Shown in pieces: positions 1-64,000 of a stretch of 64,000 nt of DNA. The DNA lies in contig NZ_CP051428.1 of the NCBI RefSeq assembly GCF_012676905.1, positions 2,070,001 through 2,134,000 on the forward strand. The letters are read 5' to 3'. The notes under the pieces are model-generated. The model saw nothing but the letters and a program-made list of their open reading frames with translations. It had not been told where the DNA came from and ran no database searches. Made by a program: the position numbers and the translations under genes. Every line of letters begins with the position of its first letter. Positions within the stretch are counted from its first letter, which is position 1. This stretch comes from Paenibacillus albicereus (GTDB lineage Bacteria; Bacillota; Bacilli; Paenibacillales; Paenibacillaceae).

Positions 1-718
1 CTTTCCCAAGGCGGTACGAGGCGCGAGCGGCTTTCTGAATGCAGCGCGCGACATTCTCGGGGTCAGGGAAGCGATTGCGCCCCTTGTCCCGCAGATAGTC
101 AGCTAGATCAGCGACCTCCATGGTCGCGATGTCATCGAGACTATACTTCTCGGAGAGCATCTCCATGAGCGCATGACCGAATACGGAGCTCTCCACTTCG
201 GTGGTAAAGGCGTTGCATTTGTAGAACAGGTTTTGCAAGAAATATTGCTTCTCGCGGGTCAGGTTGTGGATCAGGTGAAACCGCATGCGCGTCAGGCGCT
301 GGAGCGCAACGTACTGCTCCTGCATGACGACGGTGGTCGTCAGCCTGCCGAAACGAAGGCGGTCCGCGATGACCCAGGCATCGAGGCGGTCGGTCTTATC
401 CAGATCCGAGTAAGCTTCCCTGAACTTGCTGACCAGCTTCGGATTGATGGTGAAGACTTTGGCTTTGCGCTTCTGCAGCGCGGCATCCTGATGCATGTAC
501 ATCGCCGGATGCCAGCTATAGACCGATGTCGCTTCCAGACCAATATGGATCTCGGATGACACGTGCTTGTCCGCTGCAGCAACAATACGATCACGCAGAT
601 AGGATGCGCCTTCGAGATTGTTTTTTACGGTGAGCGTCTCGAGCTTGTCGCCATCCGAATTCATGAAACACGCTTCCAGTTCTTGCGAACTGACGTCAAT
701 ACCGACAAACAGCTTCAA
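1..718 (-). CDS. IS110-family transposase, N-terminal part (cut by window edge)
   Basis: The minus strand is open from a TTG at 718-716 to the window edge, about 239 codons. AGAGGAGG lies about 8 nt upstream of that TTG. The protein begins MKLFVGIDVSSQELEACF and continues with GLEATSVYSWHP and DKTDRLDAWVIADRLR. These are the first three acidic motifs of the DEDD RuvC-like transposase fold of the IS110 family. The C-terminal domain with the catalytic serine (Transposase_20) lies beyond the edge. Family members cut and paste through a circular intermediate and use a structured guide RNA. The long non-coding stretch upstream of the start fits the IS110 group. Whether the element is intact cannot be judged from this window. 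Confidence 0.9.
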   Translation of the reverse strand, partial: MKLFVGIDVSSQELEACFMNSDGDKLETLTVKNNLEGASYLRDRIVAAADKHVSSEIHIGLEATSVYSWHPAMYMHQDAALQKRKAKVFTINPKLVSKFREAYSDLDKTDRLDAWVIADRLRFGRLTTTVVMQEQYVALQRLTRMRFHLIHNLTREKQYFLQNLFYKCNAFTTEVESSVFGHALMEMLSEKYSLDDIATMEVADLADYLRDKGRNRFPDPENVARCIQKAARASYRLGK

Positions 719-1020
719 AATAGAATTCCTCCTCTCTATAGGGGATTCAGGGAATGGACGCTCCGGGATGCCTCCGGCGCACACGCAGATCAATCACCCT
801 CGCCTATAAGAACACGCTTCGGTCCATGAGCTGCCCCGGTTTGCTAAGCCGGGCATGGGGTGTCGAAGGGAACGGCCAGCGGGTCAGAAGCTCAGACGCG
901 TACCGGAGAAACAGACTTTGGATGTAGACGATGCTACAGGAGACAAAAGAATTTCCCCGAATGGACCCTACGTTCCATTGTCCAGAGGCATGCCGGAAAG
1001 TCCAGTCCCATTTCAATTTT
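719..1020 (-). ncRNA. Possible IS110 left end with bridge RNA
   Basis: About 300 bp upstream of the transposase start hold no convincing gene. IS110-group elements (IS621 is the studied case) carry their bridge RNA in the non-coding end 5' of the transposase, so this is the expected place. Short stem-loops are visible, such as CCCGG/CCGGG at about 836-854 and GTAG/CTAC near 924-938. Related stretches near 751-774 and 959-1000 (GAATGGAC, and GGATGCC/GGCATGCC) may mark the end or the recognition loops. The exact element end is not resolved. The call rests on position and family knowledge, not on a recognised RNA fold. Confidence 0.35.
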
Positions 1021-1045
1021 CAAAGAACGAAGCACTGGGAATTTG

Positions 1046-1088
1046 GAAGGCGTTTTCCAGCTCCCTCGGGGGCTGGAAGCTAGCCTTC
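1046..1088. promoter_or_regulatory. Long hairpin in the copZ leader
   Basis: GAAGGC (1046-1051) pairs with GCCTTC (1083-1088), and TTCCAGC (1055-1061) pairs with GCTGGAA (1072-1078). CCC/GGG closes a short loop. No T-run follows, so it is not a classical terminator. It lies 40 bp before copZ and could be an attenuator-like leader structure or a footprint of the neighbouring insertion. No CsoR or CueR gene is seen nearby. Confidence 0.4.
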
Positions 1089-1127
1089 AAAAGCTTTCAA
1101 AACATACTATACGAGGAGAATGAATCC

Positions 1128-1328
1128 ATGAAAAATGTAACGTTGAAAGTTGAAGGTATGTCTTGCGGACACTGTGTCAATTCGATTGAAGGGGCTTTGA
1201 AAACAATTGGGGCAAGCGGCAAAGTCGATCTCTCGGGAGGAACGGTAGCTGTAGCGTACGATGAAAGCCAACTGACGATAACTGCCATTAAGGAAGCTAT
1301 TGAAGAACAAGGATACGACGTAGTGTAA
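1128..1328 (+). CDS. copZ: Copper chaperone CopZ
   Basis: This 66-residue protein is a single heavy-metal-associated (HMA) domain with the metal site GMSCGHC near residues 10-15. The C-terminal EEQGYDVV is typical of CopZ. Family members bind Cu(I) in the cytoplasm and pass it to CopA. The start ATG 1128 is preceded by GAGGAG at 1112-1117. An in-frame extension to 855 exists but has no suitable start signal and is not CopZ-like. copA follows after 29 bp, so the two are probably co-transcribed. Confidence 0.93.
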
Positions 1329-1357
1329 CGAATCGGAAAAGAAACGAGGTGTTCGTG

Positions 1358-3805
1358 ATGGAAGCAGTCAGGCTGGAAACGGAGCAAACGTCCCTGCAAT
1401 TAACCGGTATGACATGCGCCGCTTGCGCAAACCGGATTGAGAAGGGACTCAATAATCTCGAAGGCGTGACGGAAGCGAACGTGAACTTTGCCCTGGAACG
1501 GGCGACGGTTACGTACGATCCGAAAAAAGTAAATGTCGCGCAAATGGAACAAAGCATTCAAAAACTCGGCTACGGTACGGCAAAAGAAGTCGTTGATTTC
1601 AAACTGGAAGGCATGACCTGCGCGGCTTGCGCGAATAAGATTGAGAAAGGCCTTGGAAAATTGCCCGGCGTCACGAACGCTTCCGTTAACTTCGCGATGG
1701 AAACCGCTCGGGTCGAGTACAACGCGGCCGATGTATCTATCTCCGATATGCAGCAACGCGTGGAAAAGCTGGGCTATAAAGCGATACCGAAGCAAGACGA
1801 AGCCAATCCTTCGGAGCATCGCGAGAAAGCCATTTCACAACAAAAGCGCAAACTGCTCATCTCCGCCGTTCTTTCGCTGCCGCTGCTCTGGTCCATGGTC
1901 AGCCACTTTTCGTTCTTATCCTGGATCTGGATGCCGGAGCTCTTCATGAATCCGTGGTTTCAATTGGCGTTGGCTACACCAGTTCAATTTTACATTGGCA
2001 AACAGTTCTATGTGGGCGCGTTCAAAGCGCTCCGGAATAAGAGCGCCAATATGGACGTACTCGTCTCGCTCGGAACGTCAGCTGCATACTTTTACAGCTT
2101 ATACTTAACAATTGAATGGGCCTCAATGGGCAGCATGGCGCATCACGGTCCATCGATGTACTACGAAACGAGCGCGGTCCTCATCACTCTCGTTATTCTC
2201 GGGAAGCTGTTCGAGTCGCTGGCTAAAGGCCGTACATCTGAAGCGATCAAGACGTTGATGGGCCTTCAGGCGAAAACGGCTCTCGTTGTTCGGGACGGGC
2301 AGGAAATGACGATTCCGGTCGAAGACGTACTCGTCGGCAATATCGTGGTGGTGAAACCGGGGGAGAAGATCCCGGTGGATGGGGAAGTGCTGGAAGGAAG
2401 TTCGTCGGTCGATGAATCGATGCTGACCGGCGAAAGTATCCCGGTCGAGAAAAAAGCCGGAGACAGCGTGATCGGTGCTACCGTCAACAAAAACGGCAGA
2501 TTGAGATTGAAAGCGACCAAAGTCGGCAAGGAAACCGCGCTTGCCCAAATCATTAAGGTCGTGGAAGAAGCGCAAGGCTCGAAAGCGCCGATTCAACGGG
2601 TAGCGGATGTCATTTCCGGAATCTTCGTGCCGATCGTCGTAGGGATTGCGGTTGCCGCATTTCTGGTTTGGTACTTCTGGGTGACACCCGGCGATTTCGC
2701 AAATGCGCTGGAGAAAGGGATTGCGATCCTGGTCATCGCCTGCCCTTGCGCACTGGGGCTCGCTACACCGACATCGATTATGGCGGGCTCCGGCCGCGCC
2801 GCGGAGCTTGGCGTGCTGTTCAAAGGCGGCGAGCATCTGGAATCCACGCACAAAATCGATGCGATCATTCTCGACAAAACCGGCACCGTAACGAAGGGGA
2901 AACCGGAACTTACGGATGTTGCCGCCGCAAATATAGACGAACATGCTTTTCTCCGCTTAGTTGGCGCTGCCGAGAAGGATTCCGAGCATCCGCTTGCGGA
3001 AGCGATCGTTGCCGGAATCCGGGCTAAAGGCATCGAGCTTCCGGCAACGGAACAGTTTGAGGCGATTCCAGGGTTTGGTATTCGTGCCGTCGTTGAAGGC
3101 AAAGAGGTTCTGGCCGGTACGCGCAAGCTGATGGCGAAATATGACGTTTCGGTTGAACAGGCGCTTGATCGGATGACGCAGCTTGAAGAAGATGGAAAAA
3201 CGGCGATGTTGATCGCGGTTGACGGAGCGTATGCGGGTCTCGTCGCGGTGGCCGATACGATTAAAGAAACATCGAAAGAGGCTGTAACGCGGCTGAAAGA
3301 AATGGGCATAGAGGTGATCATGATCACGGGAGACAACGAACGCACCGCACGGGCGATTGCGGGGCAAGTCGGCATCGATCATGTTCGCGCCGAAGTGCTT
3401 CCAGAAGGCAAAGCGGAAGAAGTGAAGAAGCTGCAAGCGCAGGGTAAGAAAGTGGCGATGGTCGGCGACGGCATCAATGACGCCCCCGCGCTGGCGATGG
3501 CAGATATCGGCATGGCGATCGGTACCGGTACGGACGTGGCCATGGAGGCCGCCGACGTCACCTTGATGCGCGGCGATCTGACGAGCATTCCGGATGCGAT
3601 CTACATGAGCCGCAAGACGATGAGTAACATCCGCCAAAACCTCTTCTGGGCGCTCGGCTACAACACCCTCGGCATTCCGATTGCCGCGATTGGACTGCTG
3701 GCCCCTTGGGTTGCGGGCGCGGCGATGGCGCTCAGTTCCGTGTCCGTCGTCCTTAACGCCTTGCGTCTGCAGCGTGTCAAAGTACGCTCTGCATCGAACT
3801 TGTAA
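1358..3805 (+). CDS. copA: Copper-exporting P1B-type ATPase CopA
   Basis: This 815-residue pump uses ATP to move Cu(I) out of the cytoplasm. Two N-terminal HMA domains carry GMTCAAC (Cys20/23 and Cys88/91). The membrane metal site CPC is at 462-464. The phosphorylated aspartate is D506 in DKTGT, followed by the SEHPLAEA motif and the hinge [11 protein letters not shown] 1358 is chosen because ACGAGGTG sits at a normal distance; a GTG nine bases earlier is possible. It lies directly after copZ and before a His-rich lipoprotein. The CPC motif and the paired CAAC sites favour copper (or silver) over cadmium or zinc. Confidence 0.95.
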
Positions 3806-3827
3806 TGAAGTGGAGTTGATATAAACC

Positions 3828-4751
3828 ATGAAGAAGAAAATCATCCTCGTCGCTGCGGCGGTACTTGTGTTAAGCATATTGGCCGCATGCGGCAAAGCAG
3901 GGGATAAGAAACCCGCAGGCGGAAATAATCATGCCGGTCATGGAGCCATCAGCGGGCAAGAGAACGCCGAGAAGCCTGCAGGAAACGAGAAAAAGGAGGC
4001 GGGAGAGATGGATCATGGAGGCGGCCACGGCGGCCATGGCGCAGATGCGAAGCCTGCTGCGGAGAATCTTCAAGCATCATTTGCCTTCCCCGCAGGCGCC
4101 GCAAAAGCAAATGAAGAAACGGAATTGACCATTCAAGTGAAGGATAAGGACGGGAAACCGGTCAATAAATATGATGTCAATCACGAGAAATTGCTTCATC
4201 TCATTATCGTCAATCACGATTTATCGTTCTTTAACCACATTCACCCCGAGTTTAAGGGTGACGGCACATTTACGGTGAATACGTCGTTCCCGGCTGGCGG
4301 TGAGTACAAAGTGTTTGCGGATTTTATTCCGACTGGCGGGGCCAATACAACGCTCAGCGAGTGGGTGAAGGTGGAAGGCAAAGAAGGCAAGCATGCCGCG
4401 ATTGCAGCTGACGCAAATCTTGTGAAAGAAGTCGATGGCAAGGAAATTGAGCTCTCTATGAGTGCCGCCAAACCGAAAGAAGACGTGACATTGACCTTCA
4501 ACATTCGCGACGCGAAGACGAAGAAGGGGATCAATAATCTGCAGCCTTATTTGGGTGCGGTTGGCCATGTCGTAATTCTTTCGGAAGATGCGAATCAGTA
4601 TCTTCATGTTCATCCGATCGACGAGAAAGCGACCGGGCCGGATGCGAAATTCGCGACTTCTTTTCCGCAAAGCGGCACGTTCAAAATTTGGGGACAATTT
4701 CAGCACAATGGCGAGGTGTTCACCGTCCCCTTCGTCGTCAATGTGAGATAA
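3828..4751 (+). CDS. His-rich metal-binding lipoprotein, YtkA-like
   Basis: A signal peptide ends in the lipobox LAAC at about residues 18-21, so the protein should be a surface lipoprotein of 307 residues. A linker with NHAGHG, MDHGGGHGGHG and similar His/Gly clusters follows. The remainder looks like two beta-rich copies, each with an HxHP-type motif (HIHPEF and HVHPID) and a Gly-Thr-rich strand resembling YtkA-like domains. It sits 22 bp after copA. The histidine clusters suggest binding of copper outside the membrane; this role is inferred. Confidence 0.75.
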   Translation: MKKKIILVAAAVLVLSILAACGKAGDKKPAGGNNHAGHGAISGQENAEKPAGNEKKEAGEMDHGGGHGGHGADAKPAAENLQASFAFPAGAAKANEETELTIQVKDKDGKPVNKYDVNHEKLLHLIIVNHDLSFFNHIHPEFKGDGTFTVNTSFPAGGEYKVFADFIPTGGANTTLSEWVKVEGKEGKHAAIAADANLVKEVDGKEIELSMSAAKPKEDVTLTFNIRDAKTKKGINNLQPYLGAVGHVVILSEDANQYLHVHPIDEKATGPDAKFATSFPQSGTFKIWGQFQHNGEVFTVPFVVNVR

Positions 4752-4773
4752 CGGATCGAAGAGGAGAATGATC

Positions 4774-5394
4774 ATGGGAGATAAGACGAAACTGGCGGTA
4801 TCGCCTGCGATTCAAGTCGGGGGAAGCCTATTTACGCCGGATCAACTTGCCAAGATCGGTACGGTTGTCGGTTCAGACGCCAAAATTGAAATGACCTCGT
4901 TCAAGCAGCTTTACGTGGAAGTGCCTCTTGATGAGCGAGAAGCCATCCAGGAAGAACTGGAGCGTGCCGGTCTGGAAGTATATCCGGCCGGATTTGCGAC
5001 CAAGAGCCTGATCGCCTGCAACTTCTGCAAAGGTGCGGAAGAAGCCGGTCTGGAGACGGCTCGCATCTTGAATCGGGCGATCGCTGGCATCGCGACGCCC
5101 ACGCCGCTGAAGATTGGCTACGCAGGCTGTGCGCTGGGCACAAGTGAACCGCTGCTGAAAGATATCGCTGTCGTCAAAATGCGGGATACGTTCGATATTT
5201 ACGTTGGAGGAGAACCTAAAGGCATCAAAGCTGCGACGGGGCGGTTGCTTGTCTCCGGCATAACAGAGGAACGACTTGTTCCTGTTGTATCCACGCTTAT
5301 TGATTTTTATAAGCAACAAGCAAAAGGAAAAGAGAAGTTCAGCAAATTCGTGGATCGGATCACGATGGAGCAGTTGAAACAAATCGTCGCGTAA
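4774..5394 (+). CDS. Nitrite/sulfite reductase ferredoxin-like domain protein
   Basis: This 206-residue protein resembles one ferredoxin-like half of the nitrite/sulfite reductase family followed by an iron-sulfur-binding half. Two cysteine segments are visible, IACNFCKG and GYAGCALGTSE, and GGEPKG may contribute to the cofactor site. It is much shorter than a catalytic siroheme enzyme, so it may only bind an Fe-S cluster or metal. ATG 4774 is chosen over ATG 4768 because GAGGAG at 4761-4766 would touch the earlier codon. A glutaredoxin gene follows after 14 bp, suggesting a thiol or redox task in copper stress. The function is not known. Confidence 0.65.
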   Translation: MGDKTKLAVSPAIQVGGSLFTPDQLAKIGTVVGSDAKIEMTSFKQLYVEVPLDEREAIQEELERAGLEVYPAGFATKSLIACNFCKGAEEAGLETARILNRAIAGIATPTPLKIGYAGCALGTSEPLLKDIAVVKMRDTFDIYVGGEPKGIKAATGRLLVSGITEERLVPVVSTLIDFYKQQAKGKEKFSKFVDRITMEQLKQIVA

Positions 5395-5408
5395 AGGAGA
5401 GAAATTCC

Positions 5409-5666
5409 ATGTCGCAAATCGATCCGAAAGATCCGATCAAAATTTACACGATCCCGACCTGCAGCGACTGCCACTTTGCCAAGCGCTATTTCAATGAGCA
5501 TCAAGTTCCCTATGTTGACTACAATTGTGAAGAAAATATCGAATATGCGAAAGAAGTTCTGGAGCTGACAGGAAAGCAGGTCGTACCGACCATCGTCATT
5601 AAAGACAAGGTATTTGTCGGTTTTGCCGAGAACTTGAATGAAATAAGCAAACTCCTTGTAGGCTAA
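5409..5666 (+). CDS. Glutaredoxin-like protein
   Basis: This 85-residue thioredoxin-fold protein has the active site TCSDC near residues 18-22. The cis-proline segment VVPTIVI and the ending VGFAENLNEISKLL are NrdH/YruB-type features. It should catalyse thiol-disulfide exchange in the cytoplasm. A good Shine-Dalgarno (AAAGGAGAG) precedes ATG 5409, 14 bp after the previous gene. In this copper block it may keep Cu-exposed thiols reduced; that is inference from position. Confidence 0.85.
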   Translation: MSQIDPKDPIKIYTIPTCSDCHFAKRYFNEHQVPYVDYNCEENIEYAKEVLELTGKQVVPTIVIKDKVFVGFAENLNEISKLLVG

Positions 5667-5767
5667 GAACTTATAGGTGTCTCGCGCAGGCTGCTATTTG
5701 TGTCCGTGACTAAAGAGTGGTTGCCTTAATCCGAATGTTAGGAGCATTCATAAGGGGAGGTACTATC

Positions 5768-6622
5768 GTGGCGTCCGAGCAAAATGAAGAAAGATCAAAA
5801 TCATGGGAAACCGCAGGGCAAGTAGCGGCTTGGAATCGAAGCAGTGACGATCGAGAAAGGCTTCTAGGGGAAGCGACGGAGCTTATGCTGCGGGAAGCTG
5901 GCGTTAGGGAAGGAACGCAGCTTCTGGACATAGCGGCGGGGATGGGGGACCAGACGTTCATGGCCGCCCGGATGATCGGTCCGGCAGGAAATGTTGTTGC
6001 TACCGATATCTCAGCGACCATGCTGCAGGTCCTTGCCGAGATCGCGAAACAAGAGACGCTCACTAATATTCAAACGCATGTCATGGATGCCCAGCATGTA
6101 GATTTGCGGACAGACACCTTTGATGCGGCTATATCCCGTCACGGTTTGATGTTTGTTCCAGAGCTGGGGCAAGCCTTGACGGGTATCCGAGAGGTGTTGA
6201 AAACGGGCGGTAAATTCGCGGCACTCGTATGGTCGAGTCCGGATAAGAACCCGACCTTGTCCCTGCCGATTTCTATCATTTCACGATATGCAGGCATCCC
6301 GATTATGGAAGGCGGCAAAAAACCAGGCGTGTTCTCACTTGGTAACCCCGACTTACTGGCAGAAGCCTTTCAGACAGTGGGCTTCCGGGATGTAACGGTG
6401 CAGGCTGTCCCGCATATTCACCGCTATGCTTCGGCTGTGGAGTTTAGCCGTCGTGGGCGAGAAGACGTATCCGCCGGTCCGCTGGGTGAAATCATTAAAC
6501 GGCTCAGTGAGGAAGAACGCAAAAAGATGCATATGGAAATTGTTCGTGCGCTGCAGACATTCGAAGGGCCAGAAGGATTTGAAGGGCCATCGGAATCACT
6601 CCTGGTTGTGGGGATCAAATAA
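5768..6622 (+). CDS. SAM-dependent class I methyltransferase
   Basis: The 284-residue protein has the Rossmann SAM-binding motif LLDIAAGMGDQT (motif I), ATDISATML (motif II) and a motif near DAQHVDL, as in UbiE/COQ5-type enzymes. The substrate is not evident. GTG 5768 is preferred because AGGGGAGG (5753-5760) lies 7 nt upstream; the reading frame extends to 5717 without a matching site. It stands between the copper genes and a TVP38 membrane protein. Family members with this motif set methylate quinones, lipids or metalloids, and none of these can be chosen from sequence alone. Confidence 0.75.
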   Translation: MASEQNEERSKSWETAGQVAAWNRSSDDRERLLGEATELMLREAGVREGTQLLDIAAGMGDQTFMAARMIGPAGNVVATDISATMLQVLAEIAKQETLTNIQTHVMDAQHVDLRTDTFDAAISRHGLMFVPELGQALTGIREVLKTGGKFAALVWSSPDKNPTLSLPISIISRYAGIPIMEGGKKPGVFSLGNPDLLAEAFQTVGFRDVTVQAVPHIHRYASAVEFSRRGREDVSAGPLGEIIKRLSEEERKKMHMEIVRALQTFEGPEGFEGPSESLLVVGIK

Positions 6623-6663
6623 ATGGGCTTACGCAGCTTTCCTTTGGAGAACGGAATGGAAAC

Positions 6664-7335
6664 ATGATGAAAAAAGGATTGGTTGTTCTTCTTTATGGGG
6701 TCGTGATTGCCGCCGTCATAATCTTCAAGGAATCTCTGCTTTCATGGCTCTCTCTTGGAGGCGTGGAGCGTCTTCCATGGATGATCGGGGCTGCGATCCT
6801 TCTTGCGATGATTCCGCTCGTTCCTTTTGGGATTGTAGCCGGAATCATCGGGGCCGCGTATGGGCCGGTCTGGGGCAGTTTGATCAATGTGGTCAGTTCA
6901 ACCACCGCGGCAGCCTTGACCTTTTGGGCGGTTCGGTTGATTTTTCAGGAACGAGGCCGTCAGCTCATGGCTTCGGTGAAAGGAGCAGAACGGTTTATCT
7001 TCCTTCTGGAGCGTAATGCATTCTTTGCGGTCATACTGGCTCGCCTGCTACCATTCGTCCCCGCGGTAATCGTCAATATCGGTGCGGCTCTCTTCCGAAT
7101 GTCCTTTGGAAGTTTTATTATGGCCACTGCGGTCGGGAAAGTACCGGTCATGGTTGTGTTTGCCTTCATGGGGAGTCAGTTGGATTCAAACTGGCCCGTT
7201 ATGCTACGGACGCTGTTCATTTACATGTTCTTTCTGGTGGTTGTATACGCAGGCTATCGAGTATGGCTTCGCTGGATGGAATCCCTTTATAAAAAGGAAC
7301 CGACTGATGAATACTATAGAGGAAAAGGGGACTGA
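6664..7335 (+). CDS. TVP38/TMEM64 family membrane protein
   Basis: This 223-residue integral membrane protein has about five hydrophobic segments. The central part carries the family pattern FGIVAGIIGAAYGPVWGS, then RLLPFVPAVIVNIGAAL and a Gly-rich SFIMATAVGKVP. It belongs to the DedA/SNARE-associated superfamily, where members are implicated in lipid scrambling or ion homeostasis. Such genes commonly sit in mercury and copper islands. It lies 41 bp after the methyltransferase and ends 118 bp before the two-component pair. The start may be the first or second ATG (6664 or 6667). Confidence 0.8.
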   Translation: MMKKGLVVLLYGVVIAAVIIFKESLLSWLSLGGVERLPWMIGAAILLAMIPLVPFGIVAGIIGAAYGPVWGSLINVVSSTTAAALTFWAVRLIFQERGRQLMASVKGAERFIFLLERNAFFAVILARLLPFVPAVIVNIGAALFRMSFGSFIMATAVGKVPVMVVFAFMGSQLDSNWPVMLRTLFIYMFFLVVVYAGYRVWLRWMESLYKKEPTDEYYRGKGD

Positions 7336-7453
7336 TTCGGGCTGATTAGGGTCGCCCTTTTGTTGTTTCTGCACGGCATCTCTGCATCTACATCAGTTCT
7401 ACATAAGTCATGGGTAAAGTGATACATAGAGGCGTTATTCGCGGAGGATGGTC

Positions 7454-8146
7454 ATGAAAACGATATTGGTCGTCGATGATGAATCGAAAATTCGGGATGT
7501 GGTTGTATCCTATTTGAAAAAAGACGGTTTTCAGACCGTTGAAGCCGAAACGGGCAGCGAGGCCATTCGGCGCGTGCAAAACGAATCGATTGATTTTGTC
7601 ATCCTGGACCTTATGCTTCCGGATATGGAGGGCGAGCAGGTTTGCCAAGCGATTCGTCAAATCCATTCTGTTCCGATTTTGATGCTTACCGCCAAGGTTT
7701 CCGAGAACAATCGGATTAAGGGGTTATCCATGGGGGCCGACGATTACTTGATCAAGCCCTTTGACCCACGCGAAGTAGTGGCTCGGGTTCGGGCGATTAT
7801 GCGGCGTACGGACGAATATCATTTGCTTGCGGATCGCCTGGCCTTTAATCAAGGGGAACTTATCATTGATTCGTTAAAGCAGCAAGTATTCCGCGACGGC
7901 CAACCGGTGAACCTGACCCCGAATGAATATAAGCTGCTGCTTGTCCTGGCCAAGCATCCGCAGCGTCACTTTTCACGAGAGGAGCTTGTAGAACGCGTGC
8001 TTGGCTATGATTTTGACGGTGATATCCGAACGATCGATCAGCATGTAAAAAATATCCGGCAAAAAATAGAGGGCGACCCCAAGTCCCCAAAATATATTGT
8101 GACGGTGTATGGAACCGGCTATCGGTTTGCAGGAGGAACAACATGA
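7454..8146 (+). CDS. OmpR/PhoB-type response regulator
   Basis: The 230-residue protein has a receiver domain with acidic pair VVDDE, phospho-acceptor D52 (ILDLMLPD) and conserved lysine in YLIKPFDP. A C-terminal winged helix follows (about residues 130-228, ending TVYGTGYRF). ATG 7454 is chosen over ATG 7448 because CGGAGG at 7442-7447 would directly abut the earlier codon. The partner kinase overlaps by 4 nt. Its position between copper genes suggests that it responds to copper at the cell envelope, like CusR/CopR; this is inference. Confidence 0.9.
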   Translation: MKTILVVDDESKIRDVVVSYLKKDGFQTVEAETGSEAIRRVQNESIDFVILDLMLPDMEGEQVCQAIRQIHSVPILMLTAKVSENNRIKGLSMGADDYLIKPFDPREVVARVRAIMRRTDEYHLLADRLAFNQGELIIDSLKQQVFRDGQPVNLTPNEYKLLLVLAKHPQRHFSREELVERVLGYDFDGDIRTIDQHVKNIRQKIEGDPKSPKYIVTVYGTGYRFAGGTT

Positions 8147-9213
8147 ATAAGCGTCTGCATACCCGTTTGGCTCTGATTATTATCGGGATTGCTGCTGGCA
8201 TTGTCCTGATTACAACCATTAGCGTCATTTTGACGACACACTATCATTTCTCCTTGTATCAAGCTCAAGCCGGTATGACGCACGAATTACCCGAACTGAA
8301 TTATCATTTGGAACAAGCGTTGATGCAAACGATCATCTGGACGTGTTTAGTTGCGATTGTACTTGCCGTATTTCTCGGTTTTTATGTAGCCAAACGAATT
8401 TCGGCTCCTCTCATTCATATGAAGCGAGTCGCGGAACGCATGACGGACGGGGAATGGAGTACGAGAGTGGACATTCAAGGGAAAGATGAGCTTGCAGACT
8501 TGGGCGCATCGCTAAATACGCTGGCAGAGCAGTTGCAGCAGCATGAGCAACTGCGCGTCACGATGACCGAAGACATCGCGCATGAGCTACGAACCCCTTT
8601 GGCTACGCTCAAAAGTCATATGCGCGCCCTAGAAGACGGGATTTGGGAGCCTACGCCGGAGCGTATCCATTCCTGCTACGAAGAAATCGAACGATTGACG
8701 CAGCTAGTAGCCGAGTTGGAAGACTTGACGCATGTGGAGTCCCCCGGTTTTCAATTGGTGCGAAAAGAAGAATCATTGACGGCCATCATCGAGAGAGGCG
8801 AAGAACTGGTTGCTGCTGCCTATCGTGAAAAAAACGTTCATCTACGGTGTTCCGTAAGTCCTCATATTGATGTTTTTGTCGATCATGATCGCATGATTCA
8901 GGTGCTTGTGAATCTGCTTAGCAACGCATTGAAATTTACTCCTGAACACGGAGAAGTGCGAATTGAGGGTAGTGAAGACAGCGGACATGTTTGGATCCGA
9001 GTTCAAGACACGGGAACGGGAATCCCACAGGAGGACTTGCCCTATGTGTTCGAGCGATTTTACCGGGCGGATAAGTCCCGCAATCGGAAGACCGGCGGCA
9101 GCGGCCTGGGGTTAACCATCGTCAAGGAGTTGGTTGCAGCCCACGGCGGGGAAATTTCGGCCGAGAACCGGGAAGGTGCCGCTTTTACAATTCGGATTCC
9201 CAAAAGACAATAG
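8143..9213 (+). CDS. Sensor histidine kinase, partner of the preceding regulator
   Basis: This 356-residue kinase has two membrane segments (about 10-31 and 62-82) around a short extracellular loop of about 30 residues. A HAMP domain follows. The phosphorylated histidine is H147 in the H-box DIAHELRTPLATLK. ATP-binding boxes are NLLSNALKFTPEHG (N), VQDTGTGIP (G1), FERFYRADKSRNR (F) and GGSGLGLTIVK (G2). The small outer loop suits detection of a metal ion or membrane state rather than a large ligand. The start overlaps the end of the response regulator gene (ATGA), indicating translational coupling. Confidence 0.9.
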   Translation: MNKRLHTRLALIIIGIAAGIVLITTISVILTTHYHFSLYQAQAGMTHELPELNYHLEQALMQTIIWTCLVAIVLAVFLGFYVAKRISAPLIHMKRVAERMTDGEWSTRVDIQGKDELADLGASLNTLAEQLQQHEQLRVTMTEDIAHELRTPLATLKSHMRALEDGIWEPTPERIHSCYEEIERLTQLVAELEDLTHVESPGFQLVRKEESLTAIIERGEELVAAAYREKNVHLRCSVSPHIDVFVDHDRMIQVLVNLLSNALKFTPEHGEVRIEGSEDSGHVWIRVQDTGTGIPQEDLPYVFERFYRADKSRNRKTGGSGLGLTIVKELVAAHGGEISAENREGAAFTIRIPKRQ

Positions 9214-9345
9214 AGCAAGCATTCTACATCGAATCTTCAAAAGTATCGATTACACTGTATATGACTTGCATTTTTATCGAATGGTTTGGAAATACATGGG
9301 GGACACTGAATTCAGGTCTCTTTTTTAGATATGGGGGTAATTTTT

Positions 9346-10260
9346 TTGAAAAAGATGACGATGCTTGCACTAGCGGCAGTACTCTTGATCGGGACCACGG
9401 CATGCTCGAAAAAGGCAGAGCAAGGGCCGAATTCCAATGCGAGTACCACTTTTATGCACCTACATGGCCTTGGTTACTCCGCAGACGGAAAACGGCTTTT
9501 CATTCCCGTTCACAACGGACTACAGTTATATGCAGATGGTTTATGGAGTGAAGGTCCGGGGGTGAAGCACGATTATATGGGGTTCACCGCTGTCGATGAC
9601 GGATTTTACAGCAGCGGCCATCCAGCACCGGGTTCGAAGTTTAAAAATCCATTAGGCCTTGTGAAAAGTACGAATGACGGGAAAACCATCACGGTCCTGG
9701 CACTTGAGGGAGAAGTCGATCTACACGGTATGACAGCCGGGTATCGTTCGCATGTGCTATACGTGGTGAACCCGGAACCTAACACCAAAATGAAACAGGC
9801 AGGGCTGTTTTATAGCAAGGATGAGGGGAAAACCTGGACAAGCAGTCCTGCAACCGGGCTCCAAGGGCAGATGATGGCAATCGCAGCTCACCCTTCTGAT
9901 GCAGCAATTGCTGCCGTCGGCACGACAACAGGTGCCTTTCTGTCGAAGGATTACGGCCAGAGGTTTACCGCATTGGTTCCGGAACAACCGGTTTCGGCCC
10001 TGGCTTTCACGGATTCCGGTAACGTACTAGTAGCTACCTCCGGCCCCAATGCTTCGCTGATTGAAATTAATATAGAGAGCAAGCAATCGTTGGTGATTCA
10101 GACGCCAAGCAAGGATACGATCACCTATGTTGTCCAGAATCCAGCGAATCCGAAAGAGCTGGCCATCGCAACGGAGCCAAAAGATGTCTTTCTTTCTACC
10201 GATCGCGGCGCTACATGGATACAAATTGCAGATAAAGGCAAAACTATCAACCGAAAATAG
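9346..10260 (+). CDS. F510_1955-type lipoprotein with BNR/Asp-box repeats
   Basis: The start is read as TTG 9346, which has GGGGG 8 nt upstream and gives a compact lipoprotein signal (KKMTMLALAAVLLIGTTAC). An ATG at 9331 would put the ribosome site inside the gene. The mature part of about 280 residues begins with HLHGLGYSADG and has Asp-box-like motifs SKDEGKTW, SKDYGQRF and STDRGATW, so it should fold as a beta-propeller. Annotated relatives are called F510_1955 family glycosylhydrolases and often accompany copper resistance genes. Enzymatic activity is doubtful. It is followed by another lipoprotein after 13 bp. Confidence 0.75.
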   Translation: MKKMTMLALAAVLLIGTTACSKKAEQGPNSNASTTFMHLHGLGYSADGKRLFIPVHNGLQLYADGLWSEGPGVKHDYMGFTAVDDGFYSSGHPAPGSKFKNPLGLVKSTNDGKTITVLALEGEVDLHGMTAGYRSHVLYVVNPEPNTKMKQAGLFYSKDEGKTWTSSPATGLQGQMMAIAAHPSDAAIAAVGTTTGAFLSKDYGQRFTALVPEQPVSALAFTDSGNVLVATSGPNASLIEINIESKQSLVIQTPSKDTITYVVQNPANPKELAIATEPKDVFLSTDRGATWIQIADKGKTINRK

Positions 10261-10273
10261 GAGGTTTTTAAGC

Positions 10274-11572
10274 ATGAAAAAAAGCTTGAAAGTCGGTATT
10301 ATTTCGGCGGCTACAGCACTGGCCCTGACCGGATGCTTTAACAAATCCAATTCTTCCACTCCACACGATATGAACAACATGGGCCAGCAAACTGGTTCGG
10401 CACAAAGCCCAGCCAGTGCGGTATCTTTGCCGTGGATTGCCTCAAAAAACACGACGCGCATCAATACAAGTGAGCCGGTGGAAGCTGCGGTGCTGGTTTC
10501 AAAAACGCTGTGGATGGCAACCAGTGATGCGAACCGTCCCGGAGGCGTCATTCTGGCGAACCCGAAAGATTGGCAAACGACCCTCGTTAGTGCAGATTTG
10601 ATTCATCACCCGAATAACGGTCCAGTTCTGTTTGTGAATAAAGACAGTGTACCGGATGTAACGCTGGACGAATTGAAAAGACTAAAACCAATGGGGACGG
10701 ACATGAATAAAGGAACCCAGGTTATATTGGTCGGGGATCTTGACCCCAAGGTAGAGGAGCAGGTAAAGGCGCTTGGATATAAGACGGACAAGATTGCAGG
10801 GGGCAACCCGGCGGCCGTAGCCAAAGCCGTAGATGCTTATTATACCGCTGTCGCGATGGAAAATCCGCCTTCGGTCATCATTGGTTCTATGGACAGCGAA
10901 GAATATTCAATGCCAGCAGTGAATTGGATTTCTCATATGCCTGAGCCGCTACTTTATGTTAAAAAGGATGAGGTTCCGCAAGAAACCGTGGATGCTTTAA
11001 AGAAACGGGGCGGAAAAGCCAATATTTATTTGCTCGGGCCAGAATCGATTATTTCGGCCAAAGTCCAAGAACAATTGGGTCAGTACGGGAAAGTGGTTCG
11101 TATTGCGGGCAACGATCCATATGCGAATGCCGTTGCCTTCGCGAAGTATAAAGATTCCACAACCGGTTTTGGTTGGGGGATTACAACCCCGGGTCATAAC
11201 TTTTCGTTCGTCAATAAAGATTCCGCAGCCTTGGCACTCGCGGCAGCTCCATTCTCGCATTTAGGCAAACATGCACCGCTTCTCTGGACGGACAAAGACA
11301 AACTGCCGGATACGGTGATGTCCTATGTCATGTCGATTCAACCGAAATATAAAAAGGAGCCAACGGAAGGGCCTTACAATCATGCTTGGTTAACGGGGAG
11401 CGAGGATTCGTTATCCGCCGTGGCGCAAGGGGAGATCGATTCCATGCTGGAGATCGTATCGGAGACCGGAGAAGGCCATGGCGGGCATGGCGGCGGAAAT
11501 ACAAAGACAGAACCGTCCCCTAAACCAAGTGAGGGCACAACCGGCGGCTATATGCCGGGCATGAAGCATTGA
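10274..11572 (+). CDS. Lipoprotein with cell-wall-binding-repeat-2-like segments
   Basis: The 432-residue protein starts at ATG 10274 behind TAGGAGGT. Its lipobox is ALTGC. The body contains repeated units built on a scheme of hydrophobic strand, PVLFVNKDSVP or PLLYVKKDEVP, then IYLLGPESIIS or VILVGDLDP. This resembles cell-wall-binding repeat 2 (CWB2). The ends are His/Met-rich (HDMNNMG near the start; GHGGHGGG and YMPGMKH at the C-terminus), which suggests copper binding. It is probably co-transcribed with the preceding beta-propeller lipoprotein. The exact function is unknown. Confidence 0.7.
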   Translation: MKKSLKVGIISAATALALTGCFNKSNSSTPHDMNNMGQQTGSAQSPASAVSLPWIASKNTTRINTSEPVEAAVLVSKTLWMATSDANRPGGVILANPKDWQTTLVSADLIHHPNNGPVLFVNKDSVPDVTLDELKRLKPMGTDMNKGTQVILVGDLDPKVEEQVKALGYKTDKIAGGNPAAVAKAVDAYYTAVAMENPPSVIIGSMDSEEYSMPAVNWISHMPEPLLYVKKDEVPQETVDALKKRGGKANIYLLGPESIISAKVQEQLGQYGKVVRIAGNDPYANAVAFAKYKDSTTGFGWGITTPGHNFSFVNKDSAALALAAAPFSHLGKHAPLLWTDKDKLPDTVMSYVMSIQPKYKKEPTEGPYNHAWLTGSEDSLSAVAQGEIDSMLEIVSETGEGHGGHGGGNTKTEPSPKPSEGTTGGYMPGMKH

Positions 11573-11618
11573 TTATCAGGTCGAACACAAATTTCCAAAA
11601 GAAAGCAGGTGTCTGATT

Positions 11619-11744
11619 ATGATGGGGATGATGTACGGATGGTCATGGGTCATGATGCTGTTTTGTGCATTGTTCATGGCCGCGATCATAGGTGTCGCCG
11701 TTTATATAGCGGTAAGGCTTGCTTTAAGAAAAACTCGTTTGTAG
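11619..11744 (+). CDS. Met-rich single-span membrane mini-protein
   Basis: A 41-codon reading frame begins at ATG 11619 behind AAGCAGGTG. It encodes a Met-rich head (MMGMMYG), one hydrophobic segment of about 24 residues and a basic tail (RLALRKTRL). The layout matches small inner-membrane proteins, and Met clusters often bind Cu(I). It lies between a His/Met-tailed lipoprotein and a Cys-rich copper-storage protein on the same strand. No family was recognised; the copper link is inferred from composition and place. Confidence 0.6.
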   Translation: MMGMMYGWSWVMMLFCALFMAAIIGVAVYIAVRLALRKTRL

Positions 11745-11809
11745 TATATCGCAGCTCGTTTGGGTAAAACATAAAAGGTACAAATTTCAAATTGGAGGTA
11801 AAACAACCC

Positions 11810-12139
11810 ATGTCACATGAGCAATTTCAACATTGCATTGATGAATGCATAAAGTGTATGCTGGCATGCAATCACTGTTATGACGCCTGCTTGAATGAAG
11901 ATCACCTTGAGGGGATGAAAGAGTGCATCCGGTTGGATCGGGAGTGCGCCGACATTTGTGCCTTTGCTGCGCAAGCGATGTCCCATCACAGTTCCTATGT
12001 GAAGGAGCTTTGCCGGATTTGTGCCGATGTTTGCGAAGCATGCGGGAATGAGTGCAAAAAGCACGAGCATGAACACTGTCAGCGCTGTGCCGATGCTTGT
12101 TTCTCCTGTGCAAAAGCTTGCCGAGCTATGGCAAGCTGA
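11810..12139 (+). CDS. Four-helix-bundle copper-storage protein (Csp/YhjQ-like)
   Basis: The 109-residue protein is packed with cysteines in helical spacing: CIDECIKCMLACNHCYDAC, then CIRLDRECADIC, CRICADVCEACGNEC and CQRCADACFSCAKAC. This is the pattern of DUF326/Csp3 proteins, which fill a four-helix bundle with Cu(I). No signal peptide is seen, so it should be cytosolic. ATG 11810 is chosen behind GGAGG at 11794-11798. A strong terminator follows at 12150, closing the copper block. Confidence 0.9.
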   Translation: MSHEQFQHCIDECIKCMLACNHCYDACLNEDHLEGMKECIRLDRECADICAFAAQAMSHHSSYVKELCRICADVCEACGNECKKHEHEHCQRCADACFSCAKACRAMAS

Positions 12140-12149
12140 AACAAGGCGA

Positions 12150-12190
12150 AAACAGCCTATCCCACTCTGGGGATAGGCTGTTTCGGTGTT
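12150..12190 (+). terminator. Intrinsic terminator after the copper block
   Basis: A perfect 14-bp stem, AAACAGCCTATCCC at 12150-12163 with GGGATAGGCTGTTT at 12170-12183, has a 6-nt loop and a T-rich tail. It follows the copper-storage gene by 10 bp. Confidence 0.9.
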
Positions 12191-12282
12191 CTATCTTTTC
12201 AATTGCTTAAAGTAGCAATTCTTGGTTAAACTGACGCAGTAGAAAAAATTCTGTACTCACTCATGTAGGAACTTTATTTAAA

Positions 12283-12395
12283 GTATATAAATTTAAAGAA
12301 GCAGAGAATGGGGAAGAAGCCGTCCAACTGTTACAGGAATATTCGGCCGGATGTCGTCACCATTGATATTACGATGCTCGAAATGGGCACTATGG
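12283..12395 (+). pseudogene. Remnant of a response-regulator receiver domain
   Basis: Translation gives EAENGEEAVQLLQEYS and, after a one-base frame change near 12343, RPDVVTIDITMLEMG. Together these are the middle of a CheY-like receiver domain, from the alpha-2 region to the phospho-acceptor aspartate. Start, N-terminal acidic pair and the rest of the domain are missing. The surrounding 12,190-12,520 holds nothing else recognisable. Confidence 0.6.
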
Positions 12396-12522
12396 CAAAT
12401 TCGGTTGTATCAGTACCGTAAATCTGGTTACTCTAGGCCAATGCCGTGCTCGTTATAGGTATCCCTCCATAGACTAATGTGGAAATACGAAGACGTTCAA
12501 ACACACGAGGAGGGAATTTCCT

Positions 12523-12723
12523 TTGAATCATTTCGTCCACTATGCGATGCCGATGTACACGCAAGACAATGCCACTTATTATAGACAAATGTACGAATGG
12601 CATATGAAACCTGCATCATTATCAAGAACAGTTGCGCGGGTTTCATTTGGAACGGGCCAAGTATTTTCAAGGCTTGGTTGAAGAAAGAGAGAAAGCTGCT
12701 ACAAAATCCAACGACGGCCCTGC
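12523..12723 (+). pseudogene. Frameshifted small ORF of unknown function
   Basis: A TTG at 12523 behind GAGGAGGG opens a frame rich in Tyr, Met and His (MNHFVHYAMPMYTQDN). Near 12610 the sensible reading passes to another frame (LHHYQEQLRGFHLERAKYF), consistent with a 2-nt loss, and stops at 12721-12723. The composition recalls spore-coat-like small proteins, but no family is recognised. It lies in a stretch of decayed genes. Confidence 0.4.
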
Positions 12724-12742
12724 TGCTTGATACGGAATTTCT

Positions 12743-12967
12743 ATGGGGCGATGTGCTGAACTGGAAAAATTCCGAGTGAAGCTATGGGACCAGTACTTAA
12801 CGGTTCGTGATTTTTACGGCGGAATTGCCGTTTCCTTCGATAATCTTTGGTTTGATTTCCTATCCAGATATTTTATATCGGAACAGCCATTGACATTGAT
12901 TTTTGACCAAGTTTGCAGAGATATGGAAAGACACGTAATTAGAAAAACGGAACCCGAGAGTCCATAA
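12743..12967 (+). CDS. Small hypothetical ORF, possibly a gene fragment
   Basis: This 74-codon frame (MGRCAELEKFRVKLWDQYL at the start) has no clear ribosome-binding site. It has no domain I can name. Because it follows two broken genes, it may be the 3' remainder of another decayed gene rather than an active one. Confidence 0.3.
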   Translation: MGRCAELEKFRVKLWDQYLTVRDFYGGIAVSFDNLWFDFLSRYFISEQPLTLIFDQVCRDMERHVIRKTEPESP

Positions 12968-13046
12968 GAAGCTAAGAAAGTCGCTTTTTGGAGGACTCCA
13001 AAGCGCTTGAAACGAAGAGGTAATATAATTGCAGTCGGTTGAATGC

Positions 13047-13087
13047 AAAAACCAGTCAACACGAAAATTAGTGTTTGACTGGTTTTC
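13047..13087. terminator. Bidirectional terminator downstream of merA
   Basis: AAAACCAGTCAACAC and GTGTTTGACTGGTTTT form a stem with one bulged T and a short A-rich loop. A-runs on one side and T-runs on the other allow termination from both strands. It lies 64 bp beyond the merA stop. Confidence 0.75.
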
Positions 13088-13150
13088 ATTATCGATAAAC
13101 GATCAGTTGAGAACAGTTGTCTTTACGATCAAGGTTGCTTGGCCAATATC

Positions 13151-14791
13151 TTATCCAGCACAACAGGATAATTTAGATACATCTTTATTGATCGTAAGAG
13201 CTGCTAGTTTTAATCCCTCAGCCATCGTTAAATACGGTGCTAGGCTATCGCGTAGATCCTCGACCGTTAAACCGAACTTGACTGCAAGTGTCGCAGCGTA
13301 AATTACATCTCCGGCATTTTCAGCGACAATATGAACACCAAGCACCGTTAACGACTTGGAATCAGCCACTAATTTAAAAACGCCGGTTGTTTCGCGATTA
13401 ACAAGTGCTCTAGGCACCGAATCCAAAGGAAGAATGGACGTTTTAACCTCATACCCTTTTGCCTTGGCTTTCTCTTCCGTGAGTCCTACAGTAGCAACGG
13501 AAGGAGAAGTGAACGTAACACCTGGAACAGCTTCAAGATTTACCTTTTTCTCTAAGCCGCCTATTGCATTATCGGCCGCGATGCGACCTTCATAAGCAGC
13601 CACATATACAAACTGCGGCCCCATCGTCACATCGCCTGCAGCATAAATTCTAGGATTCGAAGTGTTTAAAAAATCATCGACGACGATTTCGCTTTTGGAA
13701 CCTATATTTACGTTCGCAGCATTAAGGTTTAGTGCTTCAATATTTGGTTTTCTACCGGTTGCAATAAGCAGCTGCTCGACTTCGATGACTTTCTTTTCGC
13801 CATCTACGGAAATATGCACTTGTTTTAGATCGCCACTTGCTTCTATGCGATCATACGTTACACCGGTAATCAAGTGAATCCCTTGCTCCGTTAAAGCCTT
13901 TGTCACCGCTTCGGAAATTTCAGGGTCATACTCTTTCAAAATGCGAGGACTTCTTTGCATCAGCGTAACATCTGACCCTAGATTGTGAAAGAGTTGACCC
14001 AATTCCATTGCAATATAGCCTGAGCCAATGACGGCAACCGTTTTAGGCAATTGTTTGAGCTCAAGTAGTGATGTGCTTGTTAAATAATCCACGTCCCTTA
14101 ATCCTTGAATATCCGGAATGGACGGAGAAGCTCCTGTGGCAATTAAAAATCGTTTCGCTGTAACCAGTCGTCCACTTACCTCAATGGTTTTTTCATCTAC
14201 GAATGTTGCCTCTCCTCGAATGAGTTCAAATCCGTACTCACCAATCAAATGTTCATACTTCTGTTCTCGCATACTGGCTACCAGTTCATTTTTATGTTCG
14301 ACCAACTTTTCCAAATCTACTTTTCCTGTTGATGTGGCTAGTCCCAAGAATGGGTTGCTTTTGGCTAAATGATTGATTTCACCGGCACGAAGCAGCGTTT
14401 TTGATGGAACACAGCCAACATTTACGCAGGTTCCGCCAACAATTCCCCGCTCAATGATCGCGACCTTTGCGCCATATTCCACCGCTTGAATCGCTGCGGA
14501 AAAAGCTGCTCCACCGGAACCGATGATCAGAAAATCATAGTCGCCTTCATCGCCGAGAACCGGAGCATCATGAGTTTCTATCACTTCCGCATCTCCGGAT
14601 TGATATTTTGCCTCGTTAATGGCTTTTTGGGCGGTTTCGATCATAACGTCATCGGGCAATTCAAACGTGGCTTCATTACGGTGAAAACTCGTCTCGATAT
14701 TGGCGGCTCCAATGTTTTTAAGTGCGGTTGCTACGTGTTCTTCGCAGCCGCTGCATGTCATGCCTTGAACGTTGATTCGGTATTTTTTCAT
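13151..14791 (-). CDS. merA: Mercuric reductase MerA
   Basis: This 546-residue flavoenzyme reduces Hg(II) to Hg(0) with NADPH in the cytoplasm. It has an N-terminal HMA domain (GMTCSGC, Cys13/16). The FAD-binding motif is [11 protein letters not shown], the redox-active site [13 protein letters not shown] (Cys122/127), and the NADPH motif [12 protein letters not shown]. The C-terminal vicinal cysteine pair is in SCCAG (543/544), which hands Hg(II) to the active site of the partner subunit. It is the last gene of the mer operon. All catalytic residues visible by eye are present, unlike in the damaged transport genes upstream. Confidence 0.95.
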
Positions 14792-14794
14792 TTT

Positions 14795-15055
14795 TTATCC
14801 TCCCATTACATCAAACCCATATTTTGTAACCGATGATTGGATTAGCTTTACATCGGTTTTCAGATCATCAAAGGAAACCGTCACTTTTCCAGTGCTTCCC
14901 TTAGGTTCAATTTCTACTTTGCTGACTCCGTTTACCTTGAAATTAAATCTTGAATCACAGAAGGTGGGCAACATTCTAATCCCGTGACCGTGAACGTCGC
15001 CGATTGATTTGCAACAGTTGTACTTGCAGTTTGCACTGCTGCCGATGATTTTCAT
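14795..15055 (-). pseudogene. merP: merP-like mercury-binding protein, frameshifted
   Basis: The open frame reads NGVSKVEIEPKGSTGKVTV followed by SFDDLKTDVK and KYGFDVMGG, which is the second half of an HMA fold. The first half lies in a different frame between about 14,940 and 15,045, where TFTVTGLECCPPSVIQDLIS can be read with a Cys-Cys metal site. A one-base change near 14,939 and another near 15,030 separate the pieces. As written, the protein would have a scrambled N-terminus and no usable metal-binding motif. It stands where merP is expected, just upstream of merA. Confidence 0.6.
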
Positions 15056-15233
15056 TGCTGCCGCCTGCCGTACCCGTGATCATTAAAAACATCTGGTACT
15101 TGATTGAAATAATCGCGAGTGTACCTGCCAAACCGGATAATCCGAGTGGAATGAGAATTAAGGGTCCGAGGCAGCAAGAAAGGCAGATAATACCGCCCCC
15201 CAGCTCGTTAGTTTTTCTCTCAAAATCATTCAC
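14976..15233 (-). pseudogene. merT: merT-like mercury transporter, probably truncated
   Basis: The frame begins MNDFERKTNELGG and has the first membrane helix with the Cys-Cys pair typical of MerT (ICLSCCLGPLILIPLG). A second hydrophobic stretch ends near ITGTAGG, after which the frame runs into a basic, non-hydrophobic tail overlapping the merP region. Bacillus-type MerT proteins have a further helix and cysteines. The missing part suggests a deletion joining merT to the merP region. It overlaps the upstream merE-like gene by 8 nt. Confidence 0.6.
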
Positions 15234-15486
15234 CTCGTTTTTGCCCTGGTACTGAGCAGCAATCGTGTGTCACATCGGTTTTTTCTTGTATATTCGTCCT
15301 TTTGAATACCATACAAAGGGAAATCACAAATAGAATAGCCAAAATAGCACTAGCGGCGCCTTGATGGGCTGCAAAATACGCACCCAGTGTTGTGCCAGCA
15401 AGCAGAGGAAGAATCAAAACGAGATGGCAAGGGCAGGAAAGCAGAGCTAAAAAGCCCCATCCCATTTTCTTTGTATTGTCTTTCAC
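15226..15486 (-). CDS. Small mercury-transport membrane protein (MerE/MerF-like)
   Basis: This 86-residue protein has two hydrophobic helices. The first carries a Cys-Pro-Cys motif (LLSCPCHLVLILPLLAG), and the C-terminus has a Cys pair (DCCSVPG). This resembles small Hg(II) uptake proteins of Gram-positive mer operons. It overlaps the end of merR by 4 nt and the merT remnant by 8 nt. With merT and merP damaged, it could be the only intact importer left. Confidence 0.7.
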   Translation of the reverse strand: MKDNTKKMGWGFLALLSCPCHLVLILPLLAGTTLGAYFAAHQGAASAILAILFVISLCMVFKRTNIQEKTDVTHDCCSVPGQKRGE

Positions 15487-15896
15487 AGGATTTCCTCCTC
15501 ATTGTCAATTAACGCCTCGATGATTGGGCATTCATGAATTGCCTTTTCATCTGGACAGCGGTCTTTTAAATCTTTTAGCATACATTCGATTCGCTCAAGG
15601 TCTCTTATTTTCAACCGAACATCTTCAAGTTTTTGAACAACAAAATCGTGCATATCCGCACATCTCACATCGTCTTTATCAACGACACCAAGCAATTTAT
15701 CAATTTCAGATAACGTAAAACCAAGCTCTTGTATACGTTTAATGAACATGATTCGTTTTACCGCATCTTCCGGATAAAGCCGGTAACCTGCATCCGACCT
15801 TACAGGTTCAGCAATCAGACCTTTTCGTTCATAATATCTAAGCGTTTCTTTATTCACATTACATAATTTGGATATATCTCCTGAATGATACCTCAT
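15483..15896 (-). CDS. merR: Mercury-responsive regulator MerR
   Basis: This 137-residue protein has an N-terminal winged HTH (ISKLCNVNKETLRYYERKGL) and a long dimerisation helix. The three Hg-binding cysteines are at exactly the positions known for Bacillus MerR: C79, C114 and C123. It represses the operon without mercury and activates it when Hg(II) is bound. The start ATG 15896 follows GGGAGGTG. The mer promoter with its operator lies immediately upstream. It is the first gene of the operon it controls. Confidence 0.95.
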   Translation of the reverse strand: MRYHSGDISKLCNVNKETLRYYERKGLIAEPVRSDAGYRLYPEDAVKRIMFIKRIQELGFTLSEIDKLLGVVDKDDVRCADMHDFVVQKLEDVRLKIRDLERIECMLKDLKDRCPDEKAIHECPIIEALIDNEEEIL

Positions 15897-15910
15897 GGTT
15901 CACCTCCCTC

Positions 15911-15945
15911 ATAAGTGTAAACCCTGTACCATGATACATAGTCAA
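15911..15945 (-). promoter_or_regulatory. mer promoter and MerR operator
   Basis: On the minus strand a TTGACT -35 element (15945-15940) is separated by about 19-20 bp from TTACAC/TACACT. The spacer holds the dyad GTATCATGGTAC (15937-15926). An over-long spacer with a central dyad is the hallmark of promoters activated by MerR through DNA distortion. Confidence 0.8.
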
Positions 15946-16002
15946 GACATCTTTATTTATTTCCTTAAAGTTCCGAAATAATTTTATTTTGGTTGTATTA
16001 GC

Positions 16003-16247
16003 TATGTGGCCGAGCAAGAGCGGAAGAAGAACCGGCAGCGGCAGGCGGAAGGAATCGAGGTTCCCCGAGAGGAGGGCTGTTGTATTCGGCCGACCCAAGC
16101 AGGAGATCGATGGAAAATGTGGAGGCGTACCGGGAATGGAAAGCAGGCCAGATTACCGCGACGGACGCTATACGTCGGATCGGTATGAAAAAGCCTACAT
16201 TTTACCGGCGAGTGAAGGAATACGAGGAAATCAATGAGCCGTTCTAA
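16003..16247 (+). pseudogene. Remnant of a serine recombinase (resolvase/invertase) C-terminus
   Basis: The pieces AEQERKKNRQRQAEGIEV, VVFGRPKQEID and MENVEAYREWKAGQITATDA, ending KPTFYRRVKEYEEINEPF, appear in order but in different frames. They match the end of the catalytic helix and the C-terminal HTH of Tn3-type resolvases or DNA invertases. The catalytic N-terminus is absent and two frame changes are needed. The rest of 15,950-16,365 has no other recognisable gene. It probably marks the transposon that once carried the mer operon. Confidence 0.65.
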
Positions 16248-16365
16248 GCTATCGTCAGTTCCGCGGCGGCCAATGATGGGGTAGTACCAGCAAACAAAGC
16301 TGACACCACCCGTAAAGTACATGGGGACATTTCCCCCTCAATACCTTGGCCTAGGAGATACCTAG

Positions 16366-16953
16366 TTAAGTTTGATGTTTACGAACTATGATTTTTCGAT
16401 ACATACCGTTAAATAGGGCTGATGCATCTTCTTCCACTCGAATTTGTTTCTCGTACGGCATAATGATTTGCTCAAAATGACGACCGATGTCTGTACCCAT
16501 CAATGCTACGACGGGGCGAAGAATTTTCTTCATTACAGGCAACTCCCGAGATGGAGGGGCAAACTTATCGAAAATGAGAATACGTCCCCCAGTTCGCGTA
16601 ACCCGAATCATTTCTTGAAAACATTGGTTCGGATCAGGGACCACAGATAAGATCAGATTCGCAATGACCATATCAAATGATTCCGGTGAAAAGGTCAAAT
16701 TTTGTGCATCCATTTCCATGAAAGTAACGTTAGGAGAGTAATATTGATTCTTAGCTCGGCCAAGCATTTCGGGTGACAAGTCGATTGCAGTTACAGAAAT
16801 ATCTTTCCCCATAATGAACCGCAAGTCTGCACCTGTCCCGACGCCCACAAAAAGAATTTGGCTGTTAGCTTTAATGTCGACGTCCTCAAAAATCTTTTTC
16901 CGAGCCTTTAGAAAAGGCCCGGAATTAAAGAAATAATCATAAAGGGTGCCCAT
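16366..16953 (-). CDS. Class I SAM-dependent methyltransferase next to cadA
   Basis: This 195-residue protein has motif I ILFVGVGTGADLRF, motif II TAIDLSPEML and the post-I acidic DAQNLTFSPE. It resembles small UbiE- and phospholipid N-methyltransferase-type enzymes. The substrate cannot be told. It lies 41 bp downstream of cadA on the same strand, so co-expression with cadmium export is likely. It is unrelated in detail to the methyltransferase at 5768 and to ArsM. Confidence 0.75.
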   Translation of the reverse strand: MGTLYDYFFNSGPFLKARKKIFEDVDIKANSQILFVGVGTGADLRFIMGKDISVTAIDLSPEMLGRAKNQYYSPNVTFMEMDAQNLTFSPESFDMVIANLILSVVPDPNQCFQEMIRVTRTGGRILIFDKFAPPSRELPVMKKILRPVVALMGTDIGRHFEQIIMPYEKQIRVEEDASALFNGMYRKIIVRKHQT

Positions 16954-16994
16954 ACCCGATAAATCACTTTATTCCAAGGGTTATTCATAGGCGA

Positions 16995-19112
16995 TCATTT
17001 CCCTTTCACTTTTAACAAACGTAAGCTGTTCAAAGTAACAATTAGGGTAGCTCCCATATCTGCAAAAATAGCCATCCATAGCGTAAGCCATCCAGGAACA
17101 ATCAAAGCCAAAGCGACAAGTTTAATCCCGAGCGAGAACGTAATGTTTTGCTTTATTATCGCAAGGGTTTTACGGCTTAACCGAATCGTATACGGGAGTT
17201 TACCTAAGTCGTCAGCCATAAGTGCAATGTCCGCCGTTTCAAGCGCCGTATCCGTACCCGCGCCTCCCATAGCGATACCAACCGTTGAAGCCGCAAGCGC
17301 GGGCGCGTCGTTGACGCCATCGCCAATCATTGCGACATTGCCATAGTCTTTACGAAGCTGCTTAATGTAATCTAATTTATCTTGCGGCATGAGGTCGGCT
17401 TTAACGTCTGTAACATTCAACCGGCTCCCGATAGCTTCGGCGGTTGCTTGATTATCACCCGTAAGCATAATCGTTTTCTTGATGCCAATTTCGTGCAATT
17501 GCTTAATAACGTCTTTACTGGAATCGCGCACTTCATCGGCCACGGCTATTAAGGCAAGAACTTGTTGTTCCGTTCCCAAGACCATAACCGTTTTCCCTTG
17601 TTTTTGTAGAGCTTCGATACGTTGATTCGTTTCAACATTCATATCGGAGCGAAGTTCTGCAAAGAGTTTTGGACTACCGACGTAATACAATTCCTCGTTT
17701 ACTTTTGCTTTAACGCCTTTTCCAGTTATCGATTGGAAATCCTCAACGGTGAGGGATAAGTCGGCTCCGAGATTTTCAGCTTTACGAACAATCGCGGAAG
17801 CGAGCGGGTGTTGCGAACCTTTTTCGATAACTGCCGCGATGGCAAGCAATTCTTTTTCGTCTTTCGTTCCGAAAGTATGGACATTTGTTACTTCCGGGAA
17901 TCCTTTCGTCAGCGTACCCGTTTTATCGAATGCGATTGCGGCAAGGCGACCAGCTTCTTCAAGGTGTATGCCGCCTTTGATAAGGACGCCATTTTTCGCC
18001 GCGTTTCCGATAGCTGTAACAATCGAAACAGGTGTCGAAATGACCAATGCGCAAGGACAGCCGACGACGAGTAACGCTAATCCCCGATATACCCAATCGC
18101 CCCAATCAGCGCCGACGAACAGAGGGGGAACAACGGCAATACCTAATGCCAAAATCATAATCGCGGGCGTATAGTATTTCGCAAATCGGTCAACGAACGC
18201 TTGTGAAGGTGCACGTTCGGCTTGTGCTTCTTCAACAAGGTGAATAATTTTCGAGATTGTAGTATCCTCGACATGCTTCGTTACTTTGACCTCAAGCAAT
18301 CCTTCTTCGTTTAATGTGCCTGCGAAAACTTCATCATCAATTGTTTTCGTTACGGGAACCGATTCGCCGGTTATCGCAGCTTGGTTAATGGTTGATGTCC
18401 CTTTAATAACCACGCCATCCATTGCGAGTTTTTGACCAGGCTTTACAATCATGACGTCGCCAACCTGTATATCATCGACACTTACCGTAATTTCTTCGGA
18501 ACCGCGTCGAATCAGAGCTTCCTTCGGTGCAATATCCATCAGGGAACGAATGGATTGACGCGCTTTCTCCATAGAGTAACGTTCCAAAACTTCACTAATT
18601 GCAAACAAGATCACAACCGTCGCGCCTTCGCCCCATTTGCCGATCGCCGCGGCACCGATGATGGCCACCGTCATAAGGGTGTTCATATCGAACTGAAGCC
18701 GGAAGAGATTTTTAAGCCCTTTTTTGAATAGATCGTAACCGCCAATGAGAATAGAAGCCGCAAAAATGACTGCGGATAAGATACTTCCCTCACCTAGAAA
18801 ATAACCTGCCGCAAGCAATACGGCAGAAACCAACACGTTCCAATGCTCTTGCCAAAATGGCTTTTTCTTTTCAATCGTCCGTTGTTTTTCAGGTGTGACT
18901 TTCAGGCTTTCAAAAGCTCCAGCCTTTTCTAAATCCTCCATTGTGGTACTTCCATAAACGGTAATCTTGGATGCTCCAAAATTGACTTGAGCATCTTTAA
19001 CGCCAGGCAAACCTTTTACATTTTTCTCGAAAATGCCTGCGCAATTCGTACAGGTAAAGCCTTGAACTCTGTAGACGTTTTTATCTTCTGTGTTTTCAAT
19101 TTTATTTTCCAT
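16995..19112 (-). CDS. cadA: Cadmium/zinc-exporting P1B-type ATPase CadA
   Basis: The 705-residue pump exports Cd(II), Zn(II) or Pb(II). Its single N-terminal HMA domain has GFTCTNCAG. The membrane metal site is CPC at 352-354. The phosphorylation site is D396 in DKTGT, followed by [10 protein letters not shown] and [10 protein letters not shown]. Single HMA, a charged linker and [13 protein letters not shown] agree with CadA rather than CopA. The start overlaps the stop of cadC by 11 nt, as in classical cadCA operons. Confidence 0.93.
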
Positions 19113-19482
19113 TGGTGATCAACTCCCGCGAATGAGTAGAAGCTAGCTGTACCAATTGACGAACATGGTCGTCTTCTAGCGAATAAAAAACTAATTTGCC
19201 ATCCTTGCGGTATTTGGCTAGGCCAAGCTGCTTTAAGGTGCGAAGATGGTGTGAAGCTGTTGCCAACGAAGAACCGATAATGTTAGCCACATCACAAACA
19301 CATAATTCATCTTCTTCGCAAAGGGCAAAAGCGATTTTCATTCTGGTTTCGTCAGCTAAAACCTTAAACATCTTTATCATGCCTTGAATATTTTGTCCTT
19401 CAAGTGCATGTTGTACCTTTCGGACTTTAGGTTCGTCATAACAATAAATTTCACATGAGTCCTTTTCTTTCATACCGCTCAT
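19102..19482 (-). CDS. cadC: Cadmium-responsive ArsR-family repressor CadC
   Basis: This 126-residue winged-helix repressor has the metal-sensing ELCVCDVA motif on helix alpha-3 and an N-terminal segment with cysteines ([13 protein letters not shown]). Both are needed for Cd/Pb binding in CadC. The HTH reads [21 protein letters not shown] 19482 is chosen because GAGGTGAG lies directly upstream; longer in-frame starts have none. It represses cadCA and is released by metal. Two matching palindromes lie upstream. Confidence 0.93.
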
Positions 19483-19496
19483 ATTCTCACCTCTAT

Positions 19497-19562
19497 AATC
19501 AAACGAGTATTTGATTGTTATCATACAACAAACTTTTCGATTATTCAAATGTATATTTGATT
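19497..19562 (-). promoter_or_regulatory. CadC operators (two palindromes) upstream of cadCA
   Basis: AATCAAA-N6-TTTGATT at 19497-19516 and TTCAAAT-N2-ATTTGA within 19543-19562 match the TCAAATA/TATTTGA pattern of CadC boxes. They lie 15 to 80 bp upstream of cadC, over its probable promoter. The adjacent divergent region up to 19,690 should also hold the ars promoter. Confidence 0.75.
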
Positions 19563-19690
19563 ATCTATCAAACATATCTAAAATATTCTTTTCAACGTTG
19601 ATACTGCGTTAACAATTGGCGTATATGATCATAATAGAAATAAGCAAATAATTATATGGCTATTTACAGCGGGTAGGGGAGTGTGGGAGA

Positions 19691-20122
19691 ATGAAACGGG
19701 AAGTCAAACGAATTTATTTCCTTTGCGGGCAAAATCGGTGCCGAAGTCAGATGGCCGAAGCTTTTGCCAAGTTTTATGGCGGGGATCATGTAGTGGTGGA
19801 GAGTGCTGGATTAAATCCATCCGAAGAAGTGCATCCTTACACCATTGAAGCTATGCGTGAGGTAGGCATCGATCTTTCCCAGCATGTTTGCAAAAAAATT
19901 GATATGAAATTTTTTCTAGCGTCGAATGCGATCGTCAAGCTGTGCGAACAAATTGTGGAGCGCTGTCCTATCGTACCGTTTAAGATCATGAACGTCGAGT
20001 GGAACATCCCTGACCCGTTGGCCGTAGACGGCGGCAGCCTGGAAGACGTGAAGAGAGCGCGTGACGAGATTCGGGAGAAAGTGATTGGGTTGTTAAAAGG
20101 GATGGACATTCCCGTCGCTTAA
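19691..20122 (+). CDS. arsC: Arsenate reductase-like protein, LMW phosphatase type (first copy)
   Basis: This 143-residue low-molecular-weight-phosphatase fold has the P-loop FLCGQNRCRSQ (nucleophile C12) and a second cysteine pair C85-x6-C92. That is the thiol relay of thioredoxin-dependent ArsC enzymes, which turn As(V) into As(III). It differs clearly from the second arsC at 21919, for example GQNR instead of TGNS and a shorter C-terminal half. GGGAG precedes ATG 19691. It opens the ars operon, with arsR following after 14 bp. Substrate specificity could differ from that of canonical ArsC. Confidence 0.8.
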   Translation: MKREVKRIYFLCGQNRCRSQMAEAFAKFYGGDHVVVESAGLNPSEEVHPYTIEAMREVGIDLSQHVCKKIDMKFFLASNAIVKLCEQIVERCPIVPFKIMNVEWNIPDPLAVDGGSLEDVKRARDEIREKVIGLLKGMDIPVA

Positions 20123-20136
20123 AAGGAGTGAAGCAG

Positions 20137-20460
20137 TTGAGCAAACTAGAAGAAGTAGCGGATGCCTTGAAGCTATTAGGGGACCGGAACAGGCTCACTA
20201 TCGTAGCCATGTTGCAGGTGAAGGAACTGTGCGTGTGCGAGATCGTGGACATTTTGAAAACAAGCCAGCCCAATATCAGTCAGCATATGCGCAAGCTGAG
20301 GGACGGGGGCTTGGTCAAAGAGTCCCGCAGGGGGCAATGGGTTTATTATTCGCTCTGCCTGGAAGACAAGCCTTATATTTTGGATATTCTAAAGGAAATT
20401 CCTTCGCAAGCGGCGATGATTGAGCCTGTCGTTTGCGAAACCAATGATTGCTGTACGTAG
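20137..20460 (+). CDS. arsR: Arsenic-responsive ArsR-family repressor
   Basis: The 107-residue winged-helix protein has the metalloid site ELCVCEIVD in the DNA-binding helix region and the HTH TSQPNISQHMRKLRDGGL. Cysteines at the C-terminus (VVCETNDCCT) may add to As(III) binding. TTG 20137 is chosen because AAAAGGAG at 20121-20128 leaves about 8 nt of spacing; a GTG at 20128 would touch it. It should repress the ars operon and release DNA on arsenite. It lies between arsC and arsB. Confidence 0.9.
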   Translation: MSKLEEVADALKLLGDRNRLTIVAMLQVKELCVCEIVDILKTSQPNISQHMRKLRDGGLVKESRRGQWVYYSLCLEDKPYILDILKEIPSQAAMIEPVVCETNDCCT

Positions 20461-20475
20461 TTCAGGAGGACGCAT

Positions 20476-21888
20476 ATGGTTTATGTAGCGATTTTCATTT
20501 TCTTGGTAACGTTGCTTTTTGTCATCTGGCAACCGAAAGGATTAAACATCGGCTGGTCGGCAAGTGTCGGAGCGATCCTTGCTTTAATATTTGGCGTGGT
20601 CAGCTTCGCTGACGTCGGCACCGTAACCGGCATCGTGTGGAATGCCACCTTGGCGTTTGTGGCCATTATTTTAATCTCACTGGTGCTGGATGAAATCGGA
20701 TTTTTTGAGTGGGCTGCCTTGCATATGGCGCGGCTGGCACGCGGAAACGGTCTACTCATGTTTGTATTTATCATCCTGCTTGGATCGGCGGTTGCCGCGC
20801 TGTTTGCCAATGACGGCGGGGCCTTGATTATTACGCCGATTGTGCTCGCCATGGTCCGGGCGCTTAAGTTTGATGAAAAGATGATCCTACCGTTTATTAT
20901 GGCGAGTGGGTTCATTGCCGATACGGCATCTTTACCGCTTGTCGTCAGCAACTTGGTGAATATTGTATCCGCCGATTATTTCAACATCGGTTTTGCGGAA
21001 TACGCGAGCCGCATGATTGTTCCGAATTTCTTTTCCGTCATAGCGAGCCTCATTGTGCTGTATCTGTATTTCCGGAAAAGCATCCCGAACAATTACAATC
21101 TCACGCAACTGAAAAGGCCGAAGGAAGCCATCAAGGATATGCGGCTGTTTAAGTTATCTTGGGTCATTTTAACCGCGCTGCTTGTTGCGTATTTTATTAG
21201 CGAATTTTTCTCGATCCCTGTATCCATTATTGCCGGGGTTGCAGCGATTGCCTTTTTGTTCGCGGCGAGAAAGAGCCCTGCGATTCATACTTGGAAACTG
21301 GTAAAAGGCGCTCCCTGGGCTGTCGTGATCTTCTCTATCGGCATGTATGTGGTCGTTTATGGCTTGCGCAATGCCGGACTTACGGATGCACTGGGCAGCG
21401 TCATTCAAGCGGTCGCAGACAAAGGGTTATTTGTGGCTACCGTAGGGATGGGCTTTATTGCAGCCATCCTGTCGTCCATTATGAACAACATGCCAACGGT
21501 CATGATTGATGCGTTGGCCATCCAAGGTACACAAACCGATGGATTCATTCGTGAGGCGCTGATCTATGCGAATGTGATCGGTTCGGACTTAGGGCCGAAA
21601 ATTACGCCAATCGGCTCCCTGGCCACGCTGCTTTGGCTGCATGTACTATCCACAAAAAACGTGAAAATCAGATGGGGCTATTATTTTAAAGTCGGCATCT
21701 TGTTAACCATTCCCACGTTGTTCATAACGCTCACCGGTCTTTATGTATGGCTTTATGTTCTCCAGACGCTACAGGTGAATGTATGGCTATGTATTGCGGT
21801 GATTGTGGTCGTCCTGGTGGTGGTTGCAATGATCATGAAGTCTTTTATGGGAAGTAAACAAGCGAAAAGAGTTCATCAAGGCGATTAA
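20476..21888 (+). CDS. arsB: Arsenite efflux permease ArsB (island copy)
   Basis: This 470-residue membrane protein has about 12 hydrophobic segments. Family signatures are [51 protein letters not shown] and [18 protein letters not shown]. It expels arsenite (and antimonite) using the proton gradient. ATG 20476 follows CAGGAGGA, 15 bp after arsR. A closely similar but much more GC-rich copy lies at 46722 in the chromosomal part. Confidence 0.93.
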
Positions 21889-21918
21889 TGAATTGAAATC
21901 AAAAGGAGATTGTTCACC

Positions 21919-22344
21919 ATGGAGAAAAAACCGTTAATTTATTTTTTGTGCACCGGAAATTCTTGCAGAAGCCAAATCGCGGACGGGTTTTTAAACGCGC
22001 TAGGCAGCGACAAATATGAAGTCAAAAGCGCAGGTCTTGAAGCACACGGACTGAATCCGCGTGCGGTGCAAGTCATGCAAGAAGCTGGGGTAGATATTAG
22101 CAAAAACACCTCCGATGTGATCGATCCGGACATTTTGAATCGCGCCGATTATGTCATTACCTTATGCGGCCACGCCGACGAGCATTGCCCTGTGATCTCC
22201 AACAAGAACGTAACGAAATGGCATTGGGGTTTTGATGATCCGGCAAAAGCAACCGGAACCGAAGAAGAAATCATGAACCAGTTCCGCACCGTTCGCGATT
22301 CGATTAAGAGCCGGATTGAACAATTCGTCAAAGAAGGGAAATGA
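21919..22344 (+). CDS. arsC: Thioredoxin-dependent arsenate reductase ArsC (second copy)
   Basis: This 141-residue protein has P-loop [13 protein letters not shown] (C11) and the relay cysteines C83 and C90 in [10 protein letters not shown]. This is the exact Bacillus/Staphylococcus ArsC pattern. It reduces arsenate to arsenite for export by ArsB. ATG 21919 is chosen behind AAAAGGAG (21901-21908); an in-frame TTG at 21910 is too close to that site. The next gene starts 10 bp after its stop. Confidence 0.95.
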
Positions 22345-22354
22345 GGTGGCGACG

Positions 22355-22825
22355 ATGATCAAACGAATGCATGTTGCTTTAAACTGTACGGAGCTGAACA
22401 AGTCTCTGGAGTTCTATCGCGCTTTTTTTGGGGCCGAACCGAGTAAGATTAAAGATAATTACGCCAAATTCGAGTTAGAAGAACCGGCGCTGCATTTTTC
22501 GCTCAATGTGCGCCCCTTCGAACAAAAGGGTGTACTGAATCACTTGGGCTTCCAAGTCAATAATACGGAAGAAGTGCTGGCCATAGGGGAGAGGCTTCGT
22601 CAAAGCGGACTGCTGCTGATTGACGAGATGAATACCACATGTTGCTATGCGGTGCAGGATAAAGTTTGGGTGTATGATCCGGACGGCAACGCTTGGGAGA
22701 TTTTCTACACAAAAGAAGATTCCGAATTCGAATCCGCCGGAGAAGCCAGGGATTTGTCCCTTTGCTGCGCGCCGCCAGCGGCCCCGGTTCCGATTGAGTT
22801 TGGATCGTTTAAAAAAGGAGTATAG
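22355..22825 (+). CDS. arsI: C-As lyase ArsI (organoarsenical dioxygenase)
   Basis: This 156-residue vicinal-oxygen-chelate protein belongs to the ArsI/CadI group. The expected iron ligands are H6, H63 and E115, and the organoarsenical-binding cysteine pair is C96-C97 in NTTCCYAV. All stand at the positions known for bacterial ArsI. The enzyme cleaves the carbon-arsenic bond of trivalent methyl or aromatic arsenicals. ATG 22355 lies behind GAGGTGG. The C-terminus has another Cys pair (LCCAPPAAP). Its presence shows that the cluster handles organic as well as inorganic arsenic. Confidence 0.9.
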   Translation: MIKRMHVALNCTELNKSLEFYRAFFGAEPSKIKDNYAKFELEEPALHFSLNVRPFEQKGVLNHLGFQVNNTEEVLAIGERLRQSGLLLIDEMNTTCCYAVQDKVWVYDPDGNAWEIFYTKEDSEFESAGEARDLSLCCAPPAAPVPIEFGSFKKGV

Positions 22826-22828
22826 TCT

Positions 22829-23272
22829 ATGGCGTCTGAAAAAACCTACCATGCTTTGATTCCGGATAAAATTTTCATGGGCGCGGCAACTGATGTGGAA
22901 TCGATGGTAAAAAATGAAGGTATCGACGTGATCGTGGATCTTCGCGGCGAAGCGACGGAATGCACCTATCCAGCGGCGAGTGCGAAATGGATTCAAATTC
23001 CGTTAGCAGATCATGCCGCTATGCCGCAAGAAAAAGCCTTCGGTCAAGCGATCCAGGCCGTCACCGAAGCTTATCACCAAAACAAGAAAGTTGCTTTTCA
23101 TTGTGGCGGAGGAAAGGGACGGACCGGTACGGTAGCCGCTGGCACCTTGCTTGCCTTGGGATTAAGCGATACGCTTGACGAAGCCGAGGCCAAGGCAAAG
23201 AGCATTCGCAACATCATTGATATTAAGCCATCACAGAGAGAATGTTTGCACCAACTATATCCCGGTAAATAA
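22829..23272 (+). CDS. Dual-specificity/tyrosine phosphatase-like protein in the ars operon
   Basis: This 147-residue protein has the Cys-phosphatase loop HCGGGKGRTG (HCx5R-T/S) and the upstream general-acid region with DHAAMPQ. It is similar to the small cyanobacterial/Firmicute dual-specificity phosphatases. It starts 3 bp after arsI and ends the operon, just before a terminator. How a phosphatase serves arsenic resistance is unclear. The reactive cysteine may act on thiol or arsenate chemistry, but this is speculation. Confidence 0.75.
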   Translation: MASEKTYHALIPDKIFMGAATDVESMVKNEGIDVIVDLRGEATECTYPAASAKWIQIPLADHAAMPQEKAFGQAIQAVTEAYHQNKKVAFHCGGGKGRTGTVAAGTLLALGLSDTLDEAEAKAKSIRNIIDIKPSQRECLHQLYPGK

Positions 23273-23283
23273 GCAAGCAAGAG

Positions 23284-23310
23284 ACCACTCAGCCGAGTGG
23301 TTTTCTTTTT
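23284..23310 (+). terminator. Intrinsic terminator closing the first ars operon
   Basis: The stem ACCACTC (23284-23290) with GAGTGGT (23295-23301) has a 4-nt loop and is followed by a T-rich tail to 23310. It lies 12 bp after the phosphatase stop. Confidence 0.85.
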
Positions 23311-23322
23311 GTGCGATTAAAA

Positions 23323-23343
23323 ATATTTGCAATTTGCAAATAT
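23323..23343. promoter_or_regulatory. Perfect palindrome, probable MarR operator
   Basis: ATATTTGCAA-T-TTGCAAATAT is a perfect 10-bp inverted repeat around one base. It lies 33 bp upstream of the marR-type gene, overlapping where its promoter (TATTGTATAA) must be. MarR proteins usually bind such 16-20 bp palindromes and control their own genes. A related site occurs at 23844. Confidence 0.75.
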
Positions 23344-23376
23344 ATATTGTATAACTGAAACATGAGGTGAATCACA

Positions 23377-23826
23377 GTGGAAAATGTTCGCGAACTATTT
23401 CAGATCATGACACGCCGTTTTGGGTTTCTCAATAAAAATTGCTGCACCGCCGGTGGCTGCGATATTTCCTTAGTGCAAAGCCATATTCTTTACGAGATCG
23501 ATCGTCAGCATCAACCGTCCATTCAGCAGGTAGCCGAGGCGTTAGGAACCGATATAACGACCTTTAGCCGACAAATCCAATCGTTAATCAAAATGAACTT
23601 AGTGAAAAAATCGCCCGATCCCAACGACCGAAGGGTATTTGTGCTTTCTCTCACGACAGAAGGCAAATATGTAGCCACAACGATTGACCAGCAATGTAAC
23701 GCTTATTTAGCAGAGATTTTCTCTCACATGAACGATTTTGAAAAAGAAACGGTCATTCGCTCCATTAAGCTTTTGAATGAAGCTATGTCAAAATCCAGCC
23801 TTTGCTGTTCCACCCCCATCGGGTGA
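23377..23826 (+). CDS. Cys-rich MarR-family regulator of the organoarsenical genes
   Basis: This 149-residue winged-helix protein has the MarR HTH (IQQVAEALGTDITTFSRQIQ) and the wing DPNDRRVFVLSLT. It has an unusual N-terminal cysteine set, NCCTAGGC (C22, C23, C28), and a C-terminal pair CC (143/144). These suggest binding of a trivalent arsenical or another thiol-reactive signal. GTG 23377 follows GAGGTG. The palindromes before it and before the next gene suggest autoregulation and control of the monooxygenase-arsM group. The exact inducer is unknown. Confidence 0.8.
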   Translation: MENVRELFQIMTRRFGFLNKNCCTAGGCDISLVQSHILYEIDRQHQPSIQQVAEALGTDITTFSRQIQSLIKMNLVKKSPDPNDRRVFVLSLTTEGKYVATTIDQQCNAYLAEIFSHMNDFEKETVIRSIKLLNEAMSKSSLCCSTPIG

Positions 23827-23843
23827 TTTCTTTTCTCTAATAC

Positions 23844-23856
23844 TTGCATTTTGCAA
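23844..23856. promoter_or_regulatory. Second MarR-type half palindrome
   Basis: TTGCA-TTT-TGCAA repeats the core of the 23323 palindrome. It lies in the 51-bp gap before the monooxygenase gene, 21 bp upstream of its start. The shared core suggests that the same MarR protein acts at both places. Confidence 0.6.
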
Positions 23857-23877
23857 ATAAATCGGAGGGTGTTGGGT

Positions 23878-24933
23878 ATGAATGAGGTATTGGATACGAT
23901 TGTCATTGGAGGGGGGCAGGCGGGTCTGGCTTCCGGCTATCATCTACAGAAGAAAGGACTTCGATATCTGATTTTGGACGCGGGCGACGAGGCGGGGGGC
24001 TCGTGGCCGCGTTATTACGATAGTCTCAAACTGTTCTCTCCGGCACGTTTCTCGTCGATGCCAGGCATGACATTCCCCGGCGATCCGAATGGCTATCCCA
24101 AGCGTGATGAAGTCATTCGTTATTTACAGGATTACCGGGCAAAATTTCAATTGCCGGTCCGAACCAATCAACGCGTAGCATCGGTCGAAAGGGATGGAGA
24201 AGGGTTTACGGTCCGTACGATGGTAGGGGATACGTTTCGGGCACGCACCATCATTAATGCGGCCGGCTCATTTCACAATCCCTATACGCCAGTTTTACCG
24301 GGGCAGGAGGCGTTTCAAGGCCGCACACTTCATTCCTCCGAATACCGGAATCCGGAGCCATTTCGCAATCAACGCGTAGTGGTGGTCGGGCGTGGCAATT
24401 CTGCCGTACAGATCGGAGTTGAGCTGGCCGAGGTGAGCAAGACGTCTTTAGCGGTACTCCGGCCGATCCAATTCATGAAATCGAGGCTGTTGGATCAGGA
24501 TGTGCATTTTTGGATCAAACTGATTGGGTTTGACACCTTTCCTTTTTGGCGGTTCGGGAAAACCGCGCCGAGTTCAAGTGCGGTGAACGATTCGGGCGGG
24601 TACAAAGAAAAAGTAGCGGCAGGAAAACCAGATCAACAACCGATGTTCACATCCTTTTATGAGGATGGCGTGATTTGGCCGAACGGGACAAAAGAGCCGG
24701 TAGATACGGTGATCTTTGCGACAGGCTACCGGCCGTATCTTCCCTACCTTCAAGCGATTGGCGCGCTGGATTCGGAAGGAAGGCCGTTACATCAAGCAGG
24801 CATAAGCGACGTTCCGGGACTTTATTATGTGGGGCTGGAAGGGCAGCGTTCCTTTGCTTCTGCTACCATAAGGGGGGGGGGGCCGGACGCGCAGTTTGTT
24901 GTTAAAAAGCTTTTGCATCACCTTAAACACTGA
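23878..24933 (+). CDS. Flavin-dependent monooxygenase, ArsO-like
   Basis: This 351-residue protein has an N-terminal FAD motif (IVIGGGQAGLASGYHL), the group motif around FSPARFSSMPG, an NADPH motif VVVVGRGNSAVQIG and the late ATG motif VIFATGYRPY. It therefore belongs to the class B/YhdJ-CzcO-like monooxygenases. Proteins of this type found in ars operons are named ArsO. ATG 23878 is preceded by GGAGGGTG. Near the 3' end (24872-24882) the gene contains eleven consecutive G, encoding Gly-Gly-Gly where relatives tend to have a more varied GxG. Slippage there would change the last 20 residues. The reaction is not established. Confidence 0.8.
   Translation: MNEVLDTIVIGGGQAGLASGYHLQKKGLRYLILDAGDEAGGSWPRYYDSLKLFSPARFSSMPGMTFPGDPNGYPKRDEVIRYLQDYRAKFQLPVRTNQRVASVERDGEGFTVRTMVGDTFRARTIINAAGSFHNPYTPVLPGQEAFQGRTLHSSEYRNPEPFRNQRVVVVGRGNSAVQIGVELAEVSKTSLAVLRPIQFMKSRLLDQDVHFWIKLIGFDTFPFWRFGKTAPSSSAVNDSGGYKEKVAAGKPDQQPMFTSFYEDGVIWPNGTKEPVDTVIFATGYRPYLPYLQAIGALDSEGRPLHQAGISDVPGLYYVGLEGQRSFASATIRGGGPDAQFVVKKLLHHLKH
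24872..24882 (+). repeat. Run of eleven G inside the monooxygenase gene
   Basis: An uninterrupted G11 tract lies in the coding sequence 51 bp before the stop. Such tracts slip during replication and can act as on/off switches; they are also a common sequencing error site. At this length the gene is in frame. Confidence 0.8.
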
Positions 24934-24968
24934 ATGCTTACATTTTTTGATAAAAGGATGGGACCGAC

Positions 24969-25151
24969 TTGAACCTCAATTGGTTTGCTGCGGAAATGCT
25001 TATGAAACAACGCCAAAGGGAAATCGAACGATCTGCTAGAGAAGCGTGGAAATGGTCAGACGCTATGCAAAAGCAATCGGTCCGATTCTTTAACCGACGG
25101 CCAATCATTCGTGCAACACCAACGGCTTGCTGCGTTACGAGCTGCTGTTGA
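24969..25151 (+). CDS. Small Cys-tailed protein between ArsO-like gene and arsM
   Basis: A 60-codon frame starts at TTG 24969, with AAAGGATGGG about 10 nt upstream. It is mostly charged and helical (MLMKQRQREIERSAREAWK) and ends with a cysteine cluster CCVTSCC. No family is recognised. Its size, orientation and the paired cysteines, as seen also at the ends of ArsR, MarR and ArsI here, suggest a thiol-based arsenic-binding protein. arsM follows after 28 bp. Confidence 0.55.
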   Translation: MNLNWFAAEMLMKQRQREIERSAREAWKWSDAMQKQSVRFFNRRPIIRATPTACCVTSCC

Positions 25152-25179
25152 TGTATAAAAAACTAAGGAGTGAACTTTC

Positions 25180-25980
25180 ATGAATCAAGTAAGTAATGAT
25201 CAAATTCGTCAAAACGTTCGGAATCGGTATAAAGAAATCGCCTTACAGGACGTAGGGGCGGGGTCCTGTTGTAAGCCAGCGCCAGCCAATGATTGCTGTG
25301 GTTCGGCCGCGGATGTTTCCGCTAAAATGGGCTACTCGTCAGAAGAATTAACAGCCGTTCCAGATGGGGCGAATCTGGGCCTCGGCTGTGGCAATCCGCA
25401 AGCCATTGCTGCTTTGCAACCGGGAGAAGTCGTGCTGGACCTGGGCAGCGGCGGCGGGTTTGATTGCTTTCTTGCCTCCCGTCAGGTGGGCGCTTCCGGC
25501 CGCGTCATTGGTGTAGATATGACACCGGAAATGGTCAGCCGCGCCCGCGAAAATTCCAGTAAAAGCGGATTTACCAATACGGAATTTCGGTTGGGCGAGA
25601 TAGAGCATCTGCCGGTTCAGGACCACTCGGTTGACGTGATTATTTCAAACTGTGTCATTAATCTGTCCCCATCGAAGCAGCAGGTGTTTGACGAGGCGTT
25701 CCGTGTGCTGCGTGACGGCGGCAGACTGGCCATATCGGATGTCGTGGCAACAGCCGATTTTCCGGAAGAAATCAAGCAGGATATCGACCGTATCTATTCA
25801 GGGTGTATTTCAGGAGCTTCCTCTATCGGGGAGTTGGAAGCCATGCTTGCGCAAAGCGGGTTTACCCAAATTGAGATCGAACCTAAAGGCGAATCCCAGA
25901 CGTTCATCAAGGATTGGATTCCCGGCGCAAATGTCGAACAATACCTGGTGTCTGCCGCGATACGTGCCATCAAGGCTTGA
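25180..25980 (+). CDS. arsM: Arsenite S-adenosylmethionine methyltransferase ArsM
   Basis: This 266-residue enzyme methylates As(III) stepwise to volatile or less toxic forms. SAM motif I is VLDLGSGGGFDCFLA, and the family motif IEHLPVQDHSVDVIISNCV is complete. The catalytic cysteines are C70 (GLGCGNP), C158 (SNCVINL) and C209 (YSGCISG). Extra N-terminal pairs CC at 30/31 and 39/40 are typical of bacterial ArsM. ATG 25180 follows AAGGAGTG. A terminator follows. With ArsI it allows both making and breaking of methylarsenicals. Confidence 0.95.
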   Translation: MNQVSNDQIRQNVRNRYKEIALQDVGAGSCCKPAPANDCCGSAADVSAKMGYSSEELTAVPDGANLGLGCGNPQAIAALQPGEVVLDLGSGGGFDCFLASRQVGASGRVIGVDMTPEMVSRARENSSKSGFTNTEFRLGEIEHLPVQDHSVDVIISNCVINLSPSKQQVFDEAFRVLRDGGRLAISDVVATADFPEEIKQDIDRIYSGCISGASSIGELEAMLAQSGFTQIEIEPKGESQTFIKDWIPGANVEQYLVSAAIRAIKA

Positions 25981-26042
25981 GCCGTGAAGGGCCGAACTGT
26001 TGCAGCTCGAGTTGAGTTGAACATGTTCGGCATAAACAATAA

Positions 26043-26078
26043 GGCGCTGCCGGTAAGTTGGCAGCGCCTTCGCCTTTG
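26043..26078 (+). terminator. Intrinsic terminator after arsM
   Basis: GGCGCTGCC (26043-26051) and GGCAGCGCC (26060-26068) form a perfect 9-bp stem with a following TTCGCCTTT tail. It lies 62 bp after the arsM stop. Confidence 0.8.
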
Positions 26079-26239
26079 CTTAGCGTATATTTTCGTTAAA
26101 ATGTTGGCGAGACCCCCGAAAGAAGAAGTGGGTTGCGCTATGTTCGAACATACGTTACTAAGGTTGACACCAAGCAAACTTTTTGGCATCTATTGAAATA
26201 TGGTAAAATAAATTAATTCAATATGTCGAATAGACTAGG

Positions 26240-26320
26240 AAAAAAGGCAAACCTGATCGAAAGACAGGGACGCAAAGCCACGGGTCTTCTGCACTAGTGC
26301 AATGATCGCCGGGTTACCCT
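26240..26320 (+). promoter_or_regulatory. c-di-GMP-I (GEMM) riboswitch
   Basis: The conserved blocks are in the right order: AAAGGCAAACC, a short hairpin with CGAAAG, GGGACGCAAAGCCACGGG, a second hairpin (TGCACTAGTGCA) and ATGATCGCCGGGTTACC. This is the GEMM-I aptamer, which binds cyclic di-GMP. Its 3' end is directly followed by CCCTCTCA, which can pair with TGAGAGGG in the downstream terminator (26357-26364). Ligand binding could thus switch transcription of the regulator gene at 26406. Confidence 0.88.
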
Positions 26321-26346
26321 CTCAAACCACACCAAGATGACAAGCA

Positions 26347-26376
26347 GGCACGCCAGTGAGAGGGCGTGTCTTTTTG
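26347..26376 (+). terminator. Riboswitch-controlled terminator
   Basis: The stem GCACGCC (26348-26354) with GGCGTGT (26363-26369) is followed by five T. Part of the loop and stem (TGAGAGGG) is exactly complementary to CCCTCTCA at 26317-26324 at the end of the aptamer. Two exclusive folds are therefore possible. Confidence 0.8.
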
Positions 26377-26405
26377 TCATTTGAAAATAAAAGAGGTGAT
26401 CGATT

Positions 26406-27110
26406 ATGAACAAACAAACAAGCTTTTCTGTAGAGATAAAAGATATGATCCGTAGGAACGGGAGTATCAAAGTATTACTGGCGGATGGTGACCTAGCTTG
26501 GCAACAGCGACTCGCTATGTTGCTTGAATCCGAGCCAGATATTTATTTATCTAACATCGTTTCGACAAAAGAGGAAGCGATTCGAGCGAGTGTACAATTA
26601 GACGTAGACGTAATGATCTTGGAAATGATTTTGAATTCGCCCAAACGAGACGGGCTGGACGCCGCAGCGGAGATTCTCAGAAATAAAGAGTTACCGATTA
26701 TTGTCCTTTCTTCGATACATGATCCGGAAGTCATGGTCGATGCAGTTGTTGCCGGAGCGGTCAATTATATTACAAAGTCCAACTATATGGACATACCGGT
26801 TGCGATCAGAGAAGCTCACCGACGTCAGTCCTCTCTCCATGCGGATGTCGCGACGATAATCCGTAGTGAGATCGAGCTTATAAAGCGAAAAGAATTGCAT
26901 TGCATGCTCACACCTACGGAAAAAGAAATTTTGCAACTCATAGGCTTGGGCTATCGACAGACAATTATCAGAGAATTACTTGGCATTACTTCGAACACCC
27001 TAAAATCGCACGTTCGGCATATCACTCGTAAATTCGACACCCGATCCATTCGAGAAGCTGCTGAGAAGGCGAAACGAAGAGGTCTGTATGATCAGCACTA
27101 TGCTACGTGA
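26406..27110 (+). CDS. NarL/LuxR-type regulator with a Glu in place of the phospho-Asp
   Basis: This 234-residue protein has a receiver-like domain (about 20-140) and a C-terminal LuxR HTH (LTPTEKEILQLIGLGYRQ, then TLKSHVRHITRKF). The acidic pair is present (LADGD) and the conserved lysine is in YITKSNY. The expected phospho-acceptor is glutamate (E73 in MILEMILN), which usually mimics phosphorylation. No kinase gene is near. Expression is probably set by the c-di-GMP riboswitch 85 bp upstream. The targets are unknown; the neighbouring mobile-element genes are candidates. Confidence 0.85.
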   Translation: MNKQTSFSVEIKDMIRRNGSIKVLLADGDLAWQQRLAMLLESEPDIYLSNIVSTKEEAIRASVQLDVDVMILEMILNSPKRDGLDAAAEILRNKELPIIVLSSIHDPEVMVDAVVAGAVNYITKSNYMDIPVAIREAHRRQSSLHADVATIIRSEIELIKRKELHCMLTPTEKEILQLIGLGYRQTIIRELLGITSNTLKSHVRHITRKFDTRSIREAAEKAKRRGLYDQHYAT

Positions 27111-27293
27111 GTTAATGGGACTGAAATTGAAACAAGCTTTGGGAAAATTCGGGGATTTTCGACAAAATTATCATGACAGAGGGTGACAAAAAGATCACCC
27201 TCCCCATTCGAACTAATAATAGGTAAAATGAAGGGGTAATCTAAGGGAAAATAGGAATATTATCCCGTACCAAAGGAGGTGGAGAGAAAAAAG

Positions 27294-27416
27294 ATGAATG
27301 CTGGAGATTGTTGTCGTGAATCGGAGTCTGAAGTAAATCAAAATGGGACAGGCTCTCGTAAAATGAAGAGGATGGTGCCTTTAACTTACGTAATTATGCG
27401 GCTGTCCCCAATATAA
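27294..27416 (+). CDS. Small ORF of 40 residues with strong RBS
   Basis: ATG 27294 follows AAAGGAGGTGG. The product begins MNAGDCCRESESEVNQNG and ends in a basic, hydrophobic part. No homology is recognised. Upstream, the 183 bp from 27,111 hold a GAGGGTGA/TCACCCTC hairpin (27179-27202) and an imperfect hairpin at 27245-27266. It may be a peptide of the mobile element. Confidence 0.4.
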   Translation: MNAGDCCRESESEVNQNGTGSRKMKRMVPLTYVIMRLSPI

Positions 27417-27435
27417 CAATGAAGGGATGATCGTC

Positions 27436-27555
27436 ATGGATCAATTAGAAACGGAGCGTGAATTATGTTTATTAACATGGATTGATTTGCACTTCATTCA
27501 GCAGTTTTGCGGAAGGAGAGTTGTAGTATTTCTTGGAATTGGGGAGGGTGTTTGA
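27436..27555 (+). CDS. Small ORF translationally coupled to the next gene
   Basis: A 39-residue frame (MDQLETERELCLLTWIDLHF at the start) begins behind GAAGGGATG. Its stop TGA overlaps the start of the next gene as TGATG. It may serve as a coupling leader for the sigma-like protein. No family is recognised. Confidence 0.5.
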   Translation: MDQLETERELCLLTWIDLHFIQQFCGRRVVVFLGIGEGV

Positions 27556-28016
27556 TGAATCTTACTCAACAGTCCATCCCCTATGAAAAAGTTGAAGCAT
27601 GGCTTATGTCCTATAGTGATTGGAAAGCAAGGTTGGAATATGCGCAGGCAGAGCTTAAGCATATTCCGGGATTAACGAGGGCTTTGCATGAGTGGGTGAA
27701 TCATGGCAATGGAAGAAAACAAGAACCATTGTTGCGTACGGTCATTCATCGGATAGAGATCACTGAACATGAAATCCCGTTGCTATTATCGAGAATCGGA
27801 TTGATCGATTACGCTTTCTCGGCTCTCACCACAGAGGAAATTTTGTTCGTTCGTCTACGATATTTGGATAAACTGGCGCTTTCGGTCATTATAGATCGCA
27901 TTGCACTTTCCCGCCGCGCGTTCTTTTATCATCGGAAGCGAATTCTGCATAAAGTATATCGAAAAATCAAAGATCGGGCGGTCCTGTTGGAACTGGATTC
28001 CTTTGGAGAAGACTGA
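27555..28016 (+). CDS. Sigma-70 region-4/ArpU-like regulator
   Basis: This 153-residue protein has a C-terminal segment (about 90-140) of sigma region-4 type: LTTEEILFVRLRYLDKLAL, then IIDRIALSRRAFFYHRKRI. Such proteins control late genes in phages and conjugative elements (ArpU-like). ATG 27555 is favoured because it overlaps the stop of the preceding small ORF; an in-frame start at 27507 lies inside that ORF. A terminator follows 15 bp after the stop. Confidence 0.65.
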   Translation: MNLTQQSIPYEKVEAWLMSYSDWKARLEYAQAELKHIPGLTRALHEWVNHGNGRKQEPLLRTVIHRIEITEHEIPLLLSRIGLIDYAFSALTTEEILFVRLRYLDKLALSVIIDRIALSRRAFFYHRKRILHKVYRKIKDRAVLLELDSFGED

Positions 28017-28031
28017 TCATATCATTACTTC

Positions 28032-28062
28032 AGAAGATGCACATACGCATCTTCTATTTTTA
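28032..28062 (+). terminator. Intrinsic terminator
   Basis: AGAAGATGC (28032-28040), a 6-nt loop and GCATCTTCT (28047-28055) are followed by ATTTTTAT. Confidence 0.85.
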
Positions 28063-28205
28063 TGGTTCGTGAATTGAAGAATATCACCTCAATCCCCCAT
28101 CTTTTCAAACAGGCTCTAGGGTCTACCCCCATTTTTAGCAGTCAGTTCAATCTCTCCGAGTACGATTAACTCCTCACCAAGAGATGAGATGCCGTGAATC
28201 TTTCT

Positions 28206-28277
28206 TGCACCGAACATGCACCGAACGCTGCACTAGATTTGCTCTTGTTTTGCACGAATTGTGCACCCGATATGCAC
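28206..28277 (+). repeat. Seven TGCAC-like boxes in 11-bp helical phase
   Basis: TGCAC starts at 28206, 28217, 28229, 28251, 28262 and 28273, with a variant TGCTC at 28240. The steps are 11, 12, 11, 11, 11 and 11 bp, close to one DNA turn, so all boxes face one side of the helix. Several are followed by CGAA or CCGA. A possible -10 (TAGTATAG) follows near 28297. The array looks like an iteron-type or cooperative activator/repressor binding region. The gap 28,063-28,205 shows nothing else. Confidence 0.7.
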
Positions 28278-28311
28278 GATTTTCCTGATACGATGATAGT
28301 ATAGCAAGCTT

Positions 28312-28400
28312 AAGGGCAGCCTACAAGATCATCGGCTGTCCTTTATGTTTGTGAAGCAAGGATTGACGAAACGGGCATAACTTGTTCCATGGTTTCGTCA
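28312..28400 (+). promoter_or_regulatory. Two inverted repeats after the phased array
   Basis: AAGGGCAGCC (28312-28321) pairs with GGCTGTCCTT (28334-28343) with one G-T pair. TGACGAAAC (28364-28372) and GTTTCGTCA (28392-28400) form a second perfect inverted repeat. They could be RNA hairpins in a leader or operator sites. Confidence 0.5.
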
Positions 28401-28445
28401 TGTTTCCGCATTAAGTCGTACAATCATACCGATGAAAGGAGGGCG

Positions 28446-28487
28446 ATGATGCGGTTCCTATTAATCTGTTTTTTTAGAAATAGGTAG
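28446..28487 (+). CDS. Possible 13-residue hydrophobic peptide ORF
   Basis: Behind AAAGGAGGG the frame reads MMRFLLICFFRNR and stops. A strong ribosome site for so short a hydrophobic peptide suggests a leader peptide or a tiny membrane peptide. Nothing else supports it. Confidence 0.3.
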   Translation: MMRFLLICFFRNR

Positions 28488-28552
28488 AAATGCATCCTGA
28501 ACTGGATACATCTGTATTTATGCTATGCGCATTACTTTGCATTCCAGCCATT

Positions 28553-28615
28553 GAGCGCCGCTTCATTTTTTGCTGTGATGATCAGCAAAAAGAAGCGAAG
28601 CGCTCTTTTTTATTT
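28553..28615 (+). terminator. Large intrinsic terminator
   Basis: GAGCGCCGCTTC-ATTTTTTGCTG pairs with CAGCAAAAAGAAGC-GAAGCGCTC over more than 18 bp. A T-rich tail follows to 28615. It separates the phased-repeat leader from the next leader region. Confidence 0.85.
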
Positions 28616-28787
28616 TCTGATTGAAACCCAAAAGAAGGTAGCTATTACAGTGACGAGTGCTGAAGGCATGTGATACGGGACAGTCAAAAAGGAGCGTTTG
28701 AACTAAAACGTAGGACAACACCATCATAAAACAGACTGGCTATTCCTCTCGCAATGGTGTTGCCATGTGAGGAGGGAAATTGATATT

Positions 28788-28859
28788 ATGTGCCCCACGT
28801 TGCATGCAATGTCAAACCACGATCCTTTTATGTGTTTTTACTATTCGTATGGCTCATAA
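28788..28859 (+). CDS. Leader peptide (23 residues)
   Basis: AGGAGGG lies about 11 nt before ATG 28788. The peptide begins MCPTLHAMSNHDPFMC and ends FYYSYGS, rich in His, Met, Phe and Tyr. Its stop lies 27 nt before an intrinsic terminator. Leader peptides of this kind occur before tet(M) in Tn916 and other ribosome-sensed genes. It should act by ribosome position rather than as a protein. An AACACCAT/ATGGTGTT inverted repeat (28717-28761) precedes it. Confidence 0.6.
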   Translation: MCPTLHAMSNHDPFMCFYYSYGS

Positions 28860-28885
28860 CGCCTCAACGATGGATATTACTATCA

Positions 28886-28934
28886 GACTTGGCTGCAAAT
28901 CAGCATTGGATTGCTGAGCGGCAAGGTCTTTTTT
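28886..28934 (+). terminator. Attenuator terminator behind the leader peptide
   Basis: GACTTGGCTGC (28886-28896) pairs with GCGGCAAGGTC (28918-28928) with one mismatch, around an inner stem CAGCA/TGCTG. Six T follow at 28929-28934. It sits between the leader peptide and the gene at 29034. Confidence 0.75.
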
Positions 28935-28988
28935 ATTTATGTAACAAAATCAACAATCGTTTTAAAGGGAGCGTTGGCTGTCGCTCTC

Positions 28989-29026
28989 CCCCTCCATTTT
29001 GGTTTGCCCACAAACCAAAATGGAGG
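28989..29026 (+). promoter_or_regulatory. Perfect 17-bp hairpin hiding a ribosome-binding site
   Basis: The arms 28989-29005 and 29010-29026 are perfectly complementary around a 4-nt CCCA loop. The right arm contains TGGAGGG, the ribosome-binding site for ATG 29034, so translation should be blocked while the hairpin stands. Together with the upstream attenuator it gives two layers of control. Confidence 0.8.
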
Positions 29027-29033
29027 GACGAAT

Positions 29034-29453
29034 ATGAAAAGGATTAATTTGCGGGACATGTATCCCTTTATCAAAACGGATGTATGGATCGACTTAGATG
29101 ATGAAGTGGCACAAGAAATCCGCCGTTTCGACTTAAACGAAAGTGCATATAAATTGCGCACCTATCGTCATCGCGCTTATTACTCGCTTGATCGGAACGA
29201 CGGTATAGAACAAGATGTTCTTTTCCTTTCGATTTCCCCGGAGGAATATTACGAGCGTAAGCTTTCCAATGAGCAGCTTTATGCGGCTATGTGTCGATTG
29301 CCGGAAAAATCGTTCAGACGAATTTATGCTCACTTCTTCTTAGACATGAGCAAAGTAGCGATTGCCCAAGCTGAGCAAGTTGATGAACGGGCAGTACGAA
29401 AATCTATTGAACGCGGCTTAAAACAAATGGCGCAGTTTCTCAAAAAAATGTGA
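29034..29453 (+). CDS. Sigma-70-like regulator of mobile-element type
   Basis: This 139-residue protein (MKRINLRDMYPFIKTDVWID at the start) resembles the small sigma-factor-like proteins of Gram-positive conjugative elements. A region-4-like HTH lies at about residues 88-135 (LPEKSFRRIYAHFFLDMSK, then VDERAVRKSIERGL). ATG 29034 is chosen because TGGAGGG stands 7 nt upstream; longer in-frame starts run through the hairpin. Its leader suggests tight control. It may direct RNA polymerase to element promoters. Confidence 0.7.
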   Translation: MKRINLRDMYPFIKTDVWIDLDDEVAQEIRRFDLNESAYKLRTYRHRAYYSLDRNDGIEQDVLFLSISPEEYYERKLSNEQLYAAMCRLPEKSFRRIYAHFFLDMSKVAIAQAEQVDERAVRKSIERGLKQMAQFLKKM

Positions 29454-29522
29454 TTGCGGTAGGTCAAAGGGTCCGATTTTCTTGCCAAAATGAACAGATA
29501 GGTAAAGAGCTTTATGTAGGCG

Positions 29523-29544
29523 GCGGCTGGTTATAACCAGCCGC
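29523..29544. promoter_or_regulatory. 22-bp perfect palindrome
   Basis: GCGGCTGGTTA/TAACCAGCCGC is a perfect palindrome in the 119-bp gap before the next gene. It may be a weak terminator (TCATTTTCC follows) or an operator. Confidence 0.5.
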
Positions 29545-29572
29545 TCATTTTCCATGAGGGGGGCAGGTAACA

Positions 29573-29980
29573 ATGAATCCGATTCGATTTCGAGATGCTG
29601 AACACGAAAGTTTCTACTATCGGATGCTTGATGAAAGGAAATGCAGCGACGGCTATCATCGGGCACTTTTCTACACATTAGGTATTTCCCGCGATACTCG
29701 GAGTCATATCCGCGATTTGTTTGATTTTTCTAATGGGGGCATTAAGCCCGGAGGTCTCGCAGCCTCGTGGCAAACCGGTAGTTCTATCCGCGTGTGCAGG
29801 CTTGCTTTTAATCTGTGGAATGGCTGGACGGAAAAAGGTGGGGAACGCTACTCTACTCCCCACGAATTATTCGATTGCAGCTACGCTCCCTATTTTTTTG
29901 AAGCGATTCAACTTCGTTATCCGGATTATTGCCGAAGCCAGGAGAAGAATTTCAAGCGGCTGAACGAACAAGTTCGCTGA
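29573..29980 (+). CDS. DUF6075-like mobile-element protein
   Basis: This 135-residue protein begins MNPIRFRDAEHESFYYRML and contains ERKCSDGYHRALFYTLGI and TSSSxR-type segments followed by RVCRLAFNLWNGW. Proteins of this kind recur in Gram-positive conjugative elements and phages beside sigma-like regulators. No function is known. The gene lies between the sigma-like gene and the NlpC/P60 protein on the same strand. Confidence 0.65.
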   Translation: MNPIRFRDAEHESFYYRMLDERKCSDGYHRALFYTLGISRDTRSHIRDLFDFSNGGIKPGGLAASWQTGSSIRVCRLAFNLWNGWTEKGGERYSTPHELFDCSYAPYFFEAIQLRYPDYCRSQEKNFKRLNEQVR

Positions 29981-30008
29981 ATGTCAACTAGTTAAGGGAG
30001 TGGAATAG

Positions 30009-32018
30009 ATGAAGGATATTAAAACGAGGACTGTTGTGAAAGACATTAAACGTTTGGACAAACTGCCAAACTTGATGGATCGTGTAAAACATTCGAGCGC
30101 ACGCACAAAACAGCATAAAGACAATGACAAGACGATTTCACAATCTCCAAATGAATATGCGCAGCACCATTCTGCATCGGCCATAGATAAAACGGTACGT
30201 TTTCAAATTGGTATGGGCGTGGTTGCTAGCAAAAGATTGATAAGGCTCATTCAAAAAAGGCGGGCAAAGTCAGAAGGGGATACGGTATCGATACAGAACC
30301 CCGCTGCTATAATTACTAAGCCTTCAGGTACACGTCAATTGCGACTTGCCCGTAGGTTGCATCTCCGCAAGCCGGTAGATGGGAAATATCTCTTGTCAGC
30401 TAACCATCAATCAAGAAAACAACGCTTTATACGGAGCCGGGTCAATGCCCGGCTTTTGCATCCTCTTCGCAAAAATAGCTTTACTAACCGAATTCTAAAT
30501 CGGGAAGGTAGAGATCAAGAACCGGCCGGGAAAAAAGGAGCATTAGCCGCCGCGGCATCTCATTCAGCAAATGTACGCGTGAATCGTCCAAAAGCGCTAA
30601 CGTCCGTAAGCATGAGGAAGCGGCATTTCAGGCCACCGTCATCCCGAATCCCCTTCGCTATATCAAAGCAAGCAAGCCATACGATCAAACGTAAAGAAAG
30701 GAAATTTAAGACATTATCGCCATTTATAAAAACGGGACAACGGCTAGGACAGGCTAAAAGCCACTCTGATTATCAAGCGGAAGGAAAAATGAATAGCGCC
30801 AGGACAGCGCAGCGGACTGCACAGATGGCGATGACTGCCCGCCGCTCCATTCAAAGGGCACAAGCTGCAGCGCGATTAAATCTTCGGATCATTAAAATGG
30901 TAGTAAAAGCAGCCGCTTTGCTTGTCAAAGGAGTAGCCGCGCTTTTGGGAATCAGTAGTTCCGTTATTGTATTATTGTGCATTGTTATGGCAATAGCTGC
31001 TGTCATTTCCTCGCCTTTCAGTATCTTTGTATCCGGCGAAAATACGGATGCCGATGTAAAGCCGCTTTCCCGAATCGTTCAAGAGCTGGACATTGAGTAT
31101 GCCGACCGACTGGCAGAAATACAGCAGTCCTCTGGCCGTGTAGACCGGGTGGAGTTTCATTATCCCGGCAGCGCGGATAACACGCGAATAGATAATTGGA
31201 TGGATATTATAGCCGTTTTTGCCGTGAAGACTGTCATGGATTCAGAAAACGGAATGGATGTAGCAACACTTGATGCAACAAGGATCGGGATCATCCAATC
31301 GGTGTTTTGGGACATGAATCAACTGGAATCCCGTATTGAAACGATCGAACATACGGAAACCGTTCCGGTAGAGCATGAAGATGGGAGTACCAGCGAAGAG
31401 ACGACTACCAGTTATGAACACATTTTGCATATTACCGTTTCGAGCAAAACTGCGGAGCAACAAGCTGACTCCTACCACTTTACTAATGAACAGATGGACA
31501 TCATGAGAGAAATGATGTCTGGGGAGTTTCGGCCACTCATGTTTGAGATGCTCGGTAAAGAAACGGATGTCGGCTTGACGCCGGGACAGCTTGCGGATAT
31601 AGGGCAGCATTTGCCCGAGGGAGAAATAGGCAGTGAAGTCGTCAAATTGGCGCTAACTCGTTTAGGTGATCCGTACAGTCAACCGAAGGCCGGACAGGAT
31701 GACTTTACAGATTGTAGCTATCTCGTTCAGTGGGTTTATCGACAGCTACGCATTAACCTGCCGCGAACCGCAGCGGAACAAGCAAGATTTTGCGTAGAAA
31801 ATGGCCTGACAGTAAGCGCGGCAGACCTGGTTCCTGGCGATCTTGTATTTTGGAGCTATGAGCGAAATGGTAGGTTTATGGATATTACCCACGTTGGAAT
31901 TTATGCGGGGGATGGCAAAGTTGTAGATGCTTCCTCAAGCCGGGGACAAGTAGTGTACCGCAATCTGTTTGATTCGGACAAGCAAGTGTTGTTTGGCAGA
32001 CCTCATATTCAGGGGTAG
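30009..32018 (+). CDS. Conjugative-element cell-wall hydrolase with NlpC/P60 domain
   Basis: The 669-residue protein has a long, very basic N-terminal region (about 1-290) rich in Arg and Lys. A membrane segment (about 305-335) is followed by an extracellular part. The C-terminal NlpC/P60 domain starts at about 545: the catalytic Cys is in DDFTDCSYLVQW, the His in DITHVGIYAGDG. Such CD1107-type proteins cut peptidoglycan to let the mating channel through. No VirB4, VirD4 or relaxase genes accompany it here, so the transfer module is incomplete. Its stop is followed by a low-information gap to 32,429. Confidence 0.85.
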   Translation: MKDIKTRTVVKDIKRLDKLPNLMDRVKHSSARTKQHKDNDKTISQSPNEYAQHHSASAIDKTVRFQIGMGVVASKRLIRLIQKRRAKSEGDTVSIQNPAAIITKPSGTRQLRLARRLHLRKPVDGKYLLSANHQSRKQRFIRSRVNARLLHPLRKNSFTNRILNREGRDQEPAGKKGALAAAASHSANVRVNRPKALTSVSMRKRHFRPPSSRIPFAISKQASHTIKRKERKFKTLSPFIKTGQRLGQAKSHSDYQAEGKMNSARTAQRTAQMAMTARRSIQRAQAAARLNLRIIKMVVKAAALLVKGVAALLGISSSVIVLLCIVMAIAAVISSPFSIFVSGENTDADVKPLSRIVQELDIEYADRLAEIQQSSGRVDRVEFHYPGSADNTRIDNWMDIIAVFAVKTVMDSENGMDVATLDATRIGIIQSVFWDMNQLESRIETIEHTETVPVEHEDGSTSEETTTSYEHILHITVSSKTAEQQADSYHFTNEQMDIMREMMSGEFRPLMFEMLGKETDVGLTPGQLADIGQHLPEGEIGSEVVKLALTRLGDPYSQPKAGQDDFTDCSYLVQWVYRQLRINLPRTAAEQARFCVENGLTVSAADLVPGDLVFWSYERNGRFMDITHVGIYAGDGKVVDASSSRGQVVYRNLFDSDKQVLFGRPHIQG

Positions 32019-32033
32019 AACTTTCGTATTTCA

Positions 32034-32387
32034 GTGGAGCAAAAGGAATCCTATTTTTGGTGGAATAACGTTCTGGTTCAATTGTATCCTGTATCCCAGT
32101 GGAGTAATAGGGCTTTCCCGAACAAGCTAGCCTCCGCTGAAAACAATCATCTGGTAAAACATTCAGGTTGCTCGGTTATCAAGATGGAAGACACCTTTCG
32201 GTCAGGCAGTGGTAGCTCGATACTCTCACATTGCCATACAAAGCGGTGTTTTTCTATTTTGCAATTGGACTATCTAACCGCCAATAACCTACCAACAAAA
32301 AGGATCAAAGTCGATTTTCGCCCTGCGGAAGTTGAGTTAATGACCAGCATTTTTGCGGAAAAGGGAGGAAATGCTTGGAAAATGTAG
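32034..32387 (+). CDS. Doubtful 117-codon ORF in the gap before the defence operon
   Basis: The frame starts at GTG or later without a good ribosome site, and its composition is mixed. The end (RPAEVELMTSIFAEKGG) looks more protein-like than the beginning. It may be a broken gene tail left by the insertion of the AT-rich operon. The gap 32,019-32,429 shows no other feature. Confidence 0.2.
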   Translation: MEQKESYFWWNNVLVQLYPVSQWSNRAFPNKLASAENNHLVKHSGCSVIKMEDTFRSGSGSSILSHCHTKRCFSILQLDYLTANNLPTKRIKVDFRPAEVELMTSIFAEKGGNAWKM

Positions 32388-32429
32388 AATATCCTAATGA
32401 AGTAGCATTTCTTGTTGAAAGGTGATTAT

Positions 32430-33524
32430 ATGGAAACTACTCTAAGTGAATTAAAACCATTCAAATTACCGCAAAAGCCGGATAATTACGATATTCTTTT
32501 TGGGTTGCCTATCCCCCCTATAGATAGATTGCGAACATTTTCAGCAGATCAATTTGAGGATATGATTTGTGAATGGGTCGATGGATATTTGAAAAAAGAG
32601 TATACATCTGTGTATCGCTCAGGCTCGGCAGGTGATAAGGGAAGGGATATAGTTGCATTTGTAAATAATGATTCCCCGAATCATGTCTGGGATAATTATC
32701 AATGTAAGCATTATGACCATCCGCTTTATCCAAGTGATGTATGGTTAGAATTGGGGAAACTATGCTACTACACGTTTATTAAAGAATATACAATTCCAAG
32801 AAAGTACTATTTGATTTCTTCTTGTGGTTTGGGAACTTCTTTATCAGAATTAATCGAGTATCCGACTCGTCTGAATGCTGGATTAATCTCAGCTTGGGAA
32901 GATAAATGCAAGAGAAAGATTACGAATGTAAGTGAAGTTTCTTTAACTAATGAGTTGCTGGAATATATCCAAAAGTTTGACTTTTCAATAATAAATCACT
33001 GTCCTCCTCAGAAATTGATAGAACAGTACAGCAGCACACCTTTTTATAAATATCGTTTTGGTGGTGGGTTAAATAAGCCTAGACCTCAGTCGGAGGCCCC
33101 AGGGCCTTCAATAAAACCGGAAGAAGTAAGATATGTTTCACAACTATTTGAAGCATATTCAGATCACCTTGGAAAAAAGATTGCTGGTGTTGAGGAGTTG
33201 AAAAGCTACAGCTCGCTGCATCGACATTTTAATAGACAGCGGGAAGACTATTATAAAGCAGAATCACTTAGAAGATTTGCTAGAGATGAGTTGCCTTATG
33301 ACGAGCCCTTTGAAAAGTTGCAGGATGAAATTTATAGAGGAGTAATAGACACTGCAGAGGATACTCATGCTGACGGCTTTGTATGTGTTAAGGAAACAAT
33401 AAAAGAAGCTAGAAAATTGGAGATTACAAGCAATGTACTAATTAGCTACATTGATGGAAGTGATAGAAGTGGAATTTGCCATCAACTGGCGAACAATGAC
33501 ATTCTGAACTGGGTGAGAAAATGA
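32430..33524 (+). CDS. ABC-3C effector: PD-(D/E)XK nuclease-like protein
   Basis: This 364-residue protein has an N-terminal Mrr-like nuclease core. FSADQFEDMICEWV provides the first acidic residue, and GDKGRDIVAF (D73) and NYQCKHY (Q91-x-K93) the D...QxK metal site. A C-terminal helical part (about 235-364) ends in SDRSGICHQLANNDILNW. This architecture, a variable effector domain plus a C-terminal partner-binding region, is that of ABC-three-component systems. ATG 32430 follows AAAGGTGAT. Its stop overlaps the next start (ATGA). It is the likely toxic nuclease of the system. Confidence 0.8.
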   Translation: METTLSELKPFKLPQKPDNYDILFGLPIPPIDRLRTFSADQFEDMICEWVDGYLKKEYTSVYRSGSAGDKGRDIVAFVNNDSPNHVWDNYQCKHYDHPLYPSDVWLELGKLCYYTFIKEYTIPRKYYLISSCGLGTSLSELIEYPTRLNAGLISAWEDKCKRKITNVSEVSLTNELLEYIQKFDFSIINHCPPQKLIEQYSSTPFYKYRFGGGLNKPRPQSEAPGPSIKPEEVRYVSQLFEAYSDHLGKKIAGVEELKSYSSLHRHFNRQREDYYKAESLRRFARDELPYDEPFEKLQDEIYRGVIDTAEDTHADGFVCVKETIKEARKLEITSNVLISYIDGSDRSGICHQLANNDILNWVRK

Positions 33525-34024
33525 ACGAGGTAAAATTAAGTAGAGAAACCTACCTATTCAATACTCCATTAGAAACTGGACTTCGATGCTTAGTGATTTT
33601 AGCAGGATTAGAAAATAAAGCTATAGATATTCAAAGGTTGATTTATTTGGATTATCTATTAACACATTATGGTGATGTTGAGCCAGAATTTGAGAGTCTG
33701 CATCCTTCAACACCATCTCGATCTGGTGAAATACTGATAAAGCGAGATTTAGTAAGCCAAGGGCTTCACTTAATGATTAGCAAAAAGCTTATTAACATCG
33801 AATATGGAAAAAGCGGAATTTTGTATGGAGCAACACCTTACTCTAAAGCGTTTCTTCAACATTTTGAGTCTAACTATATGCTACGGCTTCTGGATGTGAA
33901 TAAATTACTGATCGACAAATTCTCTAATTATACTGATGTGGAACTCAAAAATTTTATAATGAAAAATATTGATCGCTGGGGTGGAGAATTTGTAAAAGAA
34001 GCTTTCGTAAGGGGGGACAACTAA
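33521..34024 (+). CDS. ABC-three-component system middle component (MC2-like)
   Basis: This 167-residue protein has the recurring middle-component pattern: FNTPLETGLRCLVILAG, RLIYLDYLLTHYGDVEP, ESLHPSTPSRSGEILIKRDL and GLHLMISKKLI. It has no catalytic motif and probably links the ATPase to the effector. It overlaps the gene before by 4 nt and the gene after by 1 nt (TAATG). The tight packing indicates fixed stoichiometry. Confidence 0.85.
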   Translation: MNEVKLSRETYLFNTPLETGLRCLVILAGLENKAIDIQRLIYLDYLLTHYGDVEPEFESLHPSTPSRSGEILIKRDLVSQGLHLMISKKLINIEYGKSGILYGATPYSKAFLQHFESNYMLRLLDVNKLLIDKFSNYTDVELKNFIMKNIDRWGGEFVKEAFVRGDN

Positions 34025-35922
34025 TGAATACAGAGGGTTTTTTTATTTCGGAAATCCGACTTACAGGAAAAAATAAGAGAAATGCTAGTATCGTACTCAA
34101 AAAAGGGCTTAATGTTATCTCAGGTGCTTCTGATACTGGGAAGACTTACATATTTCAATTAATAAACTATATGTTTGGTGGTAAAGATGAACCAAAAGAA
34201 ATAGATGAAAGTATTGGGTATTCAACTATTTTTATTGAACTTGAGAAATACGAAGGAGAAAGCTATACATTAAAGCGTGAAATTGGTGATTCATCAATTT
34301 TTGTCTATGAGTCAAAAATTGATGATATTTCATTTCTGCAGAATTGTGTGAAACTGAAAGCTAAGCATGATAAGGATGACAAGGACAATATATCAACATT
34401 TCTCTTATCCTTAACGGGAATCAAAGATATGCTTTTAAGGAAAAATGCAAGAGGAACCAAAGTATCTTTTTCTTTTAGAAATCTTGTTGCTCTAATGATG
34501 CTTAATGAGGAAAAAATTATATCAGAGGAAGTGCCTATTTTTTCAGGTATACCCTCTAATAAAACGACTGAACAGTCTGCATTTAAGACTATTCTAACAG
34601 GCGTAGACGATAATCATGGAGAAGAGATAGAAGACCCTAAGATATACAGAACCCGACTCGAAGGAAAGTTGGAGTTTGTAAGCTCTTTGTTGCAGAAATT
34701 GAAAATGGAATTGAAAGAAAAAGGCGCACAAATTCAGGACTATGATGCCAATGAACTAACAAAAGAGATTGAGAAATTAATGAGTACATTATCAAATAAT
34801 AGCAAAGAAATTAATCTTAGGATGGGACAAAAGAAAGAAATATGGATTCAAGAACAAGAAATAAAATCAAGAATTTTAATGCTTGAAGAACTATTAGAAA
34901 GATTCAGATTGCTTGAAAAAAGCTATCTTTCTGATTTAGATCGACTTCAATTTCTTATTGAAGGGGATCACTATATCTCACAATTATTTGATTCAAATTG
35001 CCCTGTTTGCAATAATCCTTTCAACTCAAAAACTACTGAGCATAATCATGATTTTTACTTAGAGGATTTACAAATTGCGTGTTCTGAGGAAAGTAATAAA
35101 ATTAACGCTCAGCTAATTGATCTTAGAGAAACATTAACAAATCTACAAAATGAGAATAAAGAAAACAATGAAAAAGTTAAACTTTTAAGTCAACGAATTA
35201 AGGAAATTGAGGTCATTATTCAGCGTGAATTAAAGCCAGTTGCAGTATTAACGAAAGAAAGAATGGATACTTTGTTGAACATAAAAAAGATTTTTCAAGA
35301 AATTGAACTTAATGAACGTCGTATTGCTGAGTATCAAACTAGCCAGTTAGATATTATGAGGGAGTTGTCTAAAAAGAATCAGAAGATGAAATTCGTTAAT
35401 GAAATAACAACAGAAATTTATGATGATTTTGCTACAGAAGTGAAAGAGTTACTTGCTGGATGGAACTACCCTGATTTAACAAGTGTAAGCATAGATTATG
35501 ATGATCAGGAGTTAATTGTTTCAGGTAAGAAAAGAAAAAATCATGGAAAAGGTTATCGGGCAATATTAAATGCTGCTTTTGTTATTGCTATTATGAAATA
35601 TACAAGAAGTATTGGACTCAAGCATCCTGGGCTGATTATTTTAGATTCTCCGTTAACTACTTACAAAGAAAGACTCAATCAAACAACACTAAGCAGTAGT
35701 GAAGAAGATATATCGTTAGACATGAAGCAAGCCTTTTTCAAAAATTTATCTAAACTTCGAAATGATGTTCAGGTAATCATTTTTGAAAATATAGACCCTA
35801 TTAAAGAAGTACAGGATAACATGAACTATATTCACTTTAGCAAAGTAATTGGTGTGGGGAGATATGGTTTTATTCCGGTTGACAATATTACTGAATCAGT
35901 GAGCAATAATCCAATTGAATAG
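34024..35922 (+). CDS. Rad50/SMC-like ABC ATPase of the ABC-3C system
   Basis: This 632-residue ATPase has Walker A SGASDTGKT at about 33-41, two long coiled coils and a Rad50-like zinc-hook motif CPVC (C326-x2-C329). Walker B is GLIILDSPLT (D541). The signature-like region GKGYRAILNAAFVIAI precedes Walker B. The hook and coils suggest a DNA-end or chromatin sensor that dimerises on ATP. In ABC-3C systems the ATPase is thought to detect invaders and release the effector. The gene is AT-rich like its neighbours. Confidence 0.88.
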   Translation: MNTEGFFISEIRLTGKNKRNASIVLKKGLNVISGASDTGKTYIFQLINYMFGGKDEPKEIDESIGYSTIFIELEKYEGESYTLKREIGDSSIFVYESKIDDISFLQNCVKLKAKHDKDDKDNISTFLLSLTGIKDMLLRKNARGTKVSFSFRNLVALMMLNEEKIISEEVPIFSGIPSNKTTEQSAFKTILTGVDDNHGEEIEDPKIYRTRLEGKLEFVSSLLQKLKMELKEKGAQIQDYDANELTKEIEKLMSTLSNNSKEINLRMGQKKEIWIQEQEIKSRILMLEELLERFRLLEKSYLSDLDRLQFLIEGDHYISQLFDSNCPVCNNPFNSKTTEHNHDFYLEDLQIACSEESNKINAQLIDLRETLTNLQNENKENNEKVKLLSQRIKEIEVIIQRELKPVAVLTKERMDTLLNIKKIFQEIELNERRIAEYQTSQLDIMRELSKKNQKMKFVNEITTEIYDDFATEVKELLAGWNYPDLTSVSIDYDDQELIVSGKKRKNHGKGYRAILNAAFVIAIMKYTRSIGLKHPGLIILDSPLTTYKERLNQTTLSSSEEDISLDMKQAFFKNLSKLRNDVQVIIFENIDPIKEVQDNMNYIHFSKVIGVGRYGFIPVDNITESVSNNPIE

Positions 35923-35939
35923 TTGAAGGTGATAGTGAA

Positions 35940-38900
35940 ATGATGGAGTTTTCGCAGAAAATACGTAATTTACGAAATAAAGCCCAAGAGACACAAGCTG
36001 CAAATAAAATAATTGATATGCTGACTGAGTTAAAATTGAAGAATGATGAGACAACCTCTTATAGATGGATCTGGGAACTTATACAAAATGCGAAAGACGT
36101 TGTTAACACAAGTGGGATGGTTGACATAATTATAAACTTTGACGAAGGCAATAAGACTGTTGAATTCAAACATAATGGTAAACTGTTCTCGACAGAAAAT
36201 ATTGTTTTTCTTATAGAACAAGTGTCAACAAAAGATCGCACAATAACTAATGAAAAAAATAAGAAGACTACTGGGAAATTTGGAACAGGCTTTTTAACTA
36301 CTCACTTGCTTTCAGAAAAAGTTAGGGTTTCTGGATATCTGCAGGATGCTGGTGAATCACCATGTTCTTTTAATGTTATTTTAGACCGATCTGGTATGGA
36401 TCAGCAATCAATAATTAGTGCCATACAAGAAAGTTGTTCGCAGTTAGATAAGAATACTACCATAACTACTGACAAAACAATAAATGACGAAGATTTCAAT
36501 ACTTGCTTCACCTATGTTTTGGACGAATCTGGAGTGTCAACAGCAAAGAAAGGTCTGAAGAATCTGCTTATTGCTGCACCTTACGTATTTGCATTTGTTC
36601 CAGAGATAGGTTCAATCACAGTAACAAGCGGTCAATATATACAAAAAATTAGCCGCGGCAGAATGATTGAAACTGAGCTTGAAGATGCGAGTGTGACAAA
36701 TGTTGTAATTGCAACAAAGGGGATGACAAAAGATAGATATATTTTTGTTTTGGGAACGAATGACTTATCTGTTGCAGTAGAAGTCGAACAGCAAGCAGGT
36801 AACAATTTTACAACAAAGTACGATACTCAATTACCCAAAATATTTTGCGACTTTCCTCTCTTAGGAACAAATGATTTTTCATTTCCTGTTGTAGTAAACA
36901 GTCCTAAGTTTAATCCAACAGAACCACGAAACGGAATACATTTAACGGATAAAGTACATAAACAAATAGCTGAAAATAAGCAAATATTAATGGAAGCTTC
37001 ACTATTTTATGTTAAGATAGTGGACTACTTTTTAGAAAAAGAATATGAGGGAATCTACAACATTACTAAAATCCCTGAACAGCCTGCAAAGGATTGGCTA
37101 TCTAAAGAGTGGTTTGAGCAAGAAATAATTAATAAACTAAAGTCTCATATCATAGAAATTCCTCTCATTTCTACACATAATGCTGGCAAAATGCCTCTTA
37201 TAGATGAATGGGGCGGTACAGGTGTATTCATTCCAAAAGATTTAGATGAAACTCTCAGGGCAAAAGTATGGACACTATCAAGCAAACTCATTCCCCATAT
37301 GATTACAAAGCGTGAAGAATTAGAGTGTTGGTACAATTCTTTATGGGAAGAATGCCGAAATTACGGTTTATTAGATTTAATTAACCGAGTAGAAGCATTT
37401 GAAAATATTAGTGAGTTATCAAAACATCTTAATGGTAATGTAACTGACTGGCTAAATGAATTATTAGCATTATTCTATTCTAATGAATATTTGTATACCA
37501 ACAACCTTGGCAGAAGCCCACGTATTTTGCCAAATCAATACGGTGAATTTCGTACTTTAGATGAGGTATCACTTGATTGCGGTATTGATGAAATTTATAA
37601 AGACATATCTACTGTATTAAATTTCGATTTTAAAATTGAATTATTGGATAGAGAAATTAATAGTGAGTTCCTTGCTAATTTAAAAAAACTCACGTTAGAT
37701 GATGTTTTCTCAGAGATTCTAAAAAAATTGCATAGATCACATCCTTCAGCAGAAGACTTTTATAAGAGCATTATTTCTCTTCAAGCTAAACAGAATAGCG
37801 AACAAAATGACTTTTTAGATCTTGTTTATGAATTACAAGGTAAAGATGCCTGGATAAGGAATAGTGTATCGAAACATTCACAAGAGCTATTAAAATTGGC
37901 ATTGAAATTCTGGAGGGAAAAAATAACCAAGGACATAAGCTCCTATGAAAGTATAAGAATCTTTGCCTCTAGTTTTAATTTTGCCAGTGAGCATGAGGCG
38001 ATGATGTGGGTGTCAAATTTCGTTCGAATTTTGGTGAAATATGAGCAAGATGGTTTATTGGATCGGATTGCTATATTGCCTGATCAATATGGAAATTTCA
38101 AAATGAGAGCAGAATTATCACTGGATTCAGGTGAAATTGATGAAATCCTTAAAGATGCATCTAAATATGCTGGATATGATGTACGTAAAACATTGTTATC
38201 AAAAGACATTATTTTAGATCTGCCTGAAAATAGAACTGTCTACCTAGAGAATATTTCCGAGAAAATCACACAGTATGTGAAAGAAAATAAAAACAGCATT
38301 GGGCACAACGATATTGATGTAAAAGAAGTATTTAATAAAACGTATCTTTGGCTTAGAGAAAATTTGGCTAATGAAAAGGTAAAAAAGTGCTTCAAAGAAT
38401 TATCAACTAATTTACATTGGTTTTATAATGATAATGATATTGCTGAAAATATGTCGAAAATTGAAGAATACAACGACATATTAGAGAAATATGGTGTTTC
38501 TGGAGTGCAAGAATTAGAGCAGATATTATCTCGCTCAAATGTTGAAAGTAGTTCTAGTAAAACGGTGGAGATTTCAATGGAAATTCTTGCACAATGGGGT
38601 ATTTCAACTGAAGAAGATTTAAATCGTGCTCTGGCAAATAATGTGTTTGGCCCAGAATTTATTCATGATTCTAAACGCAATTCAGAATTATTCAGCTATG
38701 TCCAAGATATTCTTGAGCGCTCCAAGAATAAAATCCTTGAATTTTTAGATAAGAAAAAATCGGAATATGACGTTTCAGATCCAATCAGAATTAGTAATAC
38801 TATCTTCGTAATAAAAAAACACGGTACTGAAATATATTTAATTACTCGACCGTCTGATTATGGTCAAATAATATTATATTATGATACTGAGTTGGATATG

Positions 38901-39032
38901 CTTGACTATGAAAAGGATTGTGAATTATGGGTTGAAGATGATAAGAGCGAGCCGCAAAAAATTACATTTGGGAAAATATTAAAGCTGACTGGTGTTAACA
39001 AGATTCCACTTAGGAGCATAAGAGAAAAATGA
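35940..39032 (+). CDS. Large GHKL/HSP90-type ATPase protein, sacsin-like
   Basis: The 1030-residue protein begins with a GHKL ATP-binding fold. The N-box is WELIQNAKD (E46, N50), a nucleotide-contact loop lies at FKHNGKLF (about 77-84), and the lid loop TGKFGTGFLTTHLL at about 111-124. This matches the N-terminal ATPase region of sacsin-type HSP90-like proteins. The rest, about 600 residues, is largely helical without a recognised domain; LPNQYGEF and LPDQYGNF mark an internal repeat. It starts 17 bp after the ATPase gene. Its coupling to an ABC-3C trio is unusual; a sensor or chaperone-like switch role is inferred. Confidence 0.75.
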   Translation: MMEFSQKIRNLRNKAQETQAANKIIDMLTELKLKNDETTSYRWIWELIQNAKDVVNTSGMVDIIINFDEGNKTVEFKHNGKLFSTENIVFLIEQVSTKDRTITNEKNKKTTGKFGTGFLTTHLLSEKVRVSGYLQDAGESPCSFNVILDRSGMDQQSIISAIQESCSQLDKNTTITTDKTINDEDFNTCFTYVLDESGVSTAKKGLKNLLIAAPYVFAFVPEIGSITVTSGQYIQKISRGRMIETELEDASVTNVVIATKGMTKDRYIFVLGTNDLSVAVEVEQQAGNNFTTKYDTQLPKIFCDFPLLGTNDFSFPVVVNSPKFNPTEPRNGIHLTDKVHKQIAENKQILMEASLFYVKIVDYFLEKEYEGIYNITKIPEQPAKDWLSKEWFEQEIINKLKSHIIEIPLISTHNAGKMPLIDEWGGTGVFIPKDLDETLRAKVWTLSSKLIPHMITKREELECWYNSLWEECRNYGLLDLINRVEAFENISELSKHLNGNVTDWLNELLALFYSNEYLYTNNLGRSPRILPNQYGEFRTLDEVSLDCGIDEIYKDISTVLNFDFKIELLDREINSEFLANLKKLTLDDVFSEILKKLHRSHPSAEDFYKSIISLQAKQNSEQNDFLDLVYELQGKDAWIRNSVSKHSQELLKLALKFWREKITKDISSYESIRIFASSFNFASEHEAMMWVSNFVRILVKYEQDGLLDRIAILPDQYGNFKMRAELSLDSGEIDEILKDASKYAGYDVRKTLLSKDIILDLPENRTVYLENISEKITQYVKENKNSIGHNDIDVKEVFNKTYLWLRENLANEKVKKCFKELSTNLHWFYNDNDIAENMSKIEEYNDILEKYGVSGVQELEQILSRSNVESSSSKTVEISMEILAQWGISTEEDLNRALANNVFGPEFIHDSKRNSELFSYVQDILERSKNKILEFLDKKKSEYDVSDPIRISNTIFVIKKHGTEIYLITRPSDYGQIILYYDTELDMLDYEKDCELWVEDDKSEPQKITFGKILKLTGVNKIPLRSIREK

Positions 39033-39937
39033 TTGACATTAATGAAGTAAAGCAATTACTACAATCCCCTGATTCAAAAAATCTTATTTGTAGAAACGTA
39101 GAATTCAGACCGCAAAATTTGGCTTTGTTTATTGCTGCTCTGTCAAACATGACAGAGGGGTATGGCTACATTGTAATCGGGGTAAGCAAAAATACAGATA
39201 ATTACTCTATTAATGGAATAAGTAATGGGTTCATATTAGATGAACCTATTAAACGGGCACTCAGTTTGTTAGCTGAGCAACCAATAATAGAATTTGGTAC
39301 ACTTAGTATTGAAGGTAAAAATATTTATGCAATAAAAGTGATAAATATTACAAACGAGATTTTCTTCAAGCCTCCACAAAATACAGAGTCACTAACCGAT
39401 TTATTTATTCGTGATCTTTACTTGGCTTGCATCAAACTTCAAGCACGTAAGCTTTACGTTAGCACTACAGAAGATGAGCGTAATGACTTTATTACAGATT
39501 TACTGGAGACAAACGGATATCGCATAAAAGACCAAACTCGACGCGGAAGTTCTGCTAGTGGTAAATCATCTGGCGAAATTGATATTTTTGTTGAAAACGA
39601 TAGAATGCCTTTTACTATTATTGAAGCCCTTAATTTGGATAGCTTAAATACTAATTATCTTGATGTTCATCTTGACAAGATATATTCTTACGATACAACA
39701 GGAAATGCATTCAATGTATGTTTGTCATATGTTAAAGTTAAAGATTTTGGGTCTTTTTGGGATAGGTATTGCAACTACGTTAAAACACGTGAATATCCAG
39801 TAATGCTTGTCTCTTCTGATACAAATGCTGATAAAGATTATTCATACTCTGATATAAGATTCATGACAACTACGCATAATCGTTCAGGTAAAAATACACG
39901 GCTTTATCATATGTGCGTAAAAATACAAGAATCGTAG
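39029..39937 (+). CDS. AlbA-like and PD-(D/E)XK-like fusion protein
   Basis: This 302-residue protein has an N-terminal AlbA_2/Schlafen-like domain (about 1-140) with NVEFRPQNLALFIAALSNM and GYGYIVIGVSKN. Its C-terminal part (about 150-300) resembles a PD-(D/E)XK nuclease: DLLETNGYRI, then GEIDIFVEN (D185) and FTIIEAL (E199). The lysine normally two residues after that glutamate is not seen, so catalysis may be altered. It overlaps the preceding gene by 4 nt. A 14-bp palindrome TTCTTATATAAGAA (39953-39966) follows the stop. Confidence 0.7.
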   Translation: MIDINEVKQLLQSPDSKNLICRNVEFRPQNLALFIAALSNMTEGYGYIVIGVSKNTDNYSINGISNGFILDEPIKRALSLLAEQPIIEFGTLSIEGKNIYAIKVINITNEIFFKPPQNTESLTDLFIRDLYLACIKLQARKLYVSTTEDERNDFITDLLETNGYRIKDQTRRGSSASGKSSGEIDIFVENDRMPFTIIEALNLDSLNTNYLDVHLDKIYSYDTTGNAFNVCLSYVKVKDFGSFWDRYCNYVKTREYPVMLVSSDTNADKDYSYSDIRFMTTTHNRSGKNTRLYHMCVKIQES

Positions 39938-40272
39938 TTACTTAGTGAAAAGTTCTTATATAAGAATCGTCAACTAGGGAAACAACCTAATCAAGCGATT
40001 GTATTAGGCTTCTTACACAAGAAAGGTATTTAATTTCTTGCTCCGCTATAATTTGTCGATGGTAGTGGAGCAGGGCTGATTCGAGTATCGTTCTCTCCGA
40101 GTTCTCTCAAACGTGCAATTTCAGTCACTTTTTGATGAATTTACGAGACGCCTTGTGGCACTAGGGAAGGGTGGCGTGAAACGCCGAAACCCCTTGATTT
40201 TATAGGCTTTTCGTGGTTTTTTGGTTCCTCTAAAGGAACATAGCTTCCGCTTGCTTCCCTTTAGCGCGCAAG
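39938..40272. other. Non-coding island end
   Basis: No gene is seen. The stretch holds the 14-bp palindrome at 39953-39966 and a GGCGT-GAA-ACGCC hairpin near 40172-40184. A run AACCCCTTGATTTTATAGGC lies near 40189-40208, of the kind often found beside integrase attachment sites. Base composition rises towards the chromosomal side. Confidence 0.4.
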
Positions 40273-40328
40273 TTTCAGGTTCTAGTGTCAGCAATGACGT
40301 GGAGGTTCAAGTCCTCTTGACCGCACCA
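40273..40328 (+). other. tRNA-Leu 3' half, probable attachment site and island boundary
   Basis: The sequence from TTTCAGGTTCTAG through the variable arm, TGGAGGTTCAAGTCCTC and TTGACCGCACCA is the 3' half of a tRNA-Leu: anticodon loop with CAG, long variable arm, T-arm and encoded CCA. The 5' half is not upstream: no matching acceptor strand or D-arm is seen, and the bases before the anticodon do not pair. This is what remains at one end when an element inserts into a tRNA gene. Composition and gene type change right here. The other copy lies outside the window. Confidence 0.75.
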
Positions 40329-40345
40329 CTCCTTTTACATCACAT

Positions 40346-40384
40346 GGCTTCCCGGTTGCTTCGGCACACGGGGAGCCTTTTTTG
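40346..40384 (+). terminator. Terminator behind the tRNA remnant
   Basis: GGCTTCCC (40346-40353) pairs with GGGGAGCC (40370-40377), followed by six T. It is probably the old terminator of the tRNA-Leu gene, kept on the chromosomal side. Confidence 0.8.
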
Positions 40385-40512
40385 CATGAATGACGGGACG
40401 ATCGCGGCTCCCTGGCGCCGTACGGAAGAACCTGCCTATCCCGAAGCCGGCATAAGCGCATCCATTCCGATGCAAAATGTACAGGCATGAGAAAAGGAAG
40501 GAGATTCCCGCC

Positions 40513-41331
40513 ATGACCCTGTTCAGAAAAAGCGCTGCCGCCGTGCTAGCCGTGCTGCTCCTGCTGCCGTCCTGGGTCGGAGCGGCCGCGCCGCAAGCGG
40601 CGGGCCGAGGCGAATCGCCGGCACCGGCTTCGAGCCGAATCGCCGTCGTCATCGATGATTTCGGCAATCGGATGAAAGGAACCGATGAGATGTTCAAGCT
40701 GCCGGTGCCGGTGACGGCCGCCGTCATGCCGTTCATGCCGACGTCCCGCGAGGATGCCGAGCGGGCGCATCAGCTCGGCCTCGACGTGATCGTGCACATG
40801 CCGATGGAGCCGAAGCAGGGCAATCCGAAATGGCTCGGCCCCGGCGCGATCCGCGCTTCGATGAGCGACGCCGAGGTCAGGCAGGCGGTGGAAAAGGCGA
40901 TCGCCGAGGTGCCTCATGCCGTAGGCATGAACAACCACATGGGCAGCAAAATAACCGCGGACGAGCGCATCATGCGCGTCGTGCTCGCGGTGTGCAAGGA
41001 AAAGGGCTTGTTTTTCCTGGATAGCCGGACGGCGTACAAGACGGTCATTCCCCGCGTCGGGGCCGAGCTTGGCGTGCCGGTGCTGGGCAACGATCTTTTT
41101 CTCGACGACGTTTATACCGCGAGCTTTGTCTCCGGCCAGATCGTCAAGCTCAAAAAGCTCGCTCGCGAGCAGAGCGATTGCATCACGATCGGGCACGTCG
41201 GCGCGCCGGGGCTCATCACCGCCGCCGCGGTGCGCTCCGCTGCGGCCTCCATGCCGCAGAGCCGGTTCGTGCGGCTGACCGAGCTGCTGCCGGCCTCAGC
41301 GAAAGAGAAGCTTGTATTGCCGCACGCCTGA
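40513..41331 (+). CDS. Secreted divergent polysaccharide deacetylase family protein
   Basis: This 272-residue protein has a signal peptide (about 1-26, ending GAAA). The NodB-related fold of the YibQ group is shown by IAVVIDDFGNR, VTAAVMPFMP, DVIVHMPMEP and MNNHMGSK, then FFLDSRTAYKT and IGHVGAPG. The family is thought to act on cell-wall or sugar polymers. ATG 40513 follows AAGGAAGGAG. Its end overlaps the convergent amidase gene by 36 bp. It is the first clearly chromosomal gene after the island. Confidence 0.85.
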   Translation: MTLFRKSAAAVLAVLLLLPSWVGAAAPQAAGRGESPAPASSRIAVVIDDFGNRMKGTDEMFKLPVPVTAAVMPFMPTSREDAERAHQLGLDVIVHMPMEPKQGNPKWLGPGAIRASMSDAEVRQAVEKAIAEVPHAVGMNNHMGSKITADERIMRVVLAVCKEKGLFFLDSRTAYKTVIPRVGAELGVPVLGNDLFLDDVYTASFVSGQIVKLKKLAREQSDCITIGHVGAPGLITAAAVRSAAASMPQSRFVRLTELLPASAKEKLVLPHA

Positions 41332-42033
41332 CGCGATCGCTTCGGCGATTTTCTGCTGGCCCTCGGACGATGTCAGCATCGCCCGGTCATCGGCGTTGCT
41401 GATGAAGCCCATCTCGACGATGACGGCAGGCTGCTTGACCGTATTGAGCAGGTAGAACGGGCTGCCCGCCTTCGGCAGCTCGGCGGCGAGCTGCTGCCGA
41501 TTGAGCGCGTCTTGCACGCATAGAGCGAGCAGCACGCTCTCGCCGCGGTTTTTTTGATGCAGCACGACCGGCCCGCGGGCCGCCCCGCGCTTCGACCAGT
41601 TCACATGCAGGCTCACGAGCATGCCGGTATGGATTTCCTCCGTCAGTCCCCTTCGCTGGGACAGATCCCGCTGATGCCTGGAGCGGCTGCCGAGCCAGCG
41701 GTTGTCGTCGCTGAGCGCGTAGTCGTCGACCCGGTTCAGGACGGCGCTGACGCCGAGCTGCTGCATGCGGACGAGCAGCTTTTTGGCGACCGCCAGATTG
41801 ATGTCCTTTTCGAGAACCTCCTCATGAAAGGTTCCGCCGTCGATGCCGCCGTGGCCGGCGTCGATCAGCACCTCGGCGTAAGGCAGCGCGCCTTTGTAGC
41901 TGGGACTGCCTTCGGTTTCGGATGACGGAGCCAGATCCAGCGTCGGAGCGGCATAGGCGGACATGGGCGCAAGCAGCGCAAGAGCGACGGCAAGCGCGGC
42001 CGCTCGGCAGCGGGGGAGCTTCATCTGCTTCAT
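41296..42033 (-). CDS. N-acetylmuramoyl-L-alanine amidase, CwlD-like
   Basis: This 245-residue secreted protein has a signal peptide (MKQMKLPRCRAAALAVALAL and on to AYA). The Amidase_3 zinc sites are LIDAGHGGIDGGT (His, with Glu following in HEEVLEKD), SLHVNWSK (His) and PAVIVEMGFISNADD (catalytic Glu). It cuts the bond between MurNAc and the peptide. The size and the FHEEVLEKDINL segment fit CwlD, needed for spore cortex muramic lactam. The start at 42033 has GGAGG upstream; longer in-frame readings lack this. Confidence 0.85.
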   Translation of the reverse strand: MKQMKLPRCRAAALAVALALLAPMSAYAAPTLDLAPSSETEGSPSYKGALPYAEVLIDAGHGGIDGGTFHEEVLEKDINLAVAKKLLVRMQQLGVSAVLNRVDDYALSDDNRWLGSRSRHQRDLSQRRGLTEEIHTGMLVSLHVNWSKRGAARGPVVLHQKNRGESVLLALCVQDALNRQQLAAELPKAGSPFYLLNTVKQPAVIVEMGFISNADDRAMLTSSEGQQKIAEAIASGVRQYKLLFR

Positions 42034-42160
42034 CCTCGATCCTCCATTCATGGTAAGCTTGCGGTTACTTTTCCACTCGAAGCCGGGCTCTATTCGCGTT
42101 TGAATGCTGTCGGCGGCGGAAATACTAGCTCCATGAACAAATCCGACGGGGGGATGAAGG

Positions 42161-42343
42161 ATGGATTCGGAGGAATGGATCAAGGACATGACGGAGCGGT
42201 TCGTCCGCTACGTCGAGACGCCGAGCCAAGTCCGCCGCCAGCAGCGCCGGGAGCGCAAGCGCAGCCGCGAGCCGTGGCTGACGCGCTGGTTCGGCATGTC
42301 GGGCATGGGCATCAGCATGTGGCTGCGGGGGCTGAAGCGCTAA
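42161..42343 (+). CDS. yqzE: YqzE family protein
   Basis: This 60-residue basic protein matches the YqzE pattern: DSEEWIKDMTERFVRYVETP, then a charged helix and WLTRWFGMSGMGISMWLRG. The function is unknown. In Bacillus the gene neighbours the comG competence operon and yqhG/yqhH, and yqhG/yqhH are also near here. The last 4 nt overlap the convergent gene. Confidence 0.8.
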   Translation: MDSEEWIKDMTERFVRYVETPSQVRRQQRRERKRSREPWLTRWFGMSGMGISMWLRGLKR

Positions 42344-43338
42344 GCCTGCGAGCCGGGCGCGGCGACCGGATAAAAGAAGCCGGCCGCCGCGGCATCCACA
42401 AGCGGCACATAGCGGAGGGCGGTCGAGCCGGCCATGCGGAACGCGCCGAAGGCAGGCGCTTCGCTCCAGCGATGGAATCCGGCGGCTTGGCCGATATACA
42501 GCGCCTTGCCGCCAAACACTTCGGCGGTGTAATCAAGCGGAGTGCCCGCTTGCAGCCGCTGCAGCAGCTTCGCTTCGCTCGGCGCGGCCAGCGGCGCCTG
42601 CAGCAGCCAGGCAAGCCGCTGGAGCGGATCGTCTCCGCGGAACGAACGAGAGCTCGTCAGACGAACCGGCTTCGCCAGCGAGGCCGGTTTGTTCGGCTTC
42701 GTAACGGAAGCGTTTTCATTGTAAATGGCCGATGAAGAAGTCCTTTTCGCTGCTTGGTTCCAGTCTTTCTCCTGAATCGGCAGCAGCTCACCGCTCGTGG
42801 CATCGGCGAAGCGGATGCGGCCTTGACGGTCCTCAAGCCTCCAGACGGCAGCGAACGGCGAGGCATACTGCATGAGCGCCGTGAAATCCGCCGGACGAAG
42901 TCCTTCCTTTTCCAACCCTCGGCGCAAAGCGGATGGACGGAAAAGCGGGCTTTCGCCCGCGCCGTATTCGCCCAGCTCGACGGTTCCGTCATCCTTGGCG
43001 TTCAAGATCATATACCCGACCGGACGTCCGCCGTTCGCTTGGCGCACGTCGACAAGCCAAGCATGCGTGCCGGGGCCGAGCGGCTCGAGACGCAGCTCGG
43101 CCGACTTCCAGGCCGCGAATTCCGGCAGGCGCGACAGCTCGTCCCGCCAGCGCGAGGCCTTCGTCTCGAGGGCGGAGCGGAAGGCTCCCGCGTCGGCCTC
43201 CGAGGCGGCGAGTTGCGGCGACGTCTCGGAGGAAGCGGCTGGGGCGAGAGGAGAAGCGGCGGAGACGGCGGCCGGCAGCGCGGCGAGCGTCAAGGCGAGC
43301 AGGGCGGCCATGAGAGGCCGGAGCGAATGAAGGGCCAT
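42340..43338 (-). CDS. Secreted protein of unknown function
   Basis: This 332-residue protein has a signal peptide (LRPLMAALLALTLAALPAAV) followed by an Ala-rich linker. The body includes HAWLVDVRQANGGRPVGYM and LGEYGAGESPLF, giving beta-rich, repeat-like features, and later LDYTAEVFGGKALYIGQAAG. No catalytic motif or family is recognised. It may be an envelope or peptidase-propeptide-like protein. It is convergent with yqzE. Confidence 0.6.
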   Translation of the reverse strand: MALHSLRPLMAALLALTLAALPAAVSAASPLAPAASSETSPQLAASEADAGAFRSALETKASRWRDELSRLPEFAAWKSAELRLEPLGPGTHAWLVDVRQANGGRPVGYMILNAKDDGTVELGEYGAGESPLFRPSALRRGLEKEGLRPADFTALMQYASPFAAVWRLEDRQGRIRFADATSGELLPIQEKDWNQAAKRTSSSAIYNENASVTKPNKPASLAKPVRLTSSRSFRGDDPLQRLAWLLQAPLAAPSEAKLLQRLQAGTPLDYTAEVFGGKALYIGQAAGFHRWSEAPAFGAFRMAGSTALRYVPLVDAAAAGFFYPVAAPGSQA

Positions 43339-43482
43339 GTCCAGGGGTGCCTCCTGTCGAGTGGATTCGTTTTCGTTAGTCTACCTTGAATCGCGGGCGA
43401 AGGCTGTTGCTTGCTGTCCGAAAGGCGTTTCCCGCGCGGGGCTAATTGTGGCGGAAGGACGTCTACTTTGGCGAAAATCCGC

Positions 43483-44430
43483 TCATTCGATCCCTTCCAG
43501 ATGGAACAGGCCGCCGTTGATGGCGGAAACCGTCACCCGGGGCTCGTACTGCCAGCGGATTTCCTGGCGCCTCGTCTCGAACTGGGCGGCGATCGCGTCC
43601 CGCTGGTCTTCCTCGGCCGTTTCCAGCAGCCGGTCGTAATAGTGGGCGAGGATGTCGAGCTCCTCCTGGAGCCTGCGGCTCGCTCCTTCCGCCCAGCTGA
43701 AGTCCGCGGACCGCAGCTTTCGCTCGAGATGGCCCTCGATCAGCGACATGGCGCGGGCTGGCGTGACCCCGTTGCGCGCGGCATGGACGTTGGCGGGCAG
43801 CTTGGGCGTCAGCTTCAGGCCGGACAGGCGCTCGTGGAAGTTTTCCTGAATGTTGCCCGTCGCCAGCGAGATGCCGTAGGAATGGATCTCCTCGCGCTTC
43901 ATGTCGCAGGCGAATTCGACGCGCAGGTTGACGCCGAGCCATGCCGTATAGGCAACCGACTCGAGCGGATGGAGCGACCGGCGCTCCGGCTCCTGGAACA
44001 GGCAGACGTAGCTGCCTCCGCTGCGGGCGGCGGCGAACAGCTGGTCGAGCTTGCGCGAGCCGAAATAAAGGTCCTCGCGCGGCGTCCGGCCCTGGATCGA
44101 GCCGTGCACGAAGCCGATCGAGCGGGCGAGGGCGCTCTGCGCCGCCTGATCGAGCGAGCCCGGCTCGGCGGCCGCTTCCGCCTCGGCCTTGGCCTGGCGC
44201 AGCTGCTGCTCGTCGTAGCGCTGGCTGTCGGTGACGAACACGTACGTCATCGTTTCGGGCTCGACGCCTGCCCGGTCGACGTAGCTCCAGTAATACGGCC
44301 GGTTCGTCAGCTCGCGGTCGGCGGCGGGGGAGAGCTTGACGGTCAGATGCATCGGCGATTTCTCGACGATGCGGGAGCCGGTCGCCTCGGCATAGCGGGC
44401 GACGAAGCGCTGCACTTGCTTGTCGTTCAT
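43483..44430 (-). CDS. yqhG: YqhG family protein
   Basis: This 315-residue protein corresponds to YqhG, which in Bacillus follows the SNF2 helicase YqhH. Its N-terminus reads NDKQVQRFVARYAEATGSR and its end WQYEPRVTVSAINGGLFHLEG. A central part (ELTNRPYYWSYVDRAGVEPE) is typical. The function is unknown; its fixed link with the helicase suggests a joint role. Its start overlaps the stop of yqhH by 4 nt. Confidence 0.85.
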   Translation of the reverse strand: MNDKQVQRFVARYAEATGSRIVEKSPMHLTVKLSPAADRELTNRPYYWSYVDRAGVEPETMTYVFVTDSQRYDEQQLRQAKAEAEAAAEPGSLDQAAQSALARSIGFVHGSIQGRTPREDLYFGSRKLDQLFAAARSGGSYVCLFQEPERRSLHPLESVAYTAWLGVNLRVEFACDMKREEIHSYGISLATGNIQENFHERLSGLKLTPKLPANVHAARNGVTPARAMSLIEGHLERKLRSADFSWAEGASRRLQEELDILAHYYDRLLETAEEDQRDAIAAQFETRRQEIRWQYEPRVTVSAINGGLFHLEGIE

Positions 44431-46265
44431 GGTGCATCGACCTCCACGGGCTGGGATATGCCGTCGAGCAGACGGTTCAGCGCCTGCTTGCGCTCGGCGC
44501 GGGAAAGCTTGCGGCCGTCCTCGCCGGAGGCGGAGACGGGCCGGGCCTTCGGCGAGGCAGGCGGCTGCTCGGTCAGGCTGCGGAGCGAGCGGCCGAGATG
44601 GTCGATGCCCTCGGCGATCGCCTCGTCGTCCGGCGCTTCCAGCATGACGCGGGCGAGCCGCTGCTCCATCGATTCCTCCTGCTCGAAGCGCTCGAGGATG
44701 TGGTCGAGCTCCCCGATGACGGATTCGAACATATCGATCTTTTCATGGAGCAGGTTCACGATATGCTCCTCGATCGTGCCGAGCGTGCACAGGTTGTACA
44801 CCTGCACATCCTCGGTCTGGCCAAGACGGTGCACGCGACCGATCCGCTGCTCGACGCGCATCGGATTCCACGGCAGGTCGAAGTTGATGATGCGGCTGCA
44901 GAATTGCAAATTGATGCCTTCGCCGCCGGCTTCGGTCGCGATCATGACTTTGGCGCGGCCGCGGAACAGGTCCATCATCCAGTCCTTCTTGCCGCGTCCC
45001 ATGCCGCCTCGATAAGGGACGGCGGTGATGTCCGAACCACGGAAATATTGCAGCAGATACTCCTGCGTCGCGCGGTATTCCGTAAAGATGATGACCTTGC
45101 CGTCGCTCTCGCGCACGAGCTCCATCGCCTTTTCCGCCTTCGTGTTGGCCTTGATCTGCTTGATGACCTCGATCAGCTCCCAAATCTTGCCTCGGACGGG
45201 GGAGTCCTCCTCCGTCTTCTTGAACAGGTTGACGAGCGTGAGGAACACCGAGTCGCGGCTCGAGCACACCTCGCGCTGCAGCGTCACGAGCGAGAGCATG
45301 CTCGTCAGGCTGCCGCCGCTCTCTTCGTAGCGCTCTTTGACGAAGGCGGTGACGGCCTCGTACAGATCCATTTCTTCCTTGGACAGGCGCAGCGGCACGT
45401 TGCGCACGATCCGCTTCGTGAACTGCACGTCGCCGTCGCCGCGGCGGTTGCGGATCATGACCGAGGATAGCGCCTCCTGCAGCTGATCCTCGTTTTTGGG
45501 CATGCGCTTGCCGACGACAAAGTTGGAGGCGAACTCGCCCTGGCCGCCGAGCTGGCCCGGCTTGAGCAGCGTGATGAGGTTGTACAGCTCGTCCAGGTCG
45601 TTCTGCACCGGCGTCGCGGTCAGCAGCAGGCAGTATTTTTTGCGCAGCTGGGTGATGAACTGGTAGTTGGTCGTCTTCTTGTTCTTGAGCTTGTGCGCCT
45701 CGTCGATGATGAGCATGTCGTAGTCGGTGCTGAGCAGCAGGTCGCAATGCGGCTCGCGCTTGGCGGTGTCGATGGAGGCGACGACGACGTCATAGTTCCA
45801 CGTATGCGCGCGCTTCTGGGCGACGGCCGTGATGCCGAACTTCGTGTTCAGCTCCCGCACCCATTGCAGCACGAGCGAGGCGGGCACGAGGATGAGCGCC
45901 CGGCGCACGAGTCCCCGCACCATGTATTCCTTGAGCACGAGCCCGGCCTCGATCGTCTTGCCGAGCCCGACCTCGTCGGCCAGGATCGCCCGTCCGCCCA
46001 TGTCATGCAGCACTTTGACGGCCGTCTCGGTCTGATGCTTCATCGGCTCGAGGCCGTTCAGGAAGCGCAGGCATTGCAGCTCGTCGAAGCTCTCGATGCG
46101 CCGGGCCTGCTCCGCCTCCATCGCCAGCTGGTACAGCGTCCAATCATCCCACGGGCCGTTGCGGTCCACGCGGGCTTGCAGCTCCTCGAACCAGGATCGG
46201 TCCATCCTCAGGTCGACGAGCGGATGCAGCCGTCCCGATCCGCCTTCTTTGACGGTTCGCGTCAT
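44427..46265 (-). CDS. yqhH: SNF2-family DNA/RNA helicase YqhH
   Basis: This 612-residue superfamily-2 ATPase has Walker A DEVGLGKTIEAG (about 97-108), Walker B DEAH (189-192) and motif III LLTATPVQND. The helicase C-domain has TEYRATQEYLL, ATEAGGEGINLQFC and the arginine finger motif QRIGRVHRLGQ. It is related to RapA/HepA and presumably remodels protein-nucleic acid complexes. ATG 46265 is well placed. It forms an operon with yqhG. Confidence 0.9.
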   Translation of the reverse strand: MTRTVKEGGSGRLHPLVDLRMDRSWFEELQARVDRNGPWDDWTLYQLAMEAEQARRIESFDELQCLRFLNGLEPMKHQTETAVKVLHDMGGRAILADEVGLGKTIEAGLVLKEYMVRGLVRRALILVPASLVLQWVRELNTKFGITAVAQKRAHTWNYDVVVASIDTAKREPHCDLLLSTDYDMLIIDEAHKLKNKKTTNYQFITQLRKKYCLLLTATPVQNDLDELYNLITLLKPGQLGGQGEFASNFVVGKRMPKNEDQLQEALSSVMIRNRRGDGDVQFTKRIVRNVPLRLSKEEMDLYEAVTAFVKERYEESGGSLTSMLSLVTLQREVCSSRDSVFLTLVNLFKKTEEDSPVRGKIWELIEVIKQIKANTKAEKAMELVRESDGKVIIFTEYRATQEYLLQYFRGSDITAVPYRGGMGRGKKDWMMDLFRGRAKVMIATEAGGEGINLQFCSRIINFDLPWNPMRVEQRIGRVHRLGQTEDVQVYNLCTLGTIEEHIVNLLHEKIDMFESVIGELDHILERFEQEESMEQRLARVMLEAPDDEAIAEGIDHLGRSLRSLTEQPPASPKARPVSASGEDGRKLSRAERKQALNRLLDGISQPVEVDAP

Positions 46266-46627
46266 CTCTATCGGCCCCTCTCGTTGTCATATGACACTTA
46301 GTATGCCCAGCGCCTGGGAGTTCAATAAGGGGAAGGCGAATCGGACATCGTCCCATGCAGCTTCAGATGTCGTAGGATATCATGATGGAGACACTAGACA
46401 TGGAGTGAGACAAGCGAAGCGGGGAGAGTGCGCGCGAGAAGCCGCGAGTCTGACGCGCTCGCGTCCTCCGGTTCGACGACCATGGCGCGAGGTCGCTGGC
46501 TTCAGCCGCGACGGAATCTTGCGGGACGAAGCGTTCAAGAAAGGCCGCTATGTAAACCGAATTCGGATAAGCATCCTGCAGCAGGAGCATATTCCCGCCC
46601 GGCCTCAAGCCTAGCATGAAGCGATTC
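46266..46627. other. Gap without a supported gene
   Basis: This divergent stretch between yqhH and the second arsB has an 84-codon minus-strand reading frame without a recognisable start signal or family. It should contain the yqhH promoter. Nothing else is seen. Confidence 0.4.
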
Positions 46628-46673
46628 AGGCCGTTCGTTCCTTCGGGACGGACGGCCTTCTTTTTTGTATAAT
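46628..46673 (+). terminator. Intrinsic terminator overlapping a -10 box
   Basis: AGGCCGTTCGTTCC (46628-46641) pairs with GGGACGGACGGCCT (46645-46658) with two G-T pairs, followed by T-rich sequence. Directly after it TATAAT (46668-46673) could be the -10 of arsB. Confidence 0.65.
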
Positions 46674-46721
46674 GGAAGCCGTGCTCTCATCAGAACGGAA
46701 GACAGGGGAGAAACAGGACCT

Positions 46722-48140
46722 ATGACGGCGGCGATCGGCATTTTCATCTTTACCTTGATTCTAGTCATCTGGCAGCCGCGCGGTCTCGGCATCGGCTGGT
46801 CCGCTTCGGCGGGGGCGCTGCTGGCGCTCGCGCTCGGCGTCGTCTCGCTGCATGATGTGGCGGCAGTGACGGGCATCGTCTGGAACGCGACGCTCGCTTT
46901 CGTCGGCATCATCCTCATCTCGCTCGTGCTCGACGAGATCGGTTTTTTCGAATGGTGCGCGCTCCATATGGCAAGGTTGGCAGGCGGCAGCCGGCTGCTG
47001 CTGTTCCTGGCGGTCATCCTGCTCGGAGCGGCCGTCTCCGGCCTGTTCGCCAATGACGGCGCGGCGCTCATCATGACGCCGATCGTGCTGGCGATGGTGC
47101 GGGCGCTCGGCGGCGGAGGCCGCTTCGTGCTGGCGTTCGTCATGGCGAGCGGCTTCATTGCCGACACGGCCTCGCTCCCGCTCGTCATCAGCAACCTCGT
47201 GAACATCGTGACGGCCGACGTTTTCGGCCTGTCCTTCGGCGAGTATGCCTCGCGCATGATCGTGCCGACGCTCGTCTCCATCGGCGCGAGCCTGCTCGTG
47301 CTGGGGGCGTTCTATCGCAAGGACGTGCGCGGCCGCTACCGGACGGAGGAGGTCCGCGCGCCGGCGGACGCGATCCGGGACCTGCGGCTCTTCCGCTTGT
47401 CCTGGTACGTGATGGGCGCGCTGCTTGCCGCCTACTTCGCGAGCGACCTGCTGGAGCTGCCGGTATCGCTCGTGACGGGAGCGGCAGCGCTGGCGCTGCT
47501 CGGCGCGGCCCGCCGCAGTCCGGCCGTCTCGATCGGCAAGGTCGTGCGCGGCGCGCCATGGTCGGTCGTCGTCTTTTCGATCGGCATGTATGTCGTCGTG
47601 TACGGATTGCGGGGCGCGGGACTGACGGGCGCGCTTGGCGACGCGCTCGCCGCCGCGGCGGAACACGGGCTGCTCGCCGCCACGATGGCGACGGGCATCG
47701 CGGCCGCGCTGCTGTCCTCGGTCATGAACAACATGCCGACCGTCATGATCGACGCGCTGGCGATCCAGGAGTCCGGCGTCTCCGGCCCGATCCGCGAGGC
47801 GATGATCTACGCCAACGTCATCGGCTGCAATCTCGGGCCGAAGATGACGCCGATCGGCTCCTTGGCGACGCTGCTCTGGCTGCATGTGCTGGCGGGCAAA
47901 GGCGTGCGGATCTCCTGGGGCTACTATATCCGTGCCGGCATCCTGCTGACGGTGCCGACGCTGCTGCTCGCGCTCTTCGGGCTTTACGCCTGGCTGCTGT
48001 TCCTCTCGGGAGGATGGCTGAGCGCCGGCCTCGCGACGGCGATCGTCCTCGTCGCCGCGCTGGGGGCCGGCTGGACGGCATTCGCGCTGCTGCGGCGCAT
48101 GCGCTCCGCCTCGGAGCGGGAGGCCTCCATCGACGCTTGA
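46722..48140 (+). CDS. arsB: Arsenite efflux permease ArsB (chromosomal copy)
   Basis: This 472-residue membrane protein is very similar along its whole length to the island ArsB at 20476. It shares [51 protein letters not shown] and [17 protein letters not shown]. Its codons are far more GC-rich. It stands alone, without arsR or arsC beside it. ATG 46722 has AGGGGAG upstream; the longer frame to 46665 overlaps the promoter. It exports arsenite or antimonite. Confidence 0.9.
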   Translation: MTAAIGIFIFTLILVIWQPRGLGIGWSASAGALLALALGVVSLHDVAAVTGIVWNATLAFVGIILISLVLDEIGFFEWCALHMARLAGGSRLLLFLAVILLGAAVSGLFANDGAALIMTPIVLAMVRALGGGGRFVLAFVMASGFIADTASLPLVISNLVNIVTADVFGLSFGEYASRMIVPTLVSIGASLLVLGAFYRKDVRGRYRTEEVRAPADAIRDLRLFRLSWYVMGALLAAYFASDLLELPVSLVTGAAALALLGAARRSPAVSIGKVVRGAPWSVVVFSIGMYVVVYGLRGAGLTGALGDALAAAAEHGLLAATMATGIAAALLSSVMNNMPTVMIDALAIQESGVSGPIREAMIYANVIGCNLGPKMTPIGSLATLLWLHVLAGKGVRISWGYYIRAGILLTVPTLLLALFGLYAWLLFLSGGWLSAGLATAIVLVAALGAGWTAFALLRRMRSASEREASIDA

Positions 48141-48164
48141 ACCTTGCGGTTCGGCGTCTTTTTT
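48132..48164 (+). terminator. Terminator overlapping the end of arsB
   Basis: GACGC/GCGTC and GAACC/GGTTC build a two-part stem that includes the arsB stop codon, followed by six T (48159-48164). Confidence 0.7.
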
Positions 48165-48171
48165 CTTTTCC

Positions 48172-48200
48172 ATAAAAAAACCGCCCTGCCAAGGGCGGTT
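48172..48200 (-). terminator. Terminator of the RibD-like gene
   Basis: AACCGCCC (48179-48186) and GGGCGGTT (48193-48200) form a perfect stem. On the minus strand it is followed by a T-run. It lies 42 bp after the stop of the gene at 48243. Confidence 0.85.
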
Positions 48201-48242
48201 GATGAAGCGATCCGTTCACGTCCGTTCAGCCGGCGCTGCCGT

Positions 48243-48818
48243 TCAGCGAACGACCTCGTAATGGAGGCCGATGGCTCCGGAATCAAAGGTCTTGTTTTCG
48301 ATCAGCCGAAGACCGGTCTTCTTCTGGAGACCTCGGAACAACGGCAGGCCGCTGCCGATCAGGACAGGAGAGAACGTGAGCTTGATCTCGTCGATGAGAT
48401 CAAGACCCATCACGCAATGCGCGAACCGGGGGCTGCCCAGAATGACCATGTCCTTGCCGGACTGCTGCTTCAGGTTCAGGATCTCGTCCTTGACGTTCTC
48501 TTTGACCAGCCTCGAGTGGTTCCACTCCACCTTGTCCAGCGTCGTGGAAAACACGATCTTGGACGTCCGCTCGATCCATGCGGCGTGCTCCCGTTCATGC
48601 TCCGAGGCGGATGGGTCCGAAGGCACCGACGGCCAGTACCCGTGCATCATCTGGTACGTCCCCCGTCCCCAAAGGACCGTGTCGGCCGTGCTCAGAATTT
48701 CTTTCGCGTGCTTCTCCAGATCCGCATCGTAGGAAACCCAGCCGATGTCCATCTCGCCGCCAGGCCCTTCGACAAAACCGTCCAGCGATGCGTGCAGGAA
48801 TAGAACAAGCTTTCTCAT
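48243..48818 (-). CDS. Dihydrofolate reductase-like protein (RibD C-terminal family)
   Basis: This 191-residue protein has the RibD_C/DHFR-like fold of the YyaP/YwjB group: MRKLVLFLHASLDGFVEGP, TVLWGRGTYQMMHGYW, KDMVILGSPRFAHCV and FSPVLIGSGLPLF. The NADPH-binding GSP and GSGLPLF motifs are present; the substrate is unknown. ATG 48818 is chosen because AAAGGAG (48828-48834) gives normal spacing; ATG 48824 would be too close. It is a single-gene unit. Confidence 0.85.
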   Translation of the reverse strand: MRKLVLFLHASLDGFVEGPGGEMDIGWVSYDADLEKHAKEILSTADTVLWGRGTYQMMHGYWPSVPSDPSASEHEREHAAWIERTSKIVFSTTLDKVEWNHSRLVKENVKDEILNLKQQSGKDMVILGSPRFAHCVMGLDLIDEIKLTFSPVLIGSGLPLFRGLQKKTGLRLIENKTFDSGAIGLHYEVVR

Positions 48819-49008
48819 TCCCATTTCTCCTTTGTCCTCCGGATAGATGCAAGTCCTATGCCTTACTATACTCGAATTCCGTCCGGGCTGTTTCTTCTGG
48901 ATCGCTGTCCTGCTCGGCCCGATCGGTCTAAGGCAACCCAAGAATCTATTCTTTTTGAAGCAAGAGCTATAGTTTGCAGGGTAACCGGGAGCTGGAGCGC
49001 CTGCTATC

Positions 49009-49055
49009 ATGTAAGGGCTTACATATAAGCGGGGGAAATCATGTAAGCGGTTTAT
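49009..49055 (+). promoter_or_regulatory. Palindrome and cre-like box before the xylanase gene
   Basis: ATGTAAG-GG-CTTACAT (49009-49024) is a perfect inverted repeat, and ATGTAAGCGGTTTAT (49041-49055) repeats its left arm. The latter resembles a catabolite-response element (WTGNAANCGNWNNCW) except at the end. They lie just upstream of the start and may bring CcpA-type or specific sugar control. Confidence 0.45.
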
Positions 49056-49091
49056 CGCTGCTCGACCACCATGAAGGAGGGGTTGTCCACC

Positions 49092-52000
49092 ATGCTTTCT
49101 CTTTGGAAAAAAACAGGCCGCCGCGCGCTGGCGCTGGCGCTGGCGGCGCTGCTGCTCGCTCCGCAAGTCGGAATGCCGGGGCCGCAATCGGCCCGCGCTT
49201 CCGCAGCGACTGCGGCTGGAGCGCTCGCGGCAAGCACGAGCACGGCGACTGGGGCCGTCTATGGCTTCGAGGACGGCACGACGATGGGCTGGAGCCTGTT
49301 CAACTGCGGCTCCGGGGCTGGGGCGCTATCCGTCTCGGGCGAGCAGGCGGCGGGCGGTCAAGCTTCGCTCAAGCTTTCGAACCGCATCTCGAAGACCTGC
49401 AGTCCGAGCCTCGAGCTCAATTCGCTGCTTCAGGAGGGGCATGCGTACAAAATCTCCCTGAAGACGCGGCTCGCCGAAGGAAGCGACCAGGCGCATGTCA
49501 CGATGCGCACGACGGGCCAGAGCAACAACTACACGTGGATCATCGGCAACCATTCCGTGAGCGACGCGGGCTGGACGACGCTGTCGGTCGATTCGTACAC
49601 CCGTCCGCCGGGCTCGAGCCAGATGACGCTCTATGTCGAGACCGCAGCATCTACGGCGGACCTGTACGTCGATGACGTCGAAATCGTCGATCTGACGGCC
49701 GAACCGCAGCAGCCCTCGGAGCCGGGCGAGGCGACGGCGATCGAATTCGGCTTCGAGGACGGCACGACGATGGGCTGGGGGCCTCGCGGCGGGGAGACGG
49801 TCGCGGTCAGCTCCGAGGCGGCGCGCGCCGGAACGTACAGCATCAAGGCGTCCGGCCGCACCGAGAGCTGGAACGGGCCGAACCGCGATCTGCTCGGTCA
49901 GCTCCAGCCGTCCGTCCCCTATACGGTGACGGCGTATGTCAAGCTGGCGGCGGCTCCGCCGCAGCCGAGCACGGTGCGGCTGTCGATGGAGAACAAGGCG
50001 TCCGGAGGCGACGCGAAGTATACGACGCTGGCGTCGGCGAGCGTGTCCGGAACGGACTGGGTGCAGCTGAAGGGAACGTTCAGCTATGCCGGCGCATTGG
50101 AGACGCTCAAGCTTTACGTGGAGACGACAAGCGCGGAAGAGGCGTTTTACGTGGATGACGTGTCGATCGCCCCTCCGGCTCCGGCCTCGATCGAGAAGGA
50201 TCTGCCGAGCCTCAAGGAGGCGTATGCTCCATACTTCCGCATCGGGGCGGCGGTGACGAACGGCCAGCTCTCCGGCGTGCACAAGGAGCTGCTGGACCGG
50301 CACTACAACTCGATCGTGGCGGAGAACGTCATGAAGCCCGCCTATCTGAGCCAAGGCTACGACCGGTTCGACTGGACGGAGGCCGACGTGCTGGCGAATT
50401 ACATCCGCGCCGAGAAGCAGGCGGGACGCGACGTGAACCTGCGCTTCCATACGCTGCTCTGGCACAGCCAGGGCTCGGACTGGATGCTGCAGGACGGCAG
50501 CGGCCAGTTCCTGGCCCCGACGCCGGAAAACAAGGCGCTCGTGCTGGATCGGCTGCGCAACTACATCGCCGCCGCCGTCGAGCGGTACAAGGATGTCGTC
50601 ACCGACTGGGACGTCGTGAACGAAGTCATCGACGAGGGGCGTCCGGACGGCATGCGGGATTCGCAGTGGTACCGCATCACGGGCCTCGACTTCATCCGCA
50701 CGGCGTTCCAGACGGCGAGGGAGCATGCGCCGGACGCCAAGCTCTACATCAACGATTACGGCACGCAGAACGCGAAGAAGCGCGATTTCCTCTACGACCT
50801 CGTCGTCCGGCTGCGCGCCGAAGGCGTGCCGATCGACGGCGTCGGGCATCAGACCCACATCAACATCTCCGGCCCGTCCGTCGCCGAGATCGTCGAGTCG
50901 ATCCGCAAGTTCGGCGCAGCCGGCTTCGACAACCAGCTGACGGAGCTGGACGTGTCCGTCTATACGAACAATACCGACGTTTACCAGACCGTGCCGCAGG
51001 CGCTGCTCGACAAGCAGGGCTACCGGTACAAGGAGCTGTTCGACGCGCTCAAGAAAGTCGATGACGAAGGGAAGCGGAACGGAGCACCTGACGGATACAT
51101 CAGCAACGTGACGTTCTGGGGCATCGCCGACGACCACACGTGGCTGCATGACCGTCCGAGCGGCACGGGCCGCCAGGACGCGCCGTTCGCCTTCGACAAG
51201 TCGTACAAGGCGAAGCCCGCCTACTGGGGCATGATCGACCCGAGCCGCCTGCCGGTCGTGGGCAAGAGCGCCGTCTCGCGCCAGGGAGCTCCGGGCGGCG
51301 GCGGGATCGAGGACCTGGCATGGCGGAAAACGCCGGCTCAGAAAACCGAGGAGATCGGAACGCTGCAAGCTTCCTTCAAGACGCTGTGGGACGGCAGCCG
51401 GCTGCATGTGCAGGCCGACGTCCGCGACGCATCGGCGAGCGGCGGCGACAAGGTCGAGCTGTTCCTGAAGGACGGCGGCCCCGCGCTCGCCCGGACGGTC
51501 GCGCGCGGAAGCGGGGCGACGGCGGAGGTCGAGGGAGGATATATCGTCCAGACGACGTTCGAGCTGTCGTCTCCGCTGCAGGCCGGCGCAAAGCTGAAAT
51601 TCGACCTTCGGGTGACGGACACCGGTGTCAATGACGGCTCCGAGCAGGGCAGCAACGGCGCGATCGTCTCCTGGAGCGATCCTCGCAGCGCGCAGGAGGT
51701 CGACGATCTCGGCTACGGCGAGCTGACGCTGGCGTCGGCGGCGAAGGAGGCGAAAGCGCGCTACGGCACGCCGGTCATCGACGGCGTGGCGGAGGACGTC
51801 TGGCAGCAGGCGGAGGAGCTGTCCACCGACGTCGCCGTGGAAGGTCCGGCCGGCATGGGGGCGGTCGCCTCGTTCCGCACGCTATGGGACGAGAGCCACC
51901 TCTACGTGCATGCGTTCGTCCAGGATGCGCTTCTGAGCGATGCGAGCGTCAACGCCTGGGAGCAGGACTCCATTGAAATCTTCGTCGATCCAAACAACGG

Positions 52001-53624
52001 CAAGACGCCGGCCTACGAGGCGGATGACGGCCAGTACCGCATCAATTTCAACAATGTCCGCACGACAGGCGGCCATGCCAGTCATGACAACTACGCCTCG
52101 GCGGTCCGGATCGTCGAAGGCGGCTACGAGGTCGAGGCGAGCATCGCGCTGGATACGATCCAGCCGGCCGCAGGCGCGTTCATCGGCTTCGACCTGCAGG
52201 TGAACAACGATGAGACGGGGAGCGGCGTCCGTTATTCCGTCAAGAACTGGGCGGACGGCTCTGGCCAGTCCTATCAGGATACGAGCGGCCTCGGCATCCT
52301 GGAGCTGGCCGAGGCCGCCCAGCCGGGCCAGCCGGAGCAGCCGGAGCAGCCGGAGCAGCCAGGACAGCCGGGCCAGCCGGGCCAGCCAGGACAGCCGGGT
52401 CAGCCGGAGCCGACTCCGGTCGTCCAGCCTCCGGCGACGAGCTCGCCGTCCGCTTCTCCGGCACCGACGCCGATCGTCGAGTCGGGAGCATCCGGTGCCG
52501 TCGTCCAGCTGACCGATGCGTACCTGCGCCGCCTGCTCGAATCGGCGGCTGCGGGCGAGGCAGGCGGCCGGACGATCGCCGTCGATCTGGCCGCGCTGTC
52601 CAAGACCGACGCTTTCGAGGTCAGGCTGCCGGCGGGCTGGTTGGCCGGACCGGAGCTGCTGGCGCTGAAGCTGGACACGGGCTTCGCGGCCGTCACGCTT
52701 CCGGGACAGCTGCTGCAAGACGCCGGACTGGCGCCTGATCGCACCGTGACGCTGCGGATCGCCAAGGTCTCTGCGCTCGGAGCGCCGTGGAGCTCCGGCT
52801 TCGCGGGCTTGCCGGCGCTGCAGTGGAGCCTGGAGGCGGACGGTCGCCAGATTCCTCGGAGCGCCGCAGCCGGAGCCTCCGCCGTGTTGTCCGTACCGCC
52901 AGGAGGAGCGGCGATCGCCTCTCCCCATGCGGCGTCGATCCGGTTCCGCGACGGAGCGGGCGCGACCGTGCCGGTCCTCCGCTCCGCTTATGACCCGGCC
53001 GCGGCCGCGATCCGGTTTCCGCTCTCGGGCTCAGGCCTATATGCGATGACGGCGCAATCGGCATCCTTCTCCGATCTGTCCGCCGCCGAATGGGCGAGGG
53101 AAGCGGTCGAGACGTTCGCCGCGCGCGGATTGATCCAAGGCACCGGAGCCGGCGCCTACTCGCCGTCGGCGCCGATCCGCCGCGCGGATTACGTATCGCT
53201 GCTGCTGCGCCTGCTTGAGCTTGAGCTCAAGGGCGCGGCGGCAAGCGCGGGAGCGCCGTTCGCCGACGTACCGGCGAACGCGCCGTACGCCGCCGAGCTG
53301 CGCGCGGCCAAGGAGCTCGGCATCGCAAGCGGCCAAGGCGGCGGCACGTTCCGGCCGCAAGCCTCGCTCAGCCGCCAGGAGATGATGGCGCTGACCGTCC
53401 GCGCCCTGCAGGCCGCCGGGCTGAAGCTGGAAGGCGGCAGCGGGCTGGCGGACTTCAAGGATGCCGGCCAGGTAGCGGCCTATGCTCGCGCGGACGCGGA
53501 GAAGCTGGTCGCAGCGGGACTCATCCGCGGCGACGAAGCGGGCCGCTTGAACCCGGCCGGCGCGCTCACGCGCGCCGAAGCGGCGGTCCTTCTGCATGCG
53601 GCGTGGAAGTTGCTCTTGCCATGA
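49092..53624 (+). CDS. Multidomain endo-1,4-beta-xylanase with SLH anchor
   Basis: This 1510-residue secreted enzyme has a signal peptide (about 1-35). Two N-terminal carbohydrate-binding modules (about 57-205 and 217-360) repeat YGFEDGTTMGWS and FGFEDGTTMGWG. A GH10 xylanase domain (about 368-720) has acid/base E511 in DWDVVNEVID and nucleophile E618 in LTELDVSVY. Two CBM9-like modules (about 737-1073) follow, then a Gln-Pro-Glu/Gly linker (about 1076-1106), a domain I do not recognise, and three SLH repeats (from about 1323) that bind cell-wall polymers. ATG 49092 is used because AAGGAGGGG (49073-49081) precedes it. It digests xylan at the cell surface. Confidence 0.93.
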   Translation: MLSLWKKTGRRALALALAALLLAPQVGMPGPQSARASAATAAGALAASTSTATGAVYGFEDGTTMGWSLFNCGSGAGALSVSGEQAAGGQASLKLSNRISKTCSPSLELNSLLQEGHAYKISLKTRLAEGSDQAHVTMRTTGQSNNYTWIIGNHSVSDAGWTTLSVDSYTRPPGSSQMTLYVETAASTADLYVDDVEIVDLTAEPQQPSEPGEATAIEFGFEDGTTMGWGPRGGETVAVSSEAARAGTYSIKASGRTESWNGPNRDLLGQLQPSVPYTVTAYVKLAAAPPQPSTVRLSMENKASGGDAKYTTLASASVSGTDWVQLKGTFSYAGALETLKLYVETTSAEEAFYVDDVSIAPPAPASIEKDLPSLKEAYAPYFRIGAAVTNGQLSGVHKELLDRHYNSIVAENVMKPAYLSQGYDRFDWTEADVLANYIRAEKQAGRDVNLRFHTLLWHSQGSDWMLQDGSGQFLAPTPENKALVLDRLRNYIAAAVERYKDVVTDWDVVNEVIDEGRPDGMRDSQWYRITGLDFIRTAFQTAREHAPDAKLYINDYGTQNAKKRDFLYDLVVRLRAEGVPIDGVGHQTHINISGPSVAEIVESIRKFGAAGFDNQLTELDVSVYTNNTDVYQTVPQALLDKQGYRYKELFDALKKVDDEGKRNGAPDGYISNVTFWGIADDHTWLHDRPSGTGRQDAPFAFDKSYKAKPAYWGMIDPSRLPVVGKSAVSRQGAPGGGGIEDLAWRKTPAQKTEEIGTLQASFKTLWDGSRLHVQADVRDASASGGDKVELFLKDGGPALARTVARGSGATAEVEGGYIVQTTFELSSPLQAGAKLKFDLRVTDTGVNDGSEQGSNGAIVSWSDPRSAQEVDDLGYGELTLASAAKEAKARYGTPVIDGVAEDVWQQAEELSTDVAVEGPAGMGAVASFRTLWDESHLYVHAFVQDALLSDASVNAWEQDSIEIFVDPNNGKTPAYEADDGQYRINFNNVRTTGGHASHDNYASAVRIVEGGYEVEASIALDTIQPAAGAFIGFDLQVNNDETGSGVRYSVKNWADGSGQSYQDTSGLGILELAEAAQPGQPEQPEQPEQPGQPGQPGQPGQPGQPEPTPVVQPPATSSPSASPAPTPIVESGASGAVVQLTDAYLRRLLESAAAGEAGGRTIAVDLAALSKTDAFEVRLPAGWLAGPELLALKLDTGFAAVTLPGQLLQDAGLAPDRTVTLRIAKVSALGAPWSSGFAGLPALQWSLEADGRQIPRSAAAGASAVLSVPPGGAAIASPHAASIRFRDGAGATVPVLRSAYDPAAAAIRFPLSGSGLYAMTAQSASFSDLSAAEWAREAVETFAARGLIQGTGAGAYSPSAPIRRADYVSLLLRLLELELKGAAASAGAPFADVPANAPYAAELRAAKELGIASGQGGGTFRPQASLSRQEMMALTVRALQAAGLKLEGGSGLADFKDAGQVAAYARADAEKLVAAGLIRGDEAGRLNPAGALTRAEAAVLLHAAWKLLLP
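52318..52410 (+). repeat. In-gene repeat coding for the Gln-Pro linker
   Basis: About ten units of 9 bp (CAGCCGGAG or CAGCCGGGC, varying) encode a flexible Gln-Pro-Glu/Gly linker between the CBM9 modules and the C-terminal part of the xylanase. Such units change copy number easily. Confidence 0.8.
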
Positions 53625-53645
53625 TGCCGCAGGCCATATAAAAGC

Positions 53646-53692
53646 AAAGCCGTCCCAAGGTCGATCCAATGGACCTTGGGACGGCTTTTTTT
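53646..53692 (+). terminator. Strong terminator after the xylanase gene
   Basis: A perfect 17-bp stem (53646-53662 with 53672-53688) closes a 9-nt loop and is followed by T-rich sequence. Confidence 0.9.
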
Positions 53693-53710
53693 GGTGAAGG
53701 ATTGTCCAAG

Positions 53711-54475
53711 CGGAACGGGAGGAGTTGCGCGGAAAAACCGAGTGATTCGGGTGCAGATGATGCGGAACGGGGCAGTTGCGCGGAAAAACCGAGTAATTCG
53801 GGTGAAGATGATGCGGAACGGGGGCAGTTGCGCGGAAAAACCGAGTGATTCGGGTGCAGATGATGCGGAACGGGGCAGTTGCGCGGAGAAACCGAGTGAT
53901 TCGGGTGCAGATGATGCGGAACGGGAGGAGTTGCGCGGAAAAACCGAGTGATTCGGGTGCAGATGATGCGGAACGGGAGAAGTTGCGCGGAAAAACCGAG
54001 TGATTCGGGTGCAGATGATGCGGAACGGGGGCAGTTGCGCGGAGAAACCGAGTAATTCGGGTGTGTAGGAAGCGGAACGGAGAGCGTTGCGCGGAGAAAC
54101 CGAGTGATTCGGGTGCAGATGATGCGGAACGGGAGGAGTTGCGCGGAAAAACCGAGTGATTCGGGTGCAGATGATGCGGAACGGGAGAAGTTGCGCGGAA
54201 AAACCGAGTGATTCGGGTGCAGATGATGCGGAACGGGGGCAGTTGCGCGGAGAAACCGAGTAAATCGGGTGCAGATGATGCGGAACGGAGGGAGTTGCGC
54301 GGAGGAACCGAGTAATTCGGGTGCGGATGATGCGGAACGGGGCAGTTACGCGGAAAAACCGAGCAATTCAGGTGCAGATGATGCGGAACGGGAGGAGTTG
54401 CGCGGAGAAACCGAGTCATTCGGGTACAGATGATGCGGAACAGGAGGAGTTGCGCGGAGAAACCGAGTCATTCGA
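53711..54475. repeat. Minisatellite: fifteen tandem units of 51-52 bp
   Basis: The core GTTGCGCGGAAAAACCGAG recurs with TTGCGC (one TTACGC) at 53725, 53776, 53828, 53879, 53931, 53983, 54035, 54087, 54139, 54191, 54243, 54295, 54346, 54398 and 54450. Spacing is 51 or 52 bp throughout. Units end in TTCGGGTGCAGATGATGCGG and ACGGGAGGA or ACGGGGGCA; one unit (54061-54080) has a diverged middle. There are no unique spacers, so it is not a CRISPR array. The unit length is not a multiple of three, so it is not a protein repeat. It fills the gap between the xylanase and flavoprotein genes; 54,476-54,700 shows nothing else. Confidence 0.92.
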
Positions 54476-54701
54476 CTCTCTCTTAGTCAAACGGCACAAA
54501 GCGGCGGCATCCGGTTACAAGATTGCCCGGCAACTCTTTACGCATGATGTCATAAAATATAACATAGAAACATCATAGAAACCGTTGCGAAGAGCAACTT
54601 CCGGCTGCGAGGCGGATCCGAACAGCCAAAGACAACCAGCGGCGGCAGAAAGGCTCCCTTTGAGCCGGCCGGCAAGCGGAACGAGAAAGGATCGATGCGG
54701 G

Positions 54702-56132
54702 ATGAGCCTTGAGCAATTGAACGCCCGGGTCAGGCGCGACCTGTCGTATATCGCCTTCGGCGGAGCGAACTGGGTGCGGCCCAGAACCCATATCGACGGC
54801 CATGTGTACGACGTAGCCATCATCGGCGGCGGCCAGAGCGGCCTCGGAGCTGCCTTCGCTTTAATGAAGGAACGCGTCTCCAACCTCATCGTTCTCGATG
54901 AGAATCCCGAAGGCCGCGAAGGGCCTTGGGATACGTACGCGCGCATGAATACGCTCCGCACGCCCAAGCATCTGCCTTCCATCGATCTCGGCGTTCCTGC
55001 GCTCACATTCCGCTCCTGGTGGGAGGCGCAGGCGGGCGAGGAGGGCTGGCAGGCGATCGACAAGATTCCGCGCGGGGACTGGATGAACTACTTGCGCTGG
55101 TACCGAAGGGTGCTGAATCTGCCTGTCGTCAACGAGACGAGGCTGACGCTCGTCGAGCCGTTCGAGGACGGACTCCACCGGCTGCATCTCGAAGGCAAAG
55201 GAGCGCCGTCTCCGCATCTGCTTGCCCGCAAGGTCATCCTCGCGACCGGCATTCAGGGCGGAGGAGAGTGGCATGTGCCCCCGCTGGTGTCGCGGCAGGT
55301 GCCAAGGGAGCGATATGCCCATACGTCCGAAGCGATCGACTTCGAGCCGCTCCGCGGCAAGCGGATCGCCGTGCTCGGCGGAGGGGCGTCGGCGTTCGAC
55401 AACGCCGGCTTCGCCTTGGCCGAGGGCGTCGCGGAGGCGCATGTATTCGTCCGCCGGACAGAGCTGCCGCGCATCAATCCGATCCGGCAGATGGAGCATT
55501 CGGGCATGATCGAGCATTTTCCGCGGCTGTCCGACGAGGACAAGTACGCGGTCATGGCGCATTTCTTCCGGCACAACCAGCCCCCCACCAACGATACGTT
55601 CCAGCGGGCGGCATCCCAGCCCGGCTTCCGGCTGCATGTCGGAGCGCCTTGGCTCGGCATCCGGATGGAAGGAGACCTCGCCGTCGTGACGACTCCGCAG
55701 GGCGAGTCCGCCTTCGACTTCCTGCTCATTAGCACCGGGCTGCTGACCGATCCGGCCCTGCGTCCCGAGCTGCGGCTCGTCGAGAAGCATATTGCCCGGT
55801 GGGGCGATCGCTATGTCCCGCCGGCCCGGACCGCGAGTCCGACGCTCGATGCCCATCCGTACCTGACGCCGGGCTTCGCCTTCACGAGCCGGGACCCGGA
55901 GGGAGAGGCGCTGCTGCACGGCCTCTACACGTTCAACTACTCCGCGCTCATCAGCTGCGGACTGTCCGCCTCGGCGCTGTCAGGCATGCGCCATGCGATT
56001 CCGAAGCTGGCGGCGTCCGTGGCGGGTGAGCTGTTCCTGGACGACCGAGAGCAGATCCTGGACGAATTCTACCGGTACGACGAGCTGGAATTCACCGGCT
56101 GGATGGAACCGACGGCAGAGCCGAAAGCATGA
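54702..56132 (+). CDS. FAD/NAD(P)-binding oxidoreductase
   Basis: This 476-residue flavoprotein has an N-terminal FAD motif VAIIGGGQSGLGAAFAL and a second dinucleotide motif IAVLGGGASAFDNAGFAL. The part between (LRTPKHLPSIDLGVPALTF) recalls flavin monooxygenases or lysine/ornithine N-hydroxylases. The substrate is unknown. ATG 54702 is chosen with GAAAGGA upstream; the longer frame to 54585 lacks a site. It stands alone between the minisatellite and a terminator. Confidence 0.8.
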   Translation: MSLEQLNARVRRDLSYIAFGGANWVRPRTHIDGHVYDVAIIGGGQSGLGAAFALMKERVSNLIVLDENPEGREGPWDTYARMNTLRTPKHLPSIDLGVPALTFRSWWEAQAGEEGWQAIDKIPRGDWMNYLRWYRRVLNLPVVNETRLTLVEPFEDGLHRLHLEGKGAPSPHLLARKVILATGIQGGGEWHVPPLVSRQVPRERYAHTSEAIDFEPLRGKRIAVLGGGASAFDNAGFALAEGVAEAHVFVRRTELPRINPIRQMEHSGMIEHFPRLSDEDKYAVMAHFFRHNQPPTNDTFQRAASQPGFRLHVGAPWLGIRMEGDLAVVTTPQGESAFDFLLISTGLLTDPALRPELRLVEKHIARWGDRYVPPARTASPTLDAHPYLTPGFAFTSRDPEGEALLHGLYTFNYSALISCGLSASALSGMRHAIPKLAASVAGELFLDDREQILDEFYRYDELEFTGWMEPTAEPKA

Positions 56133-56172
56133 CCGCTGCCATCGCCGGACCTAACGCCGAACGGCGATCCTC

Positions 56173-56203
56173 AAGACCTTCGCGCCTGCGCGAGGGTCTT
56201 TTT
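56173..56203 (+). terminator. Terminator after the flavoprotein gene
   Basis: AAGACCTTCGCGC (56173-56185) and GCGCGAGGGTCTT (56188-56200) form a 13-bp stem with one G-T pair, followed by T residues. Confidence 0.85.
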
Positions 56204-56319
56204 GCGCGAGCGGCTGCGGCAGCCGATCCCTCGGGCAAGCTGCGGGCGGCGGATGACGGATAAGGCGATCTTACTGCGGACGAACCGCGATGCCAAATAA
56301 AAATCCCGTAAAAAAGCGT

Positions 56320-56976
56320 TCATCCGCGGCTGGCTCGCCAGTAGGCCGGGAAAGCGGGATCGACGACCACACCGCGCCGCACCAGAAACGTCCGGCTGAC
56401 GCCCCCGTCCCGGACCTTGATCCAGCCGTTGTCGAAGTCGGTGCTGCGATGGCGGAAAAAGACGCCGCTCAAGCTGCCCTGATGCCTCGTCCGCTGGATG
56501 ACGAACTCGCCGTCCGTCTCGGCGACCTCGACGTACACGCCTCGATCATGCGCCTGCTCCAGCTCCCGGTCCATCCGCTGGACCGCGACGATATGCAGGT
56601 CGGTCGCCCCGATCCGCCGCAGCAGCGCGTCCGCGAACGAGCCGCGGAGCCGCTCCAGCAGGCGCGGCGACGCCGGCTGGCCGACGACGACCTGCGTCAT
56701 GCCGGCGCGCAGCGCCGTTTCGGCGATGAGGTCGGCCGGCTTGCGCCCGGCCGCCGGCAGCGCCAGGAATTCCGCGCCGACGGAGCTTGCCGCCTTTTTC
56801 CAAGCGCCGAGCCAGCGCTCCTGCTCCGGGCCGAGCGCCTCCTCCGCCGCCGGCAGCACGGTGAGCACGAGCAGCCGGCCTCTCGCCGCCGCGGCCAGCT
56901 CGGCGCCGCGCCGGATGAGCCGCTCCCCGTGCGGACCGAACGAGACGCACACCAGAATCGATTCTTTCGCGGACAT
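56320..56976 (-). CDS. UspA-like protein divergent from kdp
   Basis: This 218-residue protein has a universal-stress-protein fold similar to the Usp domain of KdpD. ILVCVSFGPHGERLIRRGAE is the first strand and helix, and QVVVGQPASPRLLERLRGS corresponds to the nucleotide-binding GxxG-region. The C-terminal third (EFVIQRTRHQGSLSGVFF) is different and basic. ATG 56976 is used because AAGGAG at 56985-56990 gives proper spacing. Its position back to back with the kdp leader suggests a link with potassium or osmotic stress. Confidence 0.7.
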   Translation of the reverse strand: MSAKESILVCVSFGPHGERLIRRGAELAAAARGRLLVLTVLPAAEEALGPEQERWLGAWKKAASSVGAEFLALPAAGRKPADLIAETALRAGMTQVVVGQPASPRLLERLRGSFADALLRRIGATDLHIVAVQRMDRELEQAHDRGVYVEVAETDGEFVIQRTRHQGSLSGVFFRHRSTDFDNGWIKVRDGGVSRTFLVRRGVVVDPAFPAYWRASRG

Positions 56977-57319
56977 GTCCATCACTCCTTGATCCAAGTT
57001 GCCGCCTATCCTAATCGACGGGCGGAGCGGATGTAAAAAATCGCGGGGAGCGAATCCGGTCCTAACAGCTCATGTAAGCGCGACCAAAAGGCCGTTTCGC
57101 AAGCAAGCGCCCGTCCCTTCTGGCCGGAGTCGATTTGGACGGGAAATCGAAAACGAGAGATATCAAGAGATTTGGAGAGAAAAACGGAGATATGATGCAG
57201 CCGAGAATCCTAGAAGCTGGTTTCGTACCGATTTTCTGGCGATGCTTCGGCTTTACTTTGCGAAAAGTCCGGGTGTAAGATTCGACTCAAGCAATCCAGA
57301 CCAGCTTTTGACAACGCCG
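56977..57319. other. Leader and promoter region before the kdp riboswitch
   Basis: No gene is seen. The region must hold divergent promoters for the Usp-like gene and for kdp. A TTGACA occurs at 57308-57313 but lacks an obvious matching -10. Confidence 0.4.
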
Positions 57320-57490
57320 AGTTTCCGAAACGGGAAACGGGGGAACCAAACGGAGAGGCCAGAGCCGATGTGAGAGTCGGCACGGGCCGCTCCAGGGGTG
57401 AATCCCGGAGGAATGGAGCCATGGACTCCATCCTCCGAGTAGGGCGACTCTCACCGTCCGAATCCGACAGCTAACCTCGTAGGCGCAAGG
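57320..57490 (+). promoter_or_regulatory. c-di-AMP (ydaO/yuaA) riboswitch
   Basis: The conserved blocks appear in order: AACGGGGGAACC, GGGGTGAATCC, a hairpin with CATGGACTCCATCC, GTAGGGCGACTCTCACC and CCGAATCCGACAGCTAACCT-CGTAGGCG. This is the ydaO-type aptamer that binds cyclic di-AMP and usually turns off potassium-uptake genes. A terminator follows at 57556. Confidence 0.92.
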
Positions 57491-57555
57491 ACACGGCACG
57501 CTTGACGCGCCGCGCTCCGATCGGGAGAGAGGATGATGACGCTTGTGATCTGACC

Positions 57556-57600
57556 AAGACCACAGGGGCCGCTGCCTCTGTGGTCTTTTGCGCGCTTTTT
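57556..57600 (+). terminator. Riboswitch expression-platform terminator
   Basis: AAGACCACAG (57556-57565) and CTGTGGTCTT (57578-57587) form a 10-bp stem with inner GGC/GCC pairing. T-rich sequence follows. It lies 62 bp before the first kdp-leader gene. Confidence 0.85.
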
Positions 57601-57661
57601 TCCCATGGCGGACGACGGTCCGCCGCTGTCCGCCGCCCCTGACCCCCGAAGGAGAAGCACC

Positions 57662-58108
57662 ATGGATCAAGACCCGCAAACTACCCTCGTCTCGCCGGCG
57701 ACCCCGGCAGGCGAGCGGTTCCTGATACAGCTGCAGCATCTGCGGATGCCCTGCGCGGCCATCGTCAACAGCAGCCGCGAGCGCAAGCGGCTCGAGAGCC
57801 TCGGCATCCGTCAAATCATGCAAATCGATACGGCGGAAAAGGACCGCAATCCGATCCCGGACTGCCGGGTCGGGAACGTCTATCTGTTCGAGAGCAGCCT
57901 GGCGCTCTGCTGCCGCTACGTGCAGATCTGCCGCGACTGGACCGGTCGCCGCCTGTTCGTCGTCACGCAAGGAAGAAGCTCGCGAGGCGTGTATCAAGCG
58001 CTCGGAGCCGATCATGTCATTCATACAAACGGCCGGGACGTCTTCTACCTCATTCAGGAGGAGGCGGGCCGCGAGCTCGACACGATGAAAAAGGAGCCGT
58101 TCTCATGA
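57662..58108 (+). CDS. Conserved protein at the head of the kdp operon
   Basis: This 148-residue protein (MDQDPQTTLVSPATPAGERF at the start) has Rossmann-like alternation with Cys residues (CAAIVNSSRERKRLESLGI, CCRYVQICRDW) and FVVTQGRSSRGVYQALGAD. No family is named with confidence; a TrkA-like or nucleotide-sensing role is possible. ATG 57662 follows GAAGGAG. The end overlaps the next small ORF by 4 nt. It lies under c-di-AMP riboswitch control. Confidence 0.6.
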   Translation: MDQDPQTTLVSPATPAGERFLIQLQHLRMPCAAIVNSSRERKRLESLGIRQIMQIDTAEKDRNPIPDCRVGNVYLFESSLALCCRYVQICRDWTGRRLFVVTQGRSSRGVYQALGADHVIHTNGRDVFYLIQEEAGRELDTMKKEPFS

Positions 58109-58212
58109 TGGATATCGCCATGCTCGCCCTGTTCGCCGGATTGACTGCCGCCATGCTGGCGCTTCTCGCCTGGTGCGGCAAAGAGATGCAGGAAGGAAGC
58201 GAAAAACGATGA
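58105..58212 (+). CDS. 35-residue single-span membrane peptide before kdpF
   Basis: ATG 58105 follows AAGGAGCC. The peptide has one hydrophobic helix (MLALFAGLTAAMLALLAW) and a short charged tail. Its stop overlaps the kdpF start (ATGATC) by 4 nt. It could be an additional KdpF-like subunit or a regulator of the pump; no family is named. Confidence 0.65.
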   Translation: MMDIAMLALFAGLTAAMLALLAWCGKEMQEGSEKR

Positions 58213-58289
58213 TCGCCTTGCTCTGGACGCTCGTCGCCGCCGTCTTCCTCTACCTCGTCTATGTGCTGCTTCACCCCGACCAATTCTGA
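58209..58289 (+). CDS. kdpF: Potassium-transporting ATPase subunit KdpF
   Basis: This 26-residue single helix (ALLWTLVAAVFLYLVYVLL, then HPDQF) matches KdpF, which stabilises the KdpFABC complex in the membrane. It overlaps the preceding ORF by 4 nt and lies 21 bp before kdpA. Confidence 0.9.
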   Translation: MIALLWTLVAAVFLYLVYVLLHPDQF

Positions 58290-58310
58290 CCCAAGAAGGA
58301 GCCACCTACG

Positions 58311-59981
58311 ATGATGGCAGGAATATCGATTGCAATCACGCTGCTGCTCGTGCTGCTGCTCGCCAAGCCGGCGGGCCTGTACCTGCACCGAGCGTACAGC
58401 CCGGAGCCTACCGCGCTGGACCGCGTCTTCGGTCCCGCCGAGCGGCTCCTCTACAGGATCGGGGGCATCAAGCCCGCCGTCCAAAGCTGGAAATCCTACG
58501 CCGCGGCTCTCGTCGTCAGCAACGGCGTCATGATCCTGCTCGTCTACCTCGTGTTCCGCACGCAGGGCCATCTGCCGCTGAACCCGAGCTCGATCGCGAA
58601 CATGGAGCCTAGGCTCGCGTTCAACACGGCGATCAGCTTCATGACCAACACGAACCTGCAGCATTACAGCGGCGAGAGCGGCTTGTCCTATCTGTCGCAG
58701 ATGATCGCCATCGTCTTCATGATGTTCGTCTCCCCGGCGACGGGGCTGTGCGCCGCGATGGCGTTCATGCGCGGCATCGCCGGCAAGCCGATGGGAAATT
58801 TCTTCGTCGATCTCGTCCGCTCGATCACGCGGGTGCTGCTGCCGATCGCCTTTGTCCTCGCCATCGTCTTCGTCGCGCTCGGCGTGCCCCAGACGCTGGA
58901 GCCGTCCGCCGCCGCGCAGACGCTGCAAGGCGAAGAGCAGACGATCGCGCGCGGACCGGTCGCCTCGCTGCTCGCCATCAAGGAGCTGGGCAACAACGGC
59001 GGCGGCCATATGGGCGTCAACTCGGCCCATCCGTTCGAGAATCCGAACGCGATCAGCAACCTGCTGCAGATGATGCTCATGCTGCTCGTGCCGACGGCGC
59101 TGCCGTTCGCCTACGGCAGGATGGTCGGCAATCCGAAGCAGGGACGGGTGCTGTTCGTGGCGATGGCGATGCTGTTCGTCGTCATGCTCGGCGTCTCGCT
59201 GTCGGCGGAGCGGGCCGGCAATCCGGCGATCGACGCGCTCGGCATCGACGCGAGCCAAGGCAGCATGGAGGGCAAGGAGACCCGGTTCGGCGTTCCGCTG
59301 ACTTCCTTGTACTCCGTCGTGACGACCGCCTCGGAGACGGGCGCCGTCAACGGCATGCACGACTCGCTGACGCCGATCGGCGGCATGGTGCCGCTGATGA
59401 ACATGATGCTCAATACGGTGTTCGGCGGCTCCGGCGTGGGCCTCATGAACGTGCTGCTGTACGCCCTGATGGCGGTGTTCCTCTCCGGCCTGATGGTCGG
59501 CCGGACGCCGGAATTCCTCGGCAAGAAGCTGGAGGGCCGGGAAATGAAGCTGATCGCGCTGACGCTGCTCGTGCAGCCTGCGCTCATCCTGCTGCCGACG
59601 GCGGCCGCTCTCTACGCCTATCCCGACACCATTTCCAATCCGGGCTATCACGGCCTGACCCAGGCGCTGTACGAGTTCACCTCGTCTGCGGCCAACAACG
59701 GCTCCGGCTTCGAGGGGCTCGGCGACAACACGCCGTTCTGGAATCTGAGCACCGGCATCGTCATGTATCTGGGCCGCTACATCTCCATCGTGACGCTGCT
59801 GGCGGTCGCCGGGTCGCTTGCGGCCAAAAAAGCCGTGCCGGAGACGATCGGAACGTTCCGCACCGATACGGCCACGTTCGGCGTCGTGTTCCTCGGCACC
59901 GTGCTCATCGTCGGCGCGCTGACGTACTTCCCGAGCCTCGTGCTGGGGCCGATCGCCGAGCAGCTCACGCTGAAGCCGTAG
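58311..59981 (+). CDS. kdpA: Potassium-binding subunit KdpA
   Basis: This 556-residue membrane protein forms the K+-selective channel of the KdpFABC pump. Selectivity-filter-like segments are [48 protein letters not shown] and [16 protein letters not shown]. About ten hydrophobic segments are seen. The start is ATG 58311 (58314 possible) behind AGAAGGAG. The length is as expected. Confidence 0.95.
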
Positions 59982-60012
59982 CCTAGCGGATAGAGAAGAG
60001 GAGAAACCGACC

Positions 60013-62043
60013 ATGAGCCAACGAAACCAAACGCTTGGCGGACCGATCGTCCGTCAAGCCCTGAAAGAATCGGTCCTGAAGCTGGACCCGAGGGTAATGA
60101 TCCGCAACCCCGTCATGTTCGTCGTCGAAATCGGCTTCGCCGTCATGCTGCTGCTGATCGCCGTGCCCGACGCCTTCGGCGGCGGCGCGCCGGTCTGGTT
60201 CAACGTCGCGGTCGCCGTCATCCTGCTCGTGACGCTGCTGTTCGCGAACTTCGCCGAAGCGCTGGCGGAGGGCAGGGGCAAGGCGCAGGCCGATTCCCTG
60301 AAGCGCTCCAAGCGCGACGTCGTCGCTTACCGCGAGAGCGGATCGGGGGGCCTCAAGGAGGTGCCGGCGAGCGAGCTGCGCAAGGGCGATCTCGTGCGCG
60401 TCGAGGCCGGCCAGTGGATTCCCGGCGACGGGGAGGTCGTGGAAGGACTCGCCTCCGTGGACGAATCCGCCATCACCGGCGAGTCCGCGCCGGTCATCAA
60501 GGAGGCGGGGGGAGACTTCTCCTCCGTCACCGGCGGCACCAAGGTGCTCAGCGACTGGATCCGCGTCCGCATGACGAGCGATCCGGGCGAGTCGTTCCTC
60601 GACCGGATGATCGCCCTCGTCGAAGGAGCCAAGCGGCAGAAGACGCCGAACGAGATCGCCCTCAGCACCGTGCTGACGAGCCTCACGCTCATCTTCCTGA
60701 TGGTCGTGGCGACGCTGCCCTTCCTCGGCGGCTATCTCGGCGTGCCGCTCGAGGTGCCGGTGCTGATCGCGCTGCTCGTCTGCCTCATCCCGACGACGAT
60801 CGGCGGCCTCCTGTCCGCGATCGGCATCGCCGGCATGGACCGCGTCACGCAGTTCAACGTCATCGCGATGTCGGGCAAGGCGGTCGAGGCGGCCGGCGAC
60901 ATCAACACGATCATCCTCGACAAGACGGGCACGATCACCTTCGGCAACCGGATGGCGAGCGAGTTCGTCTCCGTCGGCGGCTGGAGCGAGACGGCCGTAG
61001 CCGAGTGGGCGCTCGCCGGCTCGCTTCAGGACGAGACGCCGGAAGGCCGGTCCGTCGTCGAGCTGGCGCGCCGGATGGGCATAGCCGGAGACCCGTCGCT
61101 GGCGCAGAGCGGCGAATGGATCGAATTCCGCGCCGAGACCCGCATGAGCGGCATCGACCTGCAGGACGGCCGGAGCGTGCGCAAAGGCTCGGTCGACGCG
61201 GTCAAGACATGGGTCCGGCAAAAGGGCGGCTCGATCCCGGACGATCTGGACGCGAAGAGCGACCGCATCGCCTCCGCCGGAGGCACGCCGCTCGCTGTCG
61301 CGCTGGACGAGAGGATCGTCGGCCTCATCTACCTGAAGGATACCGTCAAGCCGGGCATGAAGGAGCGCTTCGAGCAGATGCGCCAGATGGGCATCCGCAC
61401 GATCATGTGCACCGGCGACAACCCGCTGACGGCGCAGACGATCGCCCGCGAGGCCGGCGTCGACGACTTCATCGCCGAAAGCCGGCCGGAGGACAAGATC
61501 GCGGTCATCAAGCGCGAGCAGGCGCAAGGCAAGCTCGTCGCCATGACCGGCGACGGCACGAACGACGCCCCGGCGCTGGCGCAGGCCGATGTCGGCATCG
61601 CGATGAACAGCGGCACCGTCGCCGCCAAGGAGGCGGCCAACATGGTCGACCTCGACTCCGATCCGTCGAAGATCATCGAGGTCGTCTCGATCGGCAAGCA
61701 GCTGCTCATGACGCGCGGCGCGCTGACGACGTTCAGCATCGCCAACGACGTCGCCAAGTACTTCGCCATCATCCCGGCGATGTTCATGGCGGCGATCCCG
61801 CAGATGGACGCGCTCAACGTCATGCGGCTCGACTCGCCGATGTCCGCGATCCTGTCGGCGCTCATCTTCAATGCGGTCATCATCCCGCTGCTCATCCCGC
61901 TCGCGATGAAGGGCGTCGCCTACAAGGCGCAGAGCTCGGCCCGGCTGCTGCGCCGCAACCTGCTCGTCTACGGCCTCGGCGGCGTCATCGTGCCGTTCGC
62001 GGGCATCAAGCTGATCGACCTCGCCGTCATGTGGATGGTATAG
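60013..62043 (+). CDS. kdpB: Potassium-transporting ATPase catalytic subunit KdpB
   Basis: This 676-residue P-type ATPase drives K+ uptake. Its phosphorylation site is D303 in [25 protein letters not shown] marks the actuator loop (TGES), and [21 protein letters not shown] the hinge. The length and start match the family. It lies between kdpA and kdpC, 31 bp after kdpA. Confidence 0.95.
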
Positions 62044-62093
62044 GCATGCAGGCGATCGACGGAACTTTTGAACTCCGAAAGGATGGAACGACC

Positions 62094-62669
62094 ATGCAGC
62101 TCGTCACGACCAGCCTGCGCGTCAGCCTCGTGCTGATGGCGCTGTGCGGACTGATCTACAACCTCGCCGTCACCGGCATCGCCCAGGGGCTGATGCCCCA
62201 CAAGGCGGACGGCAGCCTGATCGAGGACTCCAGCGGCCGGATCGTCGGCTCGGCGCACATCGGCCAGACGTTCACCGAGCCGCGCTGGTTCCACGGGCGG
62301 CTGTCGAGCATCGGCTATGCCGCGGACGGCTCCGGCACCCCGAACTACGCGCCGTCCAACCCGGACCTGCTGGAGCGCGCGCGCCAGTCGGCGATCGACT
62401 GGCAGGCGGCCAATCCCGCCGTGCCGCTCGGGCAGGTGACGGCCGACCTCATCACCAACTCCGGGTCCGGCCTCGATCCGGACATCAGCCCTGAGGGCGC
62501 GCGCGCGCAGATTCCGCGCGTCAGCGCGGCGACCGGCATCCCTGCAGCCGAGCTGGAGAAGCTCGTCGAGAGGCAGGTGGAGCCGCGCCAGCTCGGCGTG
62601 TTCGGCGAGCCGACGGTCAACGTGCTGGAACTGAATCTGGCGCTGCAGGCTTTGGCGTCCAACTCTTAG
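62094..62669 (+). CDS. kdpC: Potassium-transporting ATPase subunit KdpC
   Basis: This 191-residue protein has an N-terminal membrane helix and the KdpC hallmarks: GSAHIGQTFTEPRWFHGRLS, NYAPSNPDL, VTADLITNSGSGLDPDISP and the C-terminal NVLELNLALQAL. It assists nucleotide binding and complex assembly. ATG 62094 follows GAAAGGATGG. Confidence 0.93.
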   Translation: MQLVTTSLRVSLVLMALCGLIYNLAVTGIAQGLMPHKADGSLIEDSSGRIVGSAHIGQTFTEPRWFHGRLSSIGYAADGSGTPNYAPSNPDLLERARQSAIDWQAANPAVPLGQVTADLITNSGSGLDPDISPEGARAQIPRVSAATGIPAAELEKLVERQVEPRQLGVFGEPTVNVLELNLALQALASNS

Positions 62670-62729
62670 AGCGGTCCCCGCTTCTCGGACAACGAGAGGC
62701 GGGGCTTCGCCATGTCCAGGAGGTGGCTC

Positions 62730-64000
62730 ATGGAGCCGTTCAAACGAAAGACGCCGGAGGAGATCCTCGCCTCGATCGTCAAGCTGAGGCAAGGAAGGCT
62801 GAACATCCTGGTCGGGGCGGTCAGCGGCTCGGGCAAGACGTACCACATGCTGCGCGAGGGAGAGGAGCTGATCCGCCAAGGCGTCGACGCGGTCGTCTCC
62901 CCGCCGGTAGCCGCCGAGCGCTCATGCGCTCCCGGGGAAGGCCATCGGCTGGAGACGGTCCCGGGCATCGGCTGGAGCCGGGGAGGGGCGGACGCGTGCG
63001 ACCTGGACGTCGAGCTGCTGCTGAAGCGCAACCCGGAGGCCGTCCTCGTCGACGACCTCGCCCACCGCAACCGGCCGGAGGCGCCGCGCGCCACCCGGCT
63101 CGAGGATATCGAGCTGCTCCTCGCGAGCGGCATCAGCGTCGTCACGACCGTCAACATCTACGAGCTGGAGGGGGCGGCCGCGCTGGCGCGAAGCTGGATC
63201 GGCCTGCGCGTCGACCATCCCGTACCGGAGCGGGCGCTGGAGCTGGCCGACGAGATGAGGCTGATCGACGTGACGCCCGATACGCTGCTGGAGCGCGCGG
63301 CCGAGGGGGCGATTCAGTCGCCGCCGCCGCGCTGGCTGGAGCGGGGCACGCTCGACAAGCTGCGCGAGCTGGCGCTGAGGCTCATGGCGGAGGGCGTGAA
63401 CGGGACGCTGGAGAAGCACCGCGAGGAGCTCGGCCTGGCGGGGCCGTCGGGCATCGCCGAGCGCGTGCTCGTCGCCGTCCAATACCACTGGAACGGGTCG
63501 ATCCTCGTGCGGCGCGGCCAGCAGGTCGCCAAGCGTCTCGGCGGCGAGATGGATGTCGTCGCCTTCGTCCCGTCCGGACGGCCGCTGAGGGGCGAGGAGG
63601 AAGCGTTCCGCCGCTCCATCCGGCTGCTCGCCCGCAAGGTCGGCGCCTCGTTCGAGGAGCGCGCGTTCGTCTCCCGCAGGCGCTTGCCCCGCCAGCTGCT
63701 GAACTACGCGCTGCAGCGCAAGGCGACCCGCATCGTGCTCGGCCACTCGCGGCAGACGCCGCGGCAGGACTGGTGGCGCGGCTCGATCGCGGACCGGCTG
63801 CTGGACCTCACGCGCAACATCGACCTGCTGTTCGTCGCCGACCGCTCCGACCGTGCGGGCGAGCGCATCCTGCCCGCCCGCAGCCCGGAGCCCGAGCCGC
63901 GCAGCCGTTACCGGCGGCTGACCGACCAAGAGCTCAAGGCCGAGATCGGCCAGCTGCGGCGCGGCAGCTTCAAGCTGTACATCGGGGCGGCGCCAGGCGT
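62730..64000 (+). CDS. kdpD: KdpD-type sensor, N-terminal part (cut by window edge)
   Basis: From ATG 62730, with CCAGGAGG upstream, the frame is open to the window end (about 423 codons). The first part is a KdpD ATP-binding domain with Walker A GAVSGSGKTYHML (about 29-41) and AVLVDDLAHRNRPEAPRATR. A Usp-like domain with VLGHSRQTPRQDWWRGSIAD follows (to about 385). The last residues, LRRGSFKLYIGAAPGV, are the beginning of a second KdpD-type Walker A. The sensor may therefore contain the N-terminal module twice. Whether a kinase core follows cannot be seen. Confidence 0.85.
   Translation, partial: MEPFKRKTPEEILASIVKLRQGRLNILVGAVSGSGKTYHMLREGEELIRQGVDAVVSPPVAAERSCAPGEGHRLETVPGIGWSRGGADACDLDVELLLKRNPEAVLVDDLAHRNRPEAPRATRLEDIELLLASGISVVTTVNIYELEGAAALARSWIGLRVDHPVPERALELADEMRLIDVTPDTLLERAAEGAIQSPPPRWLERGTLDKLRELALRLMAEGVNGTLEKHREELGLAGPSGIAERVLVAVQYHWNGSILVRRGQQVAKRLGGEMDVVAFVPSGRPLRGEEEAFRRSIRLLARKVGASFEERAFVSRRRLPRQLLNYALQRKATRIVLGHSRQTPRQDWWRGSIADRLLDLTRNIDLLFVADRSDRAGERILPARSPEPEPRSRYRRLTDQELKAEIGQLRRGSFKLYIGAAPG

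Follow-up and report, generated by a model that had tools for sequence, protein, structure and literature searches.

Arrest peptides are known mainly as protein export monitors, and several other systems use the translation of a leader to act on the gene behind it. In Escherichia coli pyrBI, the leader ORF crosses a terminator, and a closely following ribosome prevents termination; pyrBI is not known to have a frameshift, arrest motif or Shine–Dalgarno (SD) hairpin. In ermC, stalling of the leader ribosome requires a macrolide. A programmed frameshift gates the transcription regulator of an integrative element in the case of FseA, the excision activator of the rhizobial symbiosis ICEs.

The RAPP class of arrest peptides (ApdA, ApdP, ApcA and SecM) carries R-x-P-P (or RAGP/RAPG) near the end of a short uORF that lies before the regulated gene, and its described members are protein export monitors or have membrane domains. 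Ribosomes stall at RxPP motifs, including RSPP, in published screens, and Bacillota proteomes are depleted of such motifs (PMC7897499, PMC12992588). The same papers report that RSPP placed in ApdA/ApdP partly supported arrest, and that RxPP alone is insufficient and upstream residues matter (PMC7897499, PMC12992588). RSPP was also found in uORFs that cluster with RAPP ones (PMC10987492), and two Streptomyces arrest peptides of the RAPP/RGPP type precede ECF sigma genes (PMC12992588). The nearest precedents for the locus described below are these Streptomyces arrest peptides, together with the frameshift control of rhizobial ICEs mentioned above. A full-text literature search gave, among the matches listed, zero titles or abstract starts in which the layout of this locus was described.

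The window analyzed here is a stretch of 64,000 nt from Paenibacillus albicereus (NZ_CP051428.1, positions 2,070,001 to 2,134,000). In it, a sigma-like gene is preceded by a leader, a terminator and an SD-hiding hairpin, all overlapped by a frame that encodes RSPP. The RSPP loci differ from the RAPP class in the RSPP motif itself, in the frame change that is often needed, in the terminator inside the ORF and in the mobile-element gene that follows. As in ermC, a stalled leader ribosome would free a sequestered SD; unlike ermC, the class to which the motif belongs arrests intrinsically, and the path includes a terminator as well. The FseA shift joins two parts of the regulator, whereas the shift at an RSPP locus would open a leader frame before the regulator.

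Layout of the window locus

All of the features lie on the forward strand. The leader SD, GAGGAGGG, was located at 28769–28776 by direct reading; it is the top anti-SD pairing site of the region and is separated by 11 nt from the ATG (28788) of a short leader ORF of 23 codons, MCPTLHAMSNHDPFMCFYYSYGS, which spans 28788–28859 and ends upstream of the terminator. The intrinsic terminator (28885–28938, −22.3 kcal/mol) consists of a hairpin at 28885–28930 followed by TTTTATTT. This terminator was absent from the output of a generic terminator scan of the region, probably because its bulged stem falls outside the scan rules. Next come the Gly-Cys-Arg-Ser-Pro-Pro codons at 28976–28993, a putative arrest motif in which RSPP occupies 28982–28993 and after which a third Pro codon follows. 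The SD-sequestering hairpin (28990–29027) has 17-bp arms at 28990–29006 and 29011–29027 that are 100% complementary and enclose a 4-nt loop, and its right arm contains the SD of the sigma-like gene, GGAGGG, at 29022–29027 by direct reading. The gene (P0002, 29034–29453) encodes a protein of 139 aa that resembles sigma-70 region 4 (Pfam Sigma70_r4_2, E 5e-6, 26.5 bits against a cut-off of 25.7). A sequence-only reading of this DNA had proposed the order of leader, intrinsic terminator, perfect 17-bp SD hairpin and sigma-like gene, and every one of these elements was found in its place.

Running through all of them is a second frame, −1 relative to the leader, that ends after RSPP. This RSPP frame spans 28784–29047, is stop-free through the leader, the terminator and the SD hairpin, and terminates 14 nt into the sigma-like gene. 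Its starts in the window are GTG or TTG only, the first GTG being at 28790 (85 codons). The fold of a 401-nt region of the window beats 100/100 dinucleotide shuffles (z −4.6). An Rfam scan of the locus returned zero families at the gathering threshold and, with a relaxed E-value, just weak hairpin-like matches far under the gathering scores.

Two further structures were noticed by eye 5′ of the leader. At 28716–28776, two crossing helices, possibly a pseudoknot, pair 28716–28724 with 28754–28762 and approximately 28743–28753 with 28766–28776, and include the leader SD. Their strands appear pairable in relatives despite a changed 5′ strand, and the single-sequence fold of the region is no better than that of shuffles (z −0.5). 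Farther upstream, a terminator-like hairpin with a T tail at 28550–28612 has apparent counterparts in relatives.

The RSPP frame and the two hairpins in relatives

Relatives were collected by scanning named genomes with an alignment of five sigma-like proteins, from which the best 80 of 142 were kept; viral contigs gave 3. At least 280 nt of upstream sequence was present in 82 of 84 loci including the window; the other two, L061 and L095, were left out of the frame counts. The pattern CGNTCNCC occurs in the last 75 nt in 77 of the 82 loci, which 8-mer sharing grouped into 46 clusters, and the cluster analysis excludes the five loci without it (L082, L085, L094, L102 and L103). A further 22 loci, many from genomes already sampled, were kept out of the cluster counts, and L142 was left out of this additional set.

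The best 80 of 142 relatives span Paenibacillus, Cohnella, other Bacilli, many Clostridia and Enterococcus cecorum; one of the 80, the RSPP-type locus L074, is on a contig labelled as an archaeal MAG and binned as a Methanomassiliicoccaceae archaeon. Paenibacillus humicus (L021) encodes an identical sigma-like protein, and a Cohnella herbarum plasmid encodes one that is 97.8% identical. In a set of 98 genomes that contains the window's own, 16 gave matches at E 0.001 or better, and in 8 of these the match was full-length with 78–100% identity; 27 of 392 genomes of the same order had a match at 1e-20 or better. The same layout is present before homologous sigma-like genes in many Bacillota (46 clusters examined).

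A helix score of at least 11 was reached in 45 of the 46 clusters, with the SD in the 3′ arm in 45, and by 4.3% of shuffles; L075 is the sole cluster without an SD hairpin by this helix test. Since the SD helices have 35 distinct left arms, the pairing has been kept while the sequence changed. The terminator, at −10 kcal/mol or better and no more than 140 nt before the motif, was found in 44 of the 46 clusters and in 14% of shuffles, the exceptions being L063 (weak, −7.7 kcal/mol) and L100 (none). The earlier proposal that the gene is controlled in both transcription and translation is supported.

RSPP is encoded in 79 of the 82 loci, 76 times through the CGNTCNCC pattern and three times by other codons (L094, L102 and L103, which were counted for RSPP only and left out of the frame analysis). 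In these 79 loci, R-x-P-P is thus present near the end of an upstream ORF, as in the RAPP class. The remaining three loci read RSPS (the single exception among the 77 CGNTCNCC loci), HSPP (L085) and nothing similar (L082). The clusters share TGY CGN TCN CCN CC immediately 5′ of the hairpin, usually preceded by a Gly or Arg codon, and the residues R, S and the first P are conserved in 46/46, the second P in 45/46 and C in 44/46 clusters. The third codon bases are free within the motif, and 42 distinct 12-mers occur among the 77 loci. Of 650 further ATG ORFs in these loci, each at least 120 aa long, 0 have CGNTCNCCNCC in the 75 nt before them.

Could the conserved letters instead be a non-coding site for RNA or protein binding? 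Such a role for GGNTGYCGNTCNCCNCC is barely credible. In the window fold, it does supply one strand of a small stem, but from Arg to the second Pro, the first and second codon bases have near-zero entropy and the third bases 1.3–2.0 bits, and the same frame is stop-free upstream. The reading of GGNTGYCGNTCNCCNCC as a conserved RNA motif was ruled out by this codon periodicity.

Upstream of the motif, 43 of the 46 clusters keep the RSPP frame free of stops over 45 codons or more, compared with a mean of 5.7 and a maximum of 12 of 46 in shuffles, and with 4% and 11% for the other two frames; the median open length is 59.5 codons versus 17 and 16.5. The short frames among the clusters are those of L066 (20 codons), L067 (24) and L100 (36), and in the 22-locus set, the frame of L147 is open for 27 codons. 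Pairwise comparison of close relatives used 41 of 47 pairs, 6 being too short. Over these 41 pairs, the RSPP frame contains 0 stops and the other frames 75 and 106, and changes in the RSPP frame number 105, 98 and 163 by codon position, with the third position the highest. The amino-acid constraint 5′ of the motif is weak (84 synonymous versus 158 non-synonymous changes).

The bases of the short leader itself can be compared in a gap-free set of seven loci (the window, L027, L030, L031, L033, L038 and L086), in all of which the RSPP frame is at −1. In the 23-codon leader frame, the single-change codon pairs comprised 30 synonymous and 118 non-synonymous ones, and stops occurred, whereas the −1 frame of the same loci gave 95 synonymous and 73 non-synonymous ones and zero stops, over 21 pairs that are not independent. 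These counts indicate that the leader bases are constrained mainly in the −1 frame. Furthermore, the window-type relatives have leaders of anywhere from 3 to 51 codons at the leader position. Judged by these comparisons, what is conserved as coding sequence is the overlapping frame that ends in RSPP, not the 23-codon peptide. The refuting condition set with the sequence-only reading, homologous loci that keep the hairpin but no conserved leader or terminator, thus has a mixed outcome, and the earlier emphasis on the leader survives in part: the terminator is conserved, a ribosome entry site is usual and a role for leader translation stands, but the 23-codon peptide is not the conserved element.

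These results also bear on control of the tet(M) or pyrBI kind, in which the translation speed of the 23-codon leader would set termination and the SD hairpin would be a separate, passive lock. We regard this as improbable. A leader SD and a terminator are present, and the tet(M) gene of pCF10 likewise has a leader and a terminator; on the other hand, the window's leader frame is poorly conserved, varies in length among relatives and ends before the terminator, and it is the −1 frame that is constrained over the same bases. The resemblance to tet(M) that the sequence-only reading had drawn holds for the layout, in which translation of a conjugative element's leader crosses an intrinsic terminator. 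On pCF10, the tet(M) leader is read across its own terminator, and the RSPP loci have a leader followed or overlapped by one. It does not extend further. RSPP is absent from the pCF10 tet(M) leader, before tet(M) the terminator is itself the best helix and no helix holds the tet(M) SD, and by the codon counts, the seven loci compared have no conserved peptide in the frame of the strong start. The tet(M) leader was rejected as a homologue, as it is without RSPP.

The RSPP frame could also encode a free-standing small protein whose overlap with the regulatory RNA is incidental. This is highly improbable, because although the frame is open and shows some amino-acid constraint, the residues flanking CRSPP differ among clades and the C-terminal end is variable. 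The frame ends anywhere between −42 and +426 relative to the sigma ATG, and in several loci, it continues in frame into the sigma gene.

Geometry of the motif and entry into its frame

The first Pro codon lies 2–6 nt before the left arm of the hairpin in 41 of the 46 clusters, with a median of 5. As in the RAPP class, the position of RSPP is nearly fixed relative to the SD-hiding structure, a hairpin being present in 45/46. If the leading edge of the ribosome lies 15 nt ahead, a ribosome arrested at the first Pro codon would cover 0.6–1.0 of the left arm (median 0.71). RSPP is a probable ribosome-stalling motif, placed such that a stall there would expose the start signal of the gene.

The open frame and the constraint on it, the near-invariant motif and its geometry, the terminator and the hairpin were observed, and they are probably best explained by a cis-acting, ribosome-operated double lock in which antitermination is followed by an RSPP stall that frees the SD. 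Ribosomes would initiate at the leader site. A ribosome that stays in the short leader frame would stop before the terminator, and transcription would end there. A ribosome in the RSPP frame would trail RNA polymerase across the terminator and block its hairpin; the same ribosome would then make ...GCRSPP and arrest with approximately RSP in the P site, its edge over the larger part of the SD hairpin's left arm, which would leave the SD free and let the sigma-like gene be translated. Coupled antitermination is suggested by the fact that the same ribosome must cross the terminator before it meets the motif. The sigma-like protein would presumably then turn on functions of the element.

A simpler form of coupling would dispense with the arrest: ribosomes would follow the RSPP frame to its end, opening the SD hairpin on the way, and would then re-initiate at the sigma-like gene. 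Many loci have an ATGA-type overlap (+4) with the sigma start, and the frame in the window ends at +14. However, the wide variation of the frame end described above, including its continuation into the sigma gene, argues against it, as does the nearly fixed distance between RSPP and its hairpin, and we consider coupling without arrest unlikely.

For each cluster, a best-SD leader was defined, using only starts at least 25 codons upstream of the motif. Among the 46 clusters, this leader would reach the RSPP frame by −1 at an in-phase A6/A7 in 16, by a −1 or +1 shift with CCC at codons 2–4 in 7 (the window included), and by other shifts in 9 (−1 in 6 and +1 in 3); it is already in the RSPP frame in 5 (L045, L047, L053, L076 and L088) and fails to reach it in 9. 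In the 22-locus set, L137–L140 also start in the RSPP frame (by eye). The leader phases, the A-runs and the in-frame variants together imply that ribosomes loaded at the leader site have to get into the RSPP frame, mostly by a frame change, and that in the few natural variants, the leader start would place them there directly. Frameshifting into the RSPP frame is thus what we infer from these arrangements.

Between −330 and −180, there are 20 runs of seven or more A, exactly seven in 19, and 18 of these 19 exact A7 runs are in the −1 heptamer phase. An in-phase run of A6 or more lies within the open frame in 25 of the 46 clusters; in 12 of the 25, the RSPP frame opens just 6 or 12 nt before the run, so that entry much upstream of the run is impossible in those 12 clusters. 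A −1 shift on A AAA AAA would be the way into the RSPP frame in many Clostridia and in Enterococcus cecorum, although transcriptional slippage at A7 may take the place of ribosomal −1 frameshifting. An in-phase A6 run also occurs in the Paenibacillus locus L084. No in-phase A-run heptamer was found in the window or in the other ten clusters with window-type leaders; non-A slippery sequences in the window were inspected by eye only.

In the window, ribosomes may enter the frame by slipping at codon 3 (CCC) or by starting at the GTG that overlaps the ATG. Most of the distinct leaders listed have CCC as codon 3 (those of L029, L030, L031, L037, L045, L128, L139 and L147 do not), and the shift needed in CCC leaders is −1 in some and +1 in others. 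The window-type clusters L029 and L031 have neither CCC at codons 2–4 nor an in-phase A-run, and in L022, which belongs to the window's own cluster, the phase of the leader relative to the RSPP frame differs from that in the window. A C CCC slip as the single mechanism of window-type leaders was ruled out by such exceptions and by the mixed direction of the shift, and the GTG at 28790 was ruled out as a general start, the codon being GTT or GTA in L031, L033 and L086. CCC codons near the start and proline arrests can depend on EF-P or on tRNA-Pro modification.

A separate family of leader peptides, ending in ...SG(L/R/Q)A and lying 250–330 nt before the sigma gene, was noticed by eye in L048, L049, L072, L087 and L093. 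In some of these loci, the SD of the leader is in a CCCCTCC/GGAGGGG-type hairpin. The leaders of this family do not reach the RSPP frame.

Tn916 orf7 and the mobile-element setting

The region upstream of orf7 in the Tn916-type element of pCF10 (L104, 42835–43190, minus strand) contains a leader that begins with MKYIIYNKFPYIGFLSKK. This leader has an SD and ends with ...LSKK on an in-phase TCA AAA AAA G, an A7 heptamer; its −1 frame is long, crosses a strong terminator without a stop and comes close to the sigma gene, and a 13-bp SD hairpin precedes orf7. The leader, the heptamer and the frame are kept in three other Tn916-type loci (L117, L118 and L119), of which L119 equals pCF10 over 330 nt. 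The orf7 loci differ from the RSPP loci in having no RSPP, with ATNPP in pCF10/L119 and L118 and ATNRP in L117 instead, and the orf7-type and window sigma proteins share 27% identity over 60 residues. From its sequence, the orf7 upstream region looks like an RSPP-less variant of the same system. A search of 398 genomes for orf7 gave 12 loci, whose upstream regions lie outside the present analysis. Elements carrying erm(B), cfr(B), vanB and tet(M) have orf7-type sigma genes, mostly followed by HTH and excisionase or integrase genes; zero orf7-like A7G leaders were found at the sigma genes of the erm(B), cfr(B) and vanB elements and of a C. difficile plasmid (L120–L123).

The neighbors of ten relatives, listed by a domain scan that left out L030, include a Resolvase-family (serine-recombinase) ORF downstream in 7 and a Phage_integrase (tyrosine-integrase) ORF in 1, at approximately 0.8–1.2 kb after the sigma-like gene. 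The original view of a sigma-like gene that belongs to a mobile element is probably right. In addition, L034 has a TraG P-loop ORF upstream, L079 has an rRNA-dimethylase-family gene adjoining its RSPP-type gene, and in L020, bacitracin-resistance genes stand before a sigma-like gene whose upstream region also reads CRSPP. In the window, an arsenic operon is the upstream cargo, and a DUF6075 protein and an NlpC/P60 protein follow the sigma-like gene; no recombinase was found in the window among 20 Pfam-scanned proteins (of 174 ORFs of at least 80 aa).

Elsewhere in the window, ABC-three-component genes (CTD6 and MC2) at 32412–35922, past the neighbors of the sigma gene, form a candidate defence system, with an AAA_23 match that is weak and just under the cut-off. 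Two riboswitches were also observed: a c-di-GMP-I riboswitch at 26236–26321 (Rfam E 4e-12), upstream of a response-regulator gene at 26406, and a c-di-AMP riboswitch (ydaO/yuaA leader) at 57305–57500 (Rfam E 4e-16).

What might this arrangement mean for the elements that carry it? We put forward, tentatively, the possibility that mobile elements of Bacillota widely share a class of gene switch not yet described, in which a ribosome that has changed frame opens two locks in series and of which an RSPP-less variant stands before Tn916 orf7. The frame change and the proline arrest may sense the state of translation, such that ribosome stress would trigger transfer. If so, the sequences concerned would be A7 in Clostridia and CCC then RSPP(P) in Paenibacillaceae, both potentially dependent on EF-P or tRNA-Pro, and there would be a base-level explanation of how a sigma-like regulator is coupled to the state of the ribosome. 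A type of motif known from export monitors would here probably serve as a mobile-element switch under strict geometric constraint, and at least one such element has resistance genes adjoining (bacitracin, L020). Translation-inhibiting drugs raise the transfer of Tn916, according to PMC9632896; if the proposal is true, it would provide a testable reason for the raised transfer of some elements by such drugs. The loci also offer many natural examples of a frame-change site paired with an arrest sequence.
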